This document shows positions 1 to 64,000 of a stretch of DNA of 64,000 nucleotides, piece after piece. The notes under the pieces are model-generated. The model was not told the DNA's origin, searched no databases, and worked only from the letters and a program-made list of their open reading frames with translations. Source of the stretch: Mucispirillum schaedleri ASF457. Lineage in GTDB: Bacteria; Chrysiogenota; Deferribacteres; Deferribacterales; Mucispirillaceae. Within the stretch, counting starts at the first letter, position 1. Each line of letters begins with the position of its first letter. The translations under genes and the position numbers were made by a program. The stretch is taken from contig NZ_CP097562.1 in the NCBI RefSeq assembly GCF_000487995.2, positions 1,113,001 through 1,177,000 of the forward strand, in the 5' to 3' direction.

Positions 1-1
1 T

Positions 2-1792
2 TATTTTGATTTATTTAAAGAAAACAGTGCATGGAGCATATTTTTAGCACTGCTCCACGGCATAAGGTTTGATACATCTATCTTTTTAACAATAATATCG
101 CCTTTTATTGTGCTTTTACTATTGCCTGTTAATTCTCAAAAATATCATAAAATAATATACTGGCTTATGTTTCCAGTATATGCAGTAATTACCATATACC
201 TTGTTATAGATGCTGTATATTTTGGCTATGTTTCAAGACATCTGGCAGGTGAATTTGCCGCATTAGGCAATGATTATGAATTTATATATACAATGGCAAA
301 AACTTACTTTTATATGGTGTTTATAGTATTAGCCATTATTGCAGTATGCGGTTTTTTCTGGAAAAAATTTGCAGATATTAAAGTAAAAGATGTAAATATT
401 TCTAGAAACAGCTTAATTAAATCTGCACTTTATTTTATTCTTATAGGCGGCATTGTATTTATATTCATAAGAAGCAGTTTTGATATTAAACCAATAAGCA
501 CAATTAATGCTTTTGTAAGTGGAAATAATGCACTTGCCAACCTTACTTTAAATGGATTATTTACATCTCTTAGATATATGACGGAAAATGAAGCAGTGTC
601 TAAAGATATGTATTCATTTTATGATGACAGGCAGGCACATGAATTTATACTGTCATTGAAACATGAAAACTGCACTCATCCTTATACTGAAATTAAAAGA
701 CCTAATATTATTTTTATCCTGCTTGAAAGCTGGAGCAGTTATTATGTAGATGCTTTTTCAGGCTCTAATATGCAGCTGACACCAAACTTTAACAGACTTG
801 CATCTAATAGGGGGGGGATTATATTTAGTAACCACTATTCCCCTGAAAGACGCAGTATATCTGCAATACAAGCTATCCTTTTAGGCATACCTCCTATGGA
901 TAATATTCCAAAACTTGGCTTTGGTCTGGAAACTATTGCAGGAAGCGGCAATCTTGCTTCAAACCTTAAAGAAAATGGATATGACACAGTCTTTATACAG
1001 GCATCAAAAAGAAACTCTTTTTACCTTGATGTGATTGCAAAATCAATTGGATTTCAGGAATATTATGGTATGGAAGATATTAAGCAGATACTAGACTATC
1101 CAGACTATAAAGCATCTCAGTTTGGCTGGGACTATGAAACATATATGAAACTTGCAGAAGTTCTTAAAAATAAAGGAAAAGATAAACCATTTTTTGCATT
1201 TTTATTTACAGGCACAACCCATATTCCTTATGCTGAGCCAAATAAAATAAATGTAAAATTTCCACATGATATAAACAGTGAAAATGGCTTTAAAAATACA
1301 CTTGTATATGCTGACTGGAGTTTAGGCGAATTTATTAAAAAAATAGAAAATGAAGAATATTTTAAAAATACCATATTTATTTTTACAGCAGACCATGTAT
1401 TAGGCAACTTTGAAAAGCAGGAATTTCCAGATGATTTTAAAGTGCCGCTTTTAATATGGTCTCCATCATTTAAGGGAAATCAAAAAATTACATCTTCAAC
1501 TAATCATGTAGATTTACCACCTACTATTTTAGGGCTTGCAGGACTTAATGATAATCTATCAGAATATATTGGTGAAAACATATTCTGCAAAGATAATAAC
1601 AGCTACAGCATAATTCACACATGGGGCTCTGCTGCAATAATTAAAAATCATGAATGGCTGAAACATTCATTTAAATATATGCTTGAAAGCAGTCCAAAAA
1701 ATATGGAACAGGACGAAAAAGATTATCTATCAAAAATACTTCTTTCATATTATCAGGAAAGTTATAATATCATGACAAAGGGGAAAAAATAA
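2..1792 (+). CDS. LTA synthase / OpgB-like sulfatase-fold membrane protein (5' end outside window)
   Basis: The reading frame is open to the left edge, so the N-terminus lies outside the window. The first internal start, a GTG at 110, is preceded by in-frame coding sequence with the GIRFD motif typical of this family. The 596 visible residues begin with about four membrane segments, followed by a periplasmic sulfatase-fold domain (KRPNIIFILLESWSSYY, then THIPY and FTADHVLG as metal and substrate motifs). Such enzymes transfer phosphoglycerol, phosphoethanolamine or similar groups onto surface glycans or lipids. Where LtaS has its nucleophilic Thr, this protein appears to have Ser (RRSISAI). 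An uninterrupted run of eight G at 810-817 encodes Arg-Gly-Gly and could cause slippage. The stop overlaps the next start by one base (TAATG), so it is co-transcribed with thpR. The substrate cannot be told from sequence. Confidence 0.82.
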   Translation, partial: YFDLFKENSAWSIFLALLHGIRFDTSIFLTIISPFIVLLLLPVNSQKYHKIIYWLMFPVYAVITIYLVIDAVYFGYVSRHLAGEFAALGNDYEFIYTMAKTYFYMVFIVLAIIAVCGFFWKKFADIKVKDVNISRNSLIKSALYFILIGGIVFIFIRSSFDIKPISTINAFVSGNNALANLTLNGLFTSLRYMTENEAVSKDMYSFYDDRQAHEFILSLKHENCTHPYTEIKRPNIIFILLESWSSYYVDAFSGSNMQLTPNFNRLASNRGGIIFSNHYSPERRSISAIQAILLGIPPMDNIPKLGFGLETIAGSGNLASNLKENGYDTVFIQASKRNSFYLDVIAKSIGFQEYYGMEDIKQILDYPDYKASQFGWDYETYMKLAEVLKNKGKDKPFFAFLFTGTTHIPYAEPNKINVKFPHDINSENGFKNTLVYADWSLGEFIKKIENEEYFKNTIFIFTADHVLGNFEKQEFPDDFKVPLLIWSPSFKGNQKITSSTNHVDLPPTILGLAGLNDNLSEYIGENIFCKDNNSYSIIHTWGSAAIIKNHEWLKHSFKYMLESSPKNMEQDEKDYLSKILLSYYQESYNIMTKGKK

Positions 1793-2364
1793 TGCGTGCA
1801 TTTATAGGCCTTGAAATACCAGAAAATATTAGAACATTGTATACATCATCATGCAAAACATTACACAATAGTGCAAATATGTCTTTTGTCCGTCTTAATA
1901 AAATGCACATAACTCTTGCATTTTTTTCAGATTTGTCAGATACACACATAAAAGATATTAAAAATATACTCTGCCATCTAAAAAGGGAACAGTTTGAAAT
2001 AAAATGTGAAAATATTGGGCTTTTTAAAAGGAAAGGTATACCATCAACTGTATTTATTAAAATAGTTTCTGATGAATTAAAAAATTATACAGAACAGCTT
2101 CATCAAAAATTAAAAGAATTAAACATACTTTTTGATGACAGGAAACCATATACTCCACATATTACACTTGGAAGAATAAAAGAAATGAAAAACGAACAGG
2201 AATTTACAAAAAGTTACAGATATATTGCTGAAAATTTTCATTCATCATCTTTTATGGTGGAAAATATTAATTTATACAGCAGTGATATGGTAGTATATAA
2301 AAAAGAAGTTAGTGAAGAATTTATTAAAATATATTCAGAAGAAGAAAATAATATTACAAACTAA
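1792..2364 (+). CDS. thpR: RNA 2',3'-cyclic phosphodiesterase (2H phosphoesterase family)
   Basis: The protein has 190 residues, the usual length of the ThpR/LigT family. It carries both HxT signature motifs of the 2H phosphoesterase fold: HITLAFF near residue 39 and HITLGRI near residue 124. Family members open 2',3'-cyclic phosphates on RNA ends and can reversibly ligate 2'-5' linkages; they are cytoplasmic. The ATG shares a base with the stop of the upstream membrane-enzyme gene, suggesting translational coupling without an obvious functional link. The gene ends in a region holding a palindromic dispersed repeat and converges on hslU. Confidence 0.9.
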   Translation: MRAFIGLEIPENIRTLYTSSCKTLHNSANMSFVRLNKMHITLAFFSDLSDTHIKDIKNILCHLKREQFEIKCENIGLFKRKGIPSTVFIKIVSDELKNYTEQLHQKLKELNILFDDRKPYTPHITLGRIKEMKNEQEFTKSYRYIAENFHSSSFMVENINLYSSDMVVYKKEVSEEFIKIYSEEENNITN

Positions 2365-2605
2365 AAAATTAGATAAAGTATATAATCAATGAATATAGTA
2401 GAGCATTTAAAGCAAATAATGTGATACTGAGCCTGCATCTGTGTCTTACTGAGCTTGATTTTTAAGCAAAGTATCTAAAAAACATATACTTTAAATATAT
2501 TATTAACTCCTGTAATATATATAATTTAGATTTTTCGCCTTAAAAATCAGGCTCAAAATGACTTATGCACAAAATTTTTGGATAAAATCTACCCGCCTGA
2601 ATTTT
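2365..2605. repeat. Intergenic region with palindromic dispersed repeat, copy 1 (about 2443-2562)
   Basis: This gap lies between convergent genes (thpR and hslU) and has no convincing ORF. From about 2443 to 2562 it carries one copy of an approximately 115-base element. One arm reads like GTCTTACTGAGC and ends in AAAGTATCTA. The centre is AT-rich. The other arm reads TAGATTTTTCGCC and ends in CAGGCTCAAAATGAC. The arms are imperfect inverted repeats of each other. The same design recurs near 9054, 10583, 22210, 41697 and 41824. A flanking motif AAAATTTTTGGATAA follows at about 2571-2585. A transcript of either strand could fold into a long hairpin, so it might act as a bidirectional terminator; this is inference. 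Confidence 0.75.
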
Positions 2606-3946
2606 TTATAAAATATATCTGCTTAAATCTAAATTTGTACTTATTTCTTTTAGTTTAGACTGCACATATTCTGCATTAATAATTATTTCACCTGTTGCTT
2701 TTTCCGGTGCTTCAAAAGCTATATCTTCTAATAATTTTTCCATAATAGTATGGAGCCTTCTAGCCCCTATGTTTTCATTAGAAGCATTTACTGTGCAGGC
2801 AATATCTGCAATAGCATCTATACCATCATCAGTATAAGTTAAAATAACATTATCAGCTTGCAAAAGTGCTGAATACTGTTTTGTAATAGCATTTTCAGGC
2901 TCTTTTAATATACGCAGAAAGTCTTCTTTGGTTAAAGCATCAAGCTCTACTCTTATAGGGAAACGACCTTGTAATTCAGGTATTAAATCTGATGGTTTAG
3001 CCATAGAGAATGCACCTGCTGCAATAAATAATATATGGTCAGTTTTTACTATGCCATATTTAGTATTAACTGTTGAGCCCTCTACAATAGGCAGTAAATC
3101 TCTCTGCACACCTTCTCTTGATACATCGCCGCCTTTTGAAGACCCTGTGCTTGATGAGCATATTTTATCTATTTCATCAAGGAAAACTATGCCAGATTGT
3201 TCCACTCTTTTTAATGCAGTGCTTTTTACATCATCCATATCAATAAGTCTGTTTAATTCCTGCACTTCTAATATGCCCCTTGCCTCGCTTATTTTCATTT
3301 TGCGTTTTTTCTTTTTATTTGGGAACATATTTTTCATCATATCATTTAAATCAACGCCCATATCTTGAAAACCTGCATTTGTAAGCACTTCTATATGTGG
3401 TGCAGGCTCATCAACATCTATTTCTATAAACCTGTCATTAAGCTCGCCTGCTGCTAATTTTTCTTTCATTTTTTCTCTTGATTCTTTGCCAGTGCTTTCA
3501 TGTCCTTCCATAGAATAAGTCATAGGTTTAGGCGGCAGTAATATATCTAAAATTCTGTCTTCTACTAAGGATTTAGCTTTTTCAATATGCAGTTCTTTCT
3601 GCTCTGAACGCACCATATTTACCCCTATCTCTACTAAATCTCTTATCATAGATTCTACATCTCTGCCCACATAGCCTACTTCTGTATATTTGCTTGCTTC
3701 TACCTTTAAAAAAGGTGATTTAGTAAGGCGTGCAAGTCTTCTTGCTATTTCTGTTTTTCCAACACCTGTTGAGCCAATCATAATAATATTTTTAGGTGTA
3801 ATATCTTCCTGTATTTTTGCCGGAAGCTGCAGTCTTCTCCATCTGTTTCTTAAAGCAACAGCCACTGCTTTTTTAGCATTTTTCTGCCCAACTATATATT
3901 TATCAAGCTCATCTACAATCGTCTTTGGTGTAAGCTCTTCTGCCAT
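2606..3946 (-). CDS. hslU: ATP-dependent protease ATPase subunit HslU (ClpY)
   Basis: HslU is the AAA+ unfoldase that feeds substrates into the HslV peptidase chamber. The 446 residues match the family length. The Walker A motif GSTGVGKT is at residues 58-65, the pore-loop motif GYVG follows near residue 92, and Walker B with FLDEIDK lies near residue 255. The AAA+ C-domain arginine region ([10 protein letters not shown]) is present, and the protein ends in SRYIL, the conserved tail that inserts into HslV. The start has a clear AAGGAG ribosome site. It lies 15 bases after the hslV stop, so the two form one operon. Confidence 0.97.
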
Positions 3947-3961
3947 TTATTTCTCCTTAAA

Positions 3962-4507
3962 TTATATTTCTTCTATAATAATGTTTTTATTAGTATATAT
4001 ACATATACTGCCTGCTATATTTATAGCTTTTTCAGCTATTTCTCTAACTGAAAGCTCTGTGCTGCTGGCTAATGCTCTGCCTGCTGCCAGTGCATAAGGA
4101 CCACCTGAGCCAATAGCTGTAACTCCGTCATCTGGGTCTATTACATCACCATTTCCTGAAACAACATACATTCCAGTTTTATCTGCAACTATCATCATAG
4201 CTTCAAGTTTGCGAAGGTATCTGTCATTACGCCAGTCTTTTGCAAGCTCTACTGCAGAGCGTTCAAGATTAAAGTTATAGCTGTTTAGTTTTGCTTCAAA
4301 TCTATCCATTAATGTAAAGGCATCAGCTGCTGATCCTGCAAATCCGCATAGAACTTTTCCGCCAGCTAAACGGCGGACTTTTCTGGCATTATCTTTCATT
4401 ACCATATTGCCAAAAGTAACCTGTCCGTCTGCAGCCATTGCAACATGTTCTCCTTTTCTTATTGCGACAACTGTTGTTGCCTGTATTGAATTATTATCAT
4501 GTTCCAT
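3962..4507 (-). CDS. hslV: ATP-dependent protease proteolytic subunit HslV (ClpQ)
   Basis: HslV is the threonine peptidase of the HslUV complex. The N-terminal nucleophile region reads [20 protein letters not shown]. The Gly-rich segment [15 protein letters not shown], conserved in the family, is near the C-terminus. I chose the ATG at 4505-4507 (181 residues), not an ATG 12 codons upstream, because a TGAGG ribosome site sits just before it and the product then starts close to the catalytic Thr. Processing would remove the short leader ([10 protein letters not shown]) to expose Thr. It is divergent from the DUF374 gene and precedes hslU. Confidence 0.96.
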
Positions 4508-4553
4508 TATAACCTCAAAATAATCTTTATAATTTATTAGCAAATTTTACAAT

Positions 4554-4582
4554 ATAATAAAAAAGTGTAAATAAAATGTCAA
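4554..4582 (-). promoter_or_regulatory. Sigma-70-type promoter for hslVU
   Basis: Read on the minus strand, a perfect -35 box TTGACA (4577-4582) is followed after 17 bases by the -10 box TATTAT (4554-4559). The -10 ends about 46 bases upstream of the chosen hslV start. Spacing and match are close to the sigma-70 consensus. No HrcA (CIRCE) or heat-shock sigma-32-like element was noticed nearby. Confidence 0.6.
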
Positions 4583-4617
4583 ACTGTTATATTATTTTTT
4601 TGAATATTTTTTACAAA

Positions 4618-4646
4618 TTTACTTTATTTATTAAAAATATTATAAT
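4618..4646 (+). promoter_or_regulatory. Candidate promoter for the DUF374-waaA-lpxL-gmhB operon
   Basis: A -35-like TTTACT (4618-4623) and an exact TATAAT (4641-4646) are separated by 17 bases, about 30 bases upstream of the ATG at 4678. The region is very AT-rich, so the -35 match (four of six) is only moderate support. Confidence 0.45.
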
Positions 4647-4677
4647 AAAATGACATAAATAATTTTTAAGGTATAGT

Positions 4678-5322
4678 ATGAAACTAAGTCGCAGAATAGG
4701 TTATGCAGTTACATATTATTTAGGCACTGCAATTTTAAAAACATGGAGAATAAAAAATATTAATAAAGAACCTTATAATAAAAGCAGAAAGGAAGGCAGG
4801 CGTCCTGTGCTGGTATTATGGCATGATTCTCTGCTTCCTTTATCATTTAGTCATTATAAAGACCCTATTGCTACAATAGCATCAGATTCAAAAGATGGTG
4901 ATTTAATAGCATATATACTTGAAAAATGGGGATATAAACTTGCAAGGGGCTCATCTACCCGCGGTGGAATAAAAGCAGCTATGAAGCTTGTAAAATTATG
5001 CAAAACTCATAATATTTCTGCTGCAATTACTGTTGACGGTCCAAAAGGTCCACGCCATGAAGTTAAAAGTGGTGCAGTATTTATTGCAAAATGTCTTGAT
5101 AATGAAATATATGCAGTTACACTAAAAACTGACAGCTTTATAAGGTTTAACAGCTGGGATAAATTTATTTTTCCTAAACCATTTGCAAAAGTGGAAGTAT
5201 GGTATTCCGATGTTTTTTATGTTAGTGAAGATAAAGATGAAGAAGCATTAAATGAAGATACTAAAAAGCTGCAGAAATTTATGATGCAGAGAACTTGTGA
5301 AGTATACAGTGAATTTATTTAA
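4678..5322 (+). CDS. DUF374 family lysophospholipid acyltransferase-like protein
   Basis: The 214-residue protein has the hallmarks of the DUF374 branch of the PlsC/LpxL superfamily. These are LVLWHDSLLPL with the acyltransferase His, SDSKDGDLIA, the block RGSSTRGGIKA, and VDGPKGPRHEVKSGA. Members are membrane-associated and are usually encoded beside waaA, as here, implying a role in lipid A or LPS core acylation; the exact acyl acceptor is not established. An AAGG ribosome site precedes the ATG. It heads a tight operon with waaA (11-base gap), an LpxL-like gene and gmhB. Confidence 0.85.
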   Translation: MKLSRRIGYAVTYYLGTAILKTWRIKNINKEPYNKSRKEGRRPVLVLWHDSLLPLSFSHYKDPIATIASDSKDGDLIAYILEKWGYKLARGSSTRGGIKAAMKLVKLCKTHNISAAITVDGPKGPRHEVKSGAVFIAKCLDNEIYAVTLKTDSFIRFNSWDKFIFPKPFAKVEVWYSDVFYVSEDKDEEALNEDTKKLQKFMMQRTCEVYSEFI

Positions 5323-5333
5323 AATGGTGAAAT

Positions 5334-6563
5334 ATGCGGATTTTACTTTTCATATATAATTTTATACTTATTATTTTAACACCAGTGTTAAGTATTGCAG
5401 GTTATTTTATACTCCGTAAAAAAAATAAACATCAGCACTACTGGGAAAGGTTTGGTTTTATCCCTGTTAACAATTTTAAGCCTGTTAAGTCAGTATGGTT
5501 TCACTGTGCCAGTGTAGGCGAAGCAAGAAGCATAAAAAAGATTGTTGATATTTTAAGGCAGGATAATCCAGAAATAAGTATTATTGTTTCTACAATGACA
5601 GCAACAGGCAGGCAGGCAGCATTAGATTATATACATGCAGACACTGCCTTTCTGCTTCCCATAGAAAATTCAAGAGCAGTAAGTATGATTATATCATATA
5701 TGAGTGTGTCAGTATTGGTTATAGTAGATACTGAATTATGGCCAAATTTCATATTTACTGCATCAAATCAGGTGCCTGTATTTCTTATTAACGGCAGAAT
5801 ATCTGATAAAACATATAAAACATACAAAAGGTTTAAATTTATTTTTAAAGGTGTGCTTAAAAGATTTAGTGCCATTATGACTAAAAGCAGGCAGGATGAA
5901 GAAAGGTTTGCAAATATTTTAGGCAAAAGCAGTAAAATTATAACAGCAGGCAATATTAAATTTCAGGAAAGGAAATCAAAAAACAGTATAGAAACTATAA
6001 AAGAGCTTGAAAATATAAAATTTTTCTTAGCAGCCTCTACCCATAAGGGAGAAGAAGAAATAATATTATCATGGTTTACAAATAAAATGGAAGGCTTTGA
6101 AAAATTAGTTTTTGTGCCACGCCACATAGAAAGAGCTGCAGAAATAAAAGAGATAATTGAAAAACAGGGATACACAGTATCTTTCTATTCTGAAAAAGAT
6201 TTTTCAAAGCAGGTAATTATTATTGATGCTTTTGGACTTTTAGAAAGTCTTTATATTTCAGCAGATAAAATATTTATAGGTGGCTCTTTAAAAGAGATTG
6301 GCGGGCATAATATATATGAAGCACTGCAGTTTGAAAAAACAGCAGCAGTAGGCAGGTATATGTTTTCTTTTAAAGAAATATTTGATGAGGCAAAAGAGTT
6401 TGGATTAGTTACTGTTATAAATAATAAGGAAGAAGCATTACAATTTTTGTCTAAACCAGAAAAAAAACATAATTTTATTGATTTTTTCAATAGAATAGAT
6501 AAGATTAATCAAGATACAGTATCTATAATAACAGATACAATTAATGCAGTAATCAATAAATAA
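5334..6563 (+). CDS. waaA: 3-deoxy-D-manno-octulosonic acid (Kdo) transferase
   Basis: WaaA (KdtA) transfers Kdo from CMP-Kdo to lipid IVA at the cytoplasmic face of the inner membrane. The 409 residues include an N-terminal membrane anchor, the GT30 motif SVWFHCASVGEARS containing the proposed catalytic Glu near residue 60, VDTELWPNF, RISDKTYKTYKRF, and a GT-B C-terminal block GGSLKEIGGHNIYEAL that binds the nucleotide. Length and motif order match the family. It is in the second position of the LPS-core operon. Whether one or two Kdo residues are added cannot be told from sequence. Confidence 0.94.
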   Translation: MRILLFIYNFILIILTPVLSIAGYFILRKKNKHQHYWERFGFIPVNNFKPVKSVWFHCASVGEARSIKKIVDILRQDNPEISIIVSTMTATGRQAALDYIHADTAFLLPIENSRAVSMIISYMSVSVLVIVDTELWPNFIFTASNQVPVFLINGRISDKTYKTYKRFKFIFKGVLKRFSAIMTKSRQDEERFANILGKSSKIITAGNIKFQERKSKNSIETIKELENIKFFLAASTHKGEEEIILSWFTNKMEGFEKLVFVPRHIERAAEIKEIIEKQGYTVSFYSEKDFSKQVIIIDAFGLLESLYISADKIFIGGSLKEIGGHNIYEALQFEKTAAVGRYMFSFKEIFDEAKEFGLVTVINNKEEALQFLSKPEKKHNFIDFFNRIDKINQDTVSIITDTINAVINK

Positions 6564-6573
6564 GGAAGTTGAA

Positions 6574-7473
6574 ATGATACTTTATTATATATTAAAACCA
6601 TTAGTAATACTTTTAAATTACACACCAAGAAAATTTTTGCATTGTGTGGCAAAATTTATGGCTTTCATGCTCTGGCATATATCAAAAGAAAGGCGTCATG
6701 TAGCAGTAACAAATGCAAAAATCTTAGGTGCAGAATACCCATATAAAACAGCAAGAAAATCATTTGATTATACATTTACAGCTTATCTTGATATTTTTTA
6801 TGCCCACAGGATAGGTGATGATTATATAAAAAATCATGTAACAATAGAGGGCAGGCAGATATATGATAAAATAAAAAATGAAGATGAAAAATTTGTGTTT
6901 GTTGGCGGTCATTTTGGCACATGGAGCCTGCTTGCAACTATTGTTCCGCAGGCTTTAGATACTCAGGTAATTACAATAGGCCGTTCCACTAAAAATGCAG
7001 CATTAGATAAAATATTAGATGAGCTTAGAACATTTGACAGGGTAAAATATGTTACTCACAGGGGTGCTATGGATAAACTTTCATCATATATTAATGATGG
7101 ATATATTCCGGGAGTATATATTGACCATACAGCAACTGAAAAAGACTGTATAAATGCAAATTTCTGTGGTTATAAAGTGCCAGTTATTGCAGGTATTCCA
7201 GCCCTTTGTGCAAGAAAAAATTATCCTATTGTATTTTTCTTTGGTCTTTATGATGGAATGGATACAAAAGTTATTTTAAAAGGTCCTATATATCCAGATA
7301 AAAGTTTAAAGCCTAAGGAAAGAATTATTAAAATTGCTGAAGATATAAATAAAGTATATGAAGAAGTTTTTAAGCAGTATCCTGAGCAGTGGTATTTAAT
7401 CCACAGGCGTTTTAAAAGGGTGGAATTAGAAGACGGCACAATGAGTAATCATATTTATAAGGAGAGTAGATAA
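6574..7473 (+). CDS. LpxL/HtrB-family lipid A acyltransferase-like protein with altered HX4(D/E) motif
   Basis: The 299-residue protein has the lipid A late-acyltransferase fold: an N-terminal membrane segment, GGHFGTWSLLA, IGRSTKNAALDKILDELR, GVYIDHTATEKDC, and the C-terminal EQWYLIHRRFK. In LpxL, LpxM and relatives the catalytic dyad is HX4(D/E), usually HFGNWE. Here the sequence is HFGTWS, with Ser where the acid should be. The enzyme may be weakly active, may use another acid, or may have a different job. It is coupled to gmhB by a one-base overlap (TAATG) and sits 10 bases after waaA. Confidence 0.82.
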   Translation: MILYYILKPLVILLNYTPRKFLHCVAKFMAFMLWHISKERRHVAVTNAKILGAEYPYKTARKSFDYTFTAYLDIFYAHRIGDDYIKNHVTIEGRQIYDKIKNEDEKFVFVGGHFGTWSLLATIVPQALDTQVITIGRSTKNAALDKILDELRTFDRVKYVTHRGAMDKLSSYINDGYIPGVYIDHTATEKDCINANFCGYKVPVIAGIPALCARKNYPIVFFFGLYDGMDTKVILKGPIYPDKSLKPKERIIKIAEDINKVYEEVFKQYPEQWYLIHRRFKRVELEDGTMSNHIYKESR

Positions 7474-8054
7474 TGAATGAATTGAAACCTGTTGTATTTT
7501 TAGACAGAGATGGCACTATAAATTATGATGCAGGCTATATTAATGATATAGATAATTTTATTATGTATCCTTATGCTGCACAGGCAGTTAGAATGTTAAA
7601 TATAAACGGATTTTTAGTAGTAGTTATTACTAACCAGTCTGGACTTGCAAGGGGGTTTTTCACAGAAGACACATTATCAGAAATACATAATAAAATGGTG
7701 CAGGATTTAAAAAAACAAGGTGCAGAGATAGACGGCATATATTTCTGTCCCCATGACCCAAATGCAAAGGTAGAAAAATATAAATCTGTATGTTCATGCA
7801 GAAAGCCAGAAACTGGACTTATAGATATGGCATTAAAAGAGCTTAATATAGATAAAAGCAGAATGTATTTTATAGGCGATAAACATTCAGATATTATGGC
7901 TGGTTATAAATCAGGCTGTAAAACAATAATGGTAAAAACAGGCTATGGCAAAGGTGATTTAATTAATAAATCACATAAGTGGGAAGTTAAGCCTGACAAA
8001 ATCGCAGACACTTTGCTTGATGGTGTAAAATTAATATTAAAAAAACAAATATAA
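7473..8054 (+). CDS. gmhB: D-glycero-D-manno-heptose-1,7-bisphosphate 7-phosphatase
   Basis: GmhB is a HAD phosphatase of ADP-heptose synthesis for the LPS inner core. At 193 residues it has the HAD motif I VFLDRDGTIN, the family insert VITNQSGLARG, the zinc-binding loop (CPHD, then CSCRKPETG) and motif IV FIGDKHSDIMAGYKSG. These Cys and His residues separate GmhB from histidinol phosphatases. Its place after waaA and an lpxL homologue fits LPS core assembly. No other heptose genes (gmhA, hldE) are in the window. Confidence 0.93.
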   Translation: MNELKPVVFLDRDGTINYDAGYINDIDNFIMYPYAAQAVRMLNINGFLVVVITNQSGLARGFFTEDTLSEIHNKMVQDLKKQGAEIDGIYFCPHDPNAKVEKYKSVCSCRKPETGLIDMALKELNIDKSRMYFIGDKHSDIMAGYKSGCKTIMVKTGYGKGDLINKSHKWEVKPDKIADTLLDGVKLILKKQI

Positions 8055-8112
8055 AACTTGAAAATATTTTAATAATGTAATAGTATAAATTAAAGCAAAA
8101 AGGAGAGATTTT

Positions 8113-8508
8113 ATGAAAGGTAAATTATTATTTTTTAAACTATTTATACTAGCTGCATTAGTTATTCCTGTATCTGCTTTTGCAGAAATCAAAGATGATG
8201 ATGTTGCAAAAATAGATGAACTTATTAAAACAGGTAAATATATAGTAATTGATGTCAGGACAAAAGAAGAATATAATGCAGGACATCTTGCAGGTGCACT
8301 TAATTTTGATTACTACAGCGATGATTTTGAAGATAGTATTGAATCACAATTTAAAAATAAAAATAAACCATACATTGTTTACTGCCGTTCAGGTAAGAGA
8401 AGTCTTGCTTCTGCTGAAATATTAGAAGAACTTGGGTTTACTAATGTTACTAATATGAAAGGTGGTATTCTTGCATGGGAAAGTGCTGGCAAACCAGTAG
8501 TGAAGTAG
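8113..8508 (+). CDS. Exported rhodanese-domain protein
   Basis: The 131-residue protein has an N-terminal signal peptide (Lys-rich start, then a hydrophobic stretch ending in VSAFA before EIKDD) and one rhodanese domain. The active-site loop CRSGKRS carries the catalytic Cys, and the C-terminal motif NMKGGILAWESAGKPV is typical. Such periplasmic single-domain rhodaneses bind or transfer sulfur as a Cys persulfide; the partner is unknown. The ribosome site AGGAGAG is strong. The 58-base gap to gmhB suggests it may have its own transcription signals. Confidence 0.88.
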   Translation: MKGKLLFFKLFILAALVIPVSAFAEIKDDDVAKIDELIKTGKYIVIDVRTKEEYNAGHLAGALNFDYYSDDFEDSIESQFKNKNKPYIVYCRSGKRSLASAEILEELGFTNVTNMKGGILAWESAGKPVVK

Positions 8509-8544
8509 GTTTATAATAATTTAGGTTTATTTTTAGAAGGAAAT

Positions 8545-8910
8545 ATGGGTTACGAAAAATTAAAAGAAGTAACAGTTCTCTATGTAGAAGATGAAGATAT
8601 GATGAGAGAATCTGTTGTTATGCTTCTTAAAAGACGCTTTAAGCAGGTCTTTGTAGCTGCAAATGGTCTTGAAGCTGTAAATATATATAAAGCTGAACAT
8701 CCTGATGTTGTAATTACTGATTTACAGATGCCTGTTATGGATGGTATGGAGCTTGCCCGCCAGATTAGAGCATTGGGAAATACTCCAATTGTGGTTGTTT
8801 CTGCATTTAATGATAACAGTCACCAAGTTCCAGAAGCAAACAGTATGCTGTTAAAACCTATTAGAAAAAATGATTTATTTGACACAGTAATGGACTGTAT
8901 AAGTGTATAG
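8545..8910 (+). CDS. Single-domain response regulator (CheY-like receiver)
   Basis: The 121-residue protein consists only of a receiver domain. The acidic pair is Glu15-Asp16, the phosphoacceptor is Asp59 (VITDLQMPVMDG), the switch Ser is at 86 and the invariant Lys at 104 (LLKP). There is no output domain, so it would act by protein contact or as a phosphotransfer intermediate. No histidine kinase is adjacent, so its partner is unknown. It follows the rhodanese gene by 36 bases with an AGAAGGA ribosome site. Confidence 0.9.
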   Translation: MGYEKLKEVTVLYVEDEDMMRESVVMLLKRRFKQVFVAANGLEAVNIYKAEHPDVVITDLQMPVMDGMELARQIRALGNTPIVVVSAFNDNSHQVPEANSMLLKPIRKNDLFDTVMDCISV

Positions 8911-9201
8911 TCCGATATTTATTGCTTTTTTTAATGGTGTTTAAAACTATAAACAGATAAACCTATCCAAAAAGAATGCATGGACTTTCCAAGCAAGTAG
9001 CGATGGAATTAAAAGTCAGTAGCTGGACAGTATTTTTTAATATAAATTATTAAGTCATTTTGAGCCTGATTTTAAAGGCGAAAAATCTAGATTATATATA
9101 TTACAGCAGTGTATAATATGTTTAAATTATCTCATGTTTTAGATACTGAATTTATAATATTGATAAAGTGATTTTATATTGCATATCAATTATATCTGCA
9201 T
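8911..9201. repeat. Convergent intergenic region with dispersed repeat, copy 2 (about 9054-9148, one arm truncated)
   Basis: From about 9054 the sequence GTCATTTTGAGCCTGATT begins an element that runs through GGCGAAAAATCTAG, an AT-rich centre containing TTACAGCAGTGTATAAT, and TTTTAGATACTG, where the second arm stops. It is the reverse orientation of the copy at 2443. Just before it (about 8977-9032) lies sequence that looks like a decayed version of the GGA-hairpin block seen at 21918 and 41945, with three GGA triplets but no good stems. No gene is seen here. Confidence 0.65.
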
Positions 9202-9540
9202 TTATAAATTATAAGCTTTTCTTAAAATATTTTCAGGGTCTTCTTTTATAAGGTTGCTGAAAAGCCTGATAATTCTTTTATTATCTTCTATATTATTGCC
9301 ACAGGATATATTGTATAAAGCATTATTAATCACATTATCCACATAAATTTTAGTTGGTGTGGAAAGTGTCTTTGGTGTTTTAGGTGTAGAAAGAGATAAA
9401 GTATCAGTCTTTATATTATCTTGCTCAACTGCTGCATACTCATCATTTGATGGTGCCTGCTAAATAATATTTGTATTTTTTTCTATTTCAGCAGTATAAA
9501 AACTATTTTTATATGTTCCGCTTATATTTTGAATAACCAT
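9202..9540 (-). pseudogene. Unrecognised small gene interrupted by an in-frame TAG at 9460-9462
   Basis: On the minus strand an ATG at 9538-9540, preceded by a GGGGTGGG ribosome site, opens a frame of 26 codons ending in NTNII, then TAG. The same frame continues without another stop for 85 more codons (starting QAPSNDEYAAVEQ) to a TAA at 9202-9204. The continuation looks coding: a Ser/Thr/Pro/Lys-rich linker (TPKTPKTLSTPTK) then a likely helical C-terminus ending in PENILRKAYNL. No good start follows the TAG. It is either a recently broken gene or a read-through product of about 112 residues. I do not recognise the family. It lies downstream of the hypothetical gene at 9605. Confidence 0.55.
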
Positions 9541-9604
9541 ATCCCACCCCGTAAAAGTAATAGTATAGTAATATATTATCAAAAAGCGTGCCAAAAATAG
9601 ATAA

Positions 9605-10192
9605 TTAGAAACTTGAAGAAAGAAGAAGTTCTTTTTGTGCGTTGATATTATTTTTAAAGCGTCTTTTATACATATCAAGCTTAAAAGGAAGCTGAATTTT
9701 ATTGCGGTAGCACATTTTTTTTGTGGATTCAATAATGTTTTTAAATACAGAAAAGTCATATACAGCAGGCACAGCATTATTTGTGCATTGAGTGCATATT
9801 TTTTCAACCAGCTCTGATTCTGCTGCAAGTATAAAAAATATATCAGCAGTTGTATAGATTTTATTATCAAAAATATCGTTTATAAAAATTAAAGAACAGG
9901 GAGAATATACCTGCAATTCTTTAATATTATTGTTTTGAAACCAGTGACAGCTTATATCATTAAGTCCTGTAAAACTGCATTGCCCTTTATTGCAGGTAAA
10001 ATTAAGTGTCTGTATTTTTATATTATTGTTATTAATAAATTTATCAATACCTTCAATAATATTAGAAGTTTTTAATTCTATTGAAAAATTAACAGATTCT
10101 TCATTTAGGATAAGGTTTCTGATATATAAAATTATTTCACTGTAAGTAAGCTGTTTATACACATCCTCGCCTATAATAATATTATATTTCAT
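9605..10192 (-). CDS. Hypothetical protein, unrecognised
   Basis: A 195-residue soluble protein starting at an ATG with a good AGGAG ribosome site, which supports it as a real gene. It has no signal peptide or membrane segment. It is rich in Asn and Ile and contains several Cys residues (CNKGQC, SCHWF, CTQC), which might bind metal, though no known zinc-ribbon spacing is evident. The C-terminus is basic (YKRRFKNNINAQKE). It and the TAG-interrupted gene downstream share direction and may be co-transcribed. Function unknown. Confidence 0.65.
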   Translation of the reverse strand: MKYNIIIGEDVYKQLTYSEIILYIRNLILNEESVNFSIELKTSNIIEGIDKFINNNNIKIQTLNFTCNKGQCSFTGLNDISCHWFQNNNIKELQVYSPCSLIFINDIFDNKIYTTADIFFILAAESELVEKICTQCTNNAVPAVYDFSVFKNIIESTKKMCYRNKIQLPFKLDMYKRRFKNNINAQKELLLSSSF

Positions 10193-10828
10193 AACAAACT
10201 CCTAGAATAAAGGTATTAATACTCTAAATTTTATACTATGTAAGCAAATCATATATTACTATGATAAAAATGTCAACACAAAATGTAAAACAAGTTATGT
10301 TTGATAAGATAATAAAAGTAAACATATAGTTTATATTTAAAATTATTTAAACAAAATAAATTGATAAAATTATAAAATAAAATATTTAAATATAGTATTT
10401 TGAAAAGTTTATAATTTTAATTGTAAAAATAAATATAAACTTATTTAATATATAAATTATATATATAGAATAATGATAAAAATATTTGTTTATTATTTAT
10501 ATATCAAGTATATATCATATATTATTTCATTTTCTGGACTTATTCAAAAATTTTGGATAAGTTTAATAACTATTATGATTATGTCATACTGAGCCTAAAA
10601 GGTGAAGTATCTAATAAATATACAATTTAAATATATTATACACTGCTGTAATAATATATAATTTAGATTTTTCGCCTGTAAAATCAGGCTCAAAATAATT
10701 TATAATGTGAAAGCTGTATGTCAATTTAATACAAGTTGAGAAGTTATTAATACATTATCAATTTAGAAAAATACTTTATTTTTTTTACTATATACTATAC
10801 AATGAAGAAAATATAATCAGGTGATTAA
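10193..10828. repeat. Divergent intergenic region with dispersed repeat, copy 3 (about 10583-10698)
   Basis: These 636 bases separate the hypothetical gene at 9605 (minus) from hisB (plus). The first 340 bases are almost pure A/T without an ORF. The motif AAAATTTTGGATAA lies at about 10546-10560. The palindromic element runs from GTCATACTGAGCC (10583) to the arm ending in CAGGCTCAAAAT near 10698, in the same orientation as the copy at 2443. The stretch 10740-10828 must hold the his operon promoter, but several TATACT/TATAAT-like boxes compete and I cannot choose one. Confidence 0.65.
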
Positions 10829-11410
10829 ATGGTAAGACAATTTAAAGGCAGCCGAAATACAAAAGAAACTCAGATAGATATTAAGCTTGATTTAGACAGT
10901 AATGAATACAATATAAATACAGGTATTGGTTTTTTTGACCATATGTTAGAGCTTTTTGCTCATCATGGCTCATTTGGGCTTGAATTAAAGGCAGCAGGAG
11001 ATATTCATATAGATTTTCATCATACAGTTGAAGATACAGGCATACTTTTAGGACAGGCATTTTATAATGCAACAGGTGATAAAAAAGGAATAAAAAGATA
11101 CGGCTTTTTTAAAGTGCCAATGGATGAAGCATTAGTAGAATGTGTTATAGATTTTGGCGGAAGACCATATTTTTCATACGATTTAGAGTTTATATCCCAA
11201 AAATGCGGCGATTTTGATATGGAATTGATAGAAGAATTTTTCAGAGCTTTTGCCAGTAATGCAAAAATTAACCTGCATATTATTATGCATAAAAATGGCA
11301 ATTCTCACCATGTGTCAGAAGCTGCCTTTAAATCATTTGCAAGAGCTTTAAAAGAAGCATTAACAGTGGAAAACGACAGATTAATGTCTACAAAGGGAAT
11401 AATAGAATAA
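10829..11410 (+). CDS. hisB: Imidazoleglycerol-phosphate dehydratase
   Basis: HisB dehydrates imidazole glycerol phosphate in histidine synthesis. The 193-residue protein is the monofunctional form, without the histidinol-phosphatase domain of enterobacteria. Family motifs seen are GIGFFDHMLELFAHH, DFHHTVEDTGILLGQA, and HHVSEAAFKSFARAL, which supply the metal-binding His and Glu residues. The ATG follows an AGGTG ribosome site. It opens a partial his operon with hisH (one base between the genes) and hisA; hisF, hisI and the rest must lie elsewhere. Confidence 0.96.
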   Translation: MVRQFKGSRNTKETQIDIKLDLDSNEYNINTGIGFFDHMLELFAHHGSFGLELKAAGDIHIDFHHTVEDTGILLGQAFYNATGDKKGIKRYGFFKVPMDEALVECVIDFGGRPYFSYDLEFISQKCGDFDMELIEEFFRAFASNAKINLHIIMHKNGNSHHVSEAAFKSFARALKEALTVENDRLMSTKGIIE

Positions 11411-11411
11411 T

Positions 11412-12026
11412 ATGATTACAATAATAGATTTTGGCGGTGGAAATCTTCGCAGTGTTCAAAAATCCATAGAATATATAGGATTTAAAGCAGAAATAACATC
11501 TGATGCAGAGACAGTCAGAAAGGCAAGCCATATTATTTTTCCGGGCAATGGTGCATTTGGCGACTGTATAGCCGGTATGAAAAAGCAGGGGCTTGTATCA
11601 GCAGTTGATGAATTTATTCAAAAAGGTAATCCATTTTTAGGAATATGTATAGGTATGCAGGCTCTTTTTGAAAAAAGTTATGAATTTGGTGTTCATGATG
11701 GGCTTGGATATATTAAAGGTGTAGTTAAAAGATTTTCTGATGAGCTTATAATGAAAGGTATGAAAATACCACATACTGGCTGGAACAGTGTTCATTTTAA
11801 AGAAAATCACCCAGTATTTAAAGATATAAAGCAGGATTCTTATTTTTATTTTGTTCATTCTTTTTATGGAGAATGTGCAGATGAAAAAAATATTCAAGGC
11901 AGGACTAATTATGGTATAGATTTTGTTTCTGCCGTTACTTATGAAAATATAACAGGGGTGCAGTTCCACCCAGAAAAAAGCCAGCAGGCAGGGCTTAAAC
12001 TGATGGAAAATTTTTGTAATTTATAA
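11412..12026 (+). CDS. hisH: Imidazole glycerol phosphate synthase, glutaminase subunit
   Basis: HisH is a class I glutamine amidotransferase that passes ammonia to HisF. The 204 residues contain the nucleophile elbow FLGICIGMQALFE with catalytic Cys near residue 79, and the His-Glu pair in GVQFHPEKSQ near the C-terminus. The oxyanion region PGNGAFGDC is present. It directly follows hisB and precedes hisA. Its partner HisF is not in the window. Confidence 0.96.
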   Translation: MITIIDFGGGNLRSVQKSIEYIGFKAEITSDAETVRKASHIIFPGNGAFGDCIAGMKKQGLVSAVDEFIQKGNPFLGICIGMQALFEKSYEFGVHDGLGYIKGVVKRFSDELIMKGMKIPHTGWNSVHFKENHPVFKDIKQDSYFYFVHSFYGECADEKNIQGRTNYGIDFVSAVTYENITGVQFHPEKSQQAGLKLMENFCNL

Positions 12027-12045
12027 GTGAGAAGGGGTAATAAAT

Positions 12046-12759
12046 ATGATAATTATACCAGCTATTGATTTGCTTGATGAAAAAGTTGTAAGACTTAAAA
12101 AAGGTATCATGGAAGATGCAACAGAATACGGTCATGACCCTAGAGATGTTGCATTAATGTTTGCAGAACTTGGTGTAGAAAGGCTTCATATTGTAGATTT
12201 AAACGGAGCAAGAACAGGTGAAAACCAAAATTTTAATATAATAAAAGAAGTAGTTAAAAAATCTAATCTGCAAATAGAAGTAGGCGGCGGCATTAGAGAT
12301 ATGGCTAGACTTGATACTTATATGGATATGGGTATAAGCTATGCTATACTTGGCACTGTTGCTGTAAAAGACCCTGAATTTGTTAAGGCTGCTGCAAAGA
12401 AATATCCAAATAAAATAATATTAGGCATTGATGCTAAAAATATGATGGCAGCAACAGAGGGCTGGTATGAAGAAAGCTCGTTATCAGTTTTTGATATTAT
12501 AAAAAGATATGAAGGCTGCCAGATAGACAGTATTATTTTTACAGATATAGAAAAAGATGGTATGCTTTCAGGCATTAATGTAAAACAGATAAAAAAAGTG
12601 GCAGATAATTCAATATTTCCAGTAATTGCATCAGGTGGAGTATCAGGAATTGATGATATTAAACTTTTAAGAAGCATGGACCATAAAAATATAAAAGGCT
12701 GTATTGTTGGAAAAGCAATATATGAAAATAAAATTAATCTAGAAGAAGTTTTTAGTTAA
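12046..12759 (+). CDS. hisA: ProFAR isomerase (phosphoribosylformimino-AICAR-phosphate isomerase)
   Basis: HisA is a TIM-barrel enzyme that performs the Amadori rearrangement of ProFAR. The catalytic Asp lies in IPAIDLLDEKVVRLKKG near residue 8. A second Asp lies in LGIDAKN near residue 129. The phosphate-binding GGGIR and ASGGVSG motifs are present. Length (237) is normal. A GAGAAGGGG-type ribosome site lies upstream. It could be confused with HisF, but HisA-specific WYEES in the loop and the ID start fit HisA. Confidence 0.95.
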   Translation: MIIIPAIDLLDEKVVRLKKGIMEDATEYGHDPRDVALMFAELGVERLHIVDLNGARTGENQNFNIIKEVVKKSNLQIEVGGGIRDMARLDTYMDMGISYAILGTVAVKDPEFVKAAAKKYPNKIILGIDAKNMMAATEGWYEESSLSVFDIIKRYEGCQIDSIIFTDIEKDGMLSGINVKQIKKVADNSIFPVIASGGVSGIDDIKLLRSMDHKNIKGCIVGKAIYENKINLEEVFS

Positions 12760-12770
12760 AGGTAAAATAT

Positions 12771-13247
12771 ATGAAAAAAGTTCCATTTTTAATTGATATA
12801 CTTGCAACAGGCTTTTATATGGGTAAAATTCCATTTATGCCGGGCACATTTGGCAGTCTTGTGGCAATTCCTGCAGGGTATTTATGCACATTTTTACCAG
12901 TTTATGGCAAATGGACAGTATTTGCTATCATCTTTTTTCTAGGTGTTTATCTATCTGACAGGTATTCAATAATTTCTGGTATTGAAGATCCGGGATGTGT
13001 TATTATAGATGAAGTTGCAGGCTTGTTACTGTTTTATATTATATTTCCATTTAAGCCAGTATATATTTTAGCAGGGTTTATATTATTTAGATTTTTTGAT
13101 ATATTAAAACCATTTCCTGTTATCTTTTTTGACAGAATAAAAAACGGCTGGGGTATTATGCTTGATGATATTGCTGCTGGCTTGTATGCTGCTGCAGTCT
13201 GGTTTGTTGTAATAAAAATATTACAATATTATAACATTGCATTATAA
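12771..13247 (+). CDS. pgpA: Phosphatidylglycerophosphatase A
   Basis: A 158-residue inner-membrane protein of the PgpA family, which dephosphorylates phosphatidylglycerophosphate to make phosphatidylglycerol. Seen are MPGTFGSLVAIP, IEDPGCVIIDEVAGLL with the acidic active-site residues, FRFFDILKPFP, and GIMLDDIAAGLYAA, with several membrane helices. It follows hisA by 11 bases and its stop overlaps an ATG in front of cinA, so it is in the same operon. Confidence 0.94.
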   Translation: MKKVPFLIDILATGFYMGKIPFMPGTFGSLVAIPAGYLCTFLPVYGKWTVFAIIFFLGVYLSDRYSIISGIEDPGCVIIDEVAGLLLFYIIFPFKPVYILAGFILFRFFDILKPFPVIFFDRIKNGWGIMLDDIAAGLYAAAVWFVVIKILQYYNIAL

Positions 13248-13261
13248 TGGAGTATAAATTT

Positions 13262-14494
13262 ATGCGTTCATGTATATTAAGTATTGGATCTGAGCTTTTA
13301 GAAGGAAGTGTTGTTGATACTAATTCAGCTTTTATAGGCAGCAGCCTTTCCCATTATGGCACTGCACCAGATATGATACGCATGGTTAAAGATAATAAGG
13401 AAGAAATAATTTCCCTTTTTCAATCCCTTTCAAAAGAGTTTGATGTAATCCTTACAACTGGCGGTCTTGGACCTACTTTTGATGATATAACAGCAGAATG
13501 TTTAGCATGTGCCTGCGGGGTAGATGTTACTCTTAATGAAAAAGCATATAAACACATGAAAGAAAGGCTTGAAAGAGCTGGTGTTTTACTTAATAAAGAG
13601 CATGAACATCAGTCTATGCTGCCATGCGGCTGTAATCTTTATTATAATGAAAAAGGTACAGCTTTAGGCTTCAGCATGCATTTAAACAAGGCAGATATTA
13701 TATGTATGCCGGGAGTGCCTGTTGAAATGAAAACTATGTTTTTAAATGAAGTGCTTCCAGTTTTAAAAGAAAAATTTTCTTTGAAAGAAATTACATATAA
13801 AGATTTACATTTCTTATCTATCCCAGAATCATATATTGATACAGCCATAAGAAATTTACAAATAAGCAGTGATACTGAATGTATTATAAATGCAGGCAGC
13901 GGAAAAGTTATAGTTAAATTAAGGGGACATAATCATCAGGAAATAGATGGCATATCAAAAGTGTTAGTATCAGCTTTTAAAGAAAATTATTTAGGTGATA
14001 ATATTGCAGATGAAGCAAAATTAATAGTAGATTTATTAAATGAAAAAAAACAGACTGTTTCTTTTGCAGAAAGCTGCACTGGTGGTCTTTTATCAGAATA
14101 TATTACAAATATAAGTGGTGCATCAGCAGTGTTTATGGGCTCAGTTGTAAGTTATGATAATTCTGTAAAACAAAATGTATTAAATGTGCCAAAAGATATA
14201 TTGAAAGAGTATGGAGCAGTAAGTGCTGAATGTGCTTCTTTTATGGCAAATGGTGTAAAAGATTTAATGAAAACAGATTATTCTGTATCTGTTACAGGCA
14301 TTGCAGGACCTTTTGGTGCAACTGATACAAAACCTGTTGGGCTTGTATATATTGGAACAGCCTGTAAAAATGGCACATCAGTATATAAAAATATATTTAA
14401 TGGAGATAGACAGCAGATTAGGATGAGAAGTGCAAAAAAAGCAATGTTTCATCTTTTAAATATGATAAAAGGTAAACAAAATGGGAATATTTAG
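13262..14494 (+). CDS. cinA: CinA-like protein (MoeA-like domain plus nicotinamide-nucleotide amidohydrolase domain)
   Basis: The protein has an N-terminal MoaB/MogA-type domain (ILSIGSELLEG, LTTGGLGPTFDD) and a C-terminal CinA/PncC domain (FAESCTGGLLSEYI, VSVTGIAGPFGATD). Known CinA proteins hydrolyse NMN and ADP-ribose or ADP-sugar pyrophosphates. I start it at 13262: an ATG at 13247 overlaps the pgpA stop but has no ribosome site, while GGAG at 13249-13252 is spaced correctly for the second ATG. This gives 410 residues. Confidence 0.92.
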   Translation: MRSCILSIGSELLEGSVVDTNSAFIGSSLSHYGTAPDMIRMVKDNKEEIISLFQSLSKEFDVILTTGGLGPTFDDITAECLACACGVDVTLNEKAYKHMKERLERAGVLLNKEHEHQSMLPCGCNLYYNEKGTALGFSMHLNKADIICMPGVPVEMKTMFLNEVLPVLKEKFSLKEITYKDLHFLSIPESYIDTAIRNLQISSDTECIINAGSGKVIVKLRGHNHQEIDGISKVLVSAFKENYLGDNIADEAKLIVDLLNEKKQTVSFAESCTGGLLSEYITNISGASAVFMGSVVSYDNSVKQNVLNVPKDILKEYGAVSAECASFMANGVKDLMKTDYSVSVTGIAGPFGATDTKPVGLVYIGTACKNGTSVYKNIFNGDRQQIRMRSAKKAMFHLLNMIKGKQNGNI

Positions 14495-15413
14495 AAAAGA
14501 CAGGGAATTATTTAAGCCAGAATATAATAATGATTATACAATTCATTCTGGCAGTTATCGTTCTGATAACCAAAAAGAAGTTTCATTGGAAGAAAATGTC
14601 GGTGCAAGATGCCGCATAGATAATCTGCAAAAAATATGGACAAAAAATTTTCTACTTATTACCATTCTGCCTGTATTATTTATTATAGGAAGCAGTATGT
14701 TAGCATCCTGGACTGGTAATTATGATATGTTTTTAATATTTATTGTTGTATTTACTTTTCTATATGCAGGTATGGTGCTGAAAAATATGCTTATGAAAGA
14801 TAATCTTGTAAATGTATATATAATAAGAAAAACAAAGTTTTATGAAATATTGTATAAAAAAATATCAGAAAAATATACTGTTTCATCAGAATATTCTAAT
14901 AAAATAAATGAATATGTAAATTTATTTCCTAAAAAATATAAAATGCGAACTGCTGTAAAAGAACTTGCTGGTTCTATACTGATTTTTGTTTTTTTATTTG
15001 TTTATCTATCTATTGCTTTATTTACAGATAAATATGAATTTGAACCTTTTAATCATTATAATGATGTATTATTTATTGTAATGTTTGTTATAACTTTTAT
15101 CATTATAAGTAAGTTTTTCATGATTAATCCATTAAAGCGTAAAAATGAAATATGGTATGAAATAAACTTATTTGAGAAAGATATAGCAGAAACTTTTCAG
15201 CAGATAATACCAGACAGTAATAAAAACAAGAAAATATTAAACTATCCTGTTGATAAATCATTAAAACAGCCTTTTGCACTTTATTTAACAGCAAGTATTT
15301 TTACAGGTTTCTTTTTCATACTATGGGATAATCAGATGGTAATGGCTAAACAGAAATATTTATCAAAAGCATACCTAGTTGAAGATTACTTTGTGGACTT
15401 AATTTCAGAGTAA
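14481..15413 (+). CDS. Hypothetical membrane protein, paralogue of the gene at 15637
   Basis: A 310-residue protein with a soluble N-terminus of about 60 residues and about five hydrophobic segments (ILPVLFIIGSSMLASW, FLIFIVVFTFLYAGMV, SILIFVFLFVYLSIALF, VLFIVMFVITFIIISKFF, and one near the end). The last part, LTASIFTGFFFILWDNQ, resembles the end of the protein at 15637 (LGFATGGIWFLVWDYY), and both continue into a short amphipathic tail. The two also share the order of helices, cytoplasmic stretch and C-terminal GxxFxxWD motif. The ATG overlaps the cinA end by 14 bases. I know no function for the family. Confidence 0.75.
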   Translation: MGIFRKDRELFKPEYNNDYTIHSGSYRSDNQKEVSLEENVGARCRIDNLQKIWTKNFLLITILPVLFIIGSSMLASWTGNYDMFLIFIVVFTFLYAGMVLKNMLMKDNLVNVYIIRKTKFYEILYKKISEKYTVSSEYSNKINEYVNLFPKKYKMRTAVKELAGSILIFVFLFVYLSIALFTDKYEFEPFNHYNDVLFIVMFVITFIIISKFFMINPLKRKNEIWYEINLFEKDIAETFQQIIPDSNKNKKILNYPVDKSLKQPFALYLTASIFTGFFFILWDNQMVMAKQKYLSKAYLVEDYFVDLISE

Positions 15414-15636
15414 ACAAAACATGGTGAATATTAATGCAGTAAATTTTAGAAATAATATAAGTCTAATACATTATTAGTATTATATGTAGTAATTTATGCC
15501 ATATATTTTGTGATGGAACTAGATAATTCAAATGTAAAAAAGTATTCAAAAATAATTTATCATTATAGAAGATAAATTATTATAAATTGTAGGATATTAA
15601 TTATATTATATTATATATATTGAGAGGTCTTAATAT
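15414..15636. other. AT-rich spacer without recognised features
   Basis: These 223 bases between the two paralogous membrane-protein genes are almost entirely A and T. A string of TATATTA-like motifs near 15600-15620 could contain a promoter for the second gene. No ORF, hairpin with a T-run, or copy of the dispersed repeat was seen. Confidence 0.5.
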
Positions 15637-16407
15637 ATGGTAAATTTGGTATATAATCAGCTGCAGGAAAATATTTTAGAAAGGAAGAAAGTGGATAAGC
15701 CGCTTATCAACTGGTTTCTTCTTACTTTTGTTTTAAGCTGGCTTACATTTGGTATAGCTTTAATATATGTATTTATAAAGCGTATATTAAGGGTGGATAA
15801 ATACATTAGAAGAAAATATGAATTTTTTGATATTGTAATCCATTTCATAGAGATTGAAGCAAATGAAAGAGGGCTTGATAATTATGAAACATATATTAAA
15901 GAGTTAAAGGGCAGGCTTGCAAGATTTCAAATGGAAGTAAAGCCTTTAATGCCTTTTGTAATAAAAGCATTTATACCTGTTATTATGTTTACTTTATTTA
16001 TAGTTTTTTTTATAGTTTTTACTGGTTTATCAAATATATCTTCTGTAACATTAATGGCAGTGCTTGTTATATGGGGCATTTATACTGCAGGAGTTTTCTT
16101 AATATATATTTATAGAATGAATAAAATATGGGATGATGTGCAGCAGTTTGAAAGTGAGATATATGATACAATAAGTCAGGTATTTATATCGCTTAAACTG
16201 CTTGATTGTCCAGTTATTTACTGCACATACCATGGAATAAAAAAAGATTTTACAATTTATACTATTTTAGGTTTTGCAACAGGTGGAATATGGTTTTTAG
16301 TATGGGATTATTATATTCATACTGCACCAGATAATATGTATCAAATATTCCACAAAGCAGAAGATATTATGATAGAAGTTGTAACATCATGCTGTAAAAG
16401 GGATTAA
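15637..16407 (+). CDS. Hypothetical membrane protein, paralogue of the gene at 14481
   Basis: The 256-residue protein has about four membrane helices (WFLLTFVLSWLTFGIALIYV, then VIMFTLFIVFFIVFTGL, LMAVLVIWGIYTAGVFLIYI, and ILGFATGGIWFLVWDYY) separated by a charged stretch of about 80 residues after the first. The C-terminal GxxxFxxWD motif and tail match the protein at 14481. The start has a GAGAGG ribosome site. It is followed closely by ribF. Function unknown; membership in the same operon does not indicate a role. Confidence 0.75.
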   Translation: MVNLVYNQLQENILERKKVDKPLINWFLLTFVLSWLTFGIALIYVFIKRILRVDKYIRRKYEFFDIVIHFIEIEANERGLDNYETYIKELKGRLARFQMEVKPLMPFVIKAFIPVIMFTLFIVFFIVFTGLSNISSVTLMAVLVIWGIYTAGVFLIYIYRMNKIWDDVQQFESEIYDTISQVFISLKLLDCPVIYCTYHGIKKDFTIYTILGFATGGIWFLVWDYYIHTAPDNMYQIFHKAEDIMIEVVTSCCKRD

Positions 16408-16414
16408 TATTTAT

Positions 16415-17356
16415 ATGAAAGTTATTTATGGTATTGAAAATGTATCTATAAAAGAAAAATGTGCAGTATGTATTGGCAATTTTGACGGTCTGCATTTAGG
16501 TCACAGGCTTATTATATCAGTATTAAAAAAGGAAGCAGAGCAAAGGGGTTTAAAAAGTGTTATTATGACATTTGAGCCGCACCCTTTCAGATATTTTAAT
16601 AAGCCTATAAACCTTATTTCTACACATAAAAAAAGAATGGATAAATTTTTAGAGCAGGAAACAGATTATCTTGTAATTGCAAAATTTAACAACAGTCTTG
16701 CAGATTTAAGCCCTGAGCAGTTTGTAAAAGATATACTTGTAGAAAAATTAAATGCTGCACTCATTATTGTAGGCACAGATTACAGGTTTGGAAGTAGTAA
16801 ATCTGGCAATACATCACTTTTAGCTCAGCTTGGAAAAAAATATGGTTTTCAATGTATGTTTGCTCACAAGTTAAAGGATACTGGTGGTGTAGATATATCA
16901 AGCTCACGAATACGCTCTTTATTAGAGCAGGGGTATGTAGAAGAAGCTGGCAGGTTTCTATCTTCTCCATACAGTTTAGATGGTGAAGTTATCCATGGTG
17001 ATAAAATAGGCAGAACTTTTGGATACCCTACAATAAATTTGAAAACTGTCAATGAAATGATACCTGCTTTTGGAGTGTATGCTGCAAAAGTTAAAATAAA
17101 AGGTAAAATATATAATGCTATGGCTTATATAGGCAAAAGACCTACTATAAATAATGAGCCTGCACTAAGGGTGGAAGCAAATATTTTTGACTTTAATGAA
17201 GAAATTTATGGAGAATATGCAGAAATAATATTGTATAAATATCTGCGAAGTGATATAAAATTTAATTCATTTGATGAATTAAAGGCTCAAATGGGTAAAG
17301 ATAAAAGAGAAATACAAGCATATTTTAAAAATATAGATAATTTAAATGAATATTAG
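16415..17356 (+). CDS. ribF: Bifunctional riboflavin kinase / FAD synthetase
   Basis: RibF phosphorylates riboflavin to FMN and adenylylates FMN to FAD. The N-terminal nucleotidyltransferase domain has CIGNFDGLHLGHR (HxGH-type) and VGTDYRFG, with SSSRIR completing the adenylyl-transfer site near residue 163. The C-terminal riboflavin-kinase domain has GDKIGRTFGYPTINL and the active-site ANIFDFNEEIYGE. Length (313) is normal. It lies 8 bases upstream of rimO. No FMN riboswitch was seen in front of it. Confidence 0.96.
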   Translation: MKVIYGIENVSIKEKCAVCIGNFDGLHLGHRLIISVLKKEAEQRGLKSVIMTFEPHPFRYFNKPINLISTHKKRMDKFLEQETDYLVIAKFNNSLADLSPEQFVKDILVEKLNAALIIVGTDYRFGSSKSGNTSLLAQLGKKYGFQCMFAHKLKDTGGVDISSSRIRSLLEQGYVEEAGRFLSSPYSLDGEVIHGDKIGRTFGYPTINLKTVNEMIPAFGVYAAKVKIKGKIYNAMAYIGKRPTINNEPALRVEANIFDFNEEIYGEYAEIILYKYLRSDIKFNSFDELKAQMGKDKREIQAYFKNIDNLNEY

Positions 17357-17364
17357 GAATGTAG

Positions 17365-18678
17365 ATGAATAAGAAAAAAATAAGTTATGTAAGTTTGGGC
17401 TGTGCAAAAAATCAGGTTGATTTTGAATATTTAATAGGTGAGCTTTCAAATTACGGCTTTGCGGCAGAAACGGACCCTGCAAAATGTGATGCTGTTATTA
17501 TTAATACATGCGGTTTTATTGAGCCTGCTGTTAAAGAGGCTGTAGATAATATACTTCAAATGGAAAATCTTATATCTAAAAAAGCAAAATTAATAGTTAC
17601 AGGCTGTATGGTTGAAAGATATAAAGATGATATATTAAAAGAAATGCCAGAGATAGATTTTATTACAGGTGTTGGAAAGCTGAGTGAAGCAGCAGATTAT
17701 CTGTGTAAAGAGTTTAATATAGCAAAAAAAGCGGGGCAGAGTTTCAGAACAATAATTAATGCACCATATTATGCTTATGTAAAAATTAGTGAAGGCTGTA
17801 ATAATACATGTGCATTTTGTGTTATCCCAAATATCCGTGGCAGGCTTAAAAGCAGGACTATGGAAGATATTGAGCAGGAAATTGAAATGCTTGCAGCAGA
17901 TGGTGTAAAAGAGATTATTATTATAAGTCAGGATACTACTCAGTATGGTATGGATATATATGGTGAAGAAAAGCTGATACCGCTTATGAAAAAACTTACA
18001 GAAAGGTTTGATAATCTGCTTTTTAGAATGCTTTATTTAAATCCGGAAGGTGTAACAGAAGAAGTTATTAAGTTTGTGGCAGAAACAAAAAATGTTATTA
18101 AATATTTTGAAGTGCCAGTTCAGCATGCAAGTGATAAAATACTTACAAAGATGAGGCGTGCTTCTACAAGGCAGGTTATAGATAATGTATTTGATACAAT
18201 TAGAAAATTATGCCCTGAAGCATTTATCCGCACTACATTTATTACAGGTTTTCCGGGGGAAAGTGAAGAAGATTTCAATGAGATATGCAAATTTATAGAA
18301 GATAAAAAGCCTGATTATGCTGGTTTTTTCCCATATTATAAAGAAGAAGGCTCTATTGCATATAATTATCATGATGATATTGATGAGAAAACAAAAAAAT
18401 TAAGAATAAAAAAGCTGCAAAGCATGCAGAAAAAAATAACAAGTGCCAGATTAAAAGAATATAAAAAGAAAGAGTTTATATGCTTTATAGATAAAGTAAA
18501 TGATGATTTTGAGTTTATACTTGAGGGCAGGGCATTATTTCAGGCACCAGATACTGACGGTAAACTTTATGTAACAGATGGTATTGCAGATAATGGCAGC
18601 GGTCCATACAGATGTATTATTAATAAAATAGCATATCCAGATATATATGTTACTTTTTTGGAGAATAATAATGGCTAG
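17365..18678 (+). CDS. rimO: Ribosomal protein S12 methylthiotransferase
   Basis: RimO is a radical-SAM enzyme that methylthiolates an Asp of ribosomal protein S12. The N-terminal UPF0004 domain begins SLGCAKNQVDFE and binds the auxiliary cluster through three Cys (the first at residue 13). The radical-SAM motif CNNTCAFC follows near residue 147. The C-terminal TRAM domain ends near YVTFLENNNG. SLGCAKN and 437 residues favour RimO over MiaB. Its 3' end overlaps the BamD-like gene by 8 bases. Confidence 0.95.
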   Translation: MNKKKISYVSLGCAKNQVDFEYLIGELSNYGFAAETDPAKCDAVIINTCGFIEPAVKEAVDNILQMENLISKKAKLIVTGCMVERYKDDILKEMPEIDFITGVGKLSEAADYLCKEFNIAKKAGQSFRTIINAPYYAYVKISEGCNNTCAFCVIPNIRGRLKSRTMEDIEQEIEMLAADGVKEIIIISQDTTQYGMDIYGEEKLIPLMKKLTERFDNLLFRMLYLNPEGVTEEVIKFVAETKNVIKYFEVPVQHASDKILTKMRRASTRQVIDNVFDTIRKLCPEAFIRTTFITGFPGESEEDFNEICKFIEDKKPDYAGFFPYYKEEGSIAYNYHDDIDEKTKKLRIKKLQSMQKKITSARLKEYKKKEFICFIDKVNDDFEFILEGRALFQAPDTDGKLYVTDGIADNGSGPYRCIINKIAYPDIYVTFLENNNG

Positions 18679-19612
18679 ATTTTTATATATTTTACTAATA
18701 ATTTTTGCCTTATATGGCTGTGCAAAGGAAGTGGAGCTTGATAAGCCTGCATCATATTATGAAGAGATGGGGGATAGTCTTGCATCAGAAGGCAAGTTTG
18801 TAAAGGCAGCAGAAAGATATGAGCAGGCTCTTGTTCGTGCTGAATCTCCAGAATATGCAGCAACTATCCAGCTTGCTCTTGCAGACAGCTACTTTTTAGC
18901 AGGTAAATATATAGATGCAATTCCTATATATGAAGTATATTTAGAAGTATATCAAGGCTGGGAAAGTGCAAAACTTGCCACTGTCCGTGTAGGGCTTGCA
19001 TACTTTAATTTAGTCCGCTATGCTTCTCAGGACCAGACAAACACAGAGCGTGCATTATTTTATTTAGAAGAAGTAAAAAATAAATATCCTGATTTAGTGG
19101 AAGAATACGATGTTGATTTAAGGATACAGCTTTTAAGAGAGCGTCTTGCTAAAAAAGAAATGCAGATAGCTTTTTACTATGCAAGAATATTAAAGCCTGA
19201 GTCTGAAATTTTAAGATATAAATATGTAGTAACACATTACAGTGATACAATATATTATGGTGAAGCAGTATATAAGGTTGTAAAACTACTGTTAGAGAAA
19301 GATGAGCTTGATGAAGCAGAATATTATCTTTTAAAATTAATAAGTGATGATAAAGAAAATAAATATGTAGAAAAAACTCAAGAATTAATATATAAATATA
19401 TAGATAAAAAAATATATAGATATATAGATAAAAAAGAAAAAGAGCGTTTAAAAGCATTAAAAGATGGCAAATCTGTAAAATCTAATGAAAATGAAAATAT
19501 GGAAGAAAAACCTGAAGAAACAGTAAATGAGCCTGAAACAGAAGTTAATCAGCAGGAAAATCAAGAACAGCCAGCACAGGAAGAAAATAATATCCATAAT
19601 AATCAAGATTAA
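18671..19612 (+). CDS. bamD: BamD-like outer membrane assembly lipoprotein with acidic C-terminal tail
   Basis: The ATG at 18671 has a GGAG site and gives a lipoprotein signal (ARFLYILLIIFALYGC) with Cys as the lipidated residue; the lipobox LYGC is slightly off consensus. Then come TPR-like repeats in the BamD order: DSLASEGKFVKAAERYEQAL, LADSYFLAGKYIDAIPIYE, MQIAFYYARIL, and YAEAV-like segments. Typical BamD proteins have about 240 residues. This one has 313, because of a repetitive KYIDKK stretch and a 60-residue Glu/Asn/Gln-rich tail. BamD helps BamA insert outer-membrane proteins. A general TPR lipoprotein is the alternative. Confidence 0.72.
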   Translation: MARFLYILLIIFALYGCAKEVELDKPASYYEEMGDSLASEGKFVKAAERYEQALVRAESPEYAATIQLALADSYFLAGKYIDAIPIYEVYLEVYQGWESAKLATVRVGLAYFNLVRYASQDQTNTERALFYLEEVKNKYPDLVEEYDVDLRIQLLRERLAKKEMQIAFYYARILKPESEILRYKYVVTHYSDTIYYGEAVYKVVKLLLEKDELDEAEYYLLKLISDDKENKYVEKTQELIYKYIDKKIYRYIDKKEKERLKALKDGKSVKSNENENMEEKPEETVNEPETEVNQQENQEQPAQEENNIHNNQD

Positions 19613-19656
19613 TCTGTTCTTAAAGAAATGAATTAATAATAATATAAAGGTGAAAT

Positions 19657-20928
19657 ATGTTAGATTTAAAATTTATCATCAGTAACTTAGAAGAAGTAAA
19701 GGAAAAGACAAAAGCAAGAAACTATTCATTTGATTTTGACTGCCTTATTCAAAAAGATGTTTTAAGAAAATCAGTTATTAGTGAAGTAGAAAAATTAAAA
19801 GCAGATAGAAATGCTGTATCAAAACAGGTAGGCATATTAAAAAGAGAAGGCAAAGATACTACAGAGCTGCAGGAACAGGTAAAAAGAGATGCAGGCAGAA
19901 TGCAGGAGCTTGACAGCAGATTATCAGAAATAGATGAAGAAATACGAAGTATGCTTTTAAATATTCCTAACCTTATAGATGACACAACGCCAATAGGCAA
20001 AGATGAAACAGAAAATGTGATAGTTAGAAAATGGGGCGAGCCAAGAAAATTTGATTTTGAGCCAAAAAACCACTGGGATATAGGGGTGGATTTAGGAATA
20101 ATTGATTTTGAAAGAGGTGTAAAAATAGCAGAATCCCGCTTTAATGTTTTAGCAGGGCTTGGTGCAAGGCTGGACAGAGCTATTTCATCATTAATGCTTG
20201 ATATGCATAGAGAAAAAGGTTATATAGAAATGAGTGTTCCTTATCTTGTTAATACAAAATCAATGGTGGGAACAGGTCAGCTTCCAAAATTTGCAGAAGA
20301 AGCATATATATGCGAAAGGGATAATTTATATCTTATATCAACAGCAGAAATCCCTGTTACAAACTTATATTCAGATGAAATATTAGATTTAAAACAGCTT
20401 CCAGTAAAAAATACATCTCTTACAGCATGTTTTAGAAGAGAAGCAGGAAGCTATGGTAAAGATACAAAAGGGCTTATTAGAAACCACCAGTTTAATAAAG
20501 TAGAGCTTGTAAAAATATGTGCTCAGGATAAATCAGTAGAAGAGCATGAAAGTTTAACTCATGATGCAGAGATGGTGCTGCAGGCATTAAATCTTCCTTA
20601 CAGGGTTATGGCATTAAGCTCTGGTGATTTAGGTTTTTCAAGTGCTAAAACTTATGATTTAGAAGTATGGCTTCCTGGTCAGAACTGTTACAGAGAAATA
20701 TCTTCATGCTCTAACTTTAAAGATTTTCAGGCAAGGCGTGCAAATATCCGTTACAGAGATGCAGATGGCAAAGTCAAATTTGCCCATACATTAAATGGCT
20801 CAGGGCTTGCAGTTGGCAGAACTCTTGTGGCAGTTCTTGAAAACTATCAAAATGCAGATGGCTCAGTTGTAATTCCAGAAGCACTTCGTCCATATTTAGG
20901 CGGACTTGATATTATTAAAAAAGGTTAA
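19657..20928 (+). CDS. serS: Seryl-tRNA synthetase
   Basis: SerS charges tRNA-Ser and tRNA-Sec with serine. The 423 residues comprise the N-terminal coiled-coil arm that grips the tRNA (about residues 30-105, Lys/Glu-rich), then class II motifs: motif 2 FRREAGSYGKDTKGLIRNHQ and motif 3 LNGSGLAVGRTLVAVLENYQ. The sequence ISSCSNFKDFQARR contributes to the active site. The start has an AAAGGTG ribosome site. It lies 5 bases before the RsmI-like gene. Confidence 0.97.
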   Translation: MLDLKFIISNLEEVKEKTKARNYSFDFDCLIQKDVLRKSVISEVEKLKADRNAVSKQVGILKREGKDTTELQEQVKRDAGRMQELDSRLSEIDEEIRSMLLNIPNLIDDTTPIGKDETENVIVRKWGEPRKFDFEPKNHWDIGVDLGIIDFERGVKIAESRFNVLAGLGARLDRAISSLMLDMHREKGYIEMSVPYLVNTKSMVGTGQLPKFAEEAYICERDNLYLISTAEIPVTNLYSDEILDLKQLPVKNTSLTACFRREAGSYGKDTKGLIRNHQFNKVELVKICAQDKSVEEHESLTHDAEMVLQALNLPYRVMALSSGDLGFSSAKTYDLEVWLPGQNCYREISSCSNFKDFQARRANIRYRDADGKVKFAHTLNGSGLAVGRTLVAVLENYQNADGSVVIPEALRPYLGGLDIIKKG

Positions 20929-20933
20929 TATTA

Positions 20934-21596
20934 GTGCCAGTTTTATATGTTGCAGGGGTATCTATAAGTGAAAATATAAAAGATATCCCTGAAAAAACAT
21001 TAAATGTAATAAATAAATGCAGTGTAGCAGTTGGTGAAGAAAGAAAAGTATCTTTAAAACTTTTAAATGCAGCTTCAAGCAGTGCAAAGCTTTATTTAAT
21101 AAACGAGCATACAGAAGATAAGGAAAGATATGAAGTATTAAAGGCTGTGGAGCAGGCAGAATATTCTGTATTTTTTTCAGATGCTGGCACACCCTGCATT
21201 TCTGACCCAGATTATAAATTTATAAGTATGTGCAGGGACAAGGGAGTTATAATAAAAAGCCTGCCTGGACCAAGCTCAATAACTTCTGCCATAAGTGTAT
21301 CAGGTATTAATTCAAAAACATTTTTTTTTGCTGGTTTTCCACCTAGAGAACGCGAAAAACGGAAAAAGTTTTTTGAAAACATAGAAAAAAGCAGTGTTAC
21401 ACAGGTATTTATGGAACGCCCTTATGCTCTTTCTGCCACATTAAAAGATATGTTATTTTTTAAAAGAAAAGTAAGCATATCGCTAAATCTAGACTGTAAA
21501 GATGAAGTTACATATTATGACTATCCTGATAAGTTGTTAGAAAAACTTGATGGAGTAAAAGCACCTTTTGTGATAGTAGTAAGTGGAAGAAAATAA
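20934..21596 (+). CDS. RsmI-like tetrapyrrole-methylase-family methyltransferase
   Basis: At 220 residues this SAM-dependent methyltransferase has RsmI features: SDAGTPCISDPDYKFI, LPGPSSITSAISVSGI and FFFAGFPPRER. RsmI 2'-O-methylates C1402 of 16S rRNA. The protein is shorter than usual (about 280) and starts with GTG. The N-terminal LYVVATPIGN-type motif is replaced by LYVAGVSISENI, and the C-terminal domain is missing. It may be a diverged paralogue of RsmI; a second copy elsewhere in the genome would settle this. It is not one of the cobalamin methylases. Confidence 0.75.
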   Translation: MPVLYVAGVSISENIKDIPEKTLNVINKCSVAVGEERKVSLKLLNAASSSAKLYLINEHTEDKERYEVLKAVEQAEYSVFFSDAGTPCISDPDYKFISMCRDKGVIIKSLPGPSSITSAISVSGINSKTFFFAGFPPREREKRKKFFENIEKSSVTQVFMERPYALSATLKDMLFFKRKVSISLNLDCKDEVTYYDYPDKLLEKLDGVKAPFVIVVSGRK

Positions 21597-22469
21597 TAAA
21601 GAATTCTCTAGACTTATCCAAAAACTTTATATATTTTTGAGTGTAGTAATATTTTTACACTGCATATATTTTTGAAACACTAATATATGTTTTCCTGAGA
21701 GAATGCAAGCGAGCGAAGGAACTATTAAACATTATTATTATAGATACTTCGCATTTCGGTTCAATAAGACAGGGAAGCAGGCTCAGGACGAGCCGTCTTT
21801 AGTGAGCGATAGCCGAACTTGTTTCGGCAGAGTGTGCTTTAAAAAATACAAGGATGTATTTTTTAATAAAGGGTAAATAAAGATACTTCGCCTTTCAGGC
21901 TCAGTGTTACTAAGGTAGGGACAGGAAGTCCCGTCTGAAAGTAAGCGACGGGAGCATTTACTGCGACAAAGTGTTATTTTTCAAATTCAAGGACGAATTT
22001 GAAAATAAAGGACAATTAAGATACTTCGCATTTCGGTTCAGTAAGACAGGGAAGCATGCTCATTAAGATATAATTTTACGAGTATCAGTATCTTACTTAA
22101 ATTTGCATAATTTTTTGAATGCAACAGTATCTTTATACTGCATATATTTTGAAATACTAAAATATGTCTTCCTGAGTGAGTGAAAGCGAGCGAAGGAACT
22201 ATAAAAACAGATAATTTAAATATAGTCCACTCTGATGCAACAAGAGATAATTTAGATTTTTTGCCTTTAAAAAATCAGGCTAAAAATGACTGTTGCACAA
22301 ATTTTTTGGATAATGCCAGAAGCATCTTTTTATCTGTAAGTCTATTTTATCATTGGTAGAAGTCAAATATTTGTTAAAAATTTTATTTGTGAAATTATGA
22401 TAAGATAAATAATATGTTTCTGATGTTGTATCCTAAATTTTCTTAATAATTAAGCTATTACTAAAATTT
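21597..22469. repeat. Complex repeat region between convergent rsmI-like gene and mutS
   Basis: This 873-base stretch has no convincing ORF. It has a nested repeat organisation. A unit ending GCGAGCGAAGGAACTA is present at about 21656-21723 and again at about 22135-22201. A unit beginning GATACTTCGCATTTCGG is at about 21743-21784 and again at about 22021-22061, with a related GATACTTCGCCTTTCAGG at about 21892. Between these lies the hairpin array. A partial copy of the palindromic element ends with CAGGCTAAAAATGAC at 22290, followed by an AATTTTTTGGATAA motif. From about 22320 to 22469 only AT-rich sequence is seen. Confidence 0.75.
21718..22052 (+). ncRNA. Candidate CsrA/RsmA-sponge RNA: array of GGA-loop hairpins (locus 1)
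   Basis: Nine GGA triplets occur in 335 bases, and four sit in loops of perfect hairpins. Hairpin 21780-21794 is GGCTC-AGGAC-GAGCC. Hairpin 21841-21864 has a 9-base stem around AAGGAT. Hairpin 21918-21932 is GGGAC-AGGAA-GTCCC. Hairpin 21978-22005 has an 11-base stem around AAGGAC. The second contains ATACAAGGATGT, which matches the published CsrA SELEX consensus RUACARGGAUGU at every position. A further hairpin at 21812-21828 (GCCGAA/TTCGGC) lacks GGA. A stem at 21930-21952 competes with the third. I saw no clear promoter or terminator, so expression and strand are inferred. Confidence 0.4.
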
Positions 22470-25013
22470 TTATAGAGCTGCTTTTTTCTTTAAATCGGTT
22501 AAAATCTGTATAGCCTGTATAGGTGTAATATTATCTATATCTATAGATTTAAGCTCATCTATTACGGGATGAGAATTATCAAAAACAAGTATAGGCTGCA
22601 CAAATCTTTGTTTTTGCTTAGGCAGCTTTTTTTCCTGCATAAGAGAAATGTCTTCATGGTTTTCTAAATCAGAAAGAACTTCGTTTGCTCTTTTTATAAC
22701 ACTTTCAGGAAGTCCAGCCATTTTGCCTACATATATACCATAGCTTTTATCAGCTGTTCCTTTTATGACTTTTCTTAAAAATATAACTTCATTATCCCAC
22801 TCTTCAACACTTACAGTATAGTTTTGAGCACCTTTTCCTTTTTCGCCTATTTCTGTAAGCTCAAAATAATGGGTGGCAAATAATGTTTTAGCACCAATAT
22901 TATTTAGTATATATTCAGCTACTGCCCATGCTATAGAAATACCATCAAAAGTGGATGTTCCTCTGCCTATCTCATCAAGTATAATAAGTGAATTTTTGGT
23001 AGCATTTTTTAAAATATTAGCAGTTTCAACCATTTCAACCATAAAAGTAGATTCTCCCCGTGAAAGGTTATCGCTTGCACCAACTCTTGTAAAAATCCTG
23101 TCAAGCAGTGGAATTTCTGCCATATCAGCAGGAACAAAGCAGCCACAGTGAGCCATAATTGCAATTAATGCACTGGAGCGAAGATATGTGCTTTTACCGC
23201 TCATATTAGGACCTGTTATAATTAAAAGCCTGTTTTCATCATTATCTAAATAAAAATCATTTGGCACAAACGCATCTTTACTTTTATTTTCTACAACAGG
23301 ATGTCTGCCTTCTTTTATATTTATTATACCATTTTCCAGTATTTTTGGGCGACTGTAATTATTTTTTATGCTTATATTTGCAAAAGCTGCAATAGTATCT
23401 ATCTCTGCAATAAGTTTTGCAAGCTGTCTTAAATTATCAGCCTGACTTGAAGCATATTTTCTTATATCTTGAAAAATAGAATACTCTATATCTGCAAGTT
23501 TTTCTTCTGCATTTAATATTTTATTTTCTAACTCTCTTAATTCATCTGTAATAAACCGCTCACTGTTTGCAAGGGTCTGTTTTCTTTCAAAGTATGCTGG
23601 CATTTTTGCTGCATTTATTCTTGAAACTTCAAAATAATATCCAAATACTTTATTATAGCCTATTTTCAGCTGACTTATACCAGTTGCCTTTCTTTCTCTT
23701 TCTTCTATTTCTAATATTAATGATTTGCCATTATGTTTAATATCCCTAAGTTCATCAACATGGCTGTTATACCCGCTTTTTATAATTCCACCCTCTTTAA
23801 TAGCAGCAGGTGGCTCATCATTTATTGATTTTTCAATTAAAAAATATAATTTTTCCTGAGCATCAAGTTTATATTTTGCAAATATATCAGGCACTGATTG
23901 CAGCATAGCATCAAGCTCTGGAATATTTTTTATAGAAAGTTTAAGCCATATTAAATCCTTTGGTGTGGCTCTGCCTGAAATAAGTCTTGATGTAATACGC
24001 TCTATATCAAATATATTTGATAAAAGTCCATTAACTGTGCTTAAAAACGACGGGTTATTTATAAAATATTCCACAATATCAAGCCTTGTATTAATCTGGG
24101 CAGTATTTCTCAAAGGTCTTGTAATAGTGTTTTTTAAAAACCTTGCACCCATTGGTGTAGATGTCTGGTTAAGAATAAAAAATAAAGTATTATCTTTTCC
24201 GTAATCAGATGTTGTAAGCTCTAATGTAGAAGAAGCAACACTGTCTATTATTAAATTATCTGCATCATTTAATGTAACAGGCAGCATAAGTTTTGTTGTA
24301 AGTATCAAATCATCAAGATAATCAAGGACCATAGCTAATGCCCAGATATATCCTTTATCTTCAATGAATAATGCTTTTTCACTTGTAACAGAGTAATGAG
24401 AAAGAACTCTGTTTAGTGCTGTATTATAATGCTTTCCAGAATTTCTTATAGTAACAGGTATATTATTTATATCTACATCAATATTTGCAATAATTTCCTT
24501 TGCTTCCATTGAATGAGTATTTTCTTCTAATGTATCTACTGGTATAGTTTTTAAATATGTTTCTCCAGTAGTAACATCAACTGCTGCCATGTATATTTTA
24601 TCAAGTTCTGCATAAAGACTTATTAAAAAGTTGTTATCAAATGCAACAACTGCTTCATCATCTATTGCTGTTGCAGGTGTAACAACTCTTGTAACTCCCC
24701 TTTTAACAACACCTTTAACAAGTTTAGGGTCTTCCAACTGTTCGCATATTGCTACTTTTTTACCTGCTTTCAAAAGTTTAATAAGGTATGGCATATAAGA
24801 ATGATAAGGTATACCGCATAAAGGTATTTGATTTTCTGATGATTTGTTGCGGCATGTGAGAGCAATACCTAATATTTTAGAAGCTGTAAGAGCATCATCT
24901 CCAAACATTTCATAAAAATCACCCATCCGAAAAAAAAGAATAGAATCTGGATACTGCTCTTTTATATCATAAAACTGTGCCATTGCTGGTGTAACATTTT
25001 TTGGTTTTTGCAT
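22470..25013 (-). CDS. mutS: DNA mismatch repair protein MutS
   Basis: MutS recognises mismatches and recruits MutL. The 847 residues have the MutS1 order: mismatch-binding domain with FRMGDFYEMF (Phe-x-Glu), connector and lever domains, clamp, then the ATPase domain with Walker A ITGPNMSGKSTYLR and Walker B SLIILDEIGRGTSTFDG, plus the ATHYFEL motif. The C-terminus ends shortly after a linker that mentions LEN and IDNITPIQAI, as in other MutS1 proteins. It is the last gene of a minus-strand operon (HIT, lapA, lapB, mutS), 17 bases after lapB. Confidence 0.97.
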   Translation of the reverse strand: MQKPKNVTPAMAQFYDIKEQYPDSILFFRMGDFYEMFGDDALTASKILGIALTCRNKSSENQIPLCGIPYHSYMPYLIKLLKAGKKVAICEQLEDPKLVKGVVKRGVTRVVTPATAIDDEAVVAFDNNFLISLYAELDKIYMAAVDVTTGETYLKTIPVDTLEENTHSMEAKEIIANIDVDINNIPVTIRNSGKHYNTALNRVLSHYSVTSEKALFIEDKGYIWALAMVLDYLDDLILTTKLMLPVTLNDADNLIIDSVASSTLELTTSDYGKDNTLFFILNQTSTPMGARFLKNTITRPLRNTAQINTRLDIVEYFINNPSFLSTVNGLLSNIFDIERITSRLISGRATPKDLIWLKLSIKNIPELDAMLQSVPDIFAKYKLDAQEKLYFLIEKSINDEPPAAIKEGGIIKSGYNSHVDELRDIKHNGKSLILEIEERERKATGISQLKIGYNKVFGYYFEVSRINAAKMPAYFERKQTLANSERFITDELRELENKILNAEEKLADIEYSIFQDIRKYASSQADNLRQLAKLIAEIDTIAAFANISIKNNYSRPKILENGIINIKEGRHPVVENKSKDAFVPNDFYLDNDENRLLIITGPNMSGKSTYLRSSALIAIMAHCGCFVPADMAEIPLLDRIFTRVGASDNLSRGESTFMVEMVETANILKNATKNSLIILDEIGRGTSTFDGISIAWAVAEYILNNIGAKTLFATHYFELTEIGEKGKGAQNYTVSVEEWDNEVIFLRKVIKGTADKSYGIYVGKMAGLPESVIKRANEVLSDLENHEDISLMQEKKLPKQKQRFVQPILVFDNSHPVIDELKSIDIDNITPIQAIQILTDLKKKAAL

Positions 25014-25030
25014 TTCTACCTTAGTTATTT

Positions 25031-26131
25031 TTATTTTGGATAAATGCTGTCATAAGCACTGCATTTTGGACAGTCATCTTTATACTGGTTTGTTTCAAAA
25101 CCACAGTTTCTGCATTTGAAAGAATATGTGTCTTTTACTATATGTCCTATAAATTTATTATTAAATTTTTCTGCCAATACTTTCGCCGCTATTATTTTTG
25201 AGTCAGGCTGCTCAATATATGATTCTAAAATAATTTTAGCACTTTCTTTTTCATTATTATATTCATATTTTTCAGCTAATGCTATATGGATAAATGGATT
25301 TAATGCACCTTGAGATGCCTGCTGCCTTAAAAGGTTAGTAAGGTCGCCTTCTTTTCCTGCTGCAATATATGCTTTTTCCACATTTTTAAAGTCGTTCATA
25401 TCACGGAGCAGCCCTTCTTCTATAACCTGCTGAAATTCGTCAACTGCTTTCTGCACTTTATCAGTTTTTAAGAATAAAAGCCCTTTTATTATCCTTGCAG
25501 GGCGGCATTGTCTGTTTTTTTCCAAGGCTGATTTAATATGTTTAAAAGAAGCCTGCGGATTTGCAGCATTGACAGCTTTTTCTACCATACATTTTTCAAA
25601 AAAGCCCGGAAGATATTTACCTGTTATTTTATTATATTTTATATGGTATTGCAGAGCATTATCATAGCTTTGAGAAAAAAGTGCACTTTTTGCCATAATT
25701 ATAATATTATCAGGGTTGTTCATTACCTGATGTTCATTCTGCAAAAGTGATACTGCCTTTGCATATTGACCTGCAAGCATATAATCTTCTGCTAACTCAC
25801 CAATTAAAGCATTTCTAAAATCTTTATCAAGTTCATTCTTTCCAAGCATCATTTCATGTATTTGAGCAGCACGGGTAAAGTCACCTTTTCTTCTGAATAA
25901 AAAACCAAGTATTAAATATATTTCAGGGTTTGCACCGCCTTTAAATGCTATATCTTTCAGTATATCAATGGCTGTATTGTCATCGCCGTTAAAAAAGGCA
26001 GAAAGGGCATTTACAACAGAAATACTTGTTTTTTTAGGCTGTTTCACAGTGTTTTTTCTAGTTAAGAAAAATATAAAAACTACTGCTATTATTATGGCTG
26101 TTGATATGCTTGCAATCTCTGTATAGCTCAT
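25031..26131 (-). CDS. lapB: LapB (YciM)-like LPS assembly/regulation protein
   Basis: LapB is an inner-membrane-anchored TPR protein that in E. coli regulates LpxC degradation and LPS assembly. The 366-residue protein has one N-terminal membrane segment (IASISTAIIIAVVFIFFLT), about nine TPR-like repeats, and a C-terminal rubredoxin-type zinc site made of CRNCG and CPKCS. This layout is diagnostic of the family. It lies 4 bases downstream of lapA, as in many proteobacteria. Confidence 0.9.
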   Translation of the reverse strand: MSYTEIASISTAIIIAVVFIFFLTRKNTVKQPKKTSISVVNALSAFFNGDDNTAIDILKDIAFKGGANPEIYLILGFLFRRKGDFTRAAQIHEMMLGKNELDKDFRNALIGELAEDYMLAGQYAKAVSLLQNEHQVMNNPDNIIIMAKSALFSQSYDNALQYHIKYNKITGKYLPGFFEKCMVEKAVNAANPQASFKHIKSALEKNRQCRPARIIKGLLFLKTDKVQKAVDEFQQVIEEGLLRDMNDFKNVEKAYIAAGKEGDLTNLLRQQASQGALNPFIHIALAEKYEYNNEKESAKIILESYIEQPDSKIIAAKVLAEKFNNKFIGHIVKDTYSFKCRNCGFETNQYKDDCPKCSAYDSIYPK

Positions 26132-26135
26132 AACA

Positions 26136-26528
26136 TTACCTTAATGCATCTTTTATATCATTTTGAGTATTTTCTGAAGTTGTTTCTGTTTTATTTGTTT
26201 CTTCTATAACTGCTGGACTTTCCTGTTTTGCAGGCTCACTTGAAATAGTTAATTTCTGCAGCCTTTCTATTTCCTGCTGTTCTGCTGCAATTTCTTTATT
26301 AAGTTTTTTAATTTTACTTTTTAATGCAAGACTTTCACCCCATACTGCTAATGCACCAATAACTATACCTATAAAAAGAGTAATAATTACAAGCAGAAAC
26401 AAGGGAATATTATATACTGCAATATTCATAAGCGGTTTAAATGTAACAGTTTCCACATTACTTACAGAAAATATTATAAGATAGCCAATAAATACAGCCT
26501 GTATAACCAGTTTAAATATTCTTATCAT
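26136..26528 (-). CDS. lapA: LapA-domain (DUF1049) inner-membrane protein
   Basis: The 130-residue protein has two membrane helices (about residues 6-25 and 40-65) followed by a long coiled coil (LKSKIKKLNKEIAAEQQEIE) and a disordered Glu/Thr-rich tail. FSVSNVETVTFKPL fits the LapA signature. It works with LapB in LPS assembly control. Its start lies inside the upstream HIT gene (17-base overlap), with a GGAGGAAC ribosome site, implying translational coupling. Confidence 0.88.
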   Translation of the reverse strand: MIRIFKLVIQAVFIGYLIIFSVSNVETVTFKPLMNIAVYNIPLFLLVIITLFIGIVIGALAVWGESLALKSKIKKLNKEIAAEQQEIERLQKLTISSEPAKQESPAVIEETNKTETTSENTQNDIKDALR

Positions 26529-27018
26529 TTTTTAGTTCCTCCTGCAAAGTAGTATAAAGTTTGTTATATGTTGCTTCTAAATGTTCAGAAATAACTCTTG
26601 TTTCACCTATAACGGGCATAAAGTTAGTATCACCTGTCCATCTAGGAACAATATGCATGTGGAGATGGTCAGCAATCCCTGCACCTCCCGGTCTGCCAAT
26701 ATTCATGCCTATATTAAACCCCTCTGGGTTAAGTGATTTTTTTATGGCTTTTGTCATAATGCGGACAAATTTCATCATTTCAAAGGATTCTTCATCTGTT
26801 AATGTAGTAATATCAGAAGTATGTCTGTAAGGGATAACCATTACATGACCATTATTATAAGGAAACAGGTTCATTATAATAAAGCAGTGGCTGCCTTTGT
26901 GTAATATTAAAACTTCTTCATCTTTTGTGCTTTTAGGTGCATTGCAGAATACACAGCCAGTATCTTTATGTTTACCTGTAATATAAGCCATACGCCATGT
27001 AGCCCATAATCTGTCCAT
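26512..27018 (-). CDS. HIT-family hydrolase/phosphorylase (Ap4A phosphorylase-like)
   Basis: The HIT signature HLHMHIVPRW, with the His triad, is near residue 105. An N-terminal CVFC, part of a zinc site seen in the Ap4A-phosphorylase/GalT-like HIT branch, is also present. Such enzymes cleave dinucleoside polyphosphates or nucleotide conjugates; the substrate here is unknown. I chose the ATG at 27016-27018 (168 residues), because GGAG is well spaced from it, whereas the GTG two codons earlier overlaps the ribosome site. Confidence 0.88.
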   Translation of the reverse strand: MDRLWATWRMAYITGKHKDTGCVFCNAPKSTKDEEVLILHKGSHCFIIMNLFPYNNGHVMVIPYRHTSDITTLTDEESFEMMKFVRIMTKAIKKSLNPEGFNIGMNIGRPGGAGIADHLHMHIVPRWTGDTNFMPVIGETRVISEHLEATYNKLYTTLQEELKNDKNI

Positions 27019-27084
27019 AAACACTCCAGTATATATTTTAATAGTTTATATATTACAGGTTAAATTACATTCTTGCAAGTTTTT

Positions 27085-28209
27085 TTATTTAAAACCTTTT
27101 GATAAAAATGTTATTAGAAAGATTAAACAGGCTATTAAAGTAAAGGCTGTTGTTAAGTTTGTCATTTCAGATACAAAACCCATAACAGCAGGGCCGAACA
27201 ATGTGCCAAAATATCCGATAGTTGAAACAGCAGAAACTGCTATACTTAAAGGCATATTGCCTTTATATATGCCTGAAGCTGAAATTGTAACAGGCACTAT
27301 ATTTGCAAGTCCTGCTCCTGCTAATGTAAAGCCAATAAATGAAGCCCAGCTGTGTGGGATATACAGCATAATTAATATACCTGTTACAGCAGTCATACTG
27401 CTTGCAAAAAGAATATTTTTTATAGAAAATCTGTTGGCTATTTTATCTCCAAAAAGTCTGCATATTCCCATAGTAATATAAAAAAGAGAAAATGAATATC
27501 CTGCATACTGCGGCTCAATCTTTCTCACTTCCCGCATAAATAATGCACTCCAGTCAAGGATAACCCCTTCTGCAGCAAATGCTGTAAAGCATATAATACC
27601 TAATATAAAAAGTATCCGTGCAGGCTTTATAAAAAGTTTTTGTGGCACTTCTCCACCATAGTTTAAAAGAGCAGGTATACTTAATACAAGCAGTATGAAA
27701 ATAAAGCCAGTAATAATAAATACAGCTGTAATATGGGTAAAGTGTTTTAAAAGATATGTTACAATTAAAATACCAAAAAATACACCAAAACTATACATGC
27801 TGTGAAAGCCTGCCATTAAGTGCTTTTTCATACCATCTTCTACTATTGCACCCTGTATGTTTAGTGTAACATCAAGCATACCAATACCTGCACCAAATAA
27901 AAACATAAATACAGCCGTAATAAAAATATTTCCTGATATAGAAAGAACTAAAAGGCATATAATTAATAATGATGAAGATAAAATCACTGTTTTTCTACAG
28001 CCTATTTTTGCAGCAGTCCATCCTGTAAAAAACATACTGATTACTGAGCCAAAAGCAATCTGCAAAAGTAAAAGTCCAAGTTCTGCTTTATTAACTGAGA
28101 GACTGTCTTTAACAAAAGGCACAAGCATTGCCCAAAGTCCAAAAGCTAAACCTAATATAATATAGCCTGTATATGTGCTTATTCTGTGTTTAAAGGATAT
28201 GTTATTCAT
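27085..28209 (-). CDS. MFS transporter
   Basis: A 374-residue membrane protein with about twelve helices and an MFS motif A variant (FTGWTAAKIGCRKTVI) in the loop after the second helix. A conserved Gly-rich segment lies in TM4-5 (FLFGAGIGMLDVTLNIQGAIVE). It resembles the YbjJ/FucP-like group with motifs AGxGxANIVPVTIS, suggesting a sugar or small-molecule transporter; the substrate cannot be told. It precedes the HIT gene by 66 bases in the same direction. The 5' side borders the IS30 remnant region. Confidence 0.85.
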   Translation of the reverse strand: MNNISFKHRISTYTGYIILGLAFGLWAMLVPFVKDSLSVNKAELGLLLLQIAFGSVISMFFTGWTAAKIGCRKTVILSSSLLIICLLVLSISGNIFITAVFMFLFGAGIGMLDVTLNIQGAIVEDGMKKHLMAGFHSMYSFGVFFGILIVTYLLKHFTHITAVFIITGFIFILLVLSIPALLNYGGEVPQKLFIKPARILFILGIICFTAFAAEGVILDWSALFMREVRKIEPQYAGYSFSLFYITMGICRLFGDKIANRFSIKNILFASSMTAVTGILIMLYIPHSWASFIGFTLAGAGLANIVPVTISASGIYKGNMPLSIAVSAVSTIGYFGTLFGPAVMGFVSEMTNLTTAFTLIACLIFLITFLSKGFK

Positions 28210-28368
28210 TATATTTCATTATTGATTTTTACTTTCCATTTTAATAAGCCTGTTATGCTTATAGAAAAAGTTAATATTTTTATTCACATAATCTATTTAT
28301 AGATTTAATAGTATATAAATCAATTACTTTTAAGTTTCAAGTAAAATATAAAATAAACGGCATACAGA

Positions 28369-28864
28369 TAAAATCCAAAAACGATTTCAAAACAATTGAG
28401 TCAAAAAAAGTGGTTGTTAAAACTCTTTAAATAAAATAATATTTTTCAGCCAAAAAAATAAAAAGGAGTTAACGACCACTAATGTATACTACACTAAAAC
28501 GACAAAAAAATAAACACTTATTAATATTTAAAAGTATAACAGTAGATAATGGTGTAGAATTTTTAGATATGGAAAGTCTAGAAAAATCAGTGTATAATAA
28601 ACTATCTAAGCGAACTATAATATATTATGCTCACCCTTATTGTTCCCCAAGAAAGTGGAAGTAATGAGAATAATAATAAACTTATAGATGAGTTTATTAA
28701 AAAGAAAACTGATATTAAACATTTTTCAGCTGCTTATATTAAAAAAATTCGGGGACTGGATGAATAATTATCCTAGAAAATTATTTAACTATAAATCGGC
28801 TAATGATATTTTTTATGAGAACTTGAAACAATGCTTAAACTCTTGCAATCGTTTTTGGATTTTA
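28369..28864 (+). mobile_element. Degenerate, internally deleted IS30-family element
   Basis: Imperfect terminal inverted repeats bound it: TAAAATCCAAAAACGATT at 28369-28386, with the complementary sequence AATCGTTTTTGGATTTTA at 28847-28864. Inside is a broken transposase reading rightwards. The IS is about 500 bases, roughly half the size expected. No clear target duplication was recognised next to the ends. It sits between the MFS operon and the polysaccharide operon, about 30 bases upstream of that operon's -35 box. Confidence 0.75.
28409..28480 (+). promoter_or_regulatory. Long hairpin burying the transposase ribosome site
   Basis: AGTGGTTGTTAA at 28409-28420 pairs with TTAACGACCACT at 28469-28480, allowing one G-U pair. 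After a two-base bulge the stem continues with CTCTTT against AAGGAG. The second arm holds AAAAGGAG, the likely ribosome site of the transposase ATG at 28482. The hairpin could block translation from transcripts entering from outside, as known for several insertion sequences. This role is inference. Confidence 0.5.
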
Positions 28865-28876
28865 CATATTTTTTAA
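28482..28876 (+). pseudogene. IS30-family transposase remnant
   Basis: The start MYTTLKRQKNKHL resembles the N-terminus of IS30 transposases, then joins abruptly to the catalytic core ITVDNGVEFLDMESLEKS and YYAHPYCSPR, so the middle has been lost. A frameshift at about 28655 moves the frame into GSNENNNKLIDEF and KKTDIKHFSAAYIKKI. A second near 28755 moves into DWMNNYPRKLFNYKSANDIF, which is the usual C-terminus. The DDE catalytic set is incomplete, so it is non-functional. Confidence 0.8.
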
Positions 28877-28892
28877 TGAAAGATAAATACAG

Positions 28893-28920
28893 TTGACAAA
28901 TATATTTATTTATATATAAT
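28893..28920 (+). promoter_or_regulatory. Strong sigma-70-type promoter for the polysaccharide operon
   Basis: An exact TTGACA (28893-28898) is separated by 16 bases from an exact TATAAT (28915-28920), 43 bases before the ATG at 28964. It is the best promoter match in the window. It lies just outside the right end of the IS30 remnant. It probably drives the collinear run of genes to 41647. Confidence 0.7.
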
Positions 28921-28963
28921 TGCTCCATTATAGCATAAAATCTTTGTTTTATTACTGGTGATT

Positions 28964-30049
28964 ATGAACATTTATGTAACAAAATCTTTCACTCCTGCAC
29001 TTGATGAATACATGCATTATGTAAAAGATATATTTGCAAGTGGAATTTTAACTAATACTGGCTCTTGTGTAAAAGGTTTGGAAGAGAAACTGCGTTCATT
29101 TTTAGGTGTTGAAAATATACATTATGTTACAAATGGCACAATAGCTTTGCAATTAGCTTTGGCTGCACTAGATATAACTCATGGTGAAATTATTACCACC
29201 CCTTTTTCTTATGTTGCTACCACATCTAGTATATTATGGGAAAAATGTAAACCAGTATTTGTTGATATAGAGCCAGATAATTTTACAATAGACGCCAGTA
29301 AAATTGAAGCTGCAATTACAAAAGATACAAAAGCTATTATGGCTGTCCATGTTTTTGGCTATGCCTGCGATATAGATGCAATTAATGCTATTGCAGATAA
29401 ATATAACTTAAAAGTCATTTATGATGCAGCTCATACATTTGGTTCTGTATATAAAGGCAGGGCTTTATCAAGCTATGGAGATATTTCCACATTATCATTT
29501 CATGCTACTAAACTTTTCCATACAGTTGAAGGCGGAGCCTGCATAGTCAAAGATAAAGCAGTATCTGATAAATTAGAATTGCAAAAGCGTTTTGGTCACA
29601 ATAAAGATGACCATATTACTCTTGGTATTAATGGAAAACAGTCTGAGTTTCATGCAGCAATGGGTTTAGCTAATTTTCCTTATATATCTAAAATTATTGC
29701 AGGCCGTAAAGCTATTTCTAACATATATGACACCATATTAAAAGAGCATATTCAAAGACCTAAAAAACAAGTTGACTTACAGTATAATTATGCTTATTAT
29801 CCAGTAGTTTTTAAATCAGAAAAAGAATTATTAAATGTCTTTTCTATCCTTAATGATAATAATATTTATCCTCGCAGGTATTTTTATCCATCACTTAATA
29901 ATTTACCATATATAGAAAAAGCAGCATCATGCCCTGTATCTGAAGATATTGCTTTACGCATTGCATGCCTGCCGTTATATCCAGATTTACCCCATGAAAA
30001 TGTTAAACAAATTTCTGAACTTATTATTAAAGGCTTGTTATGCCCTTAG
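28964..30049 (+). CDS. DegT/DnrJ/EryC1-family sugar aminotransferase
   Basis: A 361-residue PLP-dependent aminotransferase. The family pattern includes TNTGSCVKGLEEKL, TNGTIALQLALAAL, TPFSYVATTSS and the PLP-binding Lys in SFHATKLFHTVEGG near residue 182. Such enzymes place an amino group on a nucleotide-linked keto sugar (for example at C4 of a dTDP or UDP deoxysugar). The acceptor cannot be deduced. I start at the ATG of 28964, since the GTG two codons earlier lacks a separate ribosome site. It overlaps the next gene by 10 bases. Confidence 0.9.
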   Translation: MNIYVTKSFTPALDEYMHYVKDIFASGILTNTGSCVKGLEEKLRSFLGVENIHYVTNGTIALQLALAALDITHGEIITTPFSYVATTSSILWEKCKPVFVDIEPDNFTIDASKIEAAITKDTKAIMAVHVFGYACDIDAINAIADKYNLKVIYDAAHTFGSVYKGRALSSYGDISTLSFHATKLFHTVEGGACIVKDKAVSDKLELQKRFGHNKDDHITLGINGKQSEFHAAMGLANFPYISKIIAGRKAISNIYDTILKEHIQRPKKQVDLQYNYAYYPVVFKSEKELLNVFSILNDNNIYPRRYFYPSLNNLPYIEKAASCPVSEDIALRIACLPLYPDLPHENVKQISELIIKGLLCP

Positions 30050-31002
30050 TTTCAGTATGCTGTGTTACATACAACCATGCAGACTTTATTAAGCAGACAT
30101 TAGAAGGTTTTGTAACACAAAAAACAAACTTCCCTTTTGAAGTTATTATTGCTGATGACTGTTCTACTGACGGGCAGCAAGATATTATCAAGGAATATGC
30201 AAAAAAATATCCTGATATTATTAAGCCAATATTTCACAGCCATAATACAGGCAGTTATCAAAATCTTTTAGATGCTGCAAGTGCATGTAAAGGAAAGTAT
30301 GTAGCAATGTGCGATGGTGATGATTACTGGACAGATGAAAACAAGCTTCAAAAACAGGCTGATTTTATGGATACACATAAAGACTGCAGCATCTGTTTTC
30401 ACCCTGTTTTAATTAAATATGAAGATGGCTCACAAAAAAATGTAATTTTTCCAAAATCAAGACACCGCTTTTATAAAAAAACTTTAAATATTAATGATTT
30501 ATTAAAATATAACTTTATTCAGACAAATTCAGTTATGTATCGCTGGGTTTTTAATGATAAAAACAGTATAGAAGATATACTCCCTAAAAATATTCTTCCA
30601 GTTGATTATTACCTGCATTTATTACATGCTTCAAAAGGAAAAATATGTTTTTTGCCAGATGTTATGGCAGTTTATAGAAAGCATGTAAATGGTATATGGT
30701 ATGGAGTAAATCTTTTAGACAAATGGTTTTTAAATTACGGCATAGAGCACCTTTGCTTTTATGAATCTGTTGAAAAATATTTTGGAGCAGATAAAAGCAA
30801 GGAAAAAATACACATGGTTCGTAATACTGCATTAGCATCTTTGCGTAACAATGATAAAGAGACCTTAAATAAACTGCTAAATCTTTATCCACAAATATTA
30901 AAAACTGCATTTGCAGAAAATAAAGGTGCAGTATCAAAAATACGACATACTATTAATAAATTTAAACAAAGATTTACAGGCTTTATGCCATTTATTATTT
31001 AA
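30040..31002 (+). CDS. Family 2 glycosyltransferase
   Basis: A 320-residue GT-A fold enzyme: VSVCCVTYNHADFIKQTLEG at the start, DDCSTDG, then the metal-binding DGDDYWTDENKLQKQ near residue 91. It resembles the N-terminal domain of the larger protein at 32326 closely (same IKx4LxxF, QKTNF, CDGDDxWTxENKLQKQ blocks), so both likely descend from one duplicated gene. Linkage and substrates are unknown. It probably adds a sugar to the lipid-linked surface polymer at the cytoplasmic face. Confidence 0.9.
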   Translation: MPLVSVCCVTYNHADFIKQTLEGFVTQKTNFPFEVIIADDCSTDGQQDIIKEYAKKYPDIIKPIFHSHNTGSYQNLLDAASACKGKYVAMCDGDDYWTDENKLQKQADFMDTHKDCSICFHPVLIKYEDGSQKNVIFPKSRHRFYKKTLNINDLLKYNFIQTNSVMYRWVFNDKNSIEDILPKNILPVDYYLHLLHASKGKICFLPDVMAVYRKHVNGIWYGVNLLDKWFLNYGIEHLCFYESVEKYFGADKSKEKIHMVRNTALASLRNNDKETLNKLLNLYPQILKTAFAENKGAVSKIRHTINKFKQRFTGFMPFII

Positions 31003-31045
31003 CTTTTAGACATATTTAATTATAGAAGGGGTATTTATATATAAA

Positions 31046-32323
31046 ATGAAAAAACGCGTTTTAGTTTTTCCCTGCGGAAGTGAAATAGCATTAGAGATAA
31101 ATAGAGCATTAAAAGACAGCATTCATTTTAAAATGGTTGGTGCATCATCTATTTCTGACCATGGGGAATATGTATTTAAAACATATATTCCAAATATTCC
31201 TTTTGTTGAAGATGCTGCATTTATTCCAGCACTGCAAAAAGTTTGCGATGATTACAAAATAGATTTTATTTTTCCAGCCCATGACAGTGTCGTTCTAAAA
31301 CTAGCTCAGCATGCACATGAGTTTAAAGCAAAAATCATAACATCATCACTAGAAACAAATGAAATATGCCGTTCTAAAGAAAAAACATATAAAAAATTTC
31401 AAGGTATTATACCAACACCAAAATTATTTCAAAAAGATAATATAGAAAAATATCCTGTTTTTTTAAAACCATCAGTGGGACAGGGCTCTAAAGGCACCTG
31501 TAAAGTATCTAACAAACATGAGCTTGATTTTTATTTATCTAAAAATAGTGAATTATTAATTTTGGAATATTTACCCGGAAGAGAATACACAATAGACTGC
31601 TTTACAAATAGACATGGCAAACTTCTTTTTGCAATGGGCAGGCAGCGTATTCGCATAAGCAATGGTATAAGTGTTTCTTCAAAAACTGTTAATAACCCAA
31701 AATTTATAGAACTGGCAGAAAAAATAAATAAAGTTTTATCATTTCAAGGTGTTTGGTTTTTTCAAGTAAAAGAAAATACAGATGGTGAATTTGTATTAAT
31801 GGAAATAGCACCACGAATAGCCGGCACTATGGGTTTATCTTTAGGTCTTGGTGTTAATTTTGCTCAATTAAGTCTTTTTGATATGATGGGCTATGATGTA
31901 GAAATTATTAGAAATAACTATGAAATACAAATAGATAGAGCATTATATGCAAGTTATAAAATAAATTTAGATTTTGATACTGTTTATATTGATTTTGATG
32001 ATGTAATTTCTCTTCAAACAGGTGTAAATACTGATGCTGTTAAGCTGCTGTATCAATTTAAAAATCAAAAAAAAGAAATCATTCTTTTAACTAAGCATGC
32101 TGGTGATATTTATCAAAAATTAGATGATTTATGTATTTCAAAAAATCTTTTTAATAAAATTATTCATATAGCAGATACAGATGAAAAATCAAACTATATT
32201 ACTAAAAATAATGCTGTATTTATAGATGATTCTTTTGCAGAGCGGCAAAAAGTTATGAAAAATAAAAATATTTCTGTTTTTGGAGTAGATAATTTATCAG
32301 CCCTTATTGACTGGAGAGTTTAG
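31046..32323 (+). CDS. ATP-grasp ligase fused to HAD-like domain
   Basis: Residues about 1-310 form an ATP-grasp protein of the carbamoyl-phosphate-synthase-like type: preATP-grasp FPAHDSVVLKLA, then YPVFLKPSVGQGSKGTCK and FVLMEIAPRIAGTMG, which bind ATP and metal. Residues about 310-425 resemble a HAD phosphatase: motif I VYIDFDDVIS, motif II ILLTKHAG and motif IV AVFIDDSFAERQ. Motif I has Asp-Phe-Asp, the HAD DxD. The fusion suggests ligation of a carboxylate to an amine or similar group together with dephosphorylation in the same pathway. The substrate is unknown; by context it may build an unusual sugar substituent. Confidence 0.8.
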   Translation: MKKRVLVFPCGSEIALEINRALKDSIHFKMVGASSISDHGEYVFKTYIPNIPFVEDAAFIPALQKVCDDYKIDFIFPAHDSVVLKLAQHAHEFKAKIITSSLETNEICRSKEKTYKKFQGIIPTPKLFQKDNIEKYPVFLKPSVGQGSKGTCKVSNKHELDFYLSKNSELLILEYLPGREYTIDCFTNRHGKLLFAMGRQRIRISNGISVSSKTVNNPKFIELAEKINKVLSFQGVWFFQVKENTDGEFVLMEIAPRIAGTMGLSLGLGVNFAQLSLFDMMGYDVEIIRNNYEIQIDRALYASYKINLDFDTVYIDFDDVISLQTGVNTDAVKLLYQFKNQKKEIILLTKHAGDIYQKLDDLCISKNLFNKIIHIADTDEKSNYITKNNAVFIDDSFAERQKVMKNKNISVFGVDNLSALIDWRV

Positions 32324-32325
32324 TA

Positions 32326-34623
32326 ATGAGTGAAAAAAAAGAAATAAAAGTTCAAGTAGTTTGTGTTACATATAATCAAAAAGAATATATTAAGGAAGCA
32401 CTTGACAGCTTTATAATGCAGAAAACTAATTTTGGCTATGAAGTATTAGTTGGTGATGATGGCTCTACTGACGGAACAAGTGAAATTGTTGCAGAATATG
32501 CAAAAAAATATCCTGATATTATTAAGCATATCAAACGCTCTTCTAATATAGGAGCTTTAGAAAATTTTATGGATATATGTGACAGGGTTACATCAAAATA
32601 TGCAGCATTTTGTGATGGTGATGATTTTTGGACAAATGAAAATAAACTCCAAAAGCAGTATGATTTTATGGAATCAAATAATGATGTAAATATTTGTGCA
32701 CATAAAACAAAGATTCAGGCTGATAAAGAATGGTCATTGTATGATTATTATGCCAAGCAGGATTTTATTCAGCCTAATGAAGATAATATACCATCAAAAA
32801 ATAGACTTATTTTATCAGACATTGTTTATGAATGGCCCCATACTTCATCACTTTTTATCAGGTGGAATAATATTGAAATACCTGCAAATTTAAAAACAGA
32901 TGGTTTTATTGGGGATATGCCTATGATTTTTCTGCACATGGGGCAAGGTCATCTATATATATTAAATGAAGTAATGAGTGTATACCGCAGAGGTGTTTCT
33001 GGTGTTTTTAACAATAAAACATCTATGGATGACCACTTTTTAAATACAAGACTAGAATATTTTAAAATATTAACAACATGTATAGATTACTATATAAAAC
33101 ATTATGATAGTTTTTGTATAAATAAACTGCAAGGCAGATTATGGACAGAAGCTAAAAACTATGCAAATGCAATAATTGAAAATGACAGATGGGATTTACT
33201 GACATCACTAGAAAAGCAATATCCAGAAGTTTATCAAATGACTAAAAATCTATTTTATGGATTTAATATAAGGTTAAATCAGGTAAATATATTAGGCAAA
33301 GAGAATGCTGATTTATTAAATAATAGGAAAATATTAAAAATTTTAAACCCATTTATATCATTTATTAGAAACATTAAAAATATAGTTTTTAAAATGTTTA
33401 GATTTTCGCTTTACTGGTGGTTAGCTCTTATTCCTAAAAATAAAAATCTTTGGGTTTTTTCTGGGTTTTCAAAAACATCTTATATGGATAATACTCAGTA
33501 TTTTTATGAATATATTATAAAAAATCATCCTGAAATAAAGACTGTATGGCTTACAATGGATGATAAAGTATTTGAACAGCTGAATGAAGAAAAAATGCCA
33601 TGTTATAAAATGAACTCTTTTGCAGGTTTTTGGACAATGGTTAGGGCGAAATTAGCTGTTTCTGACCATTTTAAAATGAGTGATTATACGCCAAGATACG
33701 GATTGAATGCTGGAACAAAATTTGTAAACTTATGGCATGGTGTTGGTCCTAAAAGTATGATACCTATAGGTAATGAACTCCCAAACACAACAGTTCCCGG
33801 TGCAAGATTATCATCAGATATTTTAATAAATAATGATGATGGAATAATAAATAAAATCATAAAGCCAGTTAAATATTTTTTTAAAGCACCTTTTAGAGAA
33901 CTTTTTGAAGAATATTATGGTATGGTATGCCCGGGACAGCCATTTAGGGATATTGTTGCAAACCCTTGGAAAATACCAGAAAATGCACAGCTTGCATGTG
34001 GATATCCTAGAAATATTACTATGTATGAAAATATAGAAAAAGAAGTTACTGAATATAAAATACTTTATGCTCCAACATACAGATGGAAACCTGAAACAGA
34101 GCAATTTATGGTAAAAGATTTCATAAAAAATCTTGATAAAATTAATAATTTATTAGAAAAAATTGATGCTGTTATGTATCTTAGGCTGCATCCTCATACT
34201 TGGAGAAATTACACATCTCGTATTAAAAATGCCATAGCTGTTTATCCCCGCATTGAAGTTAGTGATGAAAAAGATATTTATGCATCATTATATGAATATT
34301 CGCAGATTATAACAGACTATTCATCCATTGGTTATGACTTTTTAATTACACAAAAACCAGTTATTTACTTTGCTTTTGATTTAGATACTTTTGAGAAAGA
34401 AGAAACTACATTTAATATGCCATATAAAGAAAATTGTGCAGGCGATGTTACAAAAACCTGGGAAGAAACAATATTCTCAATAGAAGAAAATTATAACAAC
34501 CCAGACCGTCATAAAGAATTAAAAAGTAAAATATTAGAAAAGTTTTTCCCTTCTGAATATAATAATATAAACAATAGTGAAAGACTTACTGGAATATTAA
34601 AAACAAAATTAAAAATTAAATAA
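32326..34623 (+). CDS. Fusion of family 2 glycosyltransferase and CDP-glycerol/ribitol glycerophosphotransferase (TagF-like)
   Basis: In this 765-residue protein the first 300 residues are a GT2 domain (VTYNQKEYIKEALDSF, DGSTDG, DGDDFWTNENKLQKQ). From about 365 on is a TagF/TarL-like domain: WVFSGFSKTSYMDNTQYFYE, KFVNLWHGVGPKSM, YAPTYRW, YLRLHPHTW and TDYSSIGYDF. TagF-type enzymes polymerise glycerol- or ribitol-phosphate from CDP-activated precursors. The fusion implies that a sugar and a polyol-phosphate are added to the same acceptor or to alternating positions. The cytidylyltransferase needed to make the CDP-precursor is the next gene. It sits between the ATP-grasp gene (2 bases) and that gene. 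Confidence 0.9.
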   Translation: MSEKKEIKVQVVCVTYNQKEYIKEALDSFIMQKTNFGYEVLVGDDGSTDGTSEIVAEYAKKYPDIIKHIKRSSNIGALENFMDICDRVTSKYAAFCDGDDFWTNENKLQKQYDFMESNNDVNICAHKTKIQADKEWSLYDYYAKQDFIQPNEDNIPSKNRLILSDIVYEWPHTSSLFIRWNNIEIPANLKTDGFIGDMPMIFLHMGQGHLYILNEVMSVYRRGVSGVFNNKTSMDDHFLNTRLEYFKILTTCIDYYIKHYDSFCINKLQGRLWTEAKNYANAIIENDRWDLLTSLEKQYPEVYQMTKNLFYGFNIRLNQVNILGKENADLLNNRKILKILNPFISFIRNIKNIVFKMFRFSLYWWLALIPKNKNLWVFSGFSKTSYMDNTQYFYEYIIKNHPEIKTVWLTMDDKVFEQLNEEKMPCYKMNSFAGFWTMVRAKLAVSDHFKMSDYTPRYGLNAGTKFVNLWHGVGPKSMIPIGNELPNTTVPGARLSSDILINNDDGIINKIIKPVKYFFKAPFRELFEEYYGMVCPGQPFRDIVANPWKIPENAQLACGYPRNITMYENIEKEVTEYKILYAPTYRWKPETEQFMVKDFIKNLDKINNLLEKIDAVMYLRLHPHTWRNYTSRIKNAIAVYPRIEVSDEKDIYASLYEYSQIITDYSSIGYDFLITQKPVIYFAFDLDTFEKEETTFNMPYKENCAGDVTKTWEETIFSIEENYNNPDRHKELKSKILEKFFPSEYNNINNSERLTGILKTKLKIK

Positions 34624-34633
34624 GGGGTGGCTT

Positions 34634-35326
34634 ATGAATATTGCACTAATTATTGCAGGTGGTATTGGGGCAAGAATGTTGTCAGCAATACCAAAACAAT
34701 TTATAACAGTAAATGATAAACCTATTATTATTTATACATTAGAAGCATTTGAGAAACACCCAAATATTGATGCTATAGCTGTAGTATGTATTGAAGGCTG
34801 GGAAATTATCCTACAAAATTATGCAAAAGAATATAATATTACAAAGCTAAAATATATCGCCCCTTCTGGTAAATCAGGACAGGAGTCAATTAAAAACGGA
34901 TTAGATGAACTTGCAAAATTTTACAGCAGAGAAGATATAGTATTAATTCATGATGCTATTCGCCCTATGGTTTCTAGTGAGATAATTTCTGAATGTATTA
35001 ATGTAACTAGAGAAAAAGGAAATGCTGTTGTCTGCATTCCATGTCAGGAAGCAATGCTTGAAACTGTAGACGGAGCTTCTGCTGTTTCTGCATATCCTAG
35101 AGATAATTTAAAAAGAACTCAAACACCACAAGGGTTTACACTAGGCAGTATTTTAGATACACACAAAAAAGCAAAAGAAATGGGTATCACTAATTCTGTT
35201 GCCAGCTGCACCTTATTAGTTGAAACTGGACAGACTGTATATTTTTCAAAAGGGTCTGAGAAAAATATTAAATTAACAACATCAGAAGACCTTGCAATTT
35301 TTAGAGCCTTATTAAAAGGAATTTAA
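34634..35326 (+). CDS. IspD/TarI-family cytidylyltransferase (probably CDP-polyol synthesis)
   Basis: A 230-residue nucleotidyltransferase with ALIIAGGIGARM, PKQFITVNDKPII and IHDAIRPMVS. IspD enzymes have HDAARP, TarI/Bcs-type enzymes often differ there; HDAIRPMVS and the operon location (beside a TagF-like polymerase) favour activation of a pentitol or pentulose phosphate as its CDP derivative. A function in isoprenoid synthesis (ispD) cannot be excluded by sequence alone, and a second ispD elsewhere in the genome would support the first view. Confidence 0.8.
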   Translation: MNIALIIAGGIGARMLSAIPKQFITVNDKPIIIYTLEAFEKHPNIDAIAVVCIEGWEIILQNYAKEYNITKLKYIAPSGKSGQESIKNGLDELAKFYSREDIVLIHDAIRPMVSSEIISECINVTREKGNAVVCIPCQEAMLETVDGASAVSAYPRDNLKRTQTPQGFTLGSILDTHKKAKEMGITNSVASCTLLVETGQTVYFSKGSEKNIKLTTSEDLAIFRALLKGI

Positions 35327-35327
35327 A

Positions 35328-36365
35328 ATGACAATCAACACATTAGAAAATGAATATAAAAAACTTGTAGATTTATTAGGCGATGAAATTTTAAAACTTA
35401 ATAATAAGTCTTTTTTTATTACAGGTGCAACAGGGCTGGTTGCTTCTTACTTAGTAGATTTTATAATGTGGTATAATACTGCATATTCTCAAAATATATA
35501 TGTATATGCCGTATCTTCAAAATTAGAAAAATTACAAAAAAGATTTAAAGCAAATAAAAATTTATGTTTTATAGAGCAGAATTTAAATGAACCTTTAAAG
35601 AAAAAATATGAAGCTGACTATATTATACATGCAGCAAGTAATGCACACCCACTTGCCTTTTCAAAAGACCCTGTCGGCACTATGAAAACAAACTTAACAG
35701 GGACTATGAATTTATTAGAAATGATAAAAGATACTGCCGCCTGCTTTTTATACATATCTACTGGCGAAATATATGGGAATAATGCTGATAAACCATTTAC
35801 AGAAGATGATTTTGGTATGATAGATTCAAAACTTGTGCGTTCCTGCTACCCAGAATCTAAACGAGCAGCAGAAACATTATGTATGAGTTATAATCATCAA
35901 TATAATATAAAAGCAAACATATTACGCCTTTGCTATGTTTATGGTGCTGCAATTACAAATGAAAATTCTAGAGCAGATGCACAGTTTTTGCGAAATGCCT
36001 TAAATGGTGAAAAAATAATTATGAAAAGTGAAGGCTTGCAGAAAAGGACATACTGCTATGTGGCAGATGCAGTATATGCTATGCTTTATGTTATTTTATA
36101 TAGTAAAGACAGTCAGGTTTATAATGTTGCAAATCCAAACTCTATTGCTTCTATCAGAGAATATGCTGAAACTTTATCTGAACTTGCAGAAGTATCTCTC
36201 CAGTTTGAAATACCAGATGAAATAGAAAAACAGGGTTATTCTAAGCCACTTGATTCTATTCTTGATGCATCTAAACTAATGGATTTAGGCTGGCAGCCAC
36301 AGTATGATTTAAAAACAGGGTTATCACATACACTAATGATAAAAAAGGAAGAAAAGCATGTTTGA
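35328..36365 (+). CDS. NAD-dependent epimerase/dehydratase (extended SDR)
   Basis: A 345-residue extended short-chain dehydrogenase. The Rossmann motif is FFITGATGLVASYLVD, the active-site Ser is in YISTGEIYG and the YxxxK pair in SCYPESKRAAETL. It is related to nucleotide-sugar epimerases and decarboxylases, and its C-terminal half matches that group (RTYCYVADAVYAMLYV). It follows the cytidylyltransferase by one base and overlaps the aldolase-type gene by 8, so these three form a module that probably makes one CDP-linked precursor. The precise reaction is unknown. Confidence 0.85.
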   Translation: MTINTLENEYKKLVDLLGDEILKLNNKSFFITGATGLVASYLVDFIMWYNTAYSQNIYVYAVSSKLEKLQKRFKANKNLCFIEQNLNEPLKKKYEADYIIHAASNAHPLAFSKDPVGTMKTNLTGTMNLLEMIKDTAACFLYISTGEIYGNNADKPFTEDDFGMIDSKLVRSCYPESKRAAETLCMSYNHQYNIKANILRLCYVYGAAITNENSRADAQFLRNALNGEKIIMKSEGLQKRTYCYVADAVYAMLYVILYSKDSQVYNVANPNSIASIREYAETLSELAEVSLQFEIPDEIEKQGYSKPLDSILDASKLMDLGWQPQYDLKTGLSHTLMIKKEEKHV

Positions 36366-37056
36366 TAATATAAAAGAAAAAGTTTATGAAGCAAATATAC
36401 AGCTTTATAAGCAGGGATTAGTGCCTTTAACATGGGGTAATGTTTCTGCCAGAGTAGAAGATTATATTATTATTAAACCATCTGGTGTTGAATATGAAAA
36501 AATGTCGCCACAGGATATGGTTGTTTTGGATTTAGCTGGTAAAGTTATAGATGGTAAATTAAAGCCATCATCAGATACAAAAACACATTTAGAAATTTAT
36601 CATTCATGCTCTCAAATTTATAGTGTATGCCACACACACTCTAAATATGCAACTTCATACGCTCAAGCAGGAATTCCAATTAAAGCTATGGGAACGACAC
36701 ATGCAGATTACTTTTTTGGTGATATTCCCTGCACTAGAGCATTAACTTATGATGAAGTTGAAAGCGATTATGAATTAAATACAGGCAAAGTAATAGCAGA
36801 AACATTTAAAGATAAAGACTGGCTTCAAATACCTGCTGTTTTAGTTAAGCAGCATGGACCATTTACATGGGGCGGCAGTGCAGATAAAGGCGGGCTTGAT
36901 GCTGTGGAAAATGCTGTTGTTTTAGAAGAGATAGCTCAAATAAATTATCAAACAATGCTTATTAATCCTGCTGCTGTTCTACTGCCTGATTATGTTCTTA
37001 ATAAACATTATTACAGAAAACATGGTGCAGGTGCTTATTATGGACAAAAGAAATAA
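36358..37056 (+). CDS. Class II aldolase-family protein, L-ribulose-5-phosphate 4-epimerase-like
   Basis: The 232-residue protein shows the AraD/FucA family pattern: LTWGNVSARVED, KPSGVEYEKMSPQDMVVLD, DTKTHLEIY, the zinc ligands in VCHTHSKYATSYAQ and VLVKQHGPFTWGGSADKG. It is most like L-ribulose-5-phosphate 4-epimerase (AraD, UlaF, SgbE), which interconverts pentulose 5-phosphates. In a polysaccharide operon, beside a TarI-like cytidylyltransferase, it may generate the pentulose phosphate to be activated. The true substrate is inference. Confidence 0.85.
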   Translation: MFDNIKEKVYEANIQLYKQGLVPLTWGNVSARVEDYIIIKPSGVEYEKMSPQDMVVLDLAGKVIDGKLKPSSDTKTHLEIYHSCSQIYSVCHTHSKYATSYAQAGIPIKAMGTTHADYFFGDIPCTRALTYDEVESDYELNTGKVIAETFKDKDWLQIPAVLVKQHGPFTWGGSADKGGLDAVENAVVLEEIAQINYQTMLINPAAVLLPDYVLNKHYYRKHGAGAYYGQKK

Positions 37057-37069
37057 TTAAGGTTAATAA

Positions 37070-38560
37070 ATGCTTTTTAATTCCATAAGCTTTTTAATTT
37101 TCTTTCCAGTAGTTATCTTATTATACTTTATAATACCACACAGATTTAGATATATTTGGCTTTTAGCAGCAAGCTATTATTTTTATATGGCTTGGAACCC
37201 TGTATATGCTCTATTAATGCTTACATCTACTTTTATAACTTATACTAGTGGTATATTGATAGATAAAGCAAATAAAACGAGTGGGGGGGGGAATGCAGCA
37301 AAACTTAAAAACATATATGTTTCCATTAGCTTTATTTTAAACCTTTCCATTTTATTTTTCTTTAAATATTTTTATTTTGCAGTAGATAATATAAATATTT
37401 TATTATCTGCACTTCATATTCAATTAATTCAGCCAAAATTTGATATAATATTACCACTTGGTATATCATTTTATACTATGCAGATGATAGCTTATATAGT
37501 TGATATATATAGAGGTGCAAAAGCAGAAACTAATTTTATAAAATATGCTCTTTTTATATCATTTTTCCCAAAATTACTTGCAGGACCAATAGAAAGAACT
37601 GCAACTTTTCTTCCTCAACTGCAGGAAAGAAAATATTTTAATTATGATAATCTTAAAAACGGTTTATTATTAATGCTCTATGGTTATTTTTTAAAGATGG
37701 TTATAGGCGATAGAGCTGCCATTTTAGTAAATTTTGTATTTGAAAACTATGAAGCTTATATGGGGCTTGAAATATTTGTTGCAATAACAATCTATTCTAT
37801 ACAAATATATGCAGATTTTTTTGGTTATACATGTATTGCAATAGGTGCAGCACAAACTATGGGGTTTACTTTATTACAAAACTTTAACCATCCTTTTTTT
37901 GCAGTATCTGTTGGTGATTACTGGCGAAGATGGCATATATCACTTTCTATGTGGTTAAGAGATTACATATATTTTCCATTAGGTGGCAGCAGGTGCTCTA
38001 AAATAAAAAAATATAGAAATATATTAATTACTTTTTTTATAAGCGGCTTATGGCACGGTGCAAACTGGACATTTATTATATGGGGTATGATACATGGTTT
38101 AAGTATTATACTTGATGATATTTTTAAGCCAGTATTTCAAAAGATATACTCTATTTTTAATATAAATACACAATGTTTTAGTTTTAGATTATTTCAAATT
38201 ATTATAGCATTTTTAATTATTAATTATTCACGGCTCTTTTTTAGAGCTCCAGATATAGAAACTGCTGTTATTATGACAAAGCAAATGTTTAGTGTTTGGA
38301 ACCCTTGGATATTTTTTGATAACTCACTTTATGATATGGGACTTTCTAGAAAAGATTTCTATGTATTATGCTTTTCTATTATTATTTTATGGGCAGTATC
38401 TTTTATGCAGGAAAAAGGTATCAAAATAAGAGAAGAACTGGCGAAACAAAATTTAGTTTTTAGATGGATATTATATTGGATAGCAATTTTTGGAATACTG
38501 ACTTTTGGTGTTTATGGCACAGCATATAATGCTAATCAATTTATTTATTTTCAGTTTTAG
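37070..38560 (+). CDS. MBOAT-family O-acyltransferase (AlgI/DltB-like), with G9 tract
   Basis: The 496-residue polytopic membrane protein has the MBOAT pattern: the conserved His in ISGLWHGANWTFIIWG near residue 329, RRWHISLSMWLRDYIYFPLGG and a FFPKLLAGPIERT motif. AlgI-like members move acyl groups (often acetyl) across the inner membrane for addition to exported polysaccharides; the SGNH-type protein encoded next is the likely partner. An uninterrupted run of nine G at 37283-37291, in the codons for residues 72-74, would shift the frame if one base were lost or gained. Confidence 0.93.
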   Translation: MLFNSISFLIFFPVVILLYFIIPHRFRYIWLLAASYYFYMAWNPVYALLMLTSTFITYTSGILIDKANKTSGGGNAAKLKNIYVSISFILNLSILFFFKYFYFAVDNINILLSALHIQLIQPKFDIILPLGISFYTMQMIAYIVDIYRGAKAETNFIKYALFISFFPKLLAGPIERTATFLPQLQERKYFNYDNLKNGLLLMLYGYFLKMVIGDRAAILVNFVFENYEAYMGLEIFVAITIYSIQIYADFFGYTCIAIGAAQTMGFTLLQNFNHPFFAVSVGDYWRRWHISLSMWLRDYIYFPLGGSRCSKIKKYRNILITFFISGLWHGANWTFIIWGMIHGLSIILDDIFKPVFQKIYSIFNINTQCFSFRLFQIIIAFLIINYSRLFFRAPDIETAVIMTKQMFSVWNPWIFFDNSLYDMGLSRKDFYVLCFSIIILWAVSFMQEKGIKIREELAKQNLVFRWILYWIAIFGILTFGVYGTAYNANQFIYFQF

Positions 38561-38567
38561 GTGATAT

Positions 38568-39995
38568 ATGATAAAAAAAGTTATTTCATTAATAATATTT
38601 ACTGTATTAACAATATTAATTGCTGTTAATTATGAAGATATAATAAAAAATAAATATGAATCATATAATATTAAACAATACTATAATGAAAAAAATAATA
38701 TAGATGTATTTTTTCTAGGAACAAGTAGAGTTTACTTTACCATGTCTCCAATGGAAATATGGCATAAATATGGGATTGTTTCATACAACCGTGGAACTGC
38801 TCAGCAATATTATAAAGTATCATACTTATTTTTAGAAGAAATACTGTCAAAATATAATCCAAAACTTATAATATTTGATACAGCTTATCTTGAAGATTTA
38901 TCTTATAAAGAAAAACAAACTATGATACATTTACAAAATTTAAAAAATGATTTTTTTAAGTTTTATGCATACAAATATATTTATAAAAATACAGATGATA
39001 TTTTAAAAAACATAAATACTATAAAACAATATCATTCAAGATGGAAAGAATTAACTAAGTATGATTTTACATACGACACTTTTTGGAAAGGTAGATTTTC
39101 AGGCTCTTCTTATGGCTCATGGTTATCTAAAATACACTCAATAAATAGTGTTAATAGATATGAAAATGATAATATTACACAAATAGAATTATATCCAGAA
39201 ACAATAAAATATGCAAATATGATGGTAGATTTAGCAGCCAAACATAACTGTAATATTTTATTTGTAAAAATGCCTTTTTCTGCTAATTTATTACATTCAC
39301 AGCTGGATAAAGCATTTAAACTTTATGCTGAAGAAAAAGGATGGAATTTTATTAATTATAATATAATGTATGATGAACTAAATTTAAATTTTAATAGAGA
39401 TTTTCGTGACTGGTCTCATACAAACCTTTATGGTTCTCGTAAAGTTATGGACCACCTTATACCATACATTATAAAGCATTATAATATTCAGTCCCATAAA
39501 AATGATCCAAAATATGCTTCATGGAATGAAGATTATATTAAATATGCAAGAGCAGTAAACAGAGAAGAAATTAGAGAGCTTAAATCTTTTACAGAATGGA
39601 AAAATTTAGCTTTTTATGACAACTATACTGTAATGATTGCTGCAAATGGTGATGTTTTAAAAAAATTACCTGATAATTTAAAAAATGATTTAAAATCTTT
39701 TGGACTAAAAAAATATAATTCAGATAAGGCAAATATGCGTTATGCTGCTGTAATTGATGAAAATCAAATATTTTTTGAAGAAATATCAAATAAGCCTGTA
39801 AAATACAAAGGCAGAATGAAAAATATTATAAATCTGTTTATATCATCAGATGGCAAAGCGGCAATAAATGTAAGTGGCAAAAATAGAAGTAAAAATAAAT
39901 ATGGTTTAAATTTTGTAATTTATGATAAAGTGAATAGAGAAATAGTTGACAGCATCTATATAGACCCTGATAAACCTGATGTGGTTAGAAGATAA
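38568..39995 (+). CDS. SGNH-hydrolase-like partner of the MBOAT acyltransferase (DltD/AlgX-type)
   Basis: The 475-residue protein starts with one membrane helix (VISLIIFTVLTILIAVNYED), so the rest is periplasmic. Near residue 52 is FFLGTSRVYFTMSP, where GTSR supplies the candidate nucleophilic Ser, and near residue 283 is RDWSHTNLYGSRKVMDHL, with the DxxH dyad. This pattern is shared by DUF1574, AlgX, DltD and related proteins that act with an MBOAT partner. It lies 7 bases downstream of the MBOAT gene. The C-terminal 150 residues look less conserved. Confidence 0.8.
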   Translation: MIKKVISLIIFTVLTILIAVNYEDIIKNKYESYNIKQYYNEKNNIDVFFLGTSRVYFTMSPMEIWHKYGIVSYNRGTAQQYYKVSYLFLEEILSKYNPKLIIFDTAYLEDLSYKEKQTMIHLQNLKNDFFKFYAYKYIYKNTDDILKNINTIKQYHSRWKELTKYDFTYDTFWKGRFSGSSYGSWLSKIHSINSVNRYENDNITQIELYPETIKYANMMVDLAAKHNCNILFVKMPFSANLLHSQLDKAFKLYAEEKGWNFINYNIMYDELNLNFNRDFRDWSHTNLYGSRKVMDHLIPYIIKHYNIQSHKNDPKYASWNEDYIKYARAVNREEIRELKSFTEWKNLAFYDNYTVMIAANGDVLKKLPDNLKNDLKSFGLKKYNSDKANMRYAAVIDENQIFFEEISNKPVKYKGRMKNIINLFISSDGKAAINVSGKNRSKNKYGLNFVIYDKVNREIVDSIYIDPDKPDVVRR

Positions 39996-40074
39996 TTCTA
40001 ATATTAATATAATATATATACTCTTGCTTTTTTGTAGTATTTCATATATAAAAAAACAGGAGAAAAAATATTTA

Positions 40075-40893
40075 ATGGAAAACAATAATCAGGAAACAGA
40101 AGACCAGAATTTTATAACAAATTCAAACATATATAAACACTATCAATATAAAACTGCTCTTTATAACCTTGTAAAGCGAGATTTTATTGTAAAATACAGA
40201 CGCTCTATTTTAGGTATATTATGGAGTGTTTTAAACCCTTTTTTAATGATGGTAGTGATAAGTGCTGTTTTTTCTTATATGTTTCGCTTTGATGTGGAGC
40301 ATTACCCTGTTTATTATCTTACTGGCTACATTCTATTTACAATGTTTACATCATCTACAAGTGGTGCCATTTCTTCCATTATTAATTCTGCTATGCTTAT
40401 AAAAAAAATGTATATTCCAAACTATCTTTTTCCTGTAGAAAAATGCTTATTTGAATTTATAAATACTTCTGTTTCACTTATAGCACTTGCTGCAGTGCTT
40501 ATATGGTTTAAAATACCTGCTGCTTTAAGCTGGCTGCTTATACCTTTGCCATTTATATATATATTTATATTTTCTGTTGGCATAGCTTTTATACTTTCCT
40601 CATTAAATGTATATTTTAGAGATATTGGTCATTTATACAGTGTTGTTACAAAAGTGTTAATATATGCTACACCAGTTTTTTATCCTGTTACTATACTCCC
40701 ACCTGAAATAATGCAGATAATGAACTGGAACCCTTTGTATCATTTTATAGATTATTTTAGAATAATAATTTTAGATGGTCAAATACCTTCACTGAATGCA
40801 AACTTGATATGTGCTGCTTTTGCTTTTGGCTCTTTTTTCACTGGTGCTGTTGTATTTAGACTGCTGCAGCGTAAATTTATATTATATATTTAA
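40075..40893 (+). CDS. ABC transporter permease for polysaccharide export (Wzm/TagG-like)
   Basis: The 272-residue protein has about six membrane helices and the ABC-2-type signature: KRDFIVKYRRSILGILWSVLNPFL, YPVYYLTGYILF and VFYPVTILPPEIMQIMNWNPL. I chose the ATG at 40075, preceded by AGGAG, not the first in-frame ATG at 39979 that overlaps the preceding gene. It pairs with the ATPase encoded next. Together they should export the completed polymer across the inner membrane. Confidence 0.92.
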   Translation: MENNNQETEDQNFITNSNIYKHYQYKTALYNLVKRDFIVKYRRSILGILWSVLNPFLMMVVISAVFSYMFRFDVEHYPVYYLTGYILFTMFTSSTSGAISSIINSAMLIKKMYIPNYLFPVEKCLFEFINTSVSLIALAAVLIWFKIPAALSWLLIPLPFIYIFIFSVGIAFILSSLNVYFRDIGHLYSVVTKVLIYATPVFYPVTILPPEIMQIMNWNPLYHFIDYFRIIILDGQIPSLNANLICAAFAFGSFFTGAVVFRLLQRKFILYI

Positions 40894-40906
40894 AAGAAGA
40901 GATGAT

Positions 40907-41647
40907 ATGGATAATATTGCAATAGATGTAAAAAATGTTTCTGTTAAATTTAACCTTGCAATGGCTAAATATGACGGGCTGAAAGAGTATGTTATAAATC
41001 TTATTAAAGGCAGAGTTTTATATCAGGAATTTCAGGCATTGAAAGATGTGAGCTTTCAAGTAGCAAAAGGGGAAGCTTTAGGCATTGTTGGCTTTAATGG
41101 CTCTGGCAAAAGCACTCTTTTAAAAGTAATAGCAGGTATATTACGACCAGACAGCGGCAAAGCAAAAGTTTATGGCTCTATTGCTCCACTCATTGAGCTT
41201 GGTGCTGGTTTTGACCATAATTTAACTGCAAAAGAAAATATATTTTTTAATGGTGCACTCCGTGCAATACCTAGAAAAAAAATACAAGAAAAATATGATG
41301 AAATAGTAGATTTTGCAGAGCTGCATGATTTCATAGATGTGCCAATTAAAAACTTTTCTTCAGGTATGAGAGCAAGACTTGGTTTCGCTGCTGCAATAAT
41401 GTTTGACCCAGATGTATTAATAGCAGATGAAGTATTATCAACTGGAGATTATAAGTTTAAAGCAAAATGTGAAACAAAAATAAATCAAATGCGTAAAAAC
41501 GGCCTTACGATTTTATTTGTATCTCATCATGCTGCACAAGTAAAAAATGTATGCTCTAAGGCAATATGGCTTGACAAAGGTCAGATAAAAATGCATGGCA
41601 ATACAGACGAAGTTTGCAAGGCATATGAAAACAGTAATAAAAAATAA
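40907..41647 (+). CDS. ABC transporter ATP-binding protein for polysaccharide export (Wzt/TagH-like, short form)
   Basis: At 246 residues this ATPase contains Walker A GFNGSGKST, the signature FSSGMRARL and Walker B VLIADEVLSTGD, with the extended N-terminal helical stretch (FNLAMAKYDGLKEYVINLIK) typical of Wzt/TagH proteins. It lacks the C-terminal sugar-binding domain of the E. coli O8/O9 Wzt, so it would not gate export by recognising a modified chain end. An AGAAGAG ribosome site precedes the ATG at 40907. It closes the polysaccharide operon. Confidence 0.93.
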   Translation: MDNIAIDVKNVSVKFNLAMAKYDGLKEYVINLIKGRVLYQEFQALKDVSFQVAKGEALGIVGFNGSGKSTLLKVIAGILRPDSGKAKVYGSIAPLIELGAGFDHNLTAKENIFFNGALRAIPRKKIQEKYDEIVDFAELHDFIDVPIKNFSSGMRARLGFAAAIMFDPDVLIADEVLSTGDYKFKAKCETKINQMRKNGLTILFVSHHAAQVKNVCSKAIWLDKGQIKMHGNTDEVCKAYENSNKK

Positions 41648-42117
41648 GTAATGGACTTTGAACTCAGCCAAAAAATTTTTGCAGCAGACATTTTTTTAAG
41701 CCTGATTTTTACAGGCAAAAATCTATATTATATATCTTGCAATAATCTATAATATTTAAATTATCTATGTTTTAGATACTTCGCCTTATCAGGCTCAGTA
41801 TGACCTATGGCTTTCATCTTGCAGTCATTTTGAGCCTGATTTCATAGGCGAAAAATCTATATTATACATATTACAATAATCTATAGTATATTTAAATTAT
41901 ATCTTTTAGATACTTCGCTATATCAAACTCAGTATGACAATGCAGGGACAGGAAGTCCCGTCGCATAGCGTAAGCGATGGGAGCATTTACTGCGACCGAG
42001 CGTGGTTTTTCAAATTCAGGGATGAATTTGAAAATAAAAGATAAATTAAGATACTTCGCCTTATCAGGCTCAGTATGAGCCATCTTTATTATACATATTA
42101 CATTACTTCATAATATC
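41648..42117. repeat. Convergent intergenic region with two palindromic repeats and a GGA-hairpin block
   Basis: This 470-base gap lies between the transporter gene and galE, which converge. It has a first palindromic element at about 41697-41804 and a second at about 41824-41938. Both run in the opposite orientation to the copy at 2443. A half element (GATACTTCGCCTTATCAGG) lies at about 42049-42078. Between these is the hairpin block at 41945-42034. No ORF was seen. Confidence 0.75.
41945..42034 (+). ncRNA. Candidate CsrA/RsmA-binding hairpin block (locus 2)
   Basis: The first hairpin (41945-41959) is GGGAC-AGGAA-GTCCC, identical to locus 1. The overlapping stem 41957-41981 (CCCGTCGC with GCGATGGG, one G-U pair) competes with it, as in locus 1. 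The third hairpin (42007-42034) has the same 11-base stem as locus 1, but the loop is AGGGAT in place of AAGGAC. Around the loop the sequence CAGGGATG matches the core of the CsrA consensus. The loop GGA and stem are retained while other positions vary. No promoter or terminator was recognised, so this may be an untranscribed repeat. Confidence 0.35.
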
Positions 42118-43080
42118 TTAATTATCTTTATGAAATAAATAAGCAGACTTCACTATATCATATAAATTATTATATGTAATATCCCAGCCAAGTATATCTT
42201 TTGCTTTTTTATTTGATGCTATAAGCACAGCAGGGTCACCTGCACGCCTGCTGCGGATTTCCTTATTTATTTCCTGCCCTGTGACTTTTTCGCACACTTC
42301 TATTACTTCTTTAATAGAAAAGCCAGTGCCAGTTCCTAAGTTTATTTTTTCACTTTTACCGCCTGCTCTTAAATAATTTAATGCTGCATAATGAGCACAG
42401 GCTAAATCATAAACATGTATATAATCTCTTATACATGTGCCGTCTTTTGTATTATAGTCTGTGCCGTTGATATATAATTTTTCTCTTTTTCCAAGCGGCA
42501 CTTGTAATATAAGTGGTATCAGATGTGTTTCAGGGTTATGTTTTTCTCCACTGCCACCCCATGCACCACATGCATTAAAATATCTTAATGCCACATATCG
42601 CATATTATATGCAGTATCAAAAGAAGAAAGGATATTTTCTGCTAAATATTTACTCATACCATAAGGATTAACTGGATTCAATGGGTGATTTTCATCAATC
42701 GGTGTATACTTAGGCTCTCCATATACAGCTGCAGTAGAAGAAAAAACTATCTTTAATACACCATTATATTTTAATGTATTAAATAAAATAAGAGCTTTTG
42801 ACATATTATTTTCAAAATATTTATATGGATTTGCAACCGATTCTGCCACTTCTATGTAGGCTGCAAAATGCAGACAGGCTTCTATATTATGTTTTTTTAC
42901 TATTTCACTTACCTTAACAGTATCTGCTATATCACCTTTATAAAAAATAGCTCTACAAGGCACATCTTCAATATTAGATGAAACAAGACTGTCTAAAATA
43001 ACAACCTGTTCACCATGTTCTATCAAATATCTTGCAGTTGTGCTGCCAATATATCCTGCACCGCCAGTTACTAATATCAT
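42118..43080 (-). CDS. galE: UDP-glucose 4-epimerase
   Basis: GalE interconverts UDP-glucose and UDP-galactose. The 320 residues show the Rossmann motif MILVTGGAGYIGS, the active-site Ser in VFSSTAAVYG, the catalytic YGMSK and the C-terminal LGWDITYNNLYDIV. FNACGAWG is typical of bacterial GalE. It follows the rfb genes on the same strand after 240 bases, so it may have its own promoter. It could also act on UDP-GlcNAc/GalNAc. Confidence 0.93.
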   Translation of the reverse strand: MILVTGGAGYIGSTTARYLIEHGEQVVILDSLVSSNIEDVPCRAIFYKGDIADTVKVSEIVKKHNIEACLHFAAYIEVAESVANPYKYFENNMSKALILFNTLKYNGVLKIVFSSTAAVYGEPKYTPIDENHPLNPVNPYGMSKYLAENILSSFDTAYNMRYVALRYFNACGAWGGSGEKHNPETHLIPLILQVPLGKREKLYINGTDYNTKDGTCIRDYIHVYDLACAHYAALNYLRAGGKSEKINLGTGTGFSIKEVIEVCEKVTGQEINKEIRSRRAGDPAVLIASNKKAKDILGWDITYNNLYDIVKSAYLFHKDN

Positions 43081-43320
43081 AATTATCTACTTAACTCAGC
43101 TTTTTTAATAATGTTTATTTCAATATCAAAAATAATTTGCAATTTCTACTTTATAAGATTCTTCGGCTTCGCCTCAGAATGACAATGCAGGGACAGGAAG
43201 TGAACTTACCCAAAAATTTTGAACTAAGCCACTAAATAAATTTCTTTTTCCTGCATAATAAAAGCCATACTTTTTCTGCTGCTGTCATATCACATATTAA
43301 ATAACAAATTGTAACAGTAT
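43081..43320. repeat. Intergenic region with fragment of the dispersed repeat and GGA block
   Basis: Between galE and rfbD (both minus). At about 43157-43183 is AGATTCTTCGGCTTCGCC followed by TCAGAATGAC, a relative of the palindromic-element arm. It resembles a pattern seen as dispersed repeats in many bacterial genomes (my recollection). Directly after it comes GCAGGGACAGGAAGT (to about 43201), the start of the hairpin block seen at 41945, cut before the second half of its stem. Nearby AAAAATTTTGAAC recalls the element flanks. Confidence 0.6.
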
Positions 43321-44175
43321 CTATATTTTCTGCCCTGATTTTTCTTTTATATATCTTTTAACAGCATCTTTCCAGTCTGGCAGCCTTTTAAACCCTGCAT
43401 TATCAAGGCTTGCTTTACTTAGTCTTGAATTTTTTGGTCTTAATGCCTTTGCAGGATATTCTTCAGTTTTTATATGATGAACTACTATATTCTGACCTGT
43501 TACAGAAAATATATATTCTGCCAAATCTGCCCATGAGCAGCAGCCTTCATTTGTTGCATGATACAAACCATATTTTTCTGTTGCTGCCATATCACATATT
43601 AAAGGTGCTGCATCGCAAGTAAAAGTTGGGCTTCCTATCTGGTCTGCAACTACATTTAATTCTCTGCGGCTTTCACCAAGCTTCATCATAGTATTAATAA
43701 AATTGTTTCCATTAATGCCAAATACCCATGAAATGCGGATAATAAAATATTTACTCAATATCTTTTTAACTGCTTCTTCACCTTGATATTTTGTAAGACC
43801 ATAAGTATTATTTGGAGCTGCATTATCATTTATTTCATAAGCAGTATCACCTGCCCCTTCAAATACATAATCAGTAGAAATATATACCATTTTTGCATCT
43901 ATTTCTTTACATGCTTTTGCAATATATTCTGTGCCTTTTACATTTACATTATAGCACACTTCTTTTTCATCTTCTGCCCTGTCAACAGCAGTGTATGCAG
44001 CACAGTGAATAACTACATCAGGTGCATAATTTTTAATATAAGCTGACACTGCATTTTCATCTGTAATATCACAGCTTTCTCTATCTATGCCCTTATTTTC
44101 TATATTTCTTCTATCAAGCTCTTTACAGACATCAAAGCCAAGCTGACCATTTACACCTGTAACTAATACTTTCAT
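43321..44175 (-). CDS. rfbD: dTDP-4-dehydrorhamnose reductase
   Basis: RfbD (RmlD) reduces dTDP-4-dehydrorhamnose to dTDP-L-rhamnose. The NADPH motif is GVNGQLGFDVCKEL, the catalytic Tyr and Lys lie in NNTYGLTKYQGE, and the sequence YISTDYVFEG is typical. The ATG at 44173-44175 has a GGAG ribosome site; the GTG three codons earlier has none. Length is 284. It is the last of four rhamnose genes. Confidence 0.94.
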   Translation of the reverse strand: MKVLVTGVNGQLGFDVCKELDRRNIENKGIDRESCDITDENAVSAYIKNYAPDVVIHCAAYTAVDRAEDEKEVCYNVNVKGTEYIAKACKEIDAKMVYISTDYVFEGAGDTAYEINDNAAPNNTYGLTKYQGEEAVKKILSKYFIIRISWVFGINGNNFINTMMKLGESRRELNVVADQIGSPTFTCDAAPLICDMAATEKYGLYHATNEGCCSWADLAEYIFSVTGQNIVVHHIKTEEYPAKALRPKNSRLSKASLDNAGFKRLPDWKDAVKRYIKEKSGQKI

Positions 44176-44243
44176 TTTATACACTCCGCCTTAATGCAGT
44201 TTATAATATATTTAAAAGAAAAAACATATACTAAACCAGACTA

Positions 44244-45263
44244 TTATTTTTTGCTGTAATGCTTTTCATAATAGTCTTTATATTCCCCATTTATTATGTG
44301 CTGCCACCAGTCAGCATTATCAAGATACCATTTTATAGTTTTTTTAATGCCATCTTCAAATTTTGTAACAGGCAGCCAGCCTAATTCATTATGTATTTTT
44401 GATGGGTCTATTGCATATCGCATATCATGACCCGGTCTGTCTGTAACATACTTTATTAAATCTTCACTTTTTCCAAGCTCTTTTAATATTATTTTCACTA
44501 CTTCCAAGTTAGTTTTTTCATTATGACCGCCAATATTATAAACTTCACCAACTCTGCCTTTATGTATAATTAAATCAATAGCTGAGCAGTGGTCTTGCAC
44601 ATAAAGCCAGTCGCGGACATTTTCCCCTTTGCCATATACTGGCAGCTCTTTATCTGCTAATGCATTTGCAATCATAAGCGGTATAAGTTTTTCTGGAAAA
44701 TGGTATGGTCCATAGTTATTAGAACATCTTGAAATTGTAACAGGCAGTTTAAATGTCCTGTGATATGCCTGCACCAATAAATCTGCAGATGCTTTTGATG
44801 CTGAATACGGGCTTGATGTATGCAGTGGAGTAGTTTCTGTAAAAAATAAATCAGGTCTTGAAAGTGGCAAGTCACCATAAACTTCATCAGTTGATACCTG
44901 ATGATACCTTGTTATGCCGTATTTTCTACATGCATCCATTAATACACCTGTGCCTATAACATTTGTATGCAAAAATATACCCGGGTTATCAATAGAGCGG
45001 TCTACATGGCTTTCTGCTGCAAAGTTTACTATAATATCTGGCTTTTCTTTTTCAAATATTTCATAAACTGCCGTCCTGTCTGCAATATCTGCCTTATAGA
45101 ATTTAAAGCAGGGGTTATCTTTTACTGGCTCTAATGTTTCCATATTGCCTGCATAAGTTAGAGCATCAAGACATATTATTTTATAATCATTATAAATATT
45201 CAGCATATAGTGGATAAAATTGCCGCCAATAAAACCAGCACCACCTGTTACTATTATTTTCAT
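44244..45263 (-). CDS. rfbB: dTDP-glucose 4,6-dehydratase
   Basis: RfbB (RmlB) forms dTDP-4-keto-6-deoxyglucose. The 339-residue extended SDR has GGAGFIGGNF at the N-terminus, STDEVYGDL with the catalytic Thr-Asp-Glu, and YSASKASAD (YxxxK). The C-terminus has DRPGHDMRYAID, a dTDP-sugar binding motif. It lies 16 bases after rfbC and 68 before rfbD. Its product may also feed the DegT aminotransferase at 28964; this link is inference. Confidence 0.96.
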   Translation of the reverse strand: MKIIVTGGAGFIGGNFIHYMLNIYNDYKIICLDALTYAGNMETLEPVKDNPCFKFYKADIADRTAVYEIFEKEKPDIIVNFAAESHVDRSIDNPGIFLHTNVIGTGVLMDACRKYGITRYHQVSTDEVYGDLPLSRPDLFFTETTPLHTSSPYSASKASADLLVQAYHRTFKLPVTISRCSNNYGPYHFPEKLIPLMIANALADKELPVYGKGENVRDWLYVQDHCSAIDLIIHKGRVGEVYNIGGHNEKTNLEVVKIILKELGKSEDLIKYVTDRPGHDMRYAIDPSKIHNELGWLPVTKFEDGIKKTIKWYLDNADWWQHIINGEYKDYYEKHYSKK

Positions 45264-45279
45264 ACTTTACCCCATTATA

Positions 45280-45831
45280 TTAATATTTAAAATCTACATC
45301 GCTGTCCCTTAGTTTTGGGGCACGGCTGTCTTTTTCTGAGATAATTGGATTATCTATATTCCATTTTACTCCAATCTCTTCGTCGCACCATAATATGCTT
45401 CTATCATTTGCTGCATCATAGTAATTATCAGCTTTATATAAAAACTCTACATCGTCAGTTAATGTAACATATCCATGACCAAAGCCCCGTGGTATTAAAA
45501 GCTGGCGTTTATTTTCCGCAGATAATTCAACAGCTATCCACTTTTTATATGCAGGCGAGCCTTTTCTTAAATCAACAGCCACATCCAGCACTGCACCTTT
45601 ACAGCAGCGGACAAGTTTTGCCTGTGCAGAATTTCCTTTTTGGAAATGTATACCCCTTAATGTGCCTTTTACAGCAGAGAACGAATGATTATCCTGAACA
45701 AAATTATAGTCAAACCCATACTCTTTCATTGTTTTTTCAGAGTAACTTTCCATAAACCAGCCCCTGTTATCTCCAAAAACTTTTGGTTCAAGTATATAAA
45801 TGCCGTCTATCGCTGTTTTTATAATATTCAT
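45280..45831 (-). CDS. rfbC: dTDP-4-dehydrorhamnose 3,5-epimerase
   Basis: RfbC (RmlC) is a cupin that epimerises C3 and C5. The 183 residues contain GDNRGWFMESYSEK, the catalytic His in GTLRGIHFQKG, VDLRKGSPAYKKW and RGFGHGYVTL. Length and motif order are typical. It lies 8 bases after rfbA. Confidence 0.96.
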   Translation of the reverse strand: MNIIKTAIDGIYILEPKVFGDNRGWFMESYSEKTMKEYGFDYNFVQDNHSFSAVKGTLRGIHFQKGNSAQAKLVRCCKGAVLDVAVDLRKGSPAYKKWIAVELSAENKRQLLIPRGFGHGYVTLTDDVEFLYKADNYYDAANDRSILWCDEEIGVKWNIDNPIISEKDSRAPKLRDSDVDFKY

Positions 45832-45839
45832 TGTATAAC

Positions 45840-46718
45840 CTACCCTAAATATGTCCCATCTGCTACTAATTTTAAAAACTTACCATACAGACTTTTTCCA
45901 TATTTTTCAGCAGATGATAATAATTCTTCTTTACTTATCCAGCCTTGACGGTATGCAATTTCTTCAACTGCTGCTACCTGCATTCCTTGTCGTTTTTCTA
46001 TAACTCTTATAAATTCGCCAGCATAAGCAAGAGCTTCTATTGTGCCAGTATCAAGCCATGCATACCCTCTGCCAAGAGTTACTACATTTAATGAGCCGTC
46101 TTTCAAATACATATTGTTTAAATCAGTAATTTCCAGCTCTCCCCTGTCTGATGGTTTAACCTGTTTAGCAAATTCACACACTCTATTATCATAAAAATAA
46201 AGCCCTGTAACACAGTAATTAGATTTAGGATTTTTTGGTTTTTCTTCAATGGAAACTACTTTACCATCTGCATCAAATTCTACAATACCAAACCTTTCAG
46301 GGTCATCAACATAATAACCGAATATTGTAGCACCATTAGGCTGCCCTGCTGCTCTTTGTAAATGTCTTGATAAGCCATTGCCATAAAATATATTATCGCC
46401 TAATATCATAGCACATGCATCGCCATCAATAAATTTTTCGCCTATTATAAAGGCTTGAGCAAGTCCGTCTGGGCTTGGCTGCTCTGCATAAGATAATTTT
46501 ATACCATAAGAAGAGCCATCACCTAAAAGTTCTTTAAATTTGGGTAAATCCTGCGGAGTAGAAATAATTAAAATATCTCTAATTCCTGCAAGCATAAGTG
46601 TAGACAGTGGATAAAAAATCATAGGTTTATCATATACTGGCAGTAACTGTTTAGATATTGTTAAAGTAAGGGGATAAAGCCTTGTGCCTGACCCGCCTGC
46701 CAATATTATTCCTTTCAT
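45840..46718 (-). CDS. rfbA: Glucose-1-phosphate thymidylyltransferase
   Basis: RfbA (RmlA) makes dTDP-glucose from glucose-1-phosphate and dTTP, the first step. The 292 residues begin [18 protein letters not shown], which contains the nucleotide-binding loop; LGDNIFYG, and [19 protein letters not shown] are also typical. I chose the ATG at 46716-46718, with a GGAAGGG ribosome site; an upstream in-frame ATG would add 15 residues before the universal start. It heads the rhamnose operon. Confidence 0.96.
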
Positions 46719-46793
46719 ACAACCCTTCCCCCACTGATGATATATACTAACTAGATATGTCATATTATTTTATAAAATGCAAGTAAAATAAAA

Positions 46794-46827
46794 AATAAGC
46801 ATATATGCAGTAAAATATATACTTATT
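46794..46827 (-). terminator. AT-rich intrinsic terminator-like hairpin after cobT
   Basis: The 13-base arms AATAAGCATATAT (46794-46806) and ATATATACTTATT (46815-46827) pair with one G-U and an 8-base loop. On the minus strand the hairpin is followed by a T-rich run (46781-46793), so it could terminate the cobalamin operon about 30 bases after the cobT stop. Low GC in the stem lowers certainty. Confidence 0.5.
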
Positions 46828-46855
46828 ATCAGTAAAAAATACTGCAAACTTATTT

Positions 46856-47932
46856 TTACATTTTTATATCTTTCCTATATTCTTCTTCTAGATTAATATC
46901 CTGAAAGGTCTGCATATTATTCATTATATCGCATGCATTTTGTATTATCTGCATAGCAATAGGGCAGCCGCTGCCTTCACCTAATCTCATGTGTAAATTA
47001 AGTATTGGTTCCAGTCCCAGAATATTTACTGCCTTAATATAAGCTGGCTCTTCTGATAAATGAGATGTAAACATAAAATCAACTATTTTATTATTTATAT
47101 TATATGCTGTTAAAGCAGCTGCCGCAGAAATAAGCCCATCTATCACAACTGGAAGTCTGTAATATGCTGCACCAATATATAAGCCAGTCATAGCAGCAAT
47201 ATCAAGTCCACCCACACAGGTTAGGACTTCAAAAGGCTCTTGATTAAATAAATCATAATCCTTTAAAGCATAACTTATTACATTACGCTTTATTTCAAGC
47301 TGTTCATCTTTAAGCCCCGCCCCCCTGCCAATAAGCATGCTGTCACTGCTTTTTATAAATGACATAATACATGCAGCAGCAGTTGTAGTATTAGCCATGC
47401 CTATTTCTCCGCTGCCTATAATATTATAGCCATTGTCATAAGCATATTTTGCATAATCTATACCAGTTTTTACTGCCTTTATAACAATATCATAAGGTAT
47501 TGCTTTTTCTTTCATAAAGTTATTTGTGCCATTAATCATTAAGTTTCTATTATCTATATTTTTATGATTAACGCCGCCTTTAATACCCATATCTATAAGT
47601 TTCAAATCTGTATTACAGCTTTTTGTAATAGTATTTATGCCAGTCCCTGCATTATCAGCATAACTTAAAATTAATGTTTTTGTAAAATGCTGTGGAGTTG
47701 CTGCAACACCTTCTTCATAAATGCCATTATCTGCTCCAAAAAGAAAAAGTATTCTTTTATCTGCCATGTTATTAATTTTACCAGTAATACCTGCAAGTTT
47801 TATACTAATTTTTTCAAGAGTGCCTAAACTGCCCTTTGGTTTTAAAAGGTTATCCTGTCTGATTTGTGCTTTTTTTAAAGCATCTTTATCTGCACCTTTT
47901 ATTTCATTTATTATTTTTTCAACTTCTTTCAT
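46856..47932 (-). CDS. cobT: Nicotinate-nucleotide-dimethylbenzimidazole phosphoribosyltransferase
   Basis: CobT activates the lower ligand base as its alpha-riboside phosphate. The 358 residues include PKGSLGTLE, FGADNGIYEEGVA, the segment IGSGEIGMANTTTAAA and the C-terminal GEGSGCPIAMQIIQ with the conserved catalytic Glu. CobT enzymes differ in which base they accept, so the lower ligand of this cobamide cannot be read from sequence. It is the last gene of the cobalamin operon, 3 bases after cbiC. Confidence 0.96.
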   Translation of the reverse strand: MKEVEKIINEIKGADKDALKKAQIRQDNLLKPKGSLGTLEKISIKLAGITGKINNMADKRILFLFGADNGIYEEGVAATPQHFTKTLILSYADNAGTGINTITKSCNTDLKLIDMGIKGGVNHKNIDNRNLMINGTNNFMKEKAIPYDIVIKAVKTGIDYAKYAYDNGYNIIGSGEIGMANTTTAAACIMSFIKSSDSMLIGRGAGLKDEQLEIKRNVISYALKDYDLFNQEPFEVLTCVGGLDIAAMTGLYIGAAYYRLPVVIDGLISAAAALTAYNINNKIVDFMFTSHLSEEPAYIKAVNILGLEPILNLHMRLGEGSGCPIAMQIIQNACDIMNNMQTFQDINLEEEYRKDIKM

Positions 47933-47935
47933 ATA

Positions 47936-48562
47936 TTACCTTGGAAAAGCCTGATAAAGCATTGCATTAATAACAGCTGCTGCCACATTTGAGCCGCCTT
48001 TCCTGCCAACAGATGTGATACTTGGAATATTATGTTTTAAGATTAACTCTTTACTTTCCACCACATTAACAAAGCCAACAGGACATGCAATAATTAATAC
48101 TGGGTTTAACTTACCGTTATTAATAAGCTCATCTATTTTAATAAGTGCAGTAGGTGCATTGCCTATTGCAAAAATAACAGGCTCATTAAGTTTTGCAGCT
48201 TTTTCTACTGCTGCTTGAGCTCTTGTAACACCTTTTTCTGATGCAGCATAAGCCACATCTTCATCGCCTATATAGCAGACTGCACTGTTTCCGCCTTTTT
48301 TTAATGATGGTTTATTTATTCCAGCAAGAGCCATATTAGTATCTGTTACTATAACACACCCTTTTTTTAATGCTTCTATCCCTTTTTCTACTGGATTGTT
48401 TCTAAAAACAAGGTTTTCTTTATAGTCAAAATCAGCAGTAGTATGTATTACTCGCTTTAAAACAAGCAGCTCTTTTTCATTTAAATCTACACTGCCTATC
48501 TCTTGTGATATTATTTCAAAACTTCTTTTTTCTATATCCATAGGTTTTAATATTTCCTGCAT
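47936..48562 (-). CDS. cbiC: Cobalt-precorrin-8 methylmutase
   Basis: CbiC (CobH) moves the C11 methyl group to C12, giving cobyrinic acid. The 208 residues have RVIHTTADFDY, TDTNMALAGIN with active-site His and contact residues, FAIGNAPTAL, and CPVGFVNVVESKE. It lies 3 bases before cobT and follows the adenosyltransferase gene. Length is typical. Confidence 0.96.
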   Translation of the reverse strand: MQEILKPMDIEKRSFEIISQEIGSVDLNEKELLVLKRVIHTTADFDYKENLVFRNNPVEKGIEALKKGCVIVTDTNMALAGINKPSLKKGGNSAVCYIGDEDVAYAASEKGVTRAQAAVEKAAKLNEPVIFAIGNAPTALIKIDELINNGKLNPVLIIACPVGFVNVVESKELILKHNIPSITSVGRKGGSNVAAAVINAMLYQAFPR

Positions 48563-48570
48563 ACTTCACC

Positions 48571-49104
48571 TTACATTTCTATTCCTTTTCTTGCATTTAT
48601 CCCTTTATCCATAGGGTGTTTTATCTTTTTCATTTCAGTAATATAGTCAGCAATTTCCATTAATTCTTCACTTGGATTTCTACCAGTTAATACTACTTCT
48701 AAATTTTTTGGCTTATTGTTTAAAAAATCCATAACCATATCTTTATCAATATGACCGCCTGCATAAGCCCCTACAAGCTCATCACATACAAGCAGCGTTT
48801 TATCTCCATCTTTTTCTACAAGAGAAGTAACTTCTTTAAATAATTTATTATGTTCTTCTTTTAAAAGTGCAAGCTCATCTTCATTCATTTCCCATGTAAA
48901 ACCTTTTGGCTTTGTTATTCTATATACTTTTATACCAAGTTTCTCAAAACTTAAAAGTTCGCCGCTTGGAGAAGTTTTTAAAAACTGAGAAAATATAATT
49001 TTAAACCCACTGCCAAAACTGCGGACTGCAAGCCCCACAGCAGCAGTTGTTTTACCTTTATTTTCTCCGCAGTATATATGTATCAGCCCTTTATCTTTTG
49101 CCAT
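48571..49104 (-). CDS. cobO: Cob(I)yrinic acid a,c-diamide adenosyltransferase (CobA/BtuR type)
   Basis: The 177-residue protein adds the adenosyl ligand from ATP to cobalt(I). The P-loop is CGENKGKTTAAVGLA; FSQFLKTSPSGE, LLVCDELVGA and VVLTGRNPSEEL are typical of the CobO/BtuR/CobA group, not the PduO or EutT groups. It follows cbiP by 2 bases. The gene symbol cobO is used here in place of the Salmonella name cobA to avoid confusion with the methyltransferase gene. Confidence 0.95.
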   Translation of the reverse strand: MAKDKGLIHIYCGENKGKTTAAVGLAVRSFGSGFKIIFSQFLKTSPSGELLSFEKLGIKVYRITKPKGFTWEMNEDELALLKEEHNKLFKEVTSLVEKDGDKTLLVCDELVGAYAGGHIDKDMVMDFLNNKPKNLEVVLTGRNPSEELMEIADYITEMKKIKHPMDKGINARKGIEM

Positions 49105-49106
49105 AA

Positions 49107-50597
49107 CTATACTCCTTTTTCCATTATTTCATATATTTTAGAAATATTTAAATTTTTCATAAGCATATCTGCAAGTTTGTCATATTCCTTATTTCTTAAT
49201 TCATTTATATTCTTTTCTTCTGCCTGATTTTCTATGCCTTTTTCCTGCATAAGTTTATCTATTATTCTTTTAGCTACATCACTTGAATCAAAAATACCAT
49301 GGATATATGTGCCTAATATATTATCTACTGATAGACCATCATTTTTAATATTTCCATTAGTATCCTTTATTTCAGAAATATTGCGATTATCTGCATAAGT
49401 TTTACCCATGTGTATTTCATAACCTGAAAACTCTGCCCCATTTAAAAACGAAAAATAGCCTGTTATATTATTAAATTTTCCCTGAATGACTGTTCTTATC
49501 TTTTCTTTTTCAAAAACAGTTTCCGCTTTTATTAAATTTAAACCCTGCACATATCCGCCGGCTTCCATATTATCTGGGTCTTTTATTATGCTTGTAAGCA
49601 TCTGGTAGCCGCCACATACTCCTATTATACCTTTGCCAGTTTCTGCATACTGCATTATTTTTGTAATAAGCCCTGATGAGCGAATATATCTCATATCATC
49701 AATAGTGTTTTTTGTGCCGGGAATTATAAGTAAATCAGGCTCGCCAAAATCTGCAATATTATTAATATACCTGACTTTTACTTCATCATAATATTCAAAA
49801 ACTGCAAAATCAGTAAAATTTGATATTCTAGGAAGTCTAATGACTGCTATATCTATTAAACCTTTTGTATTATTTTTTAATATTTCTGCAAGGCTGTCTT
49901 CTTCATCTATATTAAATTTTTCATAAGGCAGCACACCTAATACATCTATGCCGGTCAGCTTTTCAATCTGCAAAAGTCCGGGCTCTAATATTGCTTTATC
50001 TCCCCTGAATTTATTAATAATAAACCCTTTAAAATATTTTTTATATTCTTTTAAAAGTTCTACTGTGCCGTAAAGAGATGCAAATACTCCCCCCTTGTCA
50101 ATATCCCCTGCTAAAAGCACAGGTGCATGAGCTGTTTGAGCCATACCCATATTTACAAAATCTTTGTGGTTTAAGTTTATTTCAGCAGGGCTTCCTGCCC
50201 CTTCTATAACTATCACATCATACTCTTTATTTAAACTTTCATAACTTTCTTTTATATATTTAAAAAACTTATGCTTTTCTGCAAAATATTCACCTGCCGT
50301 CATATTGCCATATATTTCACCATTTATTATAATCTGGCTCGTTTTACTGCCTGTTGGTTTTAATAATACAGGGTTAAACCTTACATCTATATGCTGATAA
50401 GCGCATTCTGCCTGCACAGCCTGTGCCCTGCCTATTTCAAGACCGTCTTTTGTAATATATGAATTAAGTGCCATATTCTGTGACTTAAATGGAGCAGTTT
50501 TATATCCAGCCTGAGCAAATATTCTGCATAACCCTGCACTAATCAGACTTTTTCCAACATTTGATGAAGTGCCCTGCACCATTATACATTTAGCCAT
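49107..50597 (-). CDS. cbiP: Cobyric acid synthase
   Basis: CbiP (CobQ) amidates four carboxylates (b, d, e, g) of adenosylcobyrinic acid a,c-diamide with glutamine and ATP. The N-terminal P-loop-like domain begins [14 protein letters not shown]; the C-terminal glutaminase domain has GVCGGYQML, carrying the catalytic Cys, and [10 protein letters not shown]. Length (496) is normal. The ATG at 50597 overlaps the end of the threonine-phosphate decarboxylase gene by 8 bases. Confidence 0.96.
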
Positions 50598-51635
50598 TTA
50601 CTACATCCTTTATTGCGTTAATAAGTTTTTCATTATCTCCATGTTTTTTTACTGCTGCTCTGTAATATCCTTTTTCTAATCCATTATAATTTGAGCAGTC
50701 TCTAATTAATATACTATATTTTTCTAGTCTTTCTTTTAAGTCAAGTATTTCTGAATAAAAAAATATATAGTTTGCCTGCGAGCCATATATAGTAAATCCA
50801 AACGACTGTAAATTATTAATAAGATATTCTTTTTCTTTTTTAATATATTTTAAGGATGATTTAATAAAAGTTTTATCACTTAATGCAGCTATTCCGCAAA
50901 TATTAGCAGGCATAGAAACCCGCCATTCTGGAAGCATATTATCTATCATCTCAGTTATTTTTTCATTAGATACTGCATAACCAAGCCTGATACCTGCAAA
51001 TGAATAAGTTTTAGTAAATGCTTTGATTATAATAAGATTATCATATTTATTTATTAATGGAACTGCACTGGCCCCATTTTCTGCTAAATCAATAAAGCAT
51101 TCATCAATCACTAAAATACAGTTTTCTTTTCTGCATTTTGCTGCTGTTTTTTCTATAAATTCCAGATTTATAAGGTTACCCGCTGGGTTATCTGGATTTG
51201 TTAAAAACACCATATCTTTAAAAGCTATATTATCTAAAAAATCATTTTGCAGTAAAAAATTATTTTCTTTTTTAATAAATATTCATATACATTACATTCT
51301 GAAAGCGATTTTTTATATTCGCTGAAAGCTGGAGCAGTAATAAGTGCATTTTTTGGCTTGAAAATAACTGGAATATATCTTATAAGCTCCCCTGCTCCAT
51401 TTGATACACATATATTTTCAATACCTGTATTTTCTTTTTCTGCTATTTTTTCTCGTAACTCTTTATAATCATGGGGTGGGTATGCAAAGCTGTATTTATA
51501 TGCTTCCACATAAGCGTTAGTTACTTCAAGTGGTGCATTAAGTGGATTTAAGCTGCTGGAAAAATCAACAGGATACCTGCCATATTTTTCATAATGGCTG
51601 TAAATATCACCGCCATGAGTGTAGTTTCTACTCAT
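50590..51635 (-). CDS. cobD: L-threonine-O-3-phosphate decarboxylase, split by a -1 frame change at a slippery heptamer
   Basis: CobD makes (R)-1-amino-2-propanol phosphate for the nucleotide loop. The frame from the ATG at 51635 ([26 protein letters not shown]) runs to a stop at 51234. The rest ([22 protein letters not shown], and the PLP-Lys segment [16 protein letters not shown]) is in the -1 frame and ends at 50590. The frames join at A AAA AAG (51273-51267 on the minus strand), where a -1 shift gives [11 protein letters not shown] and about 348 residues, normal for the family. It could be programmed frameshifting, transcript slippage, a one-A deletion or a sequencing error. Confidence 0.75.
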
Positions 51636-51640
51636 TACTG

Positions 51641-52618
51641 CTATAAACCATAGTTAATGATTGTTAAAACTGCAAATTTTGCTAAAATCATTAATATTAA
51701 AGCAAGCACTGATACAATAGTCATAAGCATACATGCTTTTGGTATATCTTCCATATTTGGCTCTTTATCATCATCACCAATATATTTTTTATCAACAATT
51801 TCCCCAGAATATGAAGCAGGGCCTCCAAGCTGCAAACCTAATGCTCCAGCCATAGCAGCCTCAGGGTATCCACTGTTTGGGCTTGAATGGTTCCACCTGT
51901 CTCTAATAAGTATTGCATAAGATTTTTTATAATTAAAGCCTGAAAGCAGTGCCGCTGCAACATATAAAAAGCCAGTAATACGGGCAGGTATAATATTTAA
52001 TATATCATCAAGCCTTGCTGCTGCTTTTCCAAAATACTGATATTTTTTATTTTTATAGCCTATCATAGAATCAAGAGTATTTACTGCTTTATAAAGCATA
52101 CCAAAACTTGCTCCGCCTATAAGCATATAAAAAAGAGGTGCAATAACTCCATCACTTGTATTTTCTGCAACACTTTCAACAGATGCTTTTATAACAGATT
52201 TTTCATCTAAATTTTCTGTATCTCTGCCTACTATATGGGTTAAATTTTTTCTTGCTCCATTAAGTGAGCCTGTTGAAAGTTCTGTATATATTTTCATAGC
52301 CGCTTCTTTTAATGAGCCAAGAGCAAGCAGCTGGAAACACATAAATATTTCTACTGATATACCAAGTATCATATTAATACTGTAACATATACTTAAAATA
52401 ATATATGGAATAATAAATGAAATTATAATTACAAATAAAGTAAGAATAGTGCCTGCAATAGTTTCTGAAACTGCCCCTTTTCTAAATATCTTACGCAGAG
52501 ATATTTCTCCATATTTAATTATTTTGCCAATCATTACAACAGGATGGGGAATATGTTTAGGGTCTTTAAATATTAAATCTAAAATAAAAGCAATAATAAT
52601 CATAAATCCTATTTTCAT
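51641..52618 (-). CDS. cbiB: Adenosylcobinamide-phosphate synthase
   Basis: CbiB (called CobD in Pseudomonas) is a membrane enzyme joining aminopropanol phosphate to cobyric acid. The 325 residues have several helices and family motifs FKDPKHIPHPVVMIGKII, VGRDTENLDEKSVIKASVES, FRMGY-like NTLDSMIGYKN, RDRWNHSSPNSGYPEAAMAG. It lies between cobC (25 bases) and the split cobD gene (5 bases), both steps of the same branch. Confidence 0.95.
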   Translation of the reverse strand: MKIGFMIIIAFILDLIFKDPKHIPHPVVMIGKIIKYGEISLRKIFRKGAVSETIAGTILTLFVIIISFIIPYIILSICYSINMILGISVEIFMCFQLLALGSLKEAAMKIYTELSTGSLNGARKNLTHIVGRDTENLDEKSVIKASVESVAENTSDGVIAPLFYMLIGGASFGMLYKAVNTLDSMIGYKNKKYQYFGKAAARLDDILNIIPARITGFLYVAAALLSGFNYKKSYAILIRDRWNHSSPNSGYPEAAMAGALGLQLGGPASYSGEIVDKKYIGDDDKEPNMEDIPKACMLMTIVSVLALILMILAKFAVLTIINYGL

Positions 52619-52643
52619 AAAAACCCGCCTTGCACCGTATGTG

Positions 52644-53234
52644 CTATAATTTTTCTATAATAATTAATTCTTTTGTATACTGGTTATAATGGGCTTTATA
52701 TCCTGCACCGTTATCTACATGATAATAGTAAATATCATTACTTTCACTGCAAAGCATAGCAAAAAGTGCCATAATAACACCACCATGGCAGACAAGCACT
52801 GCATTATTAGCATCTTTTTTATCCATACTTATAATCATTTCAAAAAATGCTTTTAATACCCGCATACTGAATTCTATGCCGCTTTCCCCTTTTGGTATTT
52901 TTGATTTGCCTTTTGTTTCTCTAAAATACCTGTATTCTTCTAAATACTCTAATTCATCATGAGTTTTGCCCTCAAACATACCAAAGTTCATTTCCCGCAT
53001 ATTATTAATCACTTCAAATGTGTCATAAGGAAATATTATGCCTGCTGTTTCAATACATCTTTTCATAGGGCTTGTAAAAATTATATCTCTTTCAATGTGA
53101 GATTTAATGCTGTCCCACTTATTAAAAATTTGTTTTCTTCCGTCTTCAGATAATGGCAAATCTGTAGAGCCTACAAACCTGCCCTCTACATTATATTTTG
53201 TCTGACCATGACGAATAAAATAAATAGTTTTCAT
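52644..53234 (-). CDS. cobC: Alpha-ribazole phosphatase-like histidine phosphatase
   Basis: The 196-residue protein is a phosphoglycerate-mutase-type phosphatase: catalytic His in FIRHGQTKYNVEGRFVG near residue 8, LPLSEDGRKQ, and the second His in LVCHGGVIMAL near residue 150. CobC removes the phosphate from alpha-ribazole or adenosylcobalamin phosphate. By similarity alone the family includes other phosphatases; its position in the operon supports CobC. It overlaps the upstream CobU-like gene by 4 bases. Confidence 0.88.
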   Translation of the reverse strand: MKTIYFIRHGQTKYNVEGRFVGSTDLPLSEDGRKQIFNKWDSIKSHIERDIIFTSPMKRCIETAGIIFPYDTFEVINNMREMNFGMFEGKTHDELEYLEEYRYFRETKGKSKIPKGESGIEFSMRVLKAFFEMIISMDKKDANNAVLVCHGGVIMALFAMLCSESNDIYYYHVDNGAGYKAHYNQYTKELIIIEKL

Positions 53235-53623
53235 ATATCCATTCCCTTTATTACTGATGGTATACCATAATAAATTCTGATTACTCTTACACTTTTTTCA
53301 CTTAATATAGACAATATTCTGCCAACATATTCCCGCATTTTATTATCTATTTTATCAACTGGCACAACACCATTTCCTACTTCAGAGCATATTATAATTT
53401 CTATATTTGATGAAAGTATTTTTTCTATAATATTATTATAGTCATCAATACCTGATAAAATAAACCGTTTTATAAGTAAATGCAGATTGTATATGCCTTT
53501 TTTATCAAATGCTTCATCAAGGCTGCATTCTGCACCATTTTGAAAATCTTTCTGCTTTAAATTGTAGTATTTTAAAACAAAATTAAGTTTTGAGTTATAT
53601 GCTCCGCCAATAATTAATTCCAT
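53231..53623 (-). CDS. CobU-family protein with degenerate P-loop
   Basis: The 130-residue protein resembles the CobU family in its second half: EVGNGVVPVDKIDNKMREYVG is the family NEVGxGxVP and the following Arg-Phe region. The N-terminal nucleotide loop is IIGGAYNSKLNF, not GGSGSGKS. I start it at the ATG of 53621-53623, overlapping the cobS stop; an upstream start would add 8 residues. A canonical CobU is two genes away, so this may be a helper, a diverged paralogue or a guanylyltransferase variant. A similar short form with GGAYQGK is known to me from Clostridia. Confidence 0.75.
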   Translation of the reverse strand: MELIIGGAYNSKLNFVLKYYNLKQKDFQNGAECSLDEAFDKKGIYNLHLLIKRFILSGIDDYNNIIEKILSSNIEIIICSEVGNGVVPVDKIDNKMREYVGRILSILSEKSVRVIRIYYGIPSVIKGMDI

Positions 53624-54390
53624 AATACCAGCCTGCTTATACTGCAAAATAAAAGTGCCGATATTTCATATATACATATACTAAACCCTGCCAAATCACC
53701 TGAAATACCGCCAAATACCTTTTTAAAATACTTTATGAGTATAATAGATATTATAACTAAAATCAATAAAAGTATTAACATAAACTTATAACTAATTAAT
53801 ATATAAGTTAAAAAAACAAACACTAATGATAAAGAAAAAGCATATATTAATAATGATTTTTTATTTTCTTTTGATGAAAAAATATATAAAAGCCCTTTAT
53901 TTGCTGATGATGGCACTAATGCTATTAAAAAAAGACTTAAAACTCTGCTGATAGTAAAAACAAGAATAAAGATAAACACTGGAATATTTTTATCATACAT
54001 ATTTTCAAAGCTGGCAAAAAGCACTATAAAATAAAGTATGGTATATATTACAGCAAAAGCACCAGTATGAGCATCGCTTAATACCTGCCTGCGTTTTTCA
54101 ATATCTCCATGGCAGAATACTGCATCTATTGTATCAGCATATCCATCTAAATGAATACCTCCTGTTAAAAGCACAATAACTGCAACAGAAAGTGCTGCAT
54201 ATAATACACTGGAAAATCCTAAATATAATGAAAGAATATATAATAAATACTCTGTTAAGCCAAGTATTATACCTATTAACGGCAGGCTGTAAAAAATATA
54301 CTTCATATTTTTTTCTTCCCATATAATATGCGGCACAGGAATAGTTGTATACATTGATAAGCATATTAAAAAACTTCTTAAAAGGCTCAT
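53614..54390 (-). CDS. cobS: Adenosylcobinamide-GDP ribazoletransferase (cobalamin synthase)
   Basis: CobS joins adenosylcobinamide-GDP with alpha-ribazole (or its phosphate) in the inner membrane. The 258-residue polytopic protein has LLTGGIHLDGYADTIDAVFC, carrying the conserved acidic motif, SDAHTGAFAVIY, and IKYFKKVFGGISGDLAG near the end. It overlaps cobU upstream by 4 bases and the CobU-like gene downstream by 10. Length is typical. Confidence 0.94.
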   Translation of the reverse strand: MSLLRSFLICLSMYTTIPVPHIIWEEKNMKYIFYSLPLIGIILGLTEYLLYILSLYLGFSSVLYAALSVAVIVLLTGGIHLDGYADTIDAVFCHGDIEKRRQVLSDAHTGAFAVIYTILYFIVLFASFENMYDKNIPVFIFILVFTISRVLSLFLIALVPSSANKGLLYIFSSKENKKSLLIYAFSLSLVFVFLTYILISYKFMLILLLILVIISIILIKYFKKVFGGISGDLAGFSICIYEISALLFCSISRLVLWN

Positions 54391-54890
54391 TTTTCACCTT
54401 TATGATATATTGGAGTGCCTGCTGTTACTTCTATCACTTTATCAGCCTGCTCTGCAATACTGCATACAAGCTGGTTTAATATTTTTATATATTTATACAC
54501 TTCATCACTATAATTTATGGCACATGATGATATATCGTTTGTTACAATAATTAAATTTTCTGCTGCCATCATAAGAAAATTTATATCATCATAAAGCAGA
54601 TTAATATTTCCACCGCTGTAAATATGATTAGCAGTTAAATTTGGCAGACATTCAAGCAAAACTATTTCATATTCTGATAAATCTAAATTATTGAAAAATT
54701 TTTCTTTTTCTAAAATTTCAAAATCTTTTCCCTGCCGCATTTTTCTATGTTTTAATATTCTTTCTTTTGCACTTATGCTTTTATTTTCCATTGTGGCAAT
54801 ATATAATTTTCTGCCATTATATTTTAGTGCTTCATCTTCTGCAAATTTTGATTTTCCGCTGCCAGAACCACCAGATATTAAATATATCAT
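54387..54890 (-). CDS. cobU: Adenosylcobinamide kinase / adenosylcobinamide-phosphate guanylyltransferase
   Basis: CobU phosphorylates adenosylcobinamide and then transfers GMP to it. The 167-residue protein has the P-loop ISGGSGSGKSKFAED, the guanylylated His region RILKHRKMRQGKDF near residue 48, and LLECLPNLTANHI. The last half has VTNDISSCAINYSDE, where the usual NEVG is replaced by NDIS. The second CobU-like protein at 53231 retains NEVG-like EVGNG, so the two may complement each other. Confidence 0.9.
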   Translation of the reverse strand: MIYLISGGSGSGKSKFAEDEALKYNGRKLYIATMENKSISAKERILKHRKMRQGKDFEILEKEKFFNNLDLSEYEIVLLECLPNLTANHIYSGGNINLLYDDINFLMMAAENLIIVTNDISSCAINYSDEVYKYIKILNQLVCSIAEQADKVIEVTAGTPIYHKGEK

Positions 54891-56227
54891 TCTACAGCCC
54901 TGTTATAGTGAATTGCTTTTATAATAAACCTTTCTGCAAGTTTTAAATTAGATAGAAAATATAAATGTGGATATCCTGCATATACATGGTCAGATAAATA
55001 TACTCCCTGCCAGCTTTTTAAACTCTTTGGCTTTCGCATAATGCAGTCGCAGTATGGTTCATCAATAATAGAATAATGAAACTCATGGGCAGGGATACTT
55101 TCGCCTTTTTTTAAAAGCATACTGTCTTTATGGGAAGTCAATTCTACATATCCAAAGTTTTGCAGTTTATCAGTCATCATACATCTGCCTTTAATTAGTG
55201 ATGCCATTTCTATATTATCTATACTTTGACTTATATACATAAACCCGCCGCATTCAGCAATAAGTGGTATTTTATTATCATATACTTTTTTAAGACTTTC
55301 TATAAAACTTTTATTAGCATTTAATTTTTTTAAATAAAGCTCAGGATAGCCGCCGTAAAAAATAAGCCCATCTAAATTTGCAGGAAGTGCAGTATCTTCA
55401 AGTGGAGAAAAATAAATAATTTCTGCTCCCATTTTTTCTAATACTTTTATGTTATCTGCATAATGAAAACAAAAAGCTTTATCATAAGCTATGCCTATTC
55501 TGCACCTGCCAATAAGACTTATATCTTTTGGCTCATATTCTACATCTGGTGTATTTTCTGCTGCGAGTAAAATATTTTCTATATCTATGCTTTTTTCAAG
55601 CTCTTCTGCCACTTTATCTATAATGCTGTTAATATCTGCCATTTCTTCTGCTGTTATAAGCCCTAAATGACGGCTTTTAAGAGTGCAGTTTTCAAGCTCT
55701 GGCATATATCCAAAAACTTTTACAGGCAGTTCTGCTTCTATCATATTTTTATATACTGGATATGATGCTTTTGATATTCTGTTTAAAATAATACCTTTTA
55801 TATTATTTTTCCTGTAATGAAGCATACCGCTTATAAGTGCTTTTAATGTGGCAGATTTTCCTTTTACATCAACTATTAACAGGCAGGGTGTATCTGTTAC
55901 ACTGCTTATATGGCTGGCTGAAGCTGAATCTGTAAAAGCTATGCCGTCATAAAAGCCCATAACACCTTCTATGACTGCAAGATTTTCAGTATCTGCTAGT
56001 ATATTTTTTACTGTATTTTCATCTGATAAAAATAAATCAATATTTCTTGAAGATATGCCTAATGCTTTAGTATGAAACATAGTGTCAATATAATCTGGAC
56101 CGCATTTATATGACGAAACTTTTATGCCTTTTTTCTGCAAAAGCCTTAAAAGCCCCATAGTAAATGTTGTTTTACCACTGCTGCTGCTGAAAGCAGATAT
56201 TAAAATACGACTTATTTTTTTATTCAC
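54887..56227 (-). CDS. cbiA: Cobyrinate a,c-diamide synthase
   Basis: CbiA amidates the a and c carboxylates of the corrin ring. The 446 residues begin with the ATP-binding domain (ISAFSSSSGKTTFTMGLLR, KCGPDYIDTMFH) and end with the glutaminase domain carrying PLIAECGGFMYIS (nucleophile Cys near residue 330). It overlaps cobU by 4 bases and lies one base after the cbiET stop. No second copy (hydrogenobyrinate-type cobB) is needed for the cobalt-early anaerobic route. Confidence 0.96.
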   Translation of the reverse strand: MNKKISRILISAFSSSSGKTTFTMGLLRLLQKKGIKVSSYKCGPDYIDTMFHTKALGISSRNIDLFLSDENTVKNILADTENLAVIEGVMGFYDGIAFTDSASASHISSVTDTPCLLIVDVKGKSATLKALISGMLHYRKNNIKGIILNRISKASYPVYKNMIEAELPVKVFGYMPELENCTLKSRHLGLITAEEMADINSIIDKVAEELEKSIDIENILLAAENTPDVEYEPKDISLIGRCRIGIAYDKAFCFHYADNIKVLEKMGAEIIYFSPLEDTALPANLDGLIFYGGYPELYLKKLNANKSFIESLKKVYDNKIPLIAECGGFMYISQSIDNIEMASLIKGRCMMTDKLQNFGYVELTSHKDSMLLKKGESIPAHEFHYSIIDEPYCDCIMRKPKSLKSWQGVYLSDHVYAGYPHLYFLSNLKLAERFIIKAIHYNRAVE

Positions 56228-57415
56228 TTATAACCGTCCTGTTATAATATATACAGGGTTGTTTCCCATCATCATGTGATATGGACCTGCTTTTTTTGAT
56301 TTTGCACTGTTTATGCAGACAATATCTGGCTCTATATTATAATCCTTAAAGGCATTAACTGCTGAATAAATCGTTTCCAAAGTTATAGCTGTAACAGTTA
56401 TTTTCACATTATTATTTTTTTCATAAACTGCTTTAAAAATATCTTTCATAGTTTTAGAGCTGCCGCCAATAAAAACTTTATCTGGAACAGGAAGAGTTGC
56501 AAGAACTTCTGGAGCAGAACCTTTTATGCTTATGACATTATGCCTTTTAAGATTTTTTTTATTTATATTTATAAGCTCAAATGCCTCATCTTCTTTTTCT
56601 ACTGCATATACTAATCCGTCTTTTGCATGCCCTGCAAATTCTAATGCACAGCTGCCTGTTCCTGCTCCTATATCATAAACTATATCATTATTTTCTATAC
56701 CAAGATAACAGGCAGAAAGCCACCTTATATCTTCTTTTGTCATAGGTGCTTTTCCGCGTATAAAATCACTGTCCCTTAAATGTATTTTTGGGTTTGTATA
56801 TTCTTTATTATAAATAAGCAGCACTGTTAAACTTGAAAACTTATAATCAAGCATATCTGAAATTTTACCAGAGACTATTCTTTCATTATCAGAATGCAGA
56901 TTTTCTCCAGCATATACATATACATAATCAAGCCCAGCATTATATAATTCATTTATAATATGTTCTCCCTTTTTATCGCCGCCTGATAAAATAAAAGTAT
57001 ATTCATTATAGCTTACAGCTCCAAAACATAAGTTATTTCTGCCGTGCATTGATACTGTCTTTATATTATAATTTATAATATTTAATTTTGATAAAAAATA
57101 CTGCATAGAGCTTATACCTGAAACAAGCTCTATATTATATCTATCCTTAAATTTTTCCTGTATTTTTTTTGAAATGCTGTAAAAAAGCACATCGCCTGAA
57201 ACTAAAAGAGCAGTATTTTTTAATGTTTCTTTTTCCAGCACATATTCTATTTCAGAATATTTTGGTGCAGTAATATTATTATTTAATACTTTATACTGCT
57301 CATAAAGCCTTGCACTGCCATAAACTATATCTGCATTTTTAATGATATTTGCTGCATACTCTGTTAAATCAGAAATATGCCCCATGCCTGCACCAATTAT
57401 GTATAAATTCTGCAT
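56228..57415 (-). CDS. cbiET: Fused cobalt-precorrin-7 C5-methyltransferase and cobalt-precorrin-6B C15-methyltransferase (CbiET)
   Basis: The first 200 residues are a tetrapyrrole methylase (IIGAGMGHISDLTE, LLVSGDVLFYSIS), the CbiE part. Residues about 215-395 are CbiT (WLSACYLGIENNDIVYDIGAGTGS, then VFIGGSSKTM), which methylates C15 and decarboxylates C12's acetate. The fusion is known also as CobL in aerobic pathways; here cbi gene neighbours and cbiX point to the anaerobic route. The gene lies 4 bases downstream of cbiX. Confidence 0.95.
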   Translation of the reverse strand: MQNLYIIGAGMGHISDLTEYAANIIKNADIVYGSARLYEQYKVLNNNITAPKYSEIEYVLEKETLKNTALLVSGDVLFYSISKKIQEKFKDRYNIELVSGISSMQYFLSKLNIINYNIKTVSMHGRNNLCFGAVSYNEYTFILSGGDKKGEHIINELYNAGLDYVYVYAGENLHSDNERIVSGKISDMLDYKFSSLTVLLIYNKEYTNPKIHLRDSDFIRGKAPMTKEDIRWLSACYLGIENNDIVYDIGAGTGSCALEFAGHAKDGLVYAVEKEDEAFELININKKNLKRHNVISIKGSAPEVLATLPVPDKVFIGGSSKTMKDIFKAVYEKNNNVKITVTAITLETIYSAVNAFKDYNIEPDIVCINSAKSKKAGPYHMMMGNNPVYIITGRL

Positions 57416-57419
57416 TTCT

Positions 57420-57782
57420 CTATAACACTTCCTTTATTCTGTCTATTAAAACATCAGCTATTCTTTTATCAACACCAAGAGTTCTACCCATAGTAATTTT
57501 CATATCCTTATGGTTTTCAAGATATGCTGCTATTTCTTCTGGTATATCTTTTATAATATGCATACCGTCAAAAAGAAAATAAGGCACAACAACTATCTCT
57601 GTCACCCCTTTTTCTCTTAATAAATCAAGACCTTTTTCTAAATTTACATCACAGAACTCCATATATGCATGTTCCACTATTATATCAGGCATATCGTCCT
57701 GCACCATTTTAAATATCTGCTCCATTGTATCAATAGTTTCTTTTCTTCTGCTGCCATGAGCTATTATTAATATCCCTTTCAT
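57420..57782 (-). CDS. cbiX: Sirohydrochlorin cobaltochelatase, short form (CbiX-S)
   Basis: The 120-residue protein is the single-domain CbiX-S type, which works as a dimer. Metal/porphyrin binding His appears in ILIIAHGSRRKETIDTM (near residue 9) and in VVPYFLFDGMHIIKDI (near residue 75). It inserts cobalt into sirohydrochlorin early, marking the anaerobic pathway. SirB-like ferrochelatase function is possible too. It is in the middle of the operon between cobA-hemD (5 bases) and cbiET. Confidence 0.93.
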   Translation of the reverse strand: MKGILIIAHGSRRKETIDTMEQIFKMVQDDMPDIIVEHAYMEFCDVNLEKGLDLLREKGVTEIVVVPYFLFDGMHIIKDIPEEIAAYLENHKDMKITMGRTLGVDKRIADVLIDRIKEVL

Positions 57783-57787
57783 TTTAA

Positions 57788-59281
57788 TTACTCCATTTCT
57801 TTTAACTTTTCTATTAAACTGTCTATTGTTGGCTTTTCTGATATATAAGCCTGCATTTTATAGTTTAGAGCTGTTTCATAAGTCATTTTTCCTATACATA
57901 CAGCTTTTATTTTACTTAAATCTTCTATTTTACTGCCATGCACAAACCCATGCACTGCTGCACTGCTTGTAAATGCTGCCACTACTCCATTATTTATATA
58001 TTCCTGCACCGATTTTGTATAATCAAGTGGCAGATATTCTATATTATAAGCATTAAATGAAGTAACATTAAAGCCATAGTCATTTAATTTGCTAGACAGC
58101 CTTTTATCATTTTCTGCTTCAAGAACAGCTATCATTCCTTTAATATCTGCTTTTTTAAATGATAATGCAAAAGCATCAAATGTATATTCTGCTGGCACAA
58201 TATCTGCACATATTCCATATTTTTTTAATTCATCATAAGTAGATTTGCCTAATGCACCAATCAGCAAATGGCTTAAAGCTCTGCTGTCTTTTTCATTATC
58301 CATAAGCGATTTGAAAAAATATGCAGCACTGTTTTTACTAGCAAAAACAAGCATATTATATTTATCAAGATTTCCTATAAGGCTTAATAAGCTGGAATTA
58401 TTTTCTATTTCATTTATTTTTATGCATGGATAATCTATTACTTCTGCACCTGCACTTTTAAGCCTGTCTGTTAAAATATTATTTGATACAATTGGTCTTG
58501 TAACAATAATCTGTTTAGAGAAAATCTTTGATTTAGTATACCATGCAAATTTATCCCCAAGAGAGCATACTTTACCAACTGCAATAACGGCAGGGCTTCT
58601 TAACTGAAATTTTTCTGCATCTGATACCATATTTTCAACTGTTGAAACAAGGGTTCGCATATTATACCTTGTGCCATTTTCAACTGCTGCACAAGGTGTA
58701 TTTTTATCTATTCCTGCCATAAGAAGCCCATTAATTAACTGACTTAAAGTAGAAACTCCCATATAAAAAAGGATAGTGCCTTTTGATGCAGCTAGTGCTT
58801 TAAAATCAATATTTTCCACAAGTCCGTCTTTTGCATGACCTGTAACAAAATGGATAGATGATGCAAAATCCCTATGGGTTACAGGAATACCTGCATAAGC
58901 AAGGGCTGAAACGGCAGATGTAATGCCAGGCACTACTTCATATTCTATATTATTTTCACTTAAAAGCTCAAGTTCTTCGCCCCCTCTTCCAAATACAAAA
59001 GGGTCGCCGCCTTTTAACCTGACTACTGTTTTACCTTCTAATGCCTTATTTAAAAGTATTTTATTTATTTCAGGCTGTGGAATATTATGATGATTCATTA
59101 CCTTTCCCACATTTATAAACTCTGCTTTTTCCGGGCTTAATGATAATATATCTTTTGAAACAAGCCTGTCATAAACTACAATATCTGCCTGCTTTAAATA
59201 TTCAAGCCCTTTTACTGTAATCAGCCCTTTATCTCCGGGACCTGCACCTATTAATATTACTCTGCCTTTTTTTCTACACAT
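57788..59281 (-). CDS. cobA-hemD: Fused uroporphyrinogen-III C-methyltransferase and uroporphyrinogen-III synthase (CobA-HemD)
   Basis: Residues about 1-245 are the SUMT domain (LIGAGPGDKGLITVKGLEYL, VVRLKGGDPFVFGRGGEE), which methylates C2 and C7 to precorrin-2. Residues about 250-497 are the HemD domain (IIVTRPIVSNNILTDRLKSAG, FASKNSAAYFF, AFTSSAAVHGF), which closes the tetrapyrrole ring. The fusion channels uroporphyrinogen III from haem into sirohaem and cobalamin synthesis. The ATG overlaps the precorrin-2 dehydrogenase gene by 25 bases, with AAGGA upstream. Confidence 0.95.
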   Translation of the reverse strand: MCRKKGRVILIGAGPGDKGLITVKGLEYLKQADIVVYDRLVSKDILSLSPEKAEFINVGKVMNHHNIPQPEINKILLNKALEGKTVVRLKGGDPFVFGRGGEELELLSENNIEYEVVPGITSAVSALAYAGIPVTHRDFASSIHFVTGHAKDGLVENIDFKALAASKGTILFYMGVSTLSQLINGLLMAGIDKNTPCAAVENGTRYNMRTLVSTVENMVSDAEKFQLRSPAVIAVGKVCSLGDKFAWYTKSKIFSKQIIVTRPIVSNNILTDRLKSAGAEVIDYPCIKINEIENNSSLLSLIGNLDKYNMLVFASKNSAAYFFKSLMDNEKDSRALSHLLIGALGKSTYDELKKYGICADIVPAEYTFDAFALSFKKADIKGMIAVLEAENDKRLSSKLNDYGFNVTSFNAYNIEYLPLDYTKSVQEYINNGVVAAFTSSAAVHGFVHGSKIEDLSKIKAVCIGKMTYETALNYKMQAYISEKPTIDSLIEKLKEME

Positions 59282-59712
59282 AATGTATTCCTTAAAATAT
59301 CTGCATATTGTTTTGCAATTTTATGATTTAAGCCATTTTTAGATGTTAAACCACATACTATTTCATCATTTTCAATAACTGCTGGAAAGAAAAAATTATT
59401 ATCATTCTTATCACTTATACTGTTATAATATTTAATGTTTTTTTCTTTTGCCAGCTTTATAATATTTTTATTTACTGCATTGTTATCTGTTGCTGCTATT
59501 ACAATATCATATATCTCTTTAATATCATCTTCTTCAAATTCTTTTATTTTTATATCTATATTTTCCACATTAGTTTTTACTTCTTTTGTAATAACAGTTA
59601 TTTCTGCACCAAAATTTTTAAGCACATTTATACGCCTTGCTGCAATGCAGCCTAAACCTATAACTAACACTTTTACATTTTCTACATTTATAAAAATAGG
59701 AAAATATGCCAT
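59257..59712 (-). CDS. Precorrin-2 dehydrogenase (SirC / CysG N-terminal type)
   Basis: The 151-residue protein has the NAD-binding domain FPIFINVENVKVLVIGLGCIAARR and the segment IVIAATDNNAVNKNI. It oxidises precorrin-2 to sirohydrochlorin, the substrate of the cobaltochelatase encoded nearby. At 151 residues it is shorter than CysG or Met8p and lacks the second dimerisation domain, so chelatase activity is less likely. It overlaps cbiJ by one base and the cobA-hemD gene by 25 bases. Confidence 0.9.
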   Translation of the reverse strand: MAYFPIFINVENVKVLVIGLGCIAARRINVLKNFGAEITVITKEVKTNVENIDIKIKEFEEDDIKEIYDIVIAATDNNAVNKNIIKLAKEKNIKYYNSISDKNDNNFFFPAVIENDEIVCGLTSKNGLNHKIAKQYADILRNTLCVEKKAE

Positions 59713-60482
59713 TAAATTCTCTCTTTTATATATTCTTCCTGCATTATCTTTTTCAGCTCATCTAATGTATACCCTTTTGACTGCTCTTTTGGTCTTCCTA
59801 TTACAATAAGTTCTGCTCCTGCTGCTTTTGCAGCTTCTAATTTTTCATTAAACCCGCCAGTTTTACCTGTATCTTTTGTTACAATATATTTAGCATTAAT
59901 ATGTATTAATGTGGCTGTATTCATATAAGTAGAAAAAGGTCCCTGCATACATATAATATTTTTCAAGGGATAGCCTAAATCTAATATATTTTTGATAACA
60001 TTAATATCTGGCAGCACTCTTGGAAAAAGCCTTGTCATATCCCCTGTTTCCTTGTATTTTGCAAGCTCTTTGCTGCCTGTTGCAAGCAGTATATTTCCAG
60101 TAGTATTTTTTAAATATTCTACTGCTTTTTCTATGCTTTCAAAAAGCATACCACCGCCAGTATATGTGGAAGGCCTTAAAAGTCTGAAATATTTTACATT
60201 ATTATCTTCTGCACTTTTATATAAATTTTCTGTAACTTGTGCTGCATAAGGATGAGTTGCATCAATTATAATAACATTTTCATCTTTTCGGCTTTTAAGC
60301 ATATTATTTATATCGTCATAAGTAAGTCTGCCTGAATGCGACTTTATGTATTCCATTTCAGGCAGCACCTGCACTCCATATTCTGTGGCAGTATATACAT
60401 CTGACATTATTTTATTTTCATTAAAAAATAAGGCAATCTCTCTGCCCTCTGTTGTGCCTGCAAAAATAAGGGGTCTTATCAT
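59712..60482 (-). CDS. cbiJ: Cobalt-precorrin-6A reductase
   Basis: CbiJ (CobK) reduces a double bond of the macrocycle using NAD(P)H. The 256 residues have LIFAGTTEGREIALFFNEN at the N-terminus, IIDATHPYAAQVTENLY, and the C-terminal KDTGKTGGFNEKLEAAKAA. Length is typical. It overlaps cbiH by 4 bases. Which of CobK or CbiJ names applies follows the anaerobic context. Confidence 0.94.
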   Translation of the reverse strand: MIRPLIFAGTTEGREIALFFNENKIMSDVYTATEYGVQVLPEMEYIKSHSGRLTYDDINNMLKSRKDENVIIIDATHPYAAQVTENLYKSAEDNNVKYFRLLRPSTYTGGGMLFESIEKAVEYLKNTTGNILLATGSKELAKYKETGDMTRLFPRVLPDINVIKNILDLGYPLKNIICMQGPFSTYMNTATLIHINAKYIVTKDTGKTGGFNEKLEAAKAAGAELIVIGRPKEQSKGYTLDELKKIMQEEYIKERI

Positions 60483-61210
60483 AATCCTTTATATCCCCTT
60501 GGTGTAACCATTTGGTTTTTTATTAATTTTGTTGTGCTGTTGCCTATAATAATTAAAGTAAACATATCTGCCTGAAAATCTTTTAATTCCTTAAATAATA
60601 AAATACCTTTTTCTTCCTGCTCTCTTTCGCAGTTTCTAACATATCCGCACAATGTATTTTCATTTATATATGGGGATATGATTTCGCATGCTCTTTTTAG
60701 ATAATCTGCTCTTTTTTTACTTGATGGGTTATATACTGCAATAATAAATTCTGCATCTGCTGCAGCAATAAGCCTTTTTTCTATTTTTTCCCAAGGTGTT
60801 AGTAAATCACTAAGAGAAATAACTGCAAAATCATGAGTTAATGGTGCACCAAGTTTTGCAGCAGCTGCTAAAACAGCACTGATACCGGGTATTACTTCCA
60901 CTTCCACATCACTTTTCTCTGCTGTTTCTATTAAAAGCCCTGCCATACCATATACTCCAGCATCACCGCTTGAAATAAGTGATACAGTTTTACCTTCCTC
61001 TGCTTTTTCTAATGCTTTTTCACATCTTGATTTTTCCTGTTTCATAGGTGTTACTATAAGCTCTTTATCTTTTATTAAGTGAGCTATTAAGTCTGTATAT
61101 ACTCCATAACCTGCAATAACATCGCTTTTTTCTATCGCTTTTAATGCTCTTTCTGATATTAAGTCATCTTTTCCGGGCCCTGTGCCTATACAGTATATTT
61201 TTCCTTTCAT
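60479..61210 (-). CDS. cbiH: Cobalt-precorrin-3 C17-methyltransferase (ring contraction)
   Basis: CbiH (CobJ) methylates C17 and contracts the ring. The 243 residues include CIGTGPGKDDLISERALKAIE, YGVYTDLI, LISSGDAGVYGMAGLL, and AVYNPSSKKRADYL. It lacks the extra C-terminal Fe-S domain of the longer CbiH60. It lies 12 bases after cbiG. CbiG and CbiF, which act next, are directly upstream in the operon. Confidence 0.95.
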   Translation of the reverse strand: MKGKIYCIGTGPGKDDLISERALKAIEKSDVIAGYGVYTDLIAHLIKDKELIVTPMKQEKSRCEKALEKAEEGKTVSLISSGDAGVYGMAGLLIETAEKSDVEVEVIPGISAVLAAAAKLGAPLTHDFAVISLSDLLTPWEKIEKRLIAAADAEFIIAVYNPSSKKRADYLKRACEIISPYINENTLCGYVRNCEREQEEKGILLFKELKDFQADMFTLIIIGNSTTKLIKNQMVTPRGYKGL

Positions 61211-61222
61211 ACTATCCCCTTT

Positions 61223-62239
61223 TTAAAAACTTCCCTGCCATAATTTATGGCCTATTGATAAAGTAAATCCATTCTCACATAGCTTCTTTACTATAATTTC
61301 ACTGCCATTAAAACATTTCACTGCCCTTTCACACACATTATCTACACCAGTAATTTTTTTTACAAAATTTGAAGATGTAAAATCTCCCTGCATATCTGTA
61401 AGCTGCTTTGCAGAATATGTAACAAAAGGCACATTTAAATATTTTGAAAGCTTTAATATAGCTTTTTCATCTTTTTTAATATCAATGCTTGCTATTGCAA
61501 GTATTTTTCTTTTATCTATATTATTTTCTTTCAATACTCTTTCTATAAAATCTTTTAAATAATTATATTCTGCATCTTTTCTGGCACCTATCCCTAAAAC
61601 ATACTCTTTTGGTATAAGCTGCATTGTATAAGGGTATGGCTTAATCTCTAAATTATCGGCTATCACTATTCCGCATTCCTGCTGCATATCCGCAACTATA
61701 CCATCAGGCATTATGCCTGATACTTGATATTCTGAAACAAACCCTATCTTTTCATTTCTCAGAAGCCTTGATGATACTTCTTTTATCATAGTTATATCAT
61801 CAATATATAAATTATTTTTTTCTGCCCATACATCTACTGCAAATTTATTATTTATATCTGTTGCAGTAGTTATCACTGGCTCTGCATTTATATACTCTGC
61901 AATTTTTAAAGCCATTTCATTAGCTCCGCCAATATGACCGGAAAGCACAGGTATAACATATCTGCCATTATCATCTAAAACAATAACTGCTGCATCTTTA
62001 TTTTTTGACACTATAAGTGGAGCAACTGCACGCACAGCTATCCCAACAGCTGATATAAATATCACTGCCCTGCTTTCATAAAAAATATCTGCTGTAAACG
62101 ATTTTATGTCTTTTTCAAGCATTTTTATATTATCAAATGGATATTTGCCATAAAGCAGTGCATCAGGATATATTTTATGCAGTTTTAAACTTAATTCTGC
62201 CCCTTTTTGTGTAAATGATATTATATATATTTTATCCAT
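61223..62239 (-). CDS. cbiG: Cobalt-precorrin-5A hydrolase
   Basis: CbiG opens the delta-lactone of cobalt-precorrin-5A, releasing acetaldehyde, a step of the anaerobic pathway only. The 338-residue protein has FISAVGIAVRAVAPLI and YVIPVLSGHIGGANEMALKIA in the centre, and LGIGARKDAEYNYL with VCERAV in the C-domain. I start at the ATG of 62237-62239, which overlaps the cbiF stop; the longest frame would begin 21 residues earlier inside cbiF and has no family match. Confidence 0.94.
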   Translation of the reverse strand: MDKIYIISFTQKGAELSLKLHKIYPDALLYGKYPFDNIKMLEKDIKSFTADIFYESRAVIFISAVGIAVRAVAPLIVSKNKDAAVIVLDDNGRYVIPVLSGHIGGANEMALKIAEYINAEPVITTATDINNKFAVDVWAEKNNLYIDDITMIKEVSSRLLRNEKIGFVSEYQVSGIMPDGIVADMQQECGIVIADNLEIKPYPYTMQLIPKEYVLGIGARKDAEYNYLKDFIERVLKENNIDKRKILAIASIDIKKDEKAILKLSKYLNVPFVTYSAKQLTDMQGDFTSSNFVKKITGVDNVCERAVKCFNGSEIIVKKLCENGFTLSIGHKLWQGSF

Positions 62240-62990
62240 CAGTGCCTTTTCTAAATTCATGGGAAAATGTGCCGTCATAAAGTTTTGAGCGTTCATACTC
62301 ATCCCCTAAAAAATCGCCTGCAAGCACAAGTGCAGTTTTTGAAATATTATTTTCTCTGCCTGCTTTTTCTAAATTTTCAAGTGTTGTAACAACTTTTAAT
62401 TCATCTTCCCATGTAACTTTATATATTATGGCACAAGGTGTATCTTTACTATATCCACCTGCAATTAATTCTTCTGACAGGCTTTTTAACATAGATGAAC
62501 TTAAAAATATAACCATAGATGCCTGATGAGATGCCAGAAGCCTTATATTTTCTTTTTCAGGAACAGGAGTTCTGCCTGCCATTCTTGTAAGTATTACAGT
62601 TTGAGAAATGGAAGGCAGAGTATATTCTGCATTCAAAGCTGCTGCCGCACCTAAAAATGAGCTTACTCCTGCTACACTTTCAAAAGGTATATTTTTACTT
62701 TTTAATATATCAGACTGCTCTCTAACTGCCCCATATATACTCATATCCCCAGTATGCAGCCGCACAACTATTTGATTATTTTTATGACTTTCTTCCATAA
62801 TATTCATTACTTCTTCCAAAGTCATAGAAGCACTGTTATATATAATACATTCTTTTTTTGCATAGTTTAAAAGTTCAGGATTAACAAGCGAGCCTGCATA
62901 TATAATAACATCTGCTTTTTTTAAAAGCTCTGCTCCACGGACTGTTATTAAATCAACAGCACCGGGTCCTGCTCCCACAAAATATACCAT
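62232..62990 (-). CDS. cbiF: Cobalt-precorrin-4 C11-methyltransferase
   Basis: CbiF (CobM) methylates C11. The 252 residues open with VYFVGAGPGAVDLITVRGAEL, which has the SAM-binding loop, followed by YAGSLVNPELL, LHTGDMSIYGAVREQ and ALNAEYTLPSISQTVILTRM. These are diagnostic motifs of the family. It lies 4 bases after cbiL and overlaps cbiG by 8 bases. Confidence 0.96.
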   Translation of the reverse strand: MVYFVGAGPGAVDLITVRGAELLKKADVIIYAGSLVNPELLNYAKKECIIYNSASMTLEEVMNIMEESHKNNQIVVRLHTGDMSIYGAVREQSDILKSKNIPFESVAGVSSFLGAAAALNAEYTLPSISQTVILTRMAGRTPVPEKENIRLLASHQASMVIFLSSSMLKSLSEELIAGGYSKDTPCAIIYKVTWEDELKVVTTLENLEKAGRENNISKTALVLAGDFLGDEYERSKLYDGTFSHEFRKGTDG

Positions 62991-62994
62991 ATCT

Positions 62995-63678
62995 TTACCC
63001 CTTTACTATTATTAATGAAAAATAACTGCTTTCATCTGCTGCTTTACTGAAATCTTTATATATTTTTTCTTCTTCCATGCCGCAGTTTTCTACCATATAT
63101 GTTTTATCAGTAAGGCAGCATTCATCTATTTCCTGCTTTACTTTTGCTATTTTTCTGCCACTTTTCATAAGCACTTTATTTCCAGATAAATTTAACAATT
63201 TTTTATTATCTTCATAGTTTGCTGGTATTATTATTAATGGCTCAGCACCATCACATAACGATATATTAAGACGCGCTGCACTGGCACAAAAAGAAGTAAC
63301 ACCTGCTATCATTTCTACATCATATCCTTTGCTTTCTACTATACGGTGAATATACATATATGTAGAATATACAGATGGGTCGCCAAGAGTAGCAAATGCA
63401 GTATTTCTGCCTTTATCTAAATAGTTTATAATAAGCTCTGCACCACTTTCATGGCTTGCCTTTAAATGCTCTTTATCCTTTACCATAGGCATAGGAATAA
63501 ATATTATTTCTTTTTCATAAATATATTCTTTTATTATTTCATAAGCCCTGTTTTTGCCAGAAAGGCTGTCAGGAATAGCTATAACATCAGCATTTTTTAT
63601 AGTGTTTACTGCCTTTAATGTAATAAGCTCTTTATCCCCGGGACCTATACCCACACCAAATAACTTACCTTTTTTCAT
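62995..63678 (-). CDS. cbiL: Cobalt-precorrin-2 C20-methyltransferase
   Basis: CbiL (CobI) methylates C20 of cobalt-precorrin-2 or factor II, the first methylation after cobalt insertion. The 227 residues begin KLFGVGIGPGDKELITLKAV and include TLGDPSVYSTYMYI and AGVTSFCASAARL, which match CobI/CbiL. It lies 2 bases after the truncated cbiD gene and is followed closely by cbiF. Confidence 0.95.
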   Translation of the reverse strand: MKKGKLFGVGIGPGDKELITLKAVNTIKNADVIAIPDSLSGKNRAYEIIKEYIYEKEIIFIPMPMVKDKEHLKASHESGAELIINYLDKGRNTAFATLGDPSVYSTYMYIHRIVESKGYDVEMIAGVTSFCASAARLNISLCDGAEPLIIIPANYEDNKKLLNLSGNKVLMKSGRKIAKVKQEIDECCLTDKTYMVENCGMEEEKIYKDFSKAADESSYFSLIIVKG

Positions 63679-63680
63679 TT

Positions 63681-64000
63681 TTATATATCCTTAAAATATT
63701 TTATAAAATCTAGTGCCTTACTGCTGTATTTCCATGTGTTTTCTTTATTTGTAAATACCATAACTTCGCACTGTATTTTATTTTGAAGCCGTCTTTTAAT
63801 ATTTTCCATAATTTTATTAATTACTATATCCCACACTTTTTCATGCAGGTTATAACGCATTAAAATATAATCTATTTCATCAGTAGATACTGCATTAAAT
63901 ATTTCTTCAATAACTTGTTTTTCTGCACCGCAAAGAGCAGCATAAGCAGCAAATATTTCATGGCGGCAATCTGCATAGTTTGAATGGGTATTCATAATGC
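63681..64000 (-). CDS. cbiD: Cobalt-precorrin-5B C1-methyltransferase, C-terminal part (5' end outside window)
   Basis: Only the 3' part is in the window. The frame stays open past the ATG at 63993-63995, giving GIMNTHSNYADCRHE if the first, incomplete codon is Gly. This matches the conserved GIMHTH motif of CbiD. The end, NKIQCEVMVFTNKENT, is the usual CbiD C-terminus (VEVVLF-like). CbiD methylates C1, a step of the anaerobic route. The internal ATG is thus unlikely to be the true start. Confidence 0.8.
   Translation of the reverse strand, partial: IMNTHSNYADCRHEIFAAYAALCGAEKQVIEEIFNAVSTDEIDYILMRYNLHEKVWDIVINKIMENIKRRLQNKIQCEVMVFTNKENTWKYSSKALDFIKYFKDI

Follow-up and report, generated by a model that had tools for sequence, protein, structure and literature searches.

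A dispersed, structured repeat with two CsrA-type GGA loops in Mucispirillum schaedleri and two families of the Deferribacterales

Genes and hairpins at the locus

The window analyzed here is a 64-kb stretch of DNA (bases 1113001-1177000) from the 2.35 Mb single-contig genome of Mucispirillum schaedleri, referred to below as the focal genome (G000). Within the window, a tail-to-tail gap separates a gene whose translation reads as an rsmI-type methyltransferase (20934-21596, plus strand) from a putative mutS, also named from its translation (22470-25013, minus strand). This gap holds a dense array of hairpins with GGA in the loop. In the 335 bases at 21718-22052 there are ten GGA triplets, one more than the nine counted in a first-pass annotation of this DNA, and a single TCC. 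Of hairpins with a GGA loop and a stem of 5 bp or more, this segment has four; 2000 dinucleotide shuffles gave 0.076 on average and never more than 2, and no other stretch of the 64-kb window matches this density. All four perfect hairpins described in that annotation are present, three of them exactly as given; the second has a longer stem and spans 21839-21866 rather than 21841-21864. The hairpin-bearing strand has a stable predicted fold (z = -3.8). The reported match of hairpin two to the CsrA consensus is exact, as ATACAAGGATGT (21846-21857) agrees at 12 of 12 positions with RUACARGGAUGU, the CsrA SELEX consensus (PMC7652899).

The four hairpins are not independent of one another. A single element, present here as two tandem copies, supplies all of them as its first and last hairpins (H1 and H4), and a third copy lies elsewhere in the window (Table 1).

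Table 1. Coordinates of the element copies, their hairpins and the flanking repeat in the window
Feature	Position	Strand	Sequence or score
Element copy 1	21779-21866	+	model R1, 92.2 bits
H1 of copy 1	21780-21794	+	GGCTC[AGGAC]GAGCC; CAGGACG, CsrB-repeat-like
H3 of copy 1	21812-21828	+	GCCGAA[CTTGT]TTCGGC
H4 of copy 1	21839-21866	+	TTAAAAAATACA[AGGA]TGTATTTTTTAA; includes the 12/12 CsrA SELEX consensus match
Element copy 2	21917-22005	+	model R1, 89.1 bits
H1 of copy 2	21918-21932	+	GGGAC[AGGAA]GTCCC
H3 of copy 2	21954-21964	+	GCA[TTTAC]TGC core, flanks GG-GA / GA-CA
H4 of copy 2	21978-22005	+	TTTTCAAATTC[AAGGAC]GAATTTGAAAA
Third element copy within the window	41944-42034	+	model R1, 86.7 bits
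Second REP-like palindromic repeat, flanking half	21742-21785; repeated 22019-22062	+	GATACTTCGC...GGCTCA; mosaic partner of the element in the focal genome

Other repeats share this neighborhood. A further direct repeat (TTTTGAAA.ACTAA.ATATGT.TTCCTGAG...GCGAGCGAAGGAACTAT) is found on both sides of the two tandem copies (21629-21729 and 22107-22206, 477 bases apart). The second REP-like palindromic family (GTCATTTTGAGCC...GGCGAAAAATCTA...TTTAGATACTTCGCC...GGCTCAGTATGAC) adjoins many element copies in the focal genome, and its sites in the window are 21742-21785, 22019-22062, 41776-42070, 43157 and 2474 (minus strand).

Structure and distribution of the repeat

When hairpins are parsed across the genomes of the genus, the element is approximately 88 nt long and comprises, in order, H1, a CTT..AAG linker, H3 and H4. 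H1 is a short hairpin with the loop A(N)GGA[ACT], H3 carries the loop YTTRY, and H4 is a long hairpin with a stem of 11-13 bp and the loop ANGGA[TC]; the spacing from the GGA of H1 to that of H4 peaks at 65-69 nt. Double compensatory changes were found for all 21 of the pairs predicted by RNAalifold. Among 53 sequences from the genus, 98.4% of the cells are paired and 275 double changes were counted, as opposed to 69.5 in shuffles and 40-71 in slid controls. The first-pass annotation had remarked on differing stems with agreeing loops within the one array, a pattern that extends to covariation across ten species and to a second family.

The loops behave differently from the stems. GGA is kept in about 57 of the approximately 62 genuine focal-genome copies, a set collected without GGA as a requirement, and decayed copies in this genome carry AGTA, AGAA or TAAA loops. 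The loop base preceding GGA is close to uniform (A16 G16 T13 C13 among the listed focal-genome matches that keep GGA). Loops in relatives follow A-GGA-[TAC] in H1, where the selection used for the survey itself demanded an A(N)GGA pattern, and AN-GGA-[TC] in H4. Covariation, the free N and the retention of GGA together indicate turnover of the stems and of the N base around a fixed A..GGA, and the A(N)GGA loops are the site of strictest constraint in the element. Loss of stems or of the loop GGA in other copies had been named beforehand as evidence that would count against the CsrA-sponge reading; examined by covariation, the copies as a set do not display this loss, and the absence of csrA, named alongside it, does not apply either. 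No sequence conservation was seen beyond H1-H4, nor was a promoter or terminator seen that had been conserved along with the element.

Base pairing provides a mixed picture of whether the element acts as RNA or DNA. The stems of H1 and H4 are almost purely Watson-Crick, with G.U pairs at 0.8% and 0.45%, respectively, versus 7% in tRNAs of the same loci. The mismatches of H3 comprise thirteen G.U and no A.C, several of them of common ancestry. A comparison of G.U with A.C therefore splits the element into DNA-like H1 and H4 and an RNA-like H3.

The suggestion that the array is embedded in a repeat family was borne out. A DNA search identified 112 partial matches in the focal genome. Each of the nine other species of the genus also had matches, and many of these centered on the long GGA hairpin. 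A covariance model (R1) built solely from sequences of the genus identified at least 86 copies in the focal genome and 10-35 in each of the other species. Beyond the genus, R1 detected a single copy in another genus of the same family and also matched copies from three genera of a second family, where the stems are unrelated to those of the genus and the loops are the same. A broader model (R2) added a fourth genus of the second family, bringing the element to 22 of 385 genomes, with none of its matches in the 334 genomes from other phyla. The filters applied in these large model searches were strict, and weaker or more distant copies may have escaped them. Searches of Rfam at gathering and relaxed thresholds returned nothing credible, including no CsrB, CsrC, RsmY or RsmZ, and known phages, plasmids and viral contigs gave no match. 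In the main text of the genome paper for Mucispirillum schaedleri, neither dispersed repeats nor csrA came up in a term search. The element is a real, structured and previously undescribed repeat with two CsrA-type loops, and its distribution covers two families of the Deferribacterales.

Placement relative to genes and replication

Orientation was scored relative to codirectional genes using mechanical ORFs rather than curated genes, and on this basis 53 regions were sense and 39 antisense in the pooled set (p = 0.17), with 4 sense and 11 antisense in the focal genome. Among relatives in the genus, a start codon is no more than 60 nt away for 19 of 46 sense copies, compared with 4 of 30 antisense copies (p = 0.011); in the focal genome, no sense copy was found near a start codon. 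Focal-genome statistics are drawn from the 685 kb surrounding matches, in which convergent gaps are over-represented among the sites of the copies (23/42 vs 76/400, p = 1e-6). The element forms tandem arrays in which clustered copies mostly run in the same direction, and no inverted pairing of whole elements was seen. In a closed genome of the sister family (G032, L172-L191), the GGA strand follows replication direction and GC skew in 26 of 30 clusters (26:4, p = 6e-5; cluster strands counted by hand from the hit table and skew), and the copies that follow it include some lying antisense to their genes. The focal genome shows no apparent bias of this kind and G036 gave no clear pattern, and a replication-strand rule for the element in general was rejected.

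Several copies in relatives occupy leader regions. The RNase E/G gene is preceded by one to three tandem copies directly before the Shine-Dalgarno sequence in four species (G001, G002, G003 and G005; loci L221, L229, L223 and L230), and copies also stand right before the Shine-Dalgarno sequence of argJ in G003 and G004. The G005 RNase E/G leader has three tandem copies, in which the distal H4 loops are ATGTGC and ATGGGC and the start-proximal one is ATGGAC. In the corresponding leaders of G004, G006 and G007, H4 is interrupted at its loop by another repeat, and the focal-genome leader (L227) has what looks from its letters like an H4 remnant only, the 3' arm (GATGTATTTTTAACAGGAG). This range of intact, decayed and interrupted copies suggests that the site is old in the genus and not essential. 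In L220, L224, L225 and the distal copy of L221, H4 has an insertion of a second repeat (GGGAGCG...GCAGCTGG) at its GGA loop, as if the loop were an insertion target.

The element is also found in a late operon of a prophage, one that contains major head, sheath and tape-measure genes, and all five copies there are sense. These lie in the gene gaps of a G006 operon (L096, 5712-15796) and start no more than about 14 nt after the upstream stop codon. Some of the Shine-Dalgarno sequences of this operon also have an additional inverted repeat in front of them.

CsrA and the competing readings

A search for csrA, as had been recommended for this genome, identified a single gene directly after fliW (PF02599, 91.8 bits), the product of which keeps the VHR motif. 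Every one of the 22 element-bearing genomes contains csrA, and the element was not found in any of the nine genomes of the phylum that lack csrA; the association (naive p ~0.003, a hand calculation that ignores kinship) is weak because the carriers cluster in two families. The loops of H1 and H4 have the form of CsrA/RsmE recognition sites, ANGGAN or A-GGA with N free, RsmE is reported to bind ANGGAN hexaloops, and the pattern of fixed A and GGA with a free N also agrees with the SELEX set (PMC7652899). A CsrA dimer can span two sites up to 63 nt apart (PMC7652899), which places the 65-69 nt spacing of the element at the edge of the bridging range. SELEX hairpins mainly have stems of 4 bp or less, and stable stems have been suggested to hinder CsrA (PMC7652899); the 11-13 bp stem of H4 is atypical in this respect.

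We tentatively interpret the locus as two tandem copies of a dispersed element of about 88 nt whose two A(N)GGA hairpins, held at fixed spacing, are read by CsrA as RNA. The data favor a loop-reading factor, for which CsrA acting at the RNA level is the foremost, if still tentative, candidate. Stem covariation, loop retention (also in other genera with unrelated stems), the free N, the spacing, the fliW-csrA pair, the presence of csrA in every carrier, the start-codon placement in relatives, with the RNase E/G leaders and the sense copies of the prophage operon, and the G.U pairs of H3 all favor this possibility. Weighing against it are the absence of a strand preference and, in the focal genome, of sense copies near starts, the scarcity of G.U in H1 and H4, the long stems, the absence of a conserved promoter or terminator, the replication-strand pattern of G032 and the clustered nature of the csrA association. 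If CsrA does read the loops in the transcribed strand, any transcribed copy would constitute a two-site CsrA-binding element. Leader copies just before the Shine-Dalgarno sequence in relatives would affect the gene that follows them; those in 3' regions, such as the pair after the rsmI-type gene, would be passive decoys at most. The element would function as a CsrA-binding RNA module and not as a dedicated CsrB gene, with its copies multiplying as a repeat. A more ambitious and rather doubtful extension is that a repeat family made a mobile regulatory module out of a CsrA-binding hairpin pair, spread in dozens of copies over the genomes and prophages of two families of the Deferribacterales, which brought RNase E/G and other genes under CsrA in some species and whose transcribed copies jointly set the level of free CsrA where FliW is present and no CsrB is known.

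CsrA sites in mRNA leaders include those of the glgC type, and the flaA leader of C. jejuni is a CsrA-titrating mRNA. Similar to these, some copies in relatives present a GGA hairpin near the Shine-Dalgarno sequence and two GGA sites per RNA; unlike them, the element recurs before unrelated genes and also lies far from genes. The small RNAs that sequester CsrA or RsmA (CsrB/CsrC and RsmX/Y/Z) likewise contain several A(N)GGA-loop hairpins, and csrA is present here; the CAGGA[ACT]G loops of CsrB repeats also occur in the element. It differs from CsrB/RsmZ in numbering at least 86 scattered copies where such RNAs have one gene or a few, in its 88-nt unit with two GGA hairpins, its long and perfect H4 stem and its lack of resemblance to an Rfam family, in the absence of a detectable promoter or terminator of its own, with conservation stopping at H1 and H4, and in its occurrence in a fliW-csrA lineage.

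The first-pass annotation had proposed a candidate CsrA sponge, either a CsrB-like RNA or a protein-binding repeat derived from one; as a gene, the former would be a dedicated CsrB/RsmZ-like sRNA locus at 21.6-22.5 kb. Its CsrA component is supported by the A..GGA loops with a free N and the presence of csrA; a CsrB-like RNA at this locus is not supported. The four perfect GGA hairpins in 335 bases, the complete SELEX match and the stable fold would fit such a gene; however, dozens of further copies are scattered through the genome, with no strand bias relative to transcription, none of the Rfam sponge families matches, and an anti-correlation between CsrB-type RNAs and FliW has been reported (PMC4894983). 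The dispersed repeat, the lack of strand preference and of a conserved promoter or terminator, and the near absence of G.U in H1 and H4 together make a dedicated gene highly improbable, and a promoter-driven sRNA unit was rejected given that no conserved sequence was seen outside H1-H4. We consider it equally remote that the repeat is functionless, its loops and palindromes being maintained by a few master copies and template-switch correction of imperfect palindromes. Decayed copies and the apparent H4 remnant before the focal RNase E/G gene are consistent with such drift, but other genera have unrelated stems and yet the same loops and spacing, with the adjacent loop base free. An RNA element at intercistronic junctions and leaders might instead have a reader that is not CsrA; an RNase, a phage antiterminator and further RNA-binding proteins are examples. 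The multi-hairpin layout, the conserved YTTRY and CTT..AAG motifs that CsrA does not need, the sense copies at similar offsets between prophage genes and the recurrence before RNase E/G would suit such a reader; the strictest constraint, however, falls on the A(N)GGA loops and antisense copies are common, and we regard this explanation as quite unlikely.

The main rival to CsrA reading, somewhat unlikely in our judgment, is a REP-like repeat that works and spreads as DNA, forming hairpins in single strands such as the lagging-strand template, with the GGA loop as a mark for a recombinase or other DNA enzyme and any RNA binding incidental. It would account for the rarity of G.U in H1 and H4 relative to tRNAs, the intergenic copies and their enrichment in convergent gaps, the tandem arrays, the G032 strand pattern with its antisense copies, and the mosaic with another REP-like palindrome. 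Compensatory changes are likewise seen in REPINs, which spread extragenically and form tandem clusters (PMC3116915). The element resembles REP, REPIN and BIME sequences in being extragenic, multicopy and palindromic with compensatory hairpins, and in its tandem clusters and preference for convergent gaps; it differs in its asymmetric multi-hairpin unit with polarity, in the placement of some copies in leaders and prophage operons, and in that the Y1/RAYT transposase is absent from the focal genome and many other carriers. REPINs are inverted pairs of REPs flanked by a conserved tetranucleotide; the conservation seen in the element is that of its loops. Reading as DNA must also accommodate the lack of an apparent replication bias in the focal genome, the coincidence of the loop letters with a known RNA-protein motif, the sense copies in leaders and intercistronic gaps of relatives, and the acceptance of G.U and not A.C in H3.

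If CsrA reads the loops, the dispersed repeat would carry binding sites for a global RNA regulator from place to place as a ready-made module. This case would lie outside the Gammaproteobacteria, among lineages whose CsrA is thought to be controlled by FliW, and would suggest a route by which new genes enter the post-transcriptional regulon. If the loops are read as DNA, they would point to a hairpin-loop-reading enzyme, not known before, that spreads repeats without a RAYT. Under either reading, the element is one without a counterpart in Rfam. A REPIN driven by a RAYT was rejected as a candidate, as no Y1 transposase (PF01797) was found in the focal genome or in many other carriers. In an element-free relative (G028, contig C2), seventeen Y1 transposase matches of identical score were observed.

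Follow-up and report, generated by a model that had tools for sequence, protein, structure and literature searches.

A G9 tract in an MBOAT acyltransferase gene of Mucispirillum schaedleri: a probable phase-variation switch among many homopolymer tracts of the genus

The window analysed here is a stretch of 64,000 nucleotides (positions 1113001–1177000) of the genome of Mucispirillum schaedleri ASF457, which comprises 2,347,083 bases in a single contig. On its forward strand, within a polysaccharide cluster, lies a gene at 37070–38560 with an open frame of 496 amino acids, encoding a DltB-like MBOAT O-acyltransferase. Family membership could be assigned from the profile PF03062 (E 4.6e-28; 98.9 bits against a curated cut-off of 27) together with the catalytic histidine in the invariant motif W328-H329-G330. 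DltB is the closest relative both by sequence (PDB 6bug, E 4e-24) and by the fold of the structure model, for which TM-scores of 0.62/0.73 were obtained. Assignment to the DltB equivalog itself (TIGR04091) could be ruled out, with 149.8 bits against a curated cut-off of 375. The nearest relatives of the protein belong to Mucispirillum, and no relatives were found among the viral contigs searched. Upstream in the same cluster and on the same strand are located a fusion of GT2 and CDP-glycerol:glycerophosphotransferase (32326–34623; PF04464, PF00535) and, immediately before the MBOAT gene, the genes for an IspD-like cytidylyltransferase, an NAD-dependent epimerase and a class II aldolase (34634–37056). 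The gene that follows (38568–39995, forward strand) encodes a putative SGNH acyl-transfer partner of 475 amino acids, for which no Pfam match was found. It features one N-terminal helix as well as GxS and DxxH motifs, with G51, S53 and H284 conserved, and its model resembles DltD (6pfx/3bma) and PatB (7tlv) at E-values of about 1e-4 to 6e-4 and a low whole-chain TM-score. Directly downstream, also on the forward strand, come a Wzm-like ABC-2 polysaccharide exporter permease (39979–40893; PF01061) and a Wzt-like exporter ATPase (40811–41647; PF00005), whose true start probably lies downstream of the first GTG. The MBOAT gene and its SGNH partner were found side by side in all seven genus loci examined; the surrounding genes differ. 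From this gene context, the exported polymer of the cluster would be the acylation substrate of the MBOAT–SGNH pair, and premature termination in the MBOAT gene could exert a polar effect on the downstream exporter genes.

The MBOAT gene carries an uninterrupted run of nine G at 37283–37291 of the forward strand (GGGGGGGGG), with T and A on either side, which is proposed to act as a slipped-strand switch. The first-pass annotation of this DNA had described a G9 run in a sequence of about 30% GC, coding for Gly-Gly-Gly at residues 72–74 of an MBOAT acyltransferase, and had considered the gene to be ON as sequenced. All of this could be confirmed: the window has a GC content of 30.8%, the run is aligned with codons 72–74 (GGG GGG GGG) of a PF03062 protein, and the frame is open. 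Its further prediction, that the loss or gain of one G truncates the enzyme near the N-terminus, was borne out by frame computation, in which tract lengths of 7, 8, 10 or 11 let the protein end at residue 79–91, ahead of both the MBOAT domain (154–385) and the invariant His329. In the predicted structure, the tract site lies at the hinge between helices 44–69 and 73–114. No other G or C run of the window reaches this length, the next being a G8 at 810–817 and two C6. As an uninterrupted G/C run of at least eight, the tract is long enough to slip and exceeds chance expectation, and gain or loss of a unit would change the frame. Among other microsatellites in the window (unit 2–6, at least five copies), we observed two (TA)5 and nothing else. 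The G8 at 810–817 lies in frame on the forward strand in a sulfatase-family membrane enzyme resembling LTA synthase and phosphoglycerol transferase (PF00884), and constitutes a second candidate switch of the window.

For comparison, a set of eight orthologous loci from seven species was used (63–100% identical, one assembly per species). The tract is carried by five of these eight, three of which are open and two of which are frame-broken at the tract, so that homologues in both the ON and the OFF state could be found, a contrast that is drawn between species and in which some of the OFF calls made in MAGs could be assembly errors. G9 with an open frame is present in the genome studied here, in G043-C8 and in G040 (loci L033 and L034 for the latter two). 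In G043-C5 (L038), a G9 with other flanks separates two different frames, and the same holds for a G11 in G047 (L037), which is less certain because of a nearby contig edge. The tract is absent and the frame open in G041, G044 and G045 (L035, L036 and L039). In the OFF genes, the two sides of the tract were searched piecewise, with no frame repaired. The broken copies display full-length downstream frames, have kept the HGANW motif and show a pN/pS of 0.11–0.13 against their closest relatives; purifying selection and the intact downstream frames thus argue that they are not decayed pseudogenes. In four genomes, a second group of MBOAT paralogues (about 37% identity) carries G9 at the same codon as the window gene. 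A third MBOAT type has its G9 near codon 229, where the frame is broken in G041 but open in G045. The homologous loci L170 and L172 are open and broken at the tract, respectively. G041 has lost the tract from this MBOAT gene but has an in-frame G9 at codon 274 of the SGNH partner next to it (L035, 8330–8338); within the MBOAT–SGNH module, the switch may have been relocated to the partner.

Differences of a single G are also observed in other genes. A FAD oxidoreductase is open with G9 in G041 and closed with G10 in G043, with 24 amino acids before the tract being 100% identical and 351 amino acids after it 93% identical, and a GT8 glycosyltransferase is likewise open with G9 in G041 and closed with G10 in G043. 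For both genes, tract length and frame relate as expected. In a DUF6056 gene, where the number of G is equal, a flanking A makes the difference between the open frame of G043 and the closed frame of G041.

Genome-wide, we counted 49 G/C tracts of at least eight. The count is taken from a list of 54 tracts that is complete for lengths of at least seven, since all 7-mer placements total 158, the same total as is obtained from the listed tracts. Compared to a first-order Markov model with the dinucleotide content of the window, exact G9/C9 runs are about 65-fold in excess (33 observed per genome, 0.51 expected), and only 0.017 runs of at least nine would be expected per window. G8 (6 against 2.9) and G10 (8 against 0.09) were also counted above expectation, and two G11 were observed. 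G6 (30 against 89) and G7 (5 against 16) are both depleted about threefold, and together with the G9 excess this renders the length spectrum bimodal instead of the tail of a chance distribution. Across the genus, exact G9 and G6 runs stand at 227:185. The corresponding figures are 6:54 for a sister genus within the family and 26:5669 for five other families of the order. Separately, 60 exact G9 tracts were found in G039, a genome of sister genus g3, and runs of G8 or longer are likewise abundant in members of the families f7 and f9, with fewer G9.

In three genomes, 116 tracts of at least eight were classified as 49 coding-open, 16 coding-closed candidates, 24 promoter-spacer and 27 other, where the coding-closed class is a heuristic and no proof, and conclusions rest on cases with homologues on both sides of the tract. 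Of the 65 coding tracts, 61 read as G on the sense strand, and the genes concerned serve glycan, surface, signalling and respiratory functions. In the genome studied here, the targets are two MBOATs, glycosyltransferases (GT2, GT9), an FdtA-like enzyme and phosphoglycerol transferases of the sulfatase type, besides histidine kinases, a chemotaxis receptor, an M66 peptidase, surface proteins with Big_2 and PKD domains and a gene for type I restriction specificity. Four molybdopterin oxidoreductases complete the set; they are paralogues with near-identical leaders (positions 608, 1014143, 1070453 and 2270982 of G000:C1; L113, L121, L124 and L152), in which G9 is located at codon 48, right after a twin-arginine lipoprotein-like leader, out of frame in three and in frame in one, making them candidates for phase-variable respiration. 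The restriction specificity gene HsdS (G000:C1:680945, L116) is split at a G8 between its two halves. A comparable split between halves is known from phase-variable hsdS genes elsewhere, and the gene may underlie a phasevarion.

The promoter-spacer class, which goes beyond what the first-pass annotation had considered, as do the approximately fifty tracts genome-wide, features a TTGACA-N-poly(C)-N-TATAAT-like arrangement with the tract located between the -35 and -10 elements. These tracts account for the 24 of 116 mentioned above, with spacers of 14–19 and a mode of 15. In the genome studied here, they are found at nine loci (L119, L128, L130, L137, L141, L142, L145, L146 and L147); those elsewhere in the genus are among L175–L204. 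A strict version of the pattern matched 34 times across nine of the ten genus genomes and once in a sister genus; the other 40 genomes gave no match, and the reversed-pattern control returned one. At least 15 of the 24 downstream open reading frames start with a lipoprotein signal, and one more (L244) fits by eye.

Given these observations, the competing explanations can be weighed. The one that survives best, which we nevertheless consider improbable, is mutational drift, in which a replication or repair bias expands G runs into neutral or mildly harmful hot spots without adaptive switching. The genome-wide distribution of the tracts, with about 10 of 49 in places without evident role, would be in line with it, as would the richness of the related families f7 and f9 in G8 and longer runs. 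However, such a bias should not leave G6 and G7 depleted rather than elevated, nor does it account for the promoter-spacer tracts, all 24 of which have C on the sense strand, compared to 0 in the opposite orientation and a mean of 1.3 (maximum 7) for shuffled flanks. The recurrence at the same codon in paralogues, the location in surface and glycan genes and the presence of mutS and mutL further argue against drift. Slippage of the RNA polymerase or the ribosome, which would lead to a fixed mixture of products and not to heritable switching of the DNA, is quite improbable as well. Homopolymer runs can cause transcriptional slippage, and the frame-broken paralogues, such as the three molybdopterin oxidoreductases that are all G9, might still yield some product by this route; yet the tract lengths differ between orthologues in the DNA itself (G9, G10 and G11), and tracts in promoter spacers cannot act through translation. 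We regard it as very improbable that a Gly-Gly-Gly linker is selected at the protein level, with the G run being incidental codon choice. ON copies do have Gly at this site and most copies preserve the frame, but the tract-less orthologues, at 69–70% identity, encode KQD or GGE instead, which shows the Gly triplet to be dispensable, and the linker at the site is shorter in relatives outside the genus. Moreover, GGG makes up only 11% of the Gly codons of the window, MBOAT codons 72–74 alone among its four Gly triplets are spelled with nine G, and copies occur that are frame-broken at this same tract. An artefact of sequencing or assembly in homopolymer length can be practically dismissed, for although homopolymers are error-prone and the OFF calls stem from single assemblies, same-codon tracts recur in independent assemblies of different species and the frame in the window is open.

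We therefore return to phase variation, the reading that the first-pass annotation had favoured and that the comparison of sequences supports through the tract lengths and flanks of orthologues, open and broken copies, dispensable glycines, purifying selection and genome-wide enrichment. On this comparative basis, it is highly probable that the G9 is a translational phase-variation switch of the MBOAT gene, although three of the eight close orthologues have lost the tract, which speaks against this reading. In the proposed model, slipped-strand mispairing during replication would add or remove one G, the frame would be lost downstream of codon 74, and a stub of about 78–90 residues lacking the catalytic half would result (OFF), until a later slip would restore the frame (ON). 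Switching would thereby vary the DltB/DltD-like MBOAT–SGNH acylation of the glycerophosphate-containing surface polysaccharide of the cluster, and the MBOAT switch would be one site of a genus-wide phasome. Slippage rate, reversibility and acylated substrate are features that we infer. Both mutS and mutL were found in the genus, and in the window a MutS_I domain is encoded at 24654–24992 on the reverse strand in a frame of 859 codons. Loss of mismatch repair as the cause of the long tracts could accordingly be ruled out.

Homopolymers between -35 and -10 elements are known as switches from porA and opc of Neisseria and from fim of Bordetella, and the promoter-spacer tracts share with these a homopolymer that would alter spacer length. 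In contrast to these examples, Mucispirillum displays one architecture, always with sense C, which is reused before many different, mostly lipoprotein genes in nine genus genomes. Among systems with intragenic tracts, the poly-G/C phase variation of Campylobacter jejuni is similar in combining intragenic and intergenic G/C tracts with a mode of G9–G10 and tens of tracts per genome (PMC8355987, PMC6321876), in targeting glycan and surface genes, and in belonging to a low-GC, mucus-dwelling spiral gut bacterium. There, tract lengths are kept at G9–G10 by slip biases, with gain at G8 and loss from G11 upwards, and in this species, which has no mismatch repair, the rates are 1e-4 to 1.6e-3 per division (PMC8355987). 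Mucispirillum differs in belonging to another phylum, in its conserved TTGACA-polyC-TATAAT promoter class and in the targeting of respiratory oxidoreductase paralogues. It also differs in possessing MutS and MutL, so that switching may be slower, and by analogy the same length equilibrium would be reached at a lower rate. A resequencing study of the altered Schaedler flora reported, as data not shown, that there was little sign of extensive indels across the community, and single-base changes were not addressed (PMC9600240).

Switched acylation of surface glycans is itself familiar from the phase-variable O-acetyltransferases oafA of H. influenzae and oafB of S. Typhi (PMC9558356). These are AT3 proteins, whereas the Mucispirillum enzyme belongs to the MBOATs of the DltB/AlgI/PatA type and has its putative SGNH partner as a separate protein. 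With DltB–DltD, AlgI–AlgJ/X and PatA–PatB it has in common the MBOAT fold, the invariant His and an SGNH partner gene next door, but unlike Dlt it resides in the cluster of an ABC-exported polysaccharide of a Gram-negative bacterium. No phase-variable MBOAT was found in a literature search covering few subscription journals, and the ranked results of further searches there included no report of phase variation in Mucispirillum or Deferribacterota; in the M. schaedleri genome paper, phase variation and homopolymers both go unmentioned. The mechanism is already known, and what appears to be new is the MBOAT–SGNH acylation module as its target.

Taking both tract classes together, we consider it likely that the genus Mucispirillum maintains a phasome of about 20–50 homopolymer switches, consisting of sense poly-G in glycan, surface, restriction and respiratory genes and of the reused TTGACA-polyC-TATAAT lipoprotein promoters, which would bet-hedge anaerobic respiration and surface acylation in the gut. 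The abundance of M. schaedleri has been linked to inflammation. The species is a core bacterium of the mouse gut and belongs to the altered Schaedler flora (PMC5285517, PMC9600240). Were some fifty genes to flip randomly, a clonal gnotobiotic strain would be a mixture of surface and respiratory types, and this would bear on the reproducibility of defined floras and on interactions with phages, IgA and competitors. As a commensal, M. schaedleri lends itself to the question of which factors select phase states in vivo.

Tracts were also noted at three further loci of this genome. A G10 at G000:C1:2103557–2103566 (L149) lies six bases 5' of the ATG of a GNAT acetyltransferase, at the position of the Shine-Dalgarno sequence. 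A mid-gene C9 is open in the gene for an M66 peptidase/TagA-domain protein with a ricin-type lectin domain (G000:C1:1556926–1559607; L136), and a sulfatase-type gene (G000:C1:2207030–2209051; L150) contains two separate in-frame G9 tracts.
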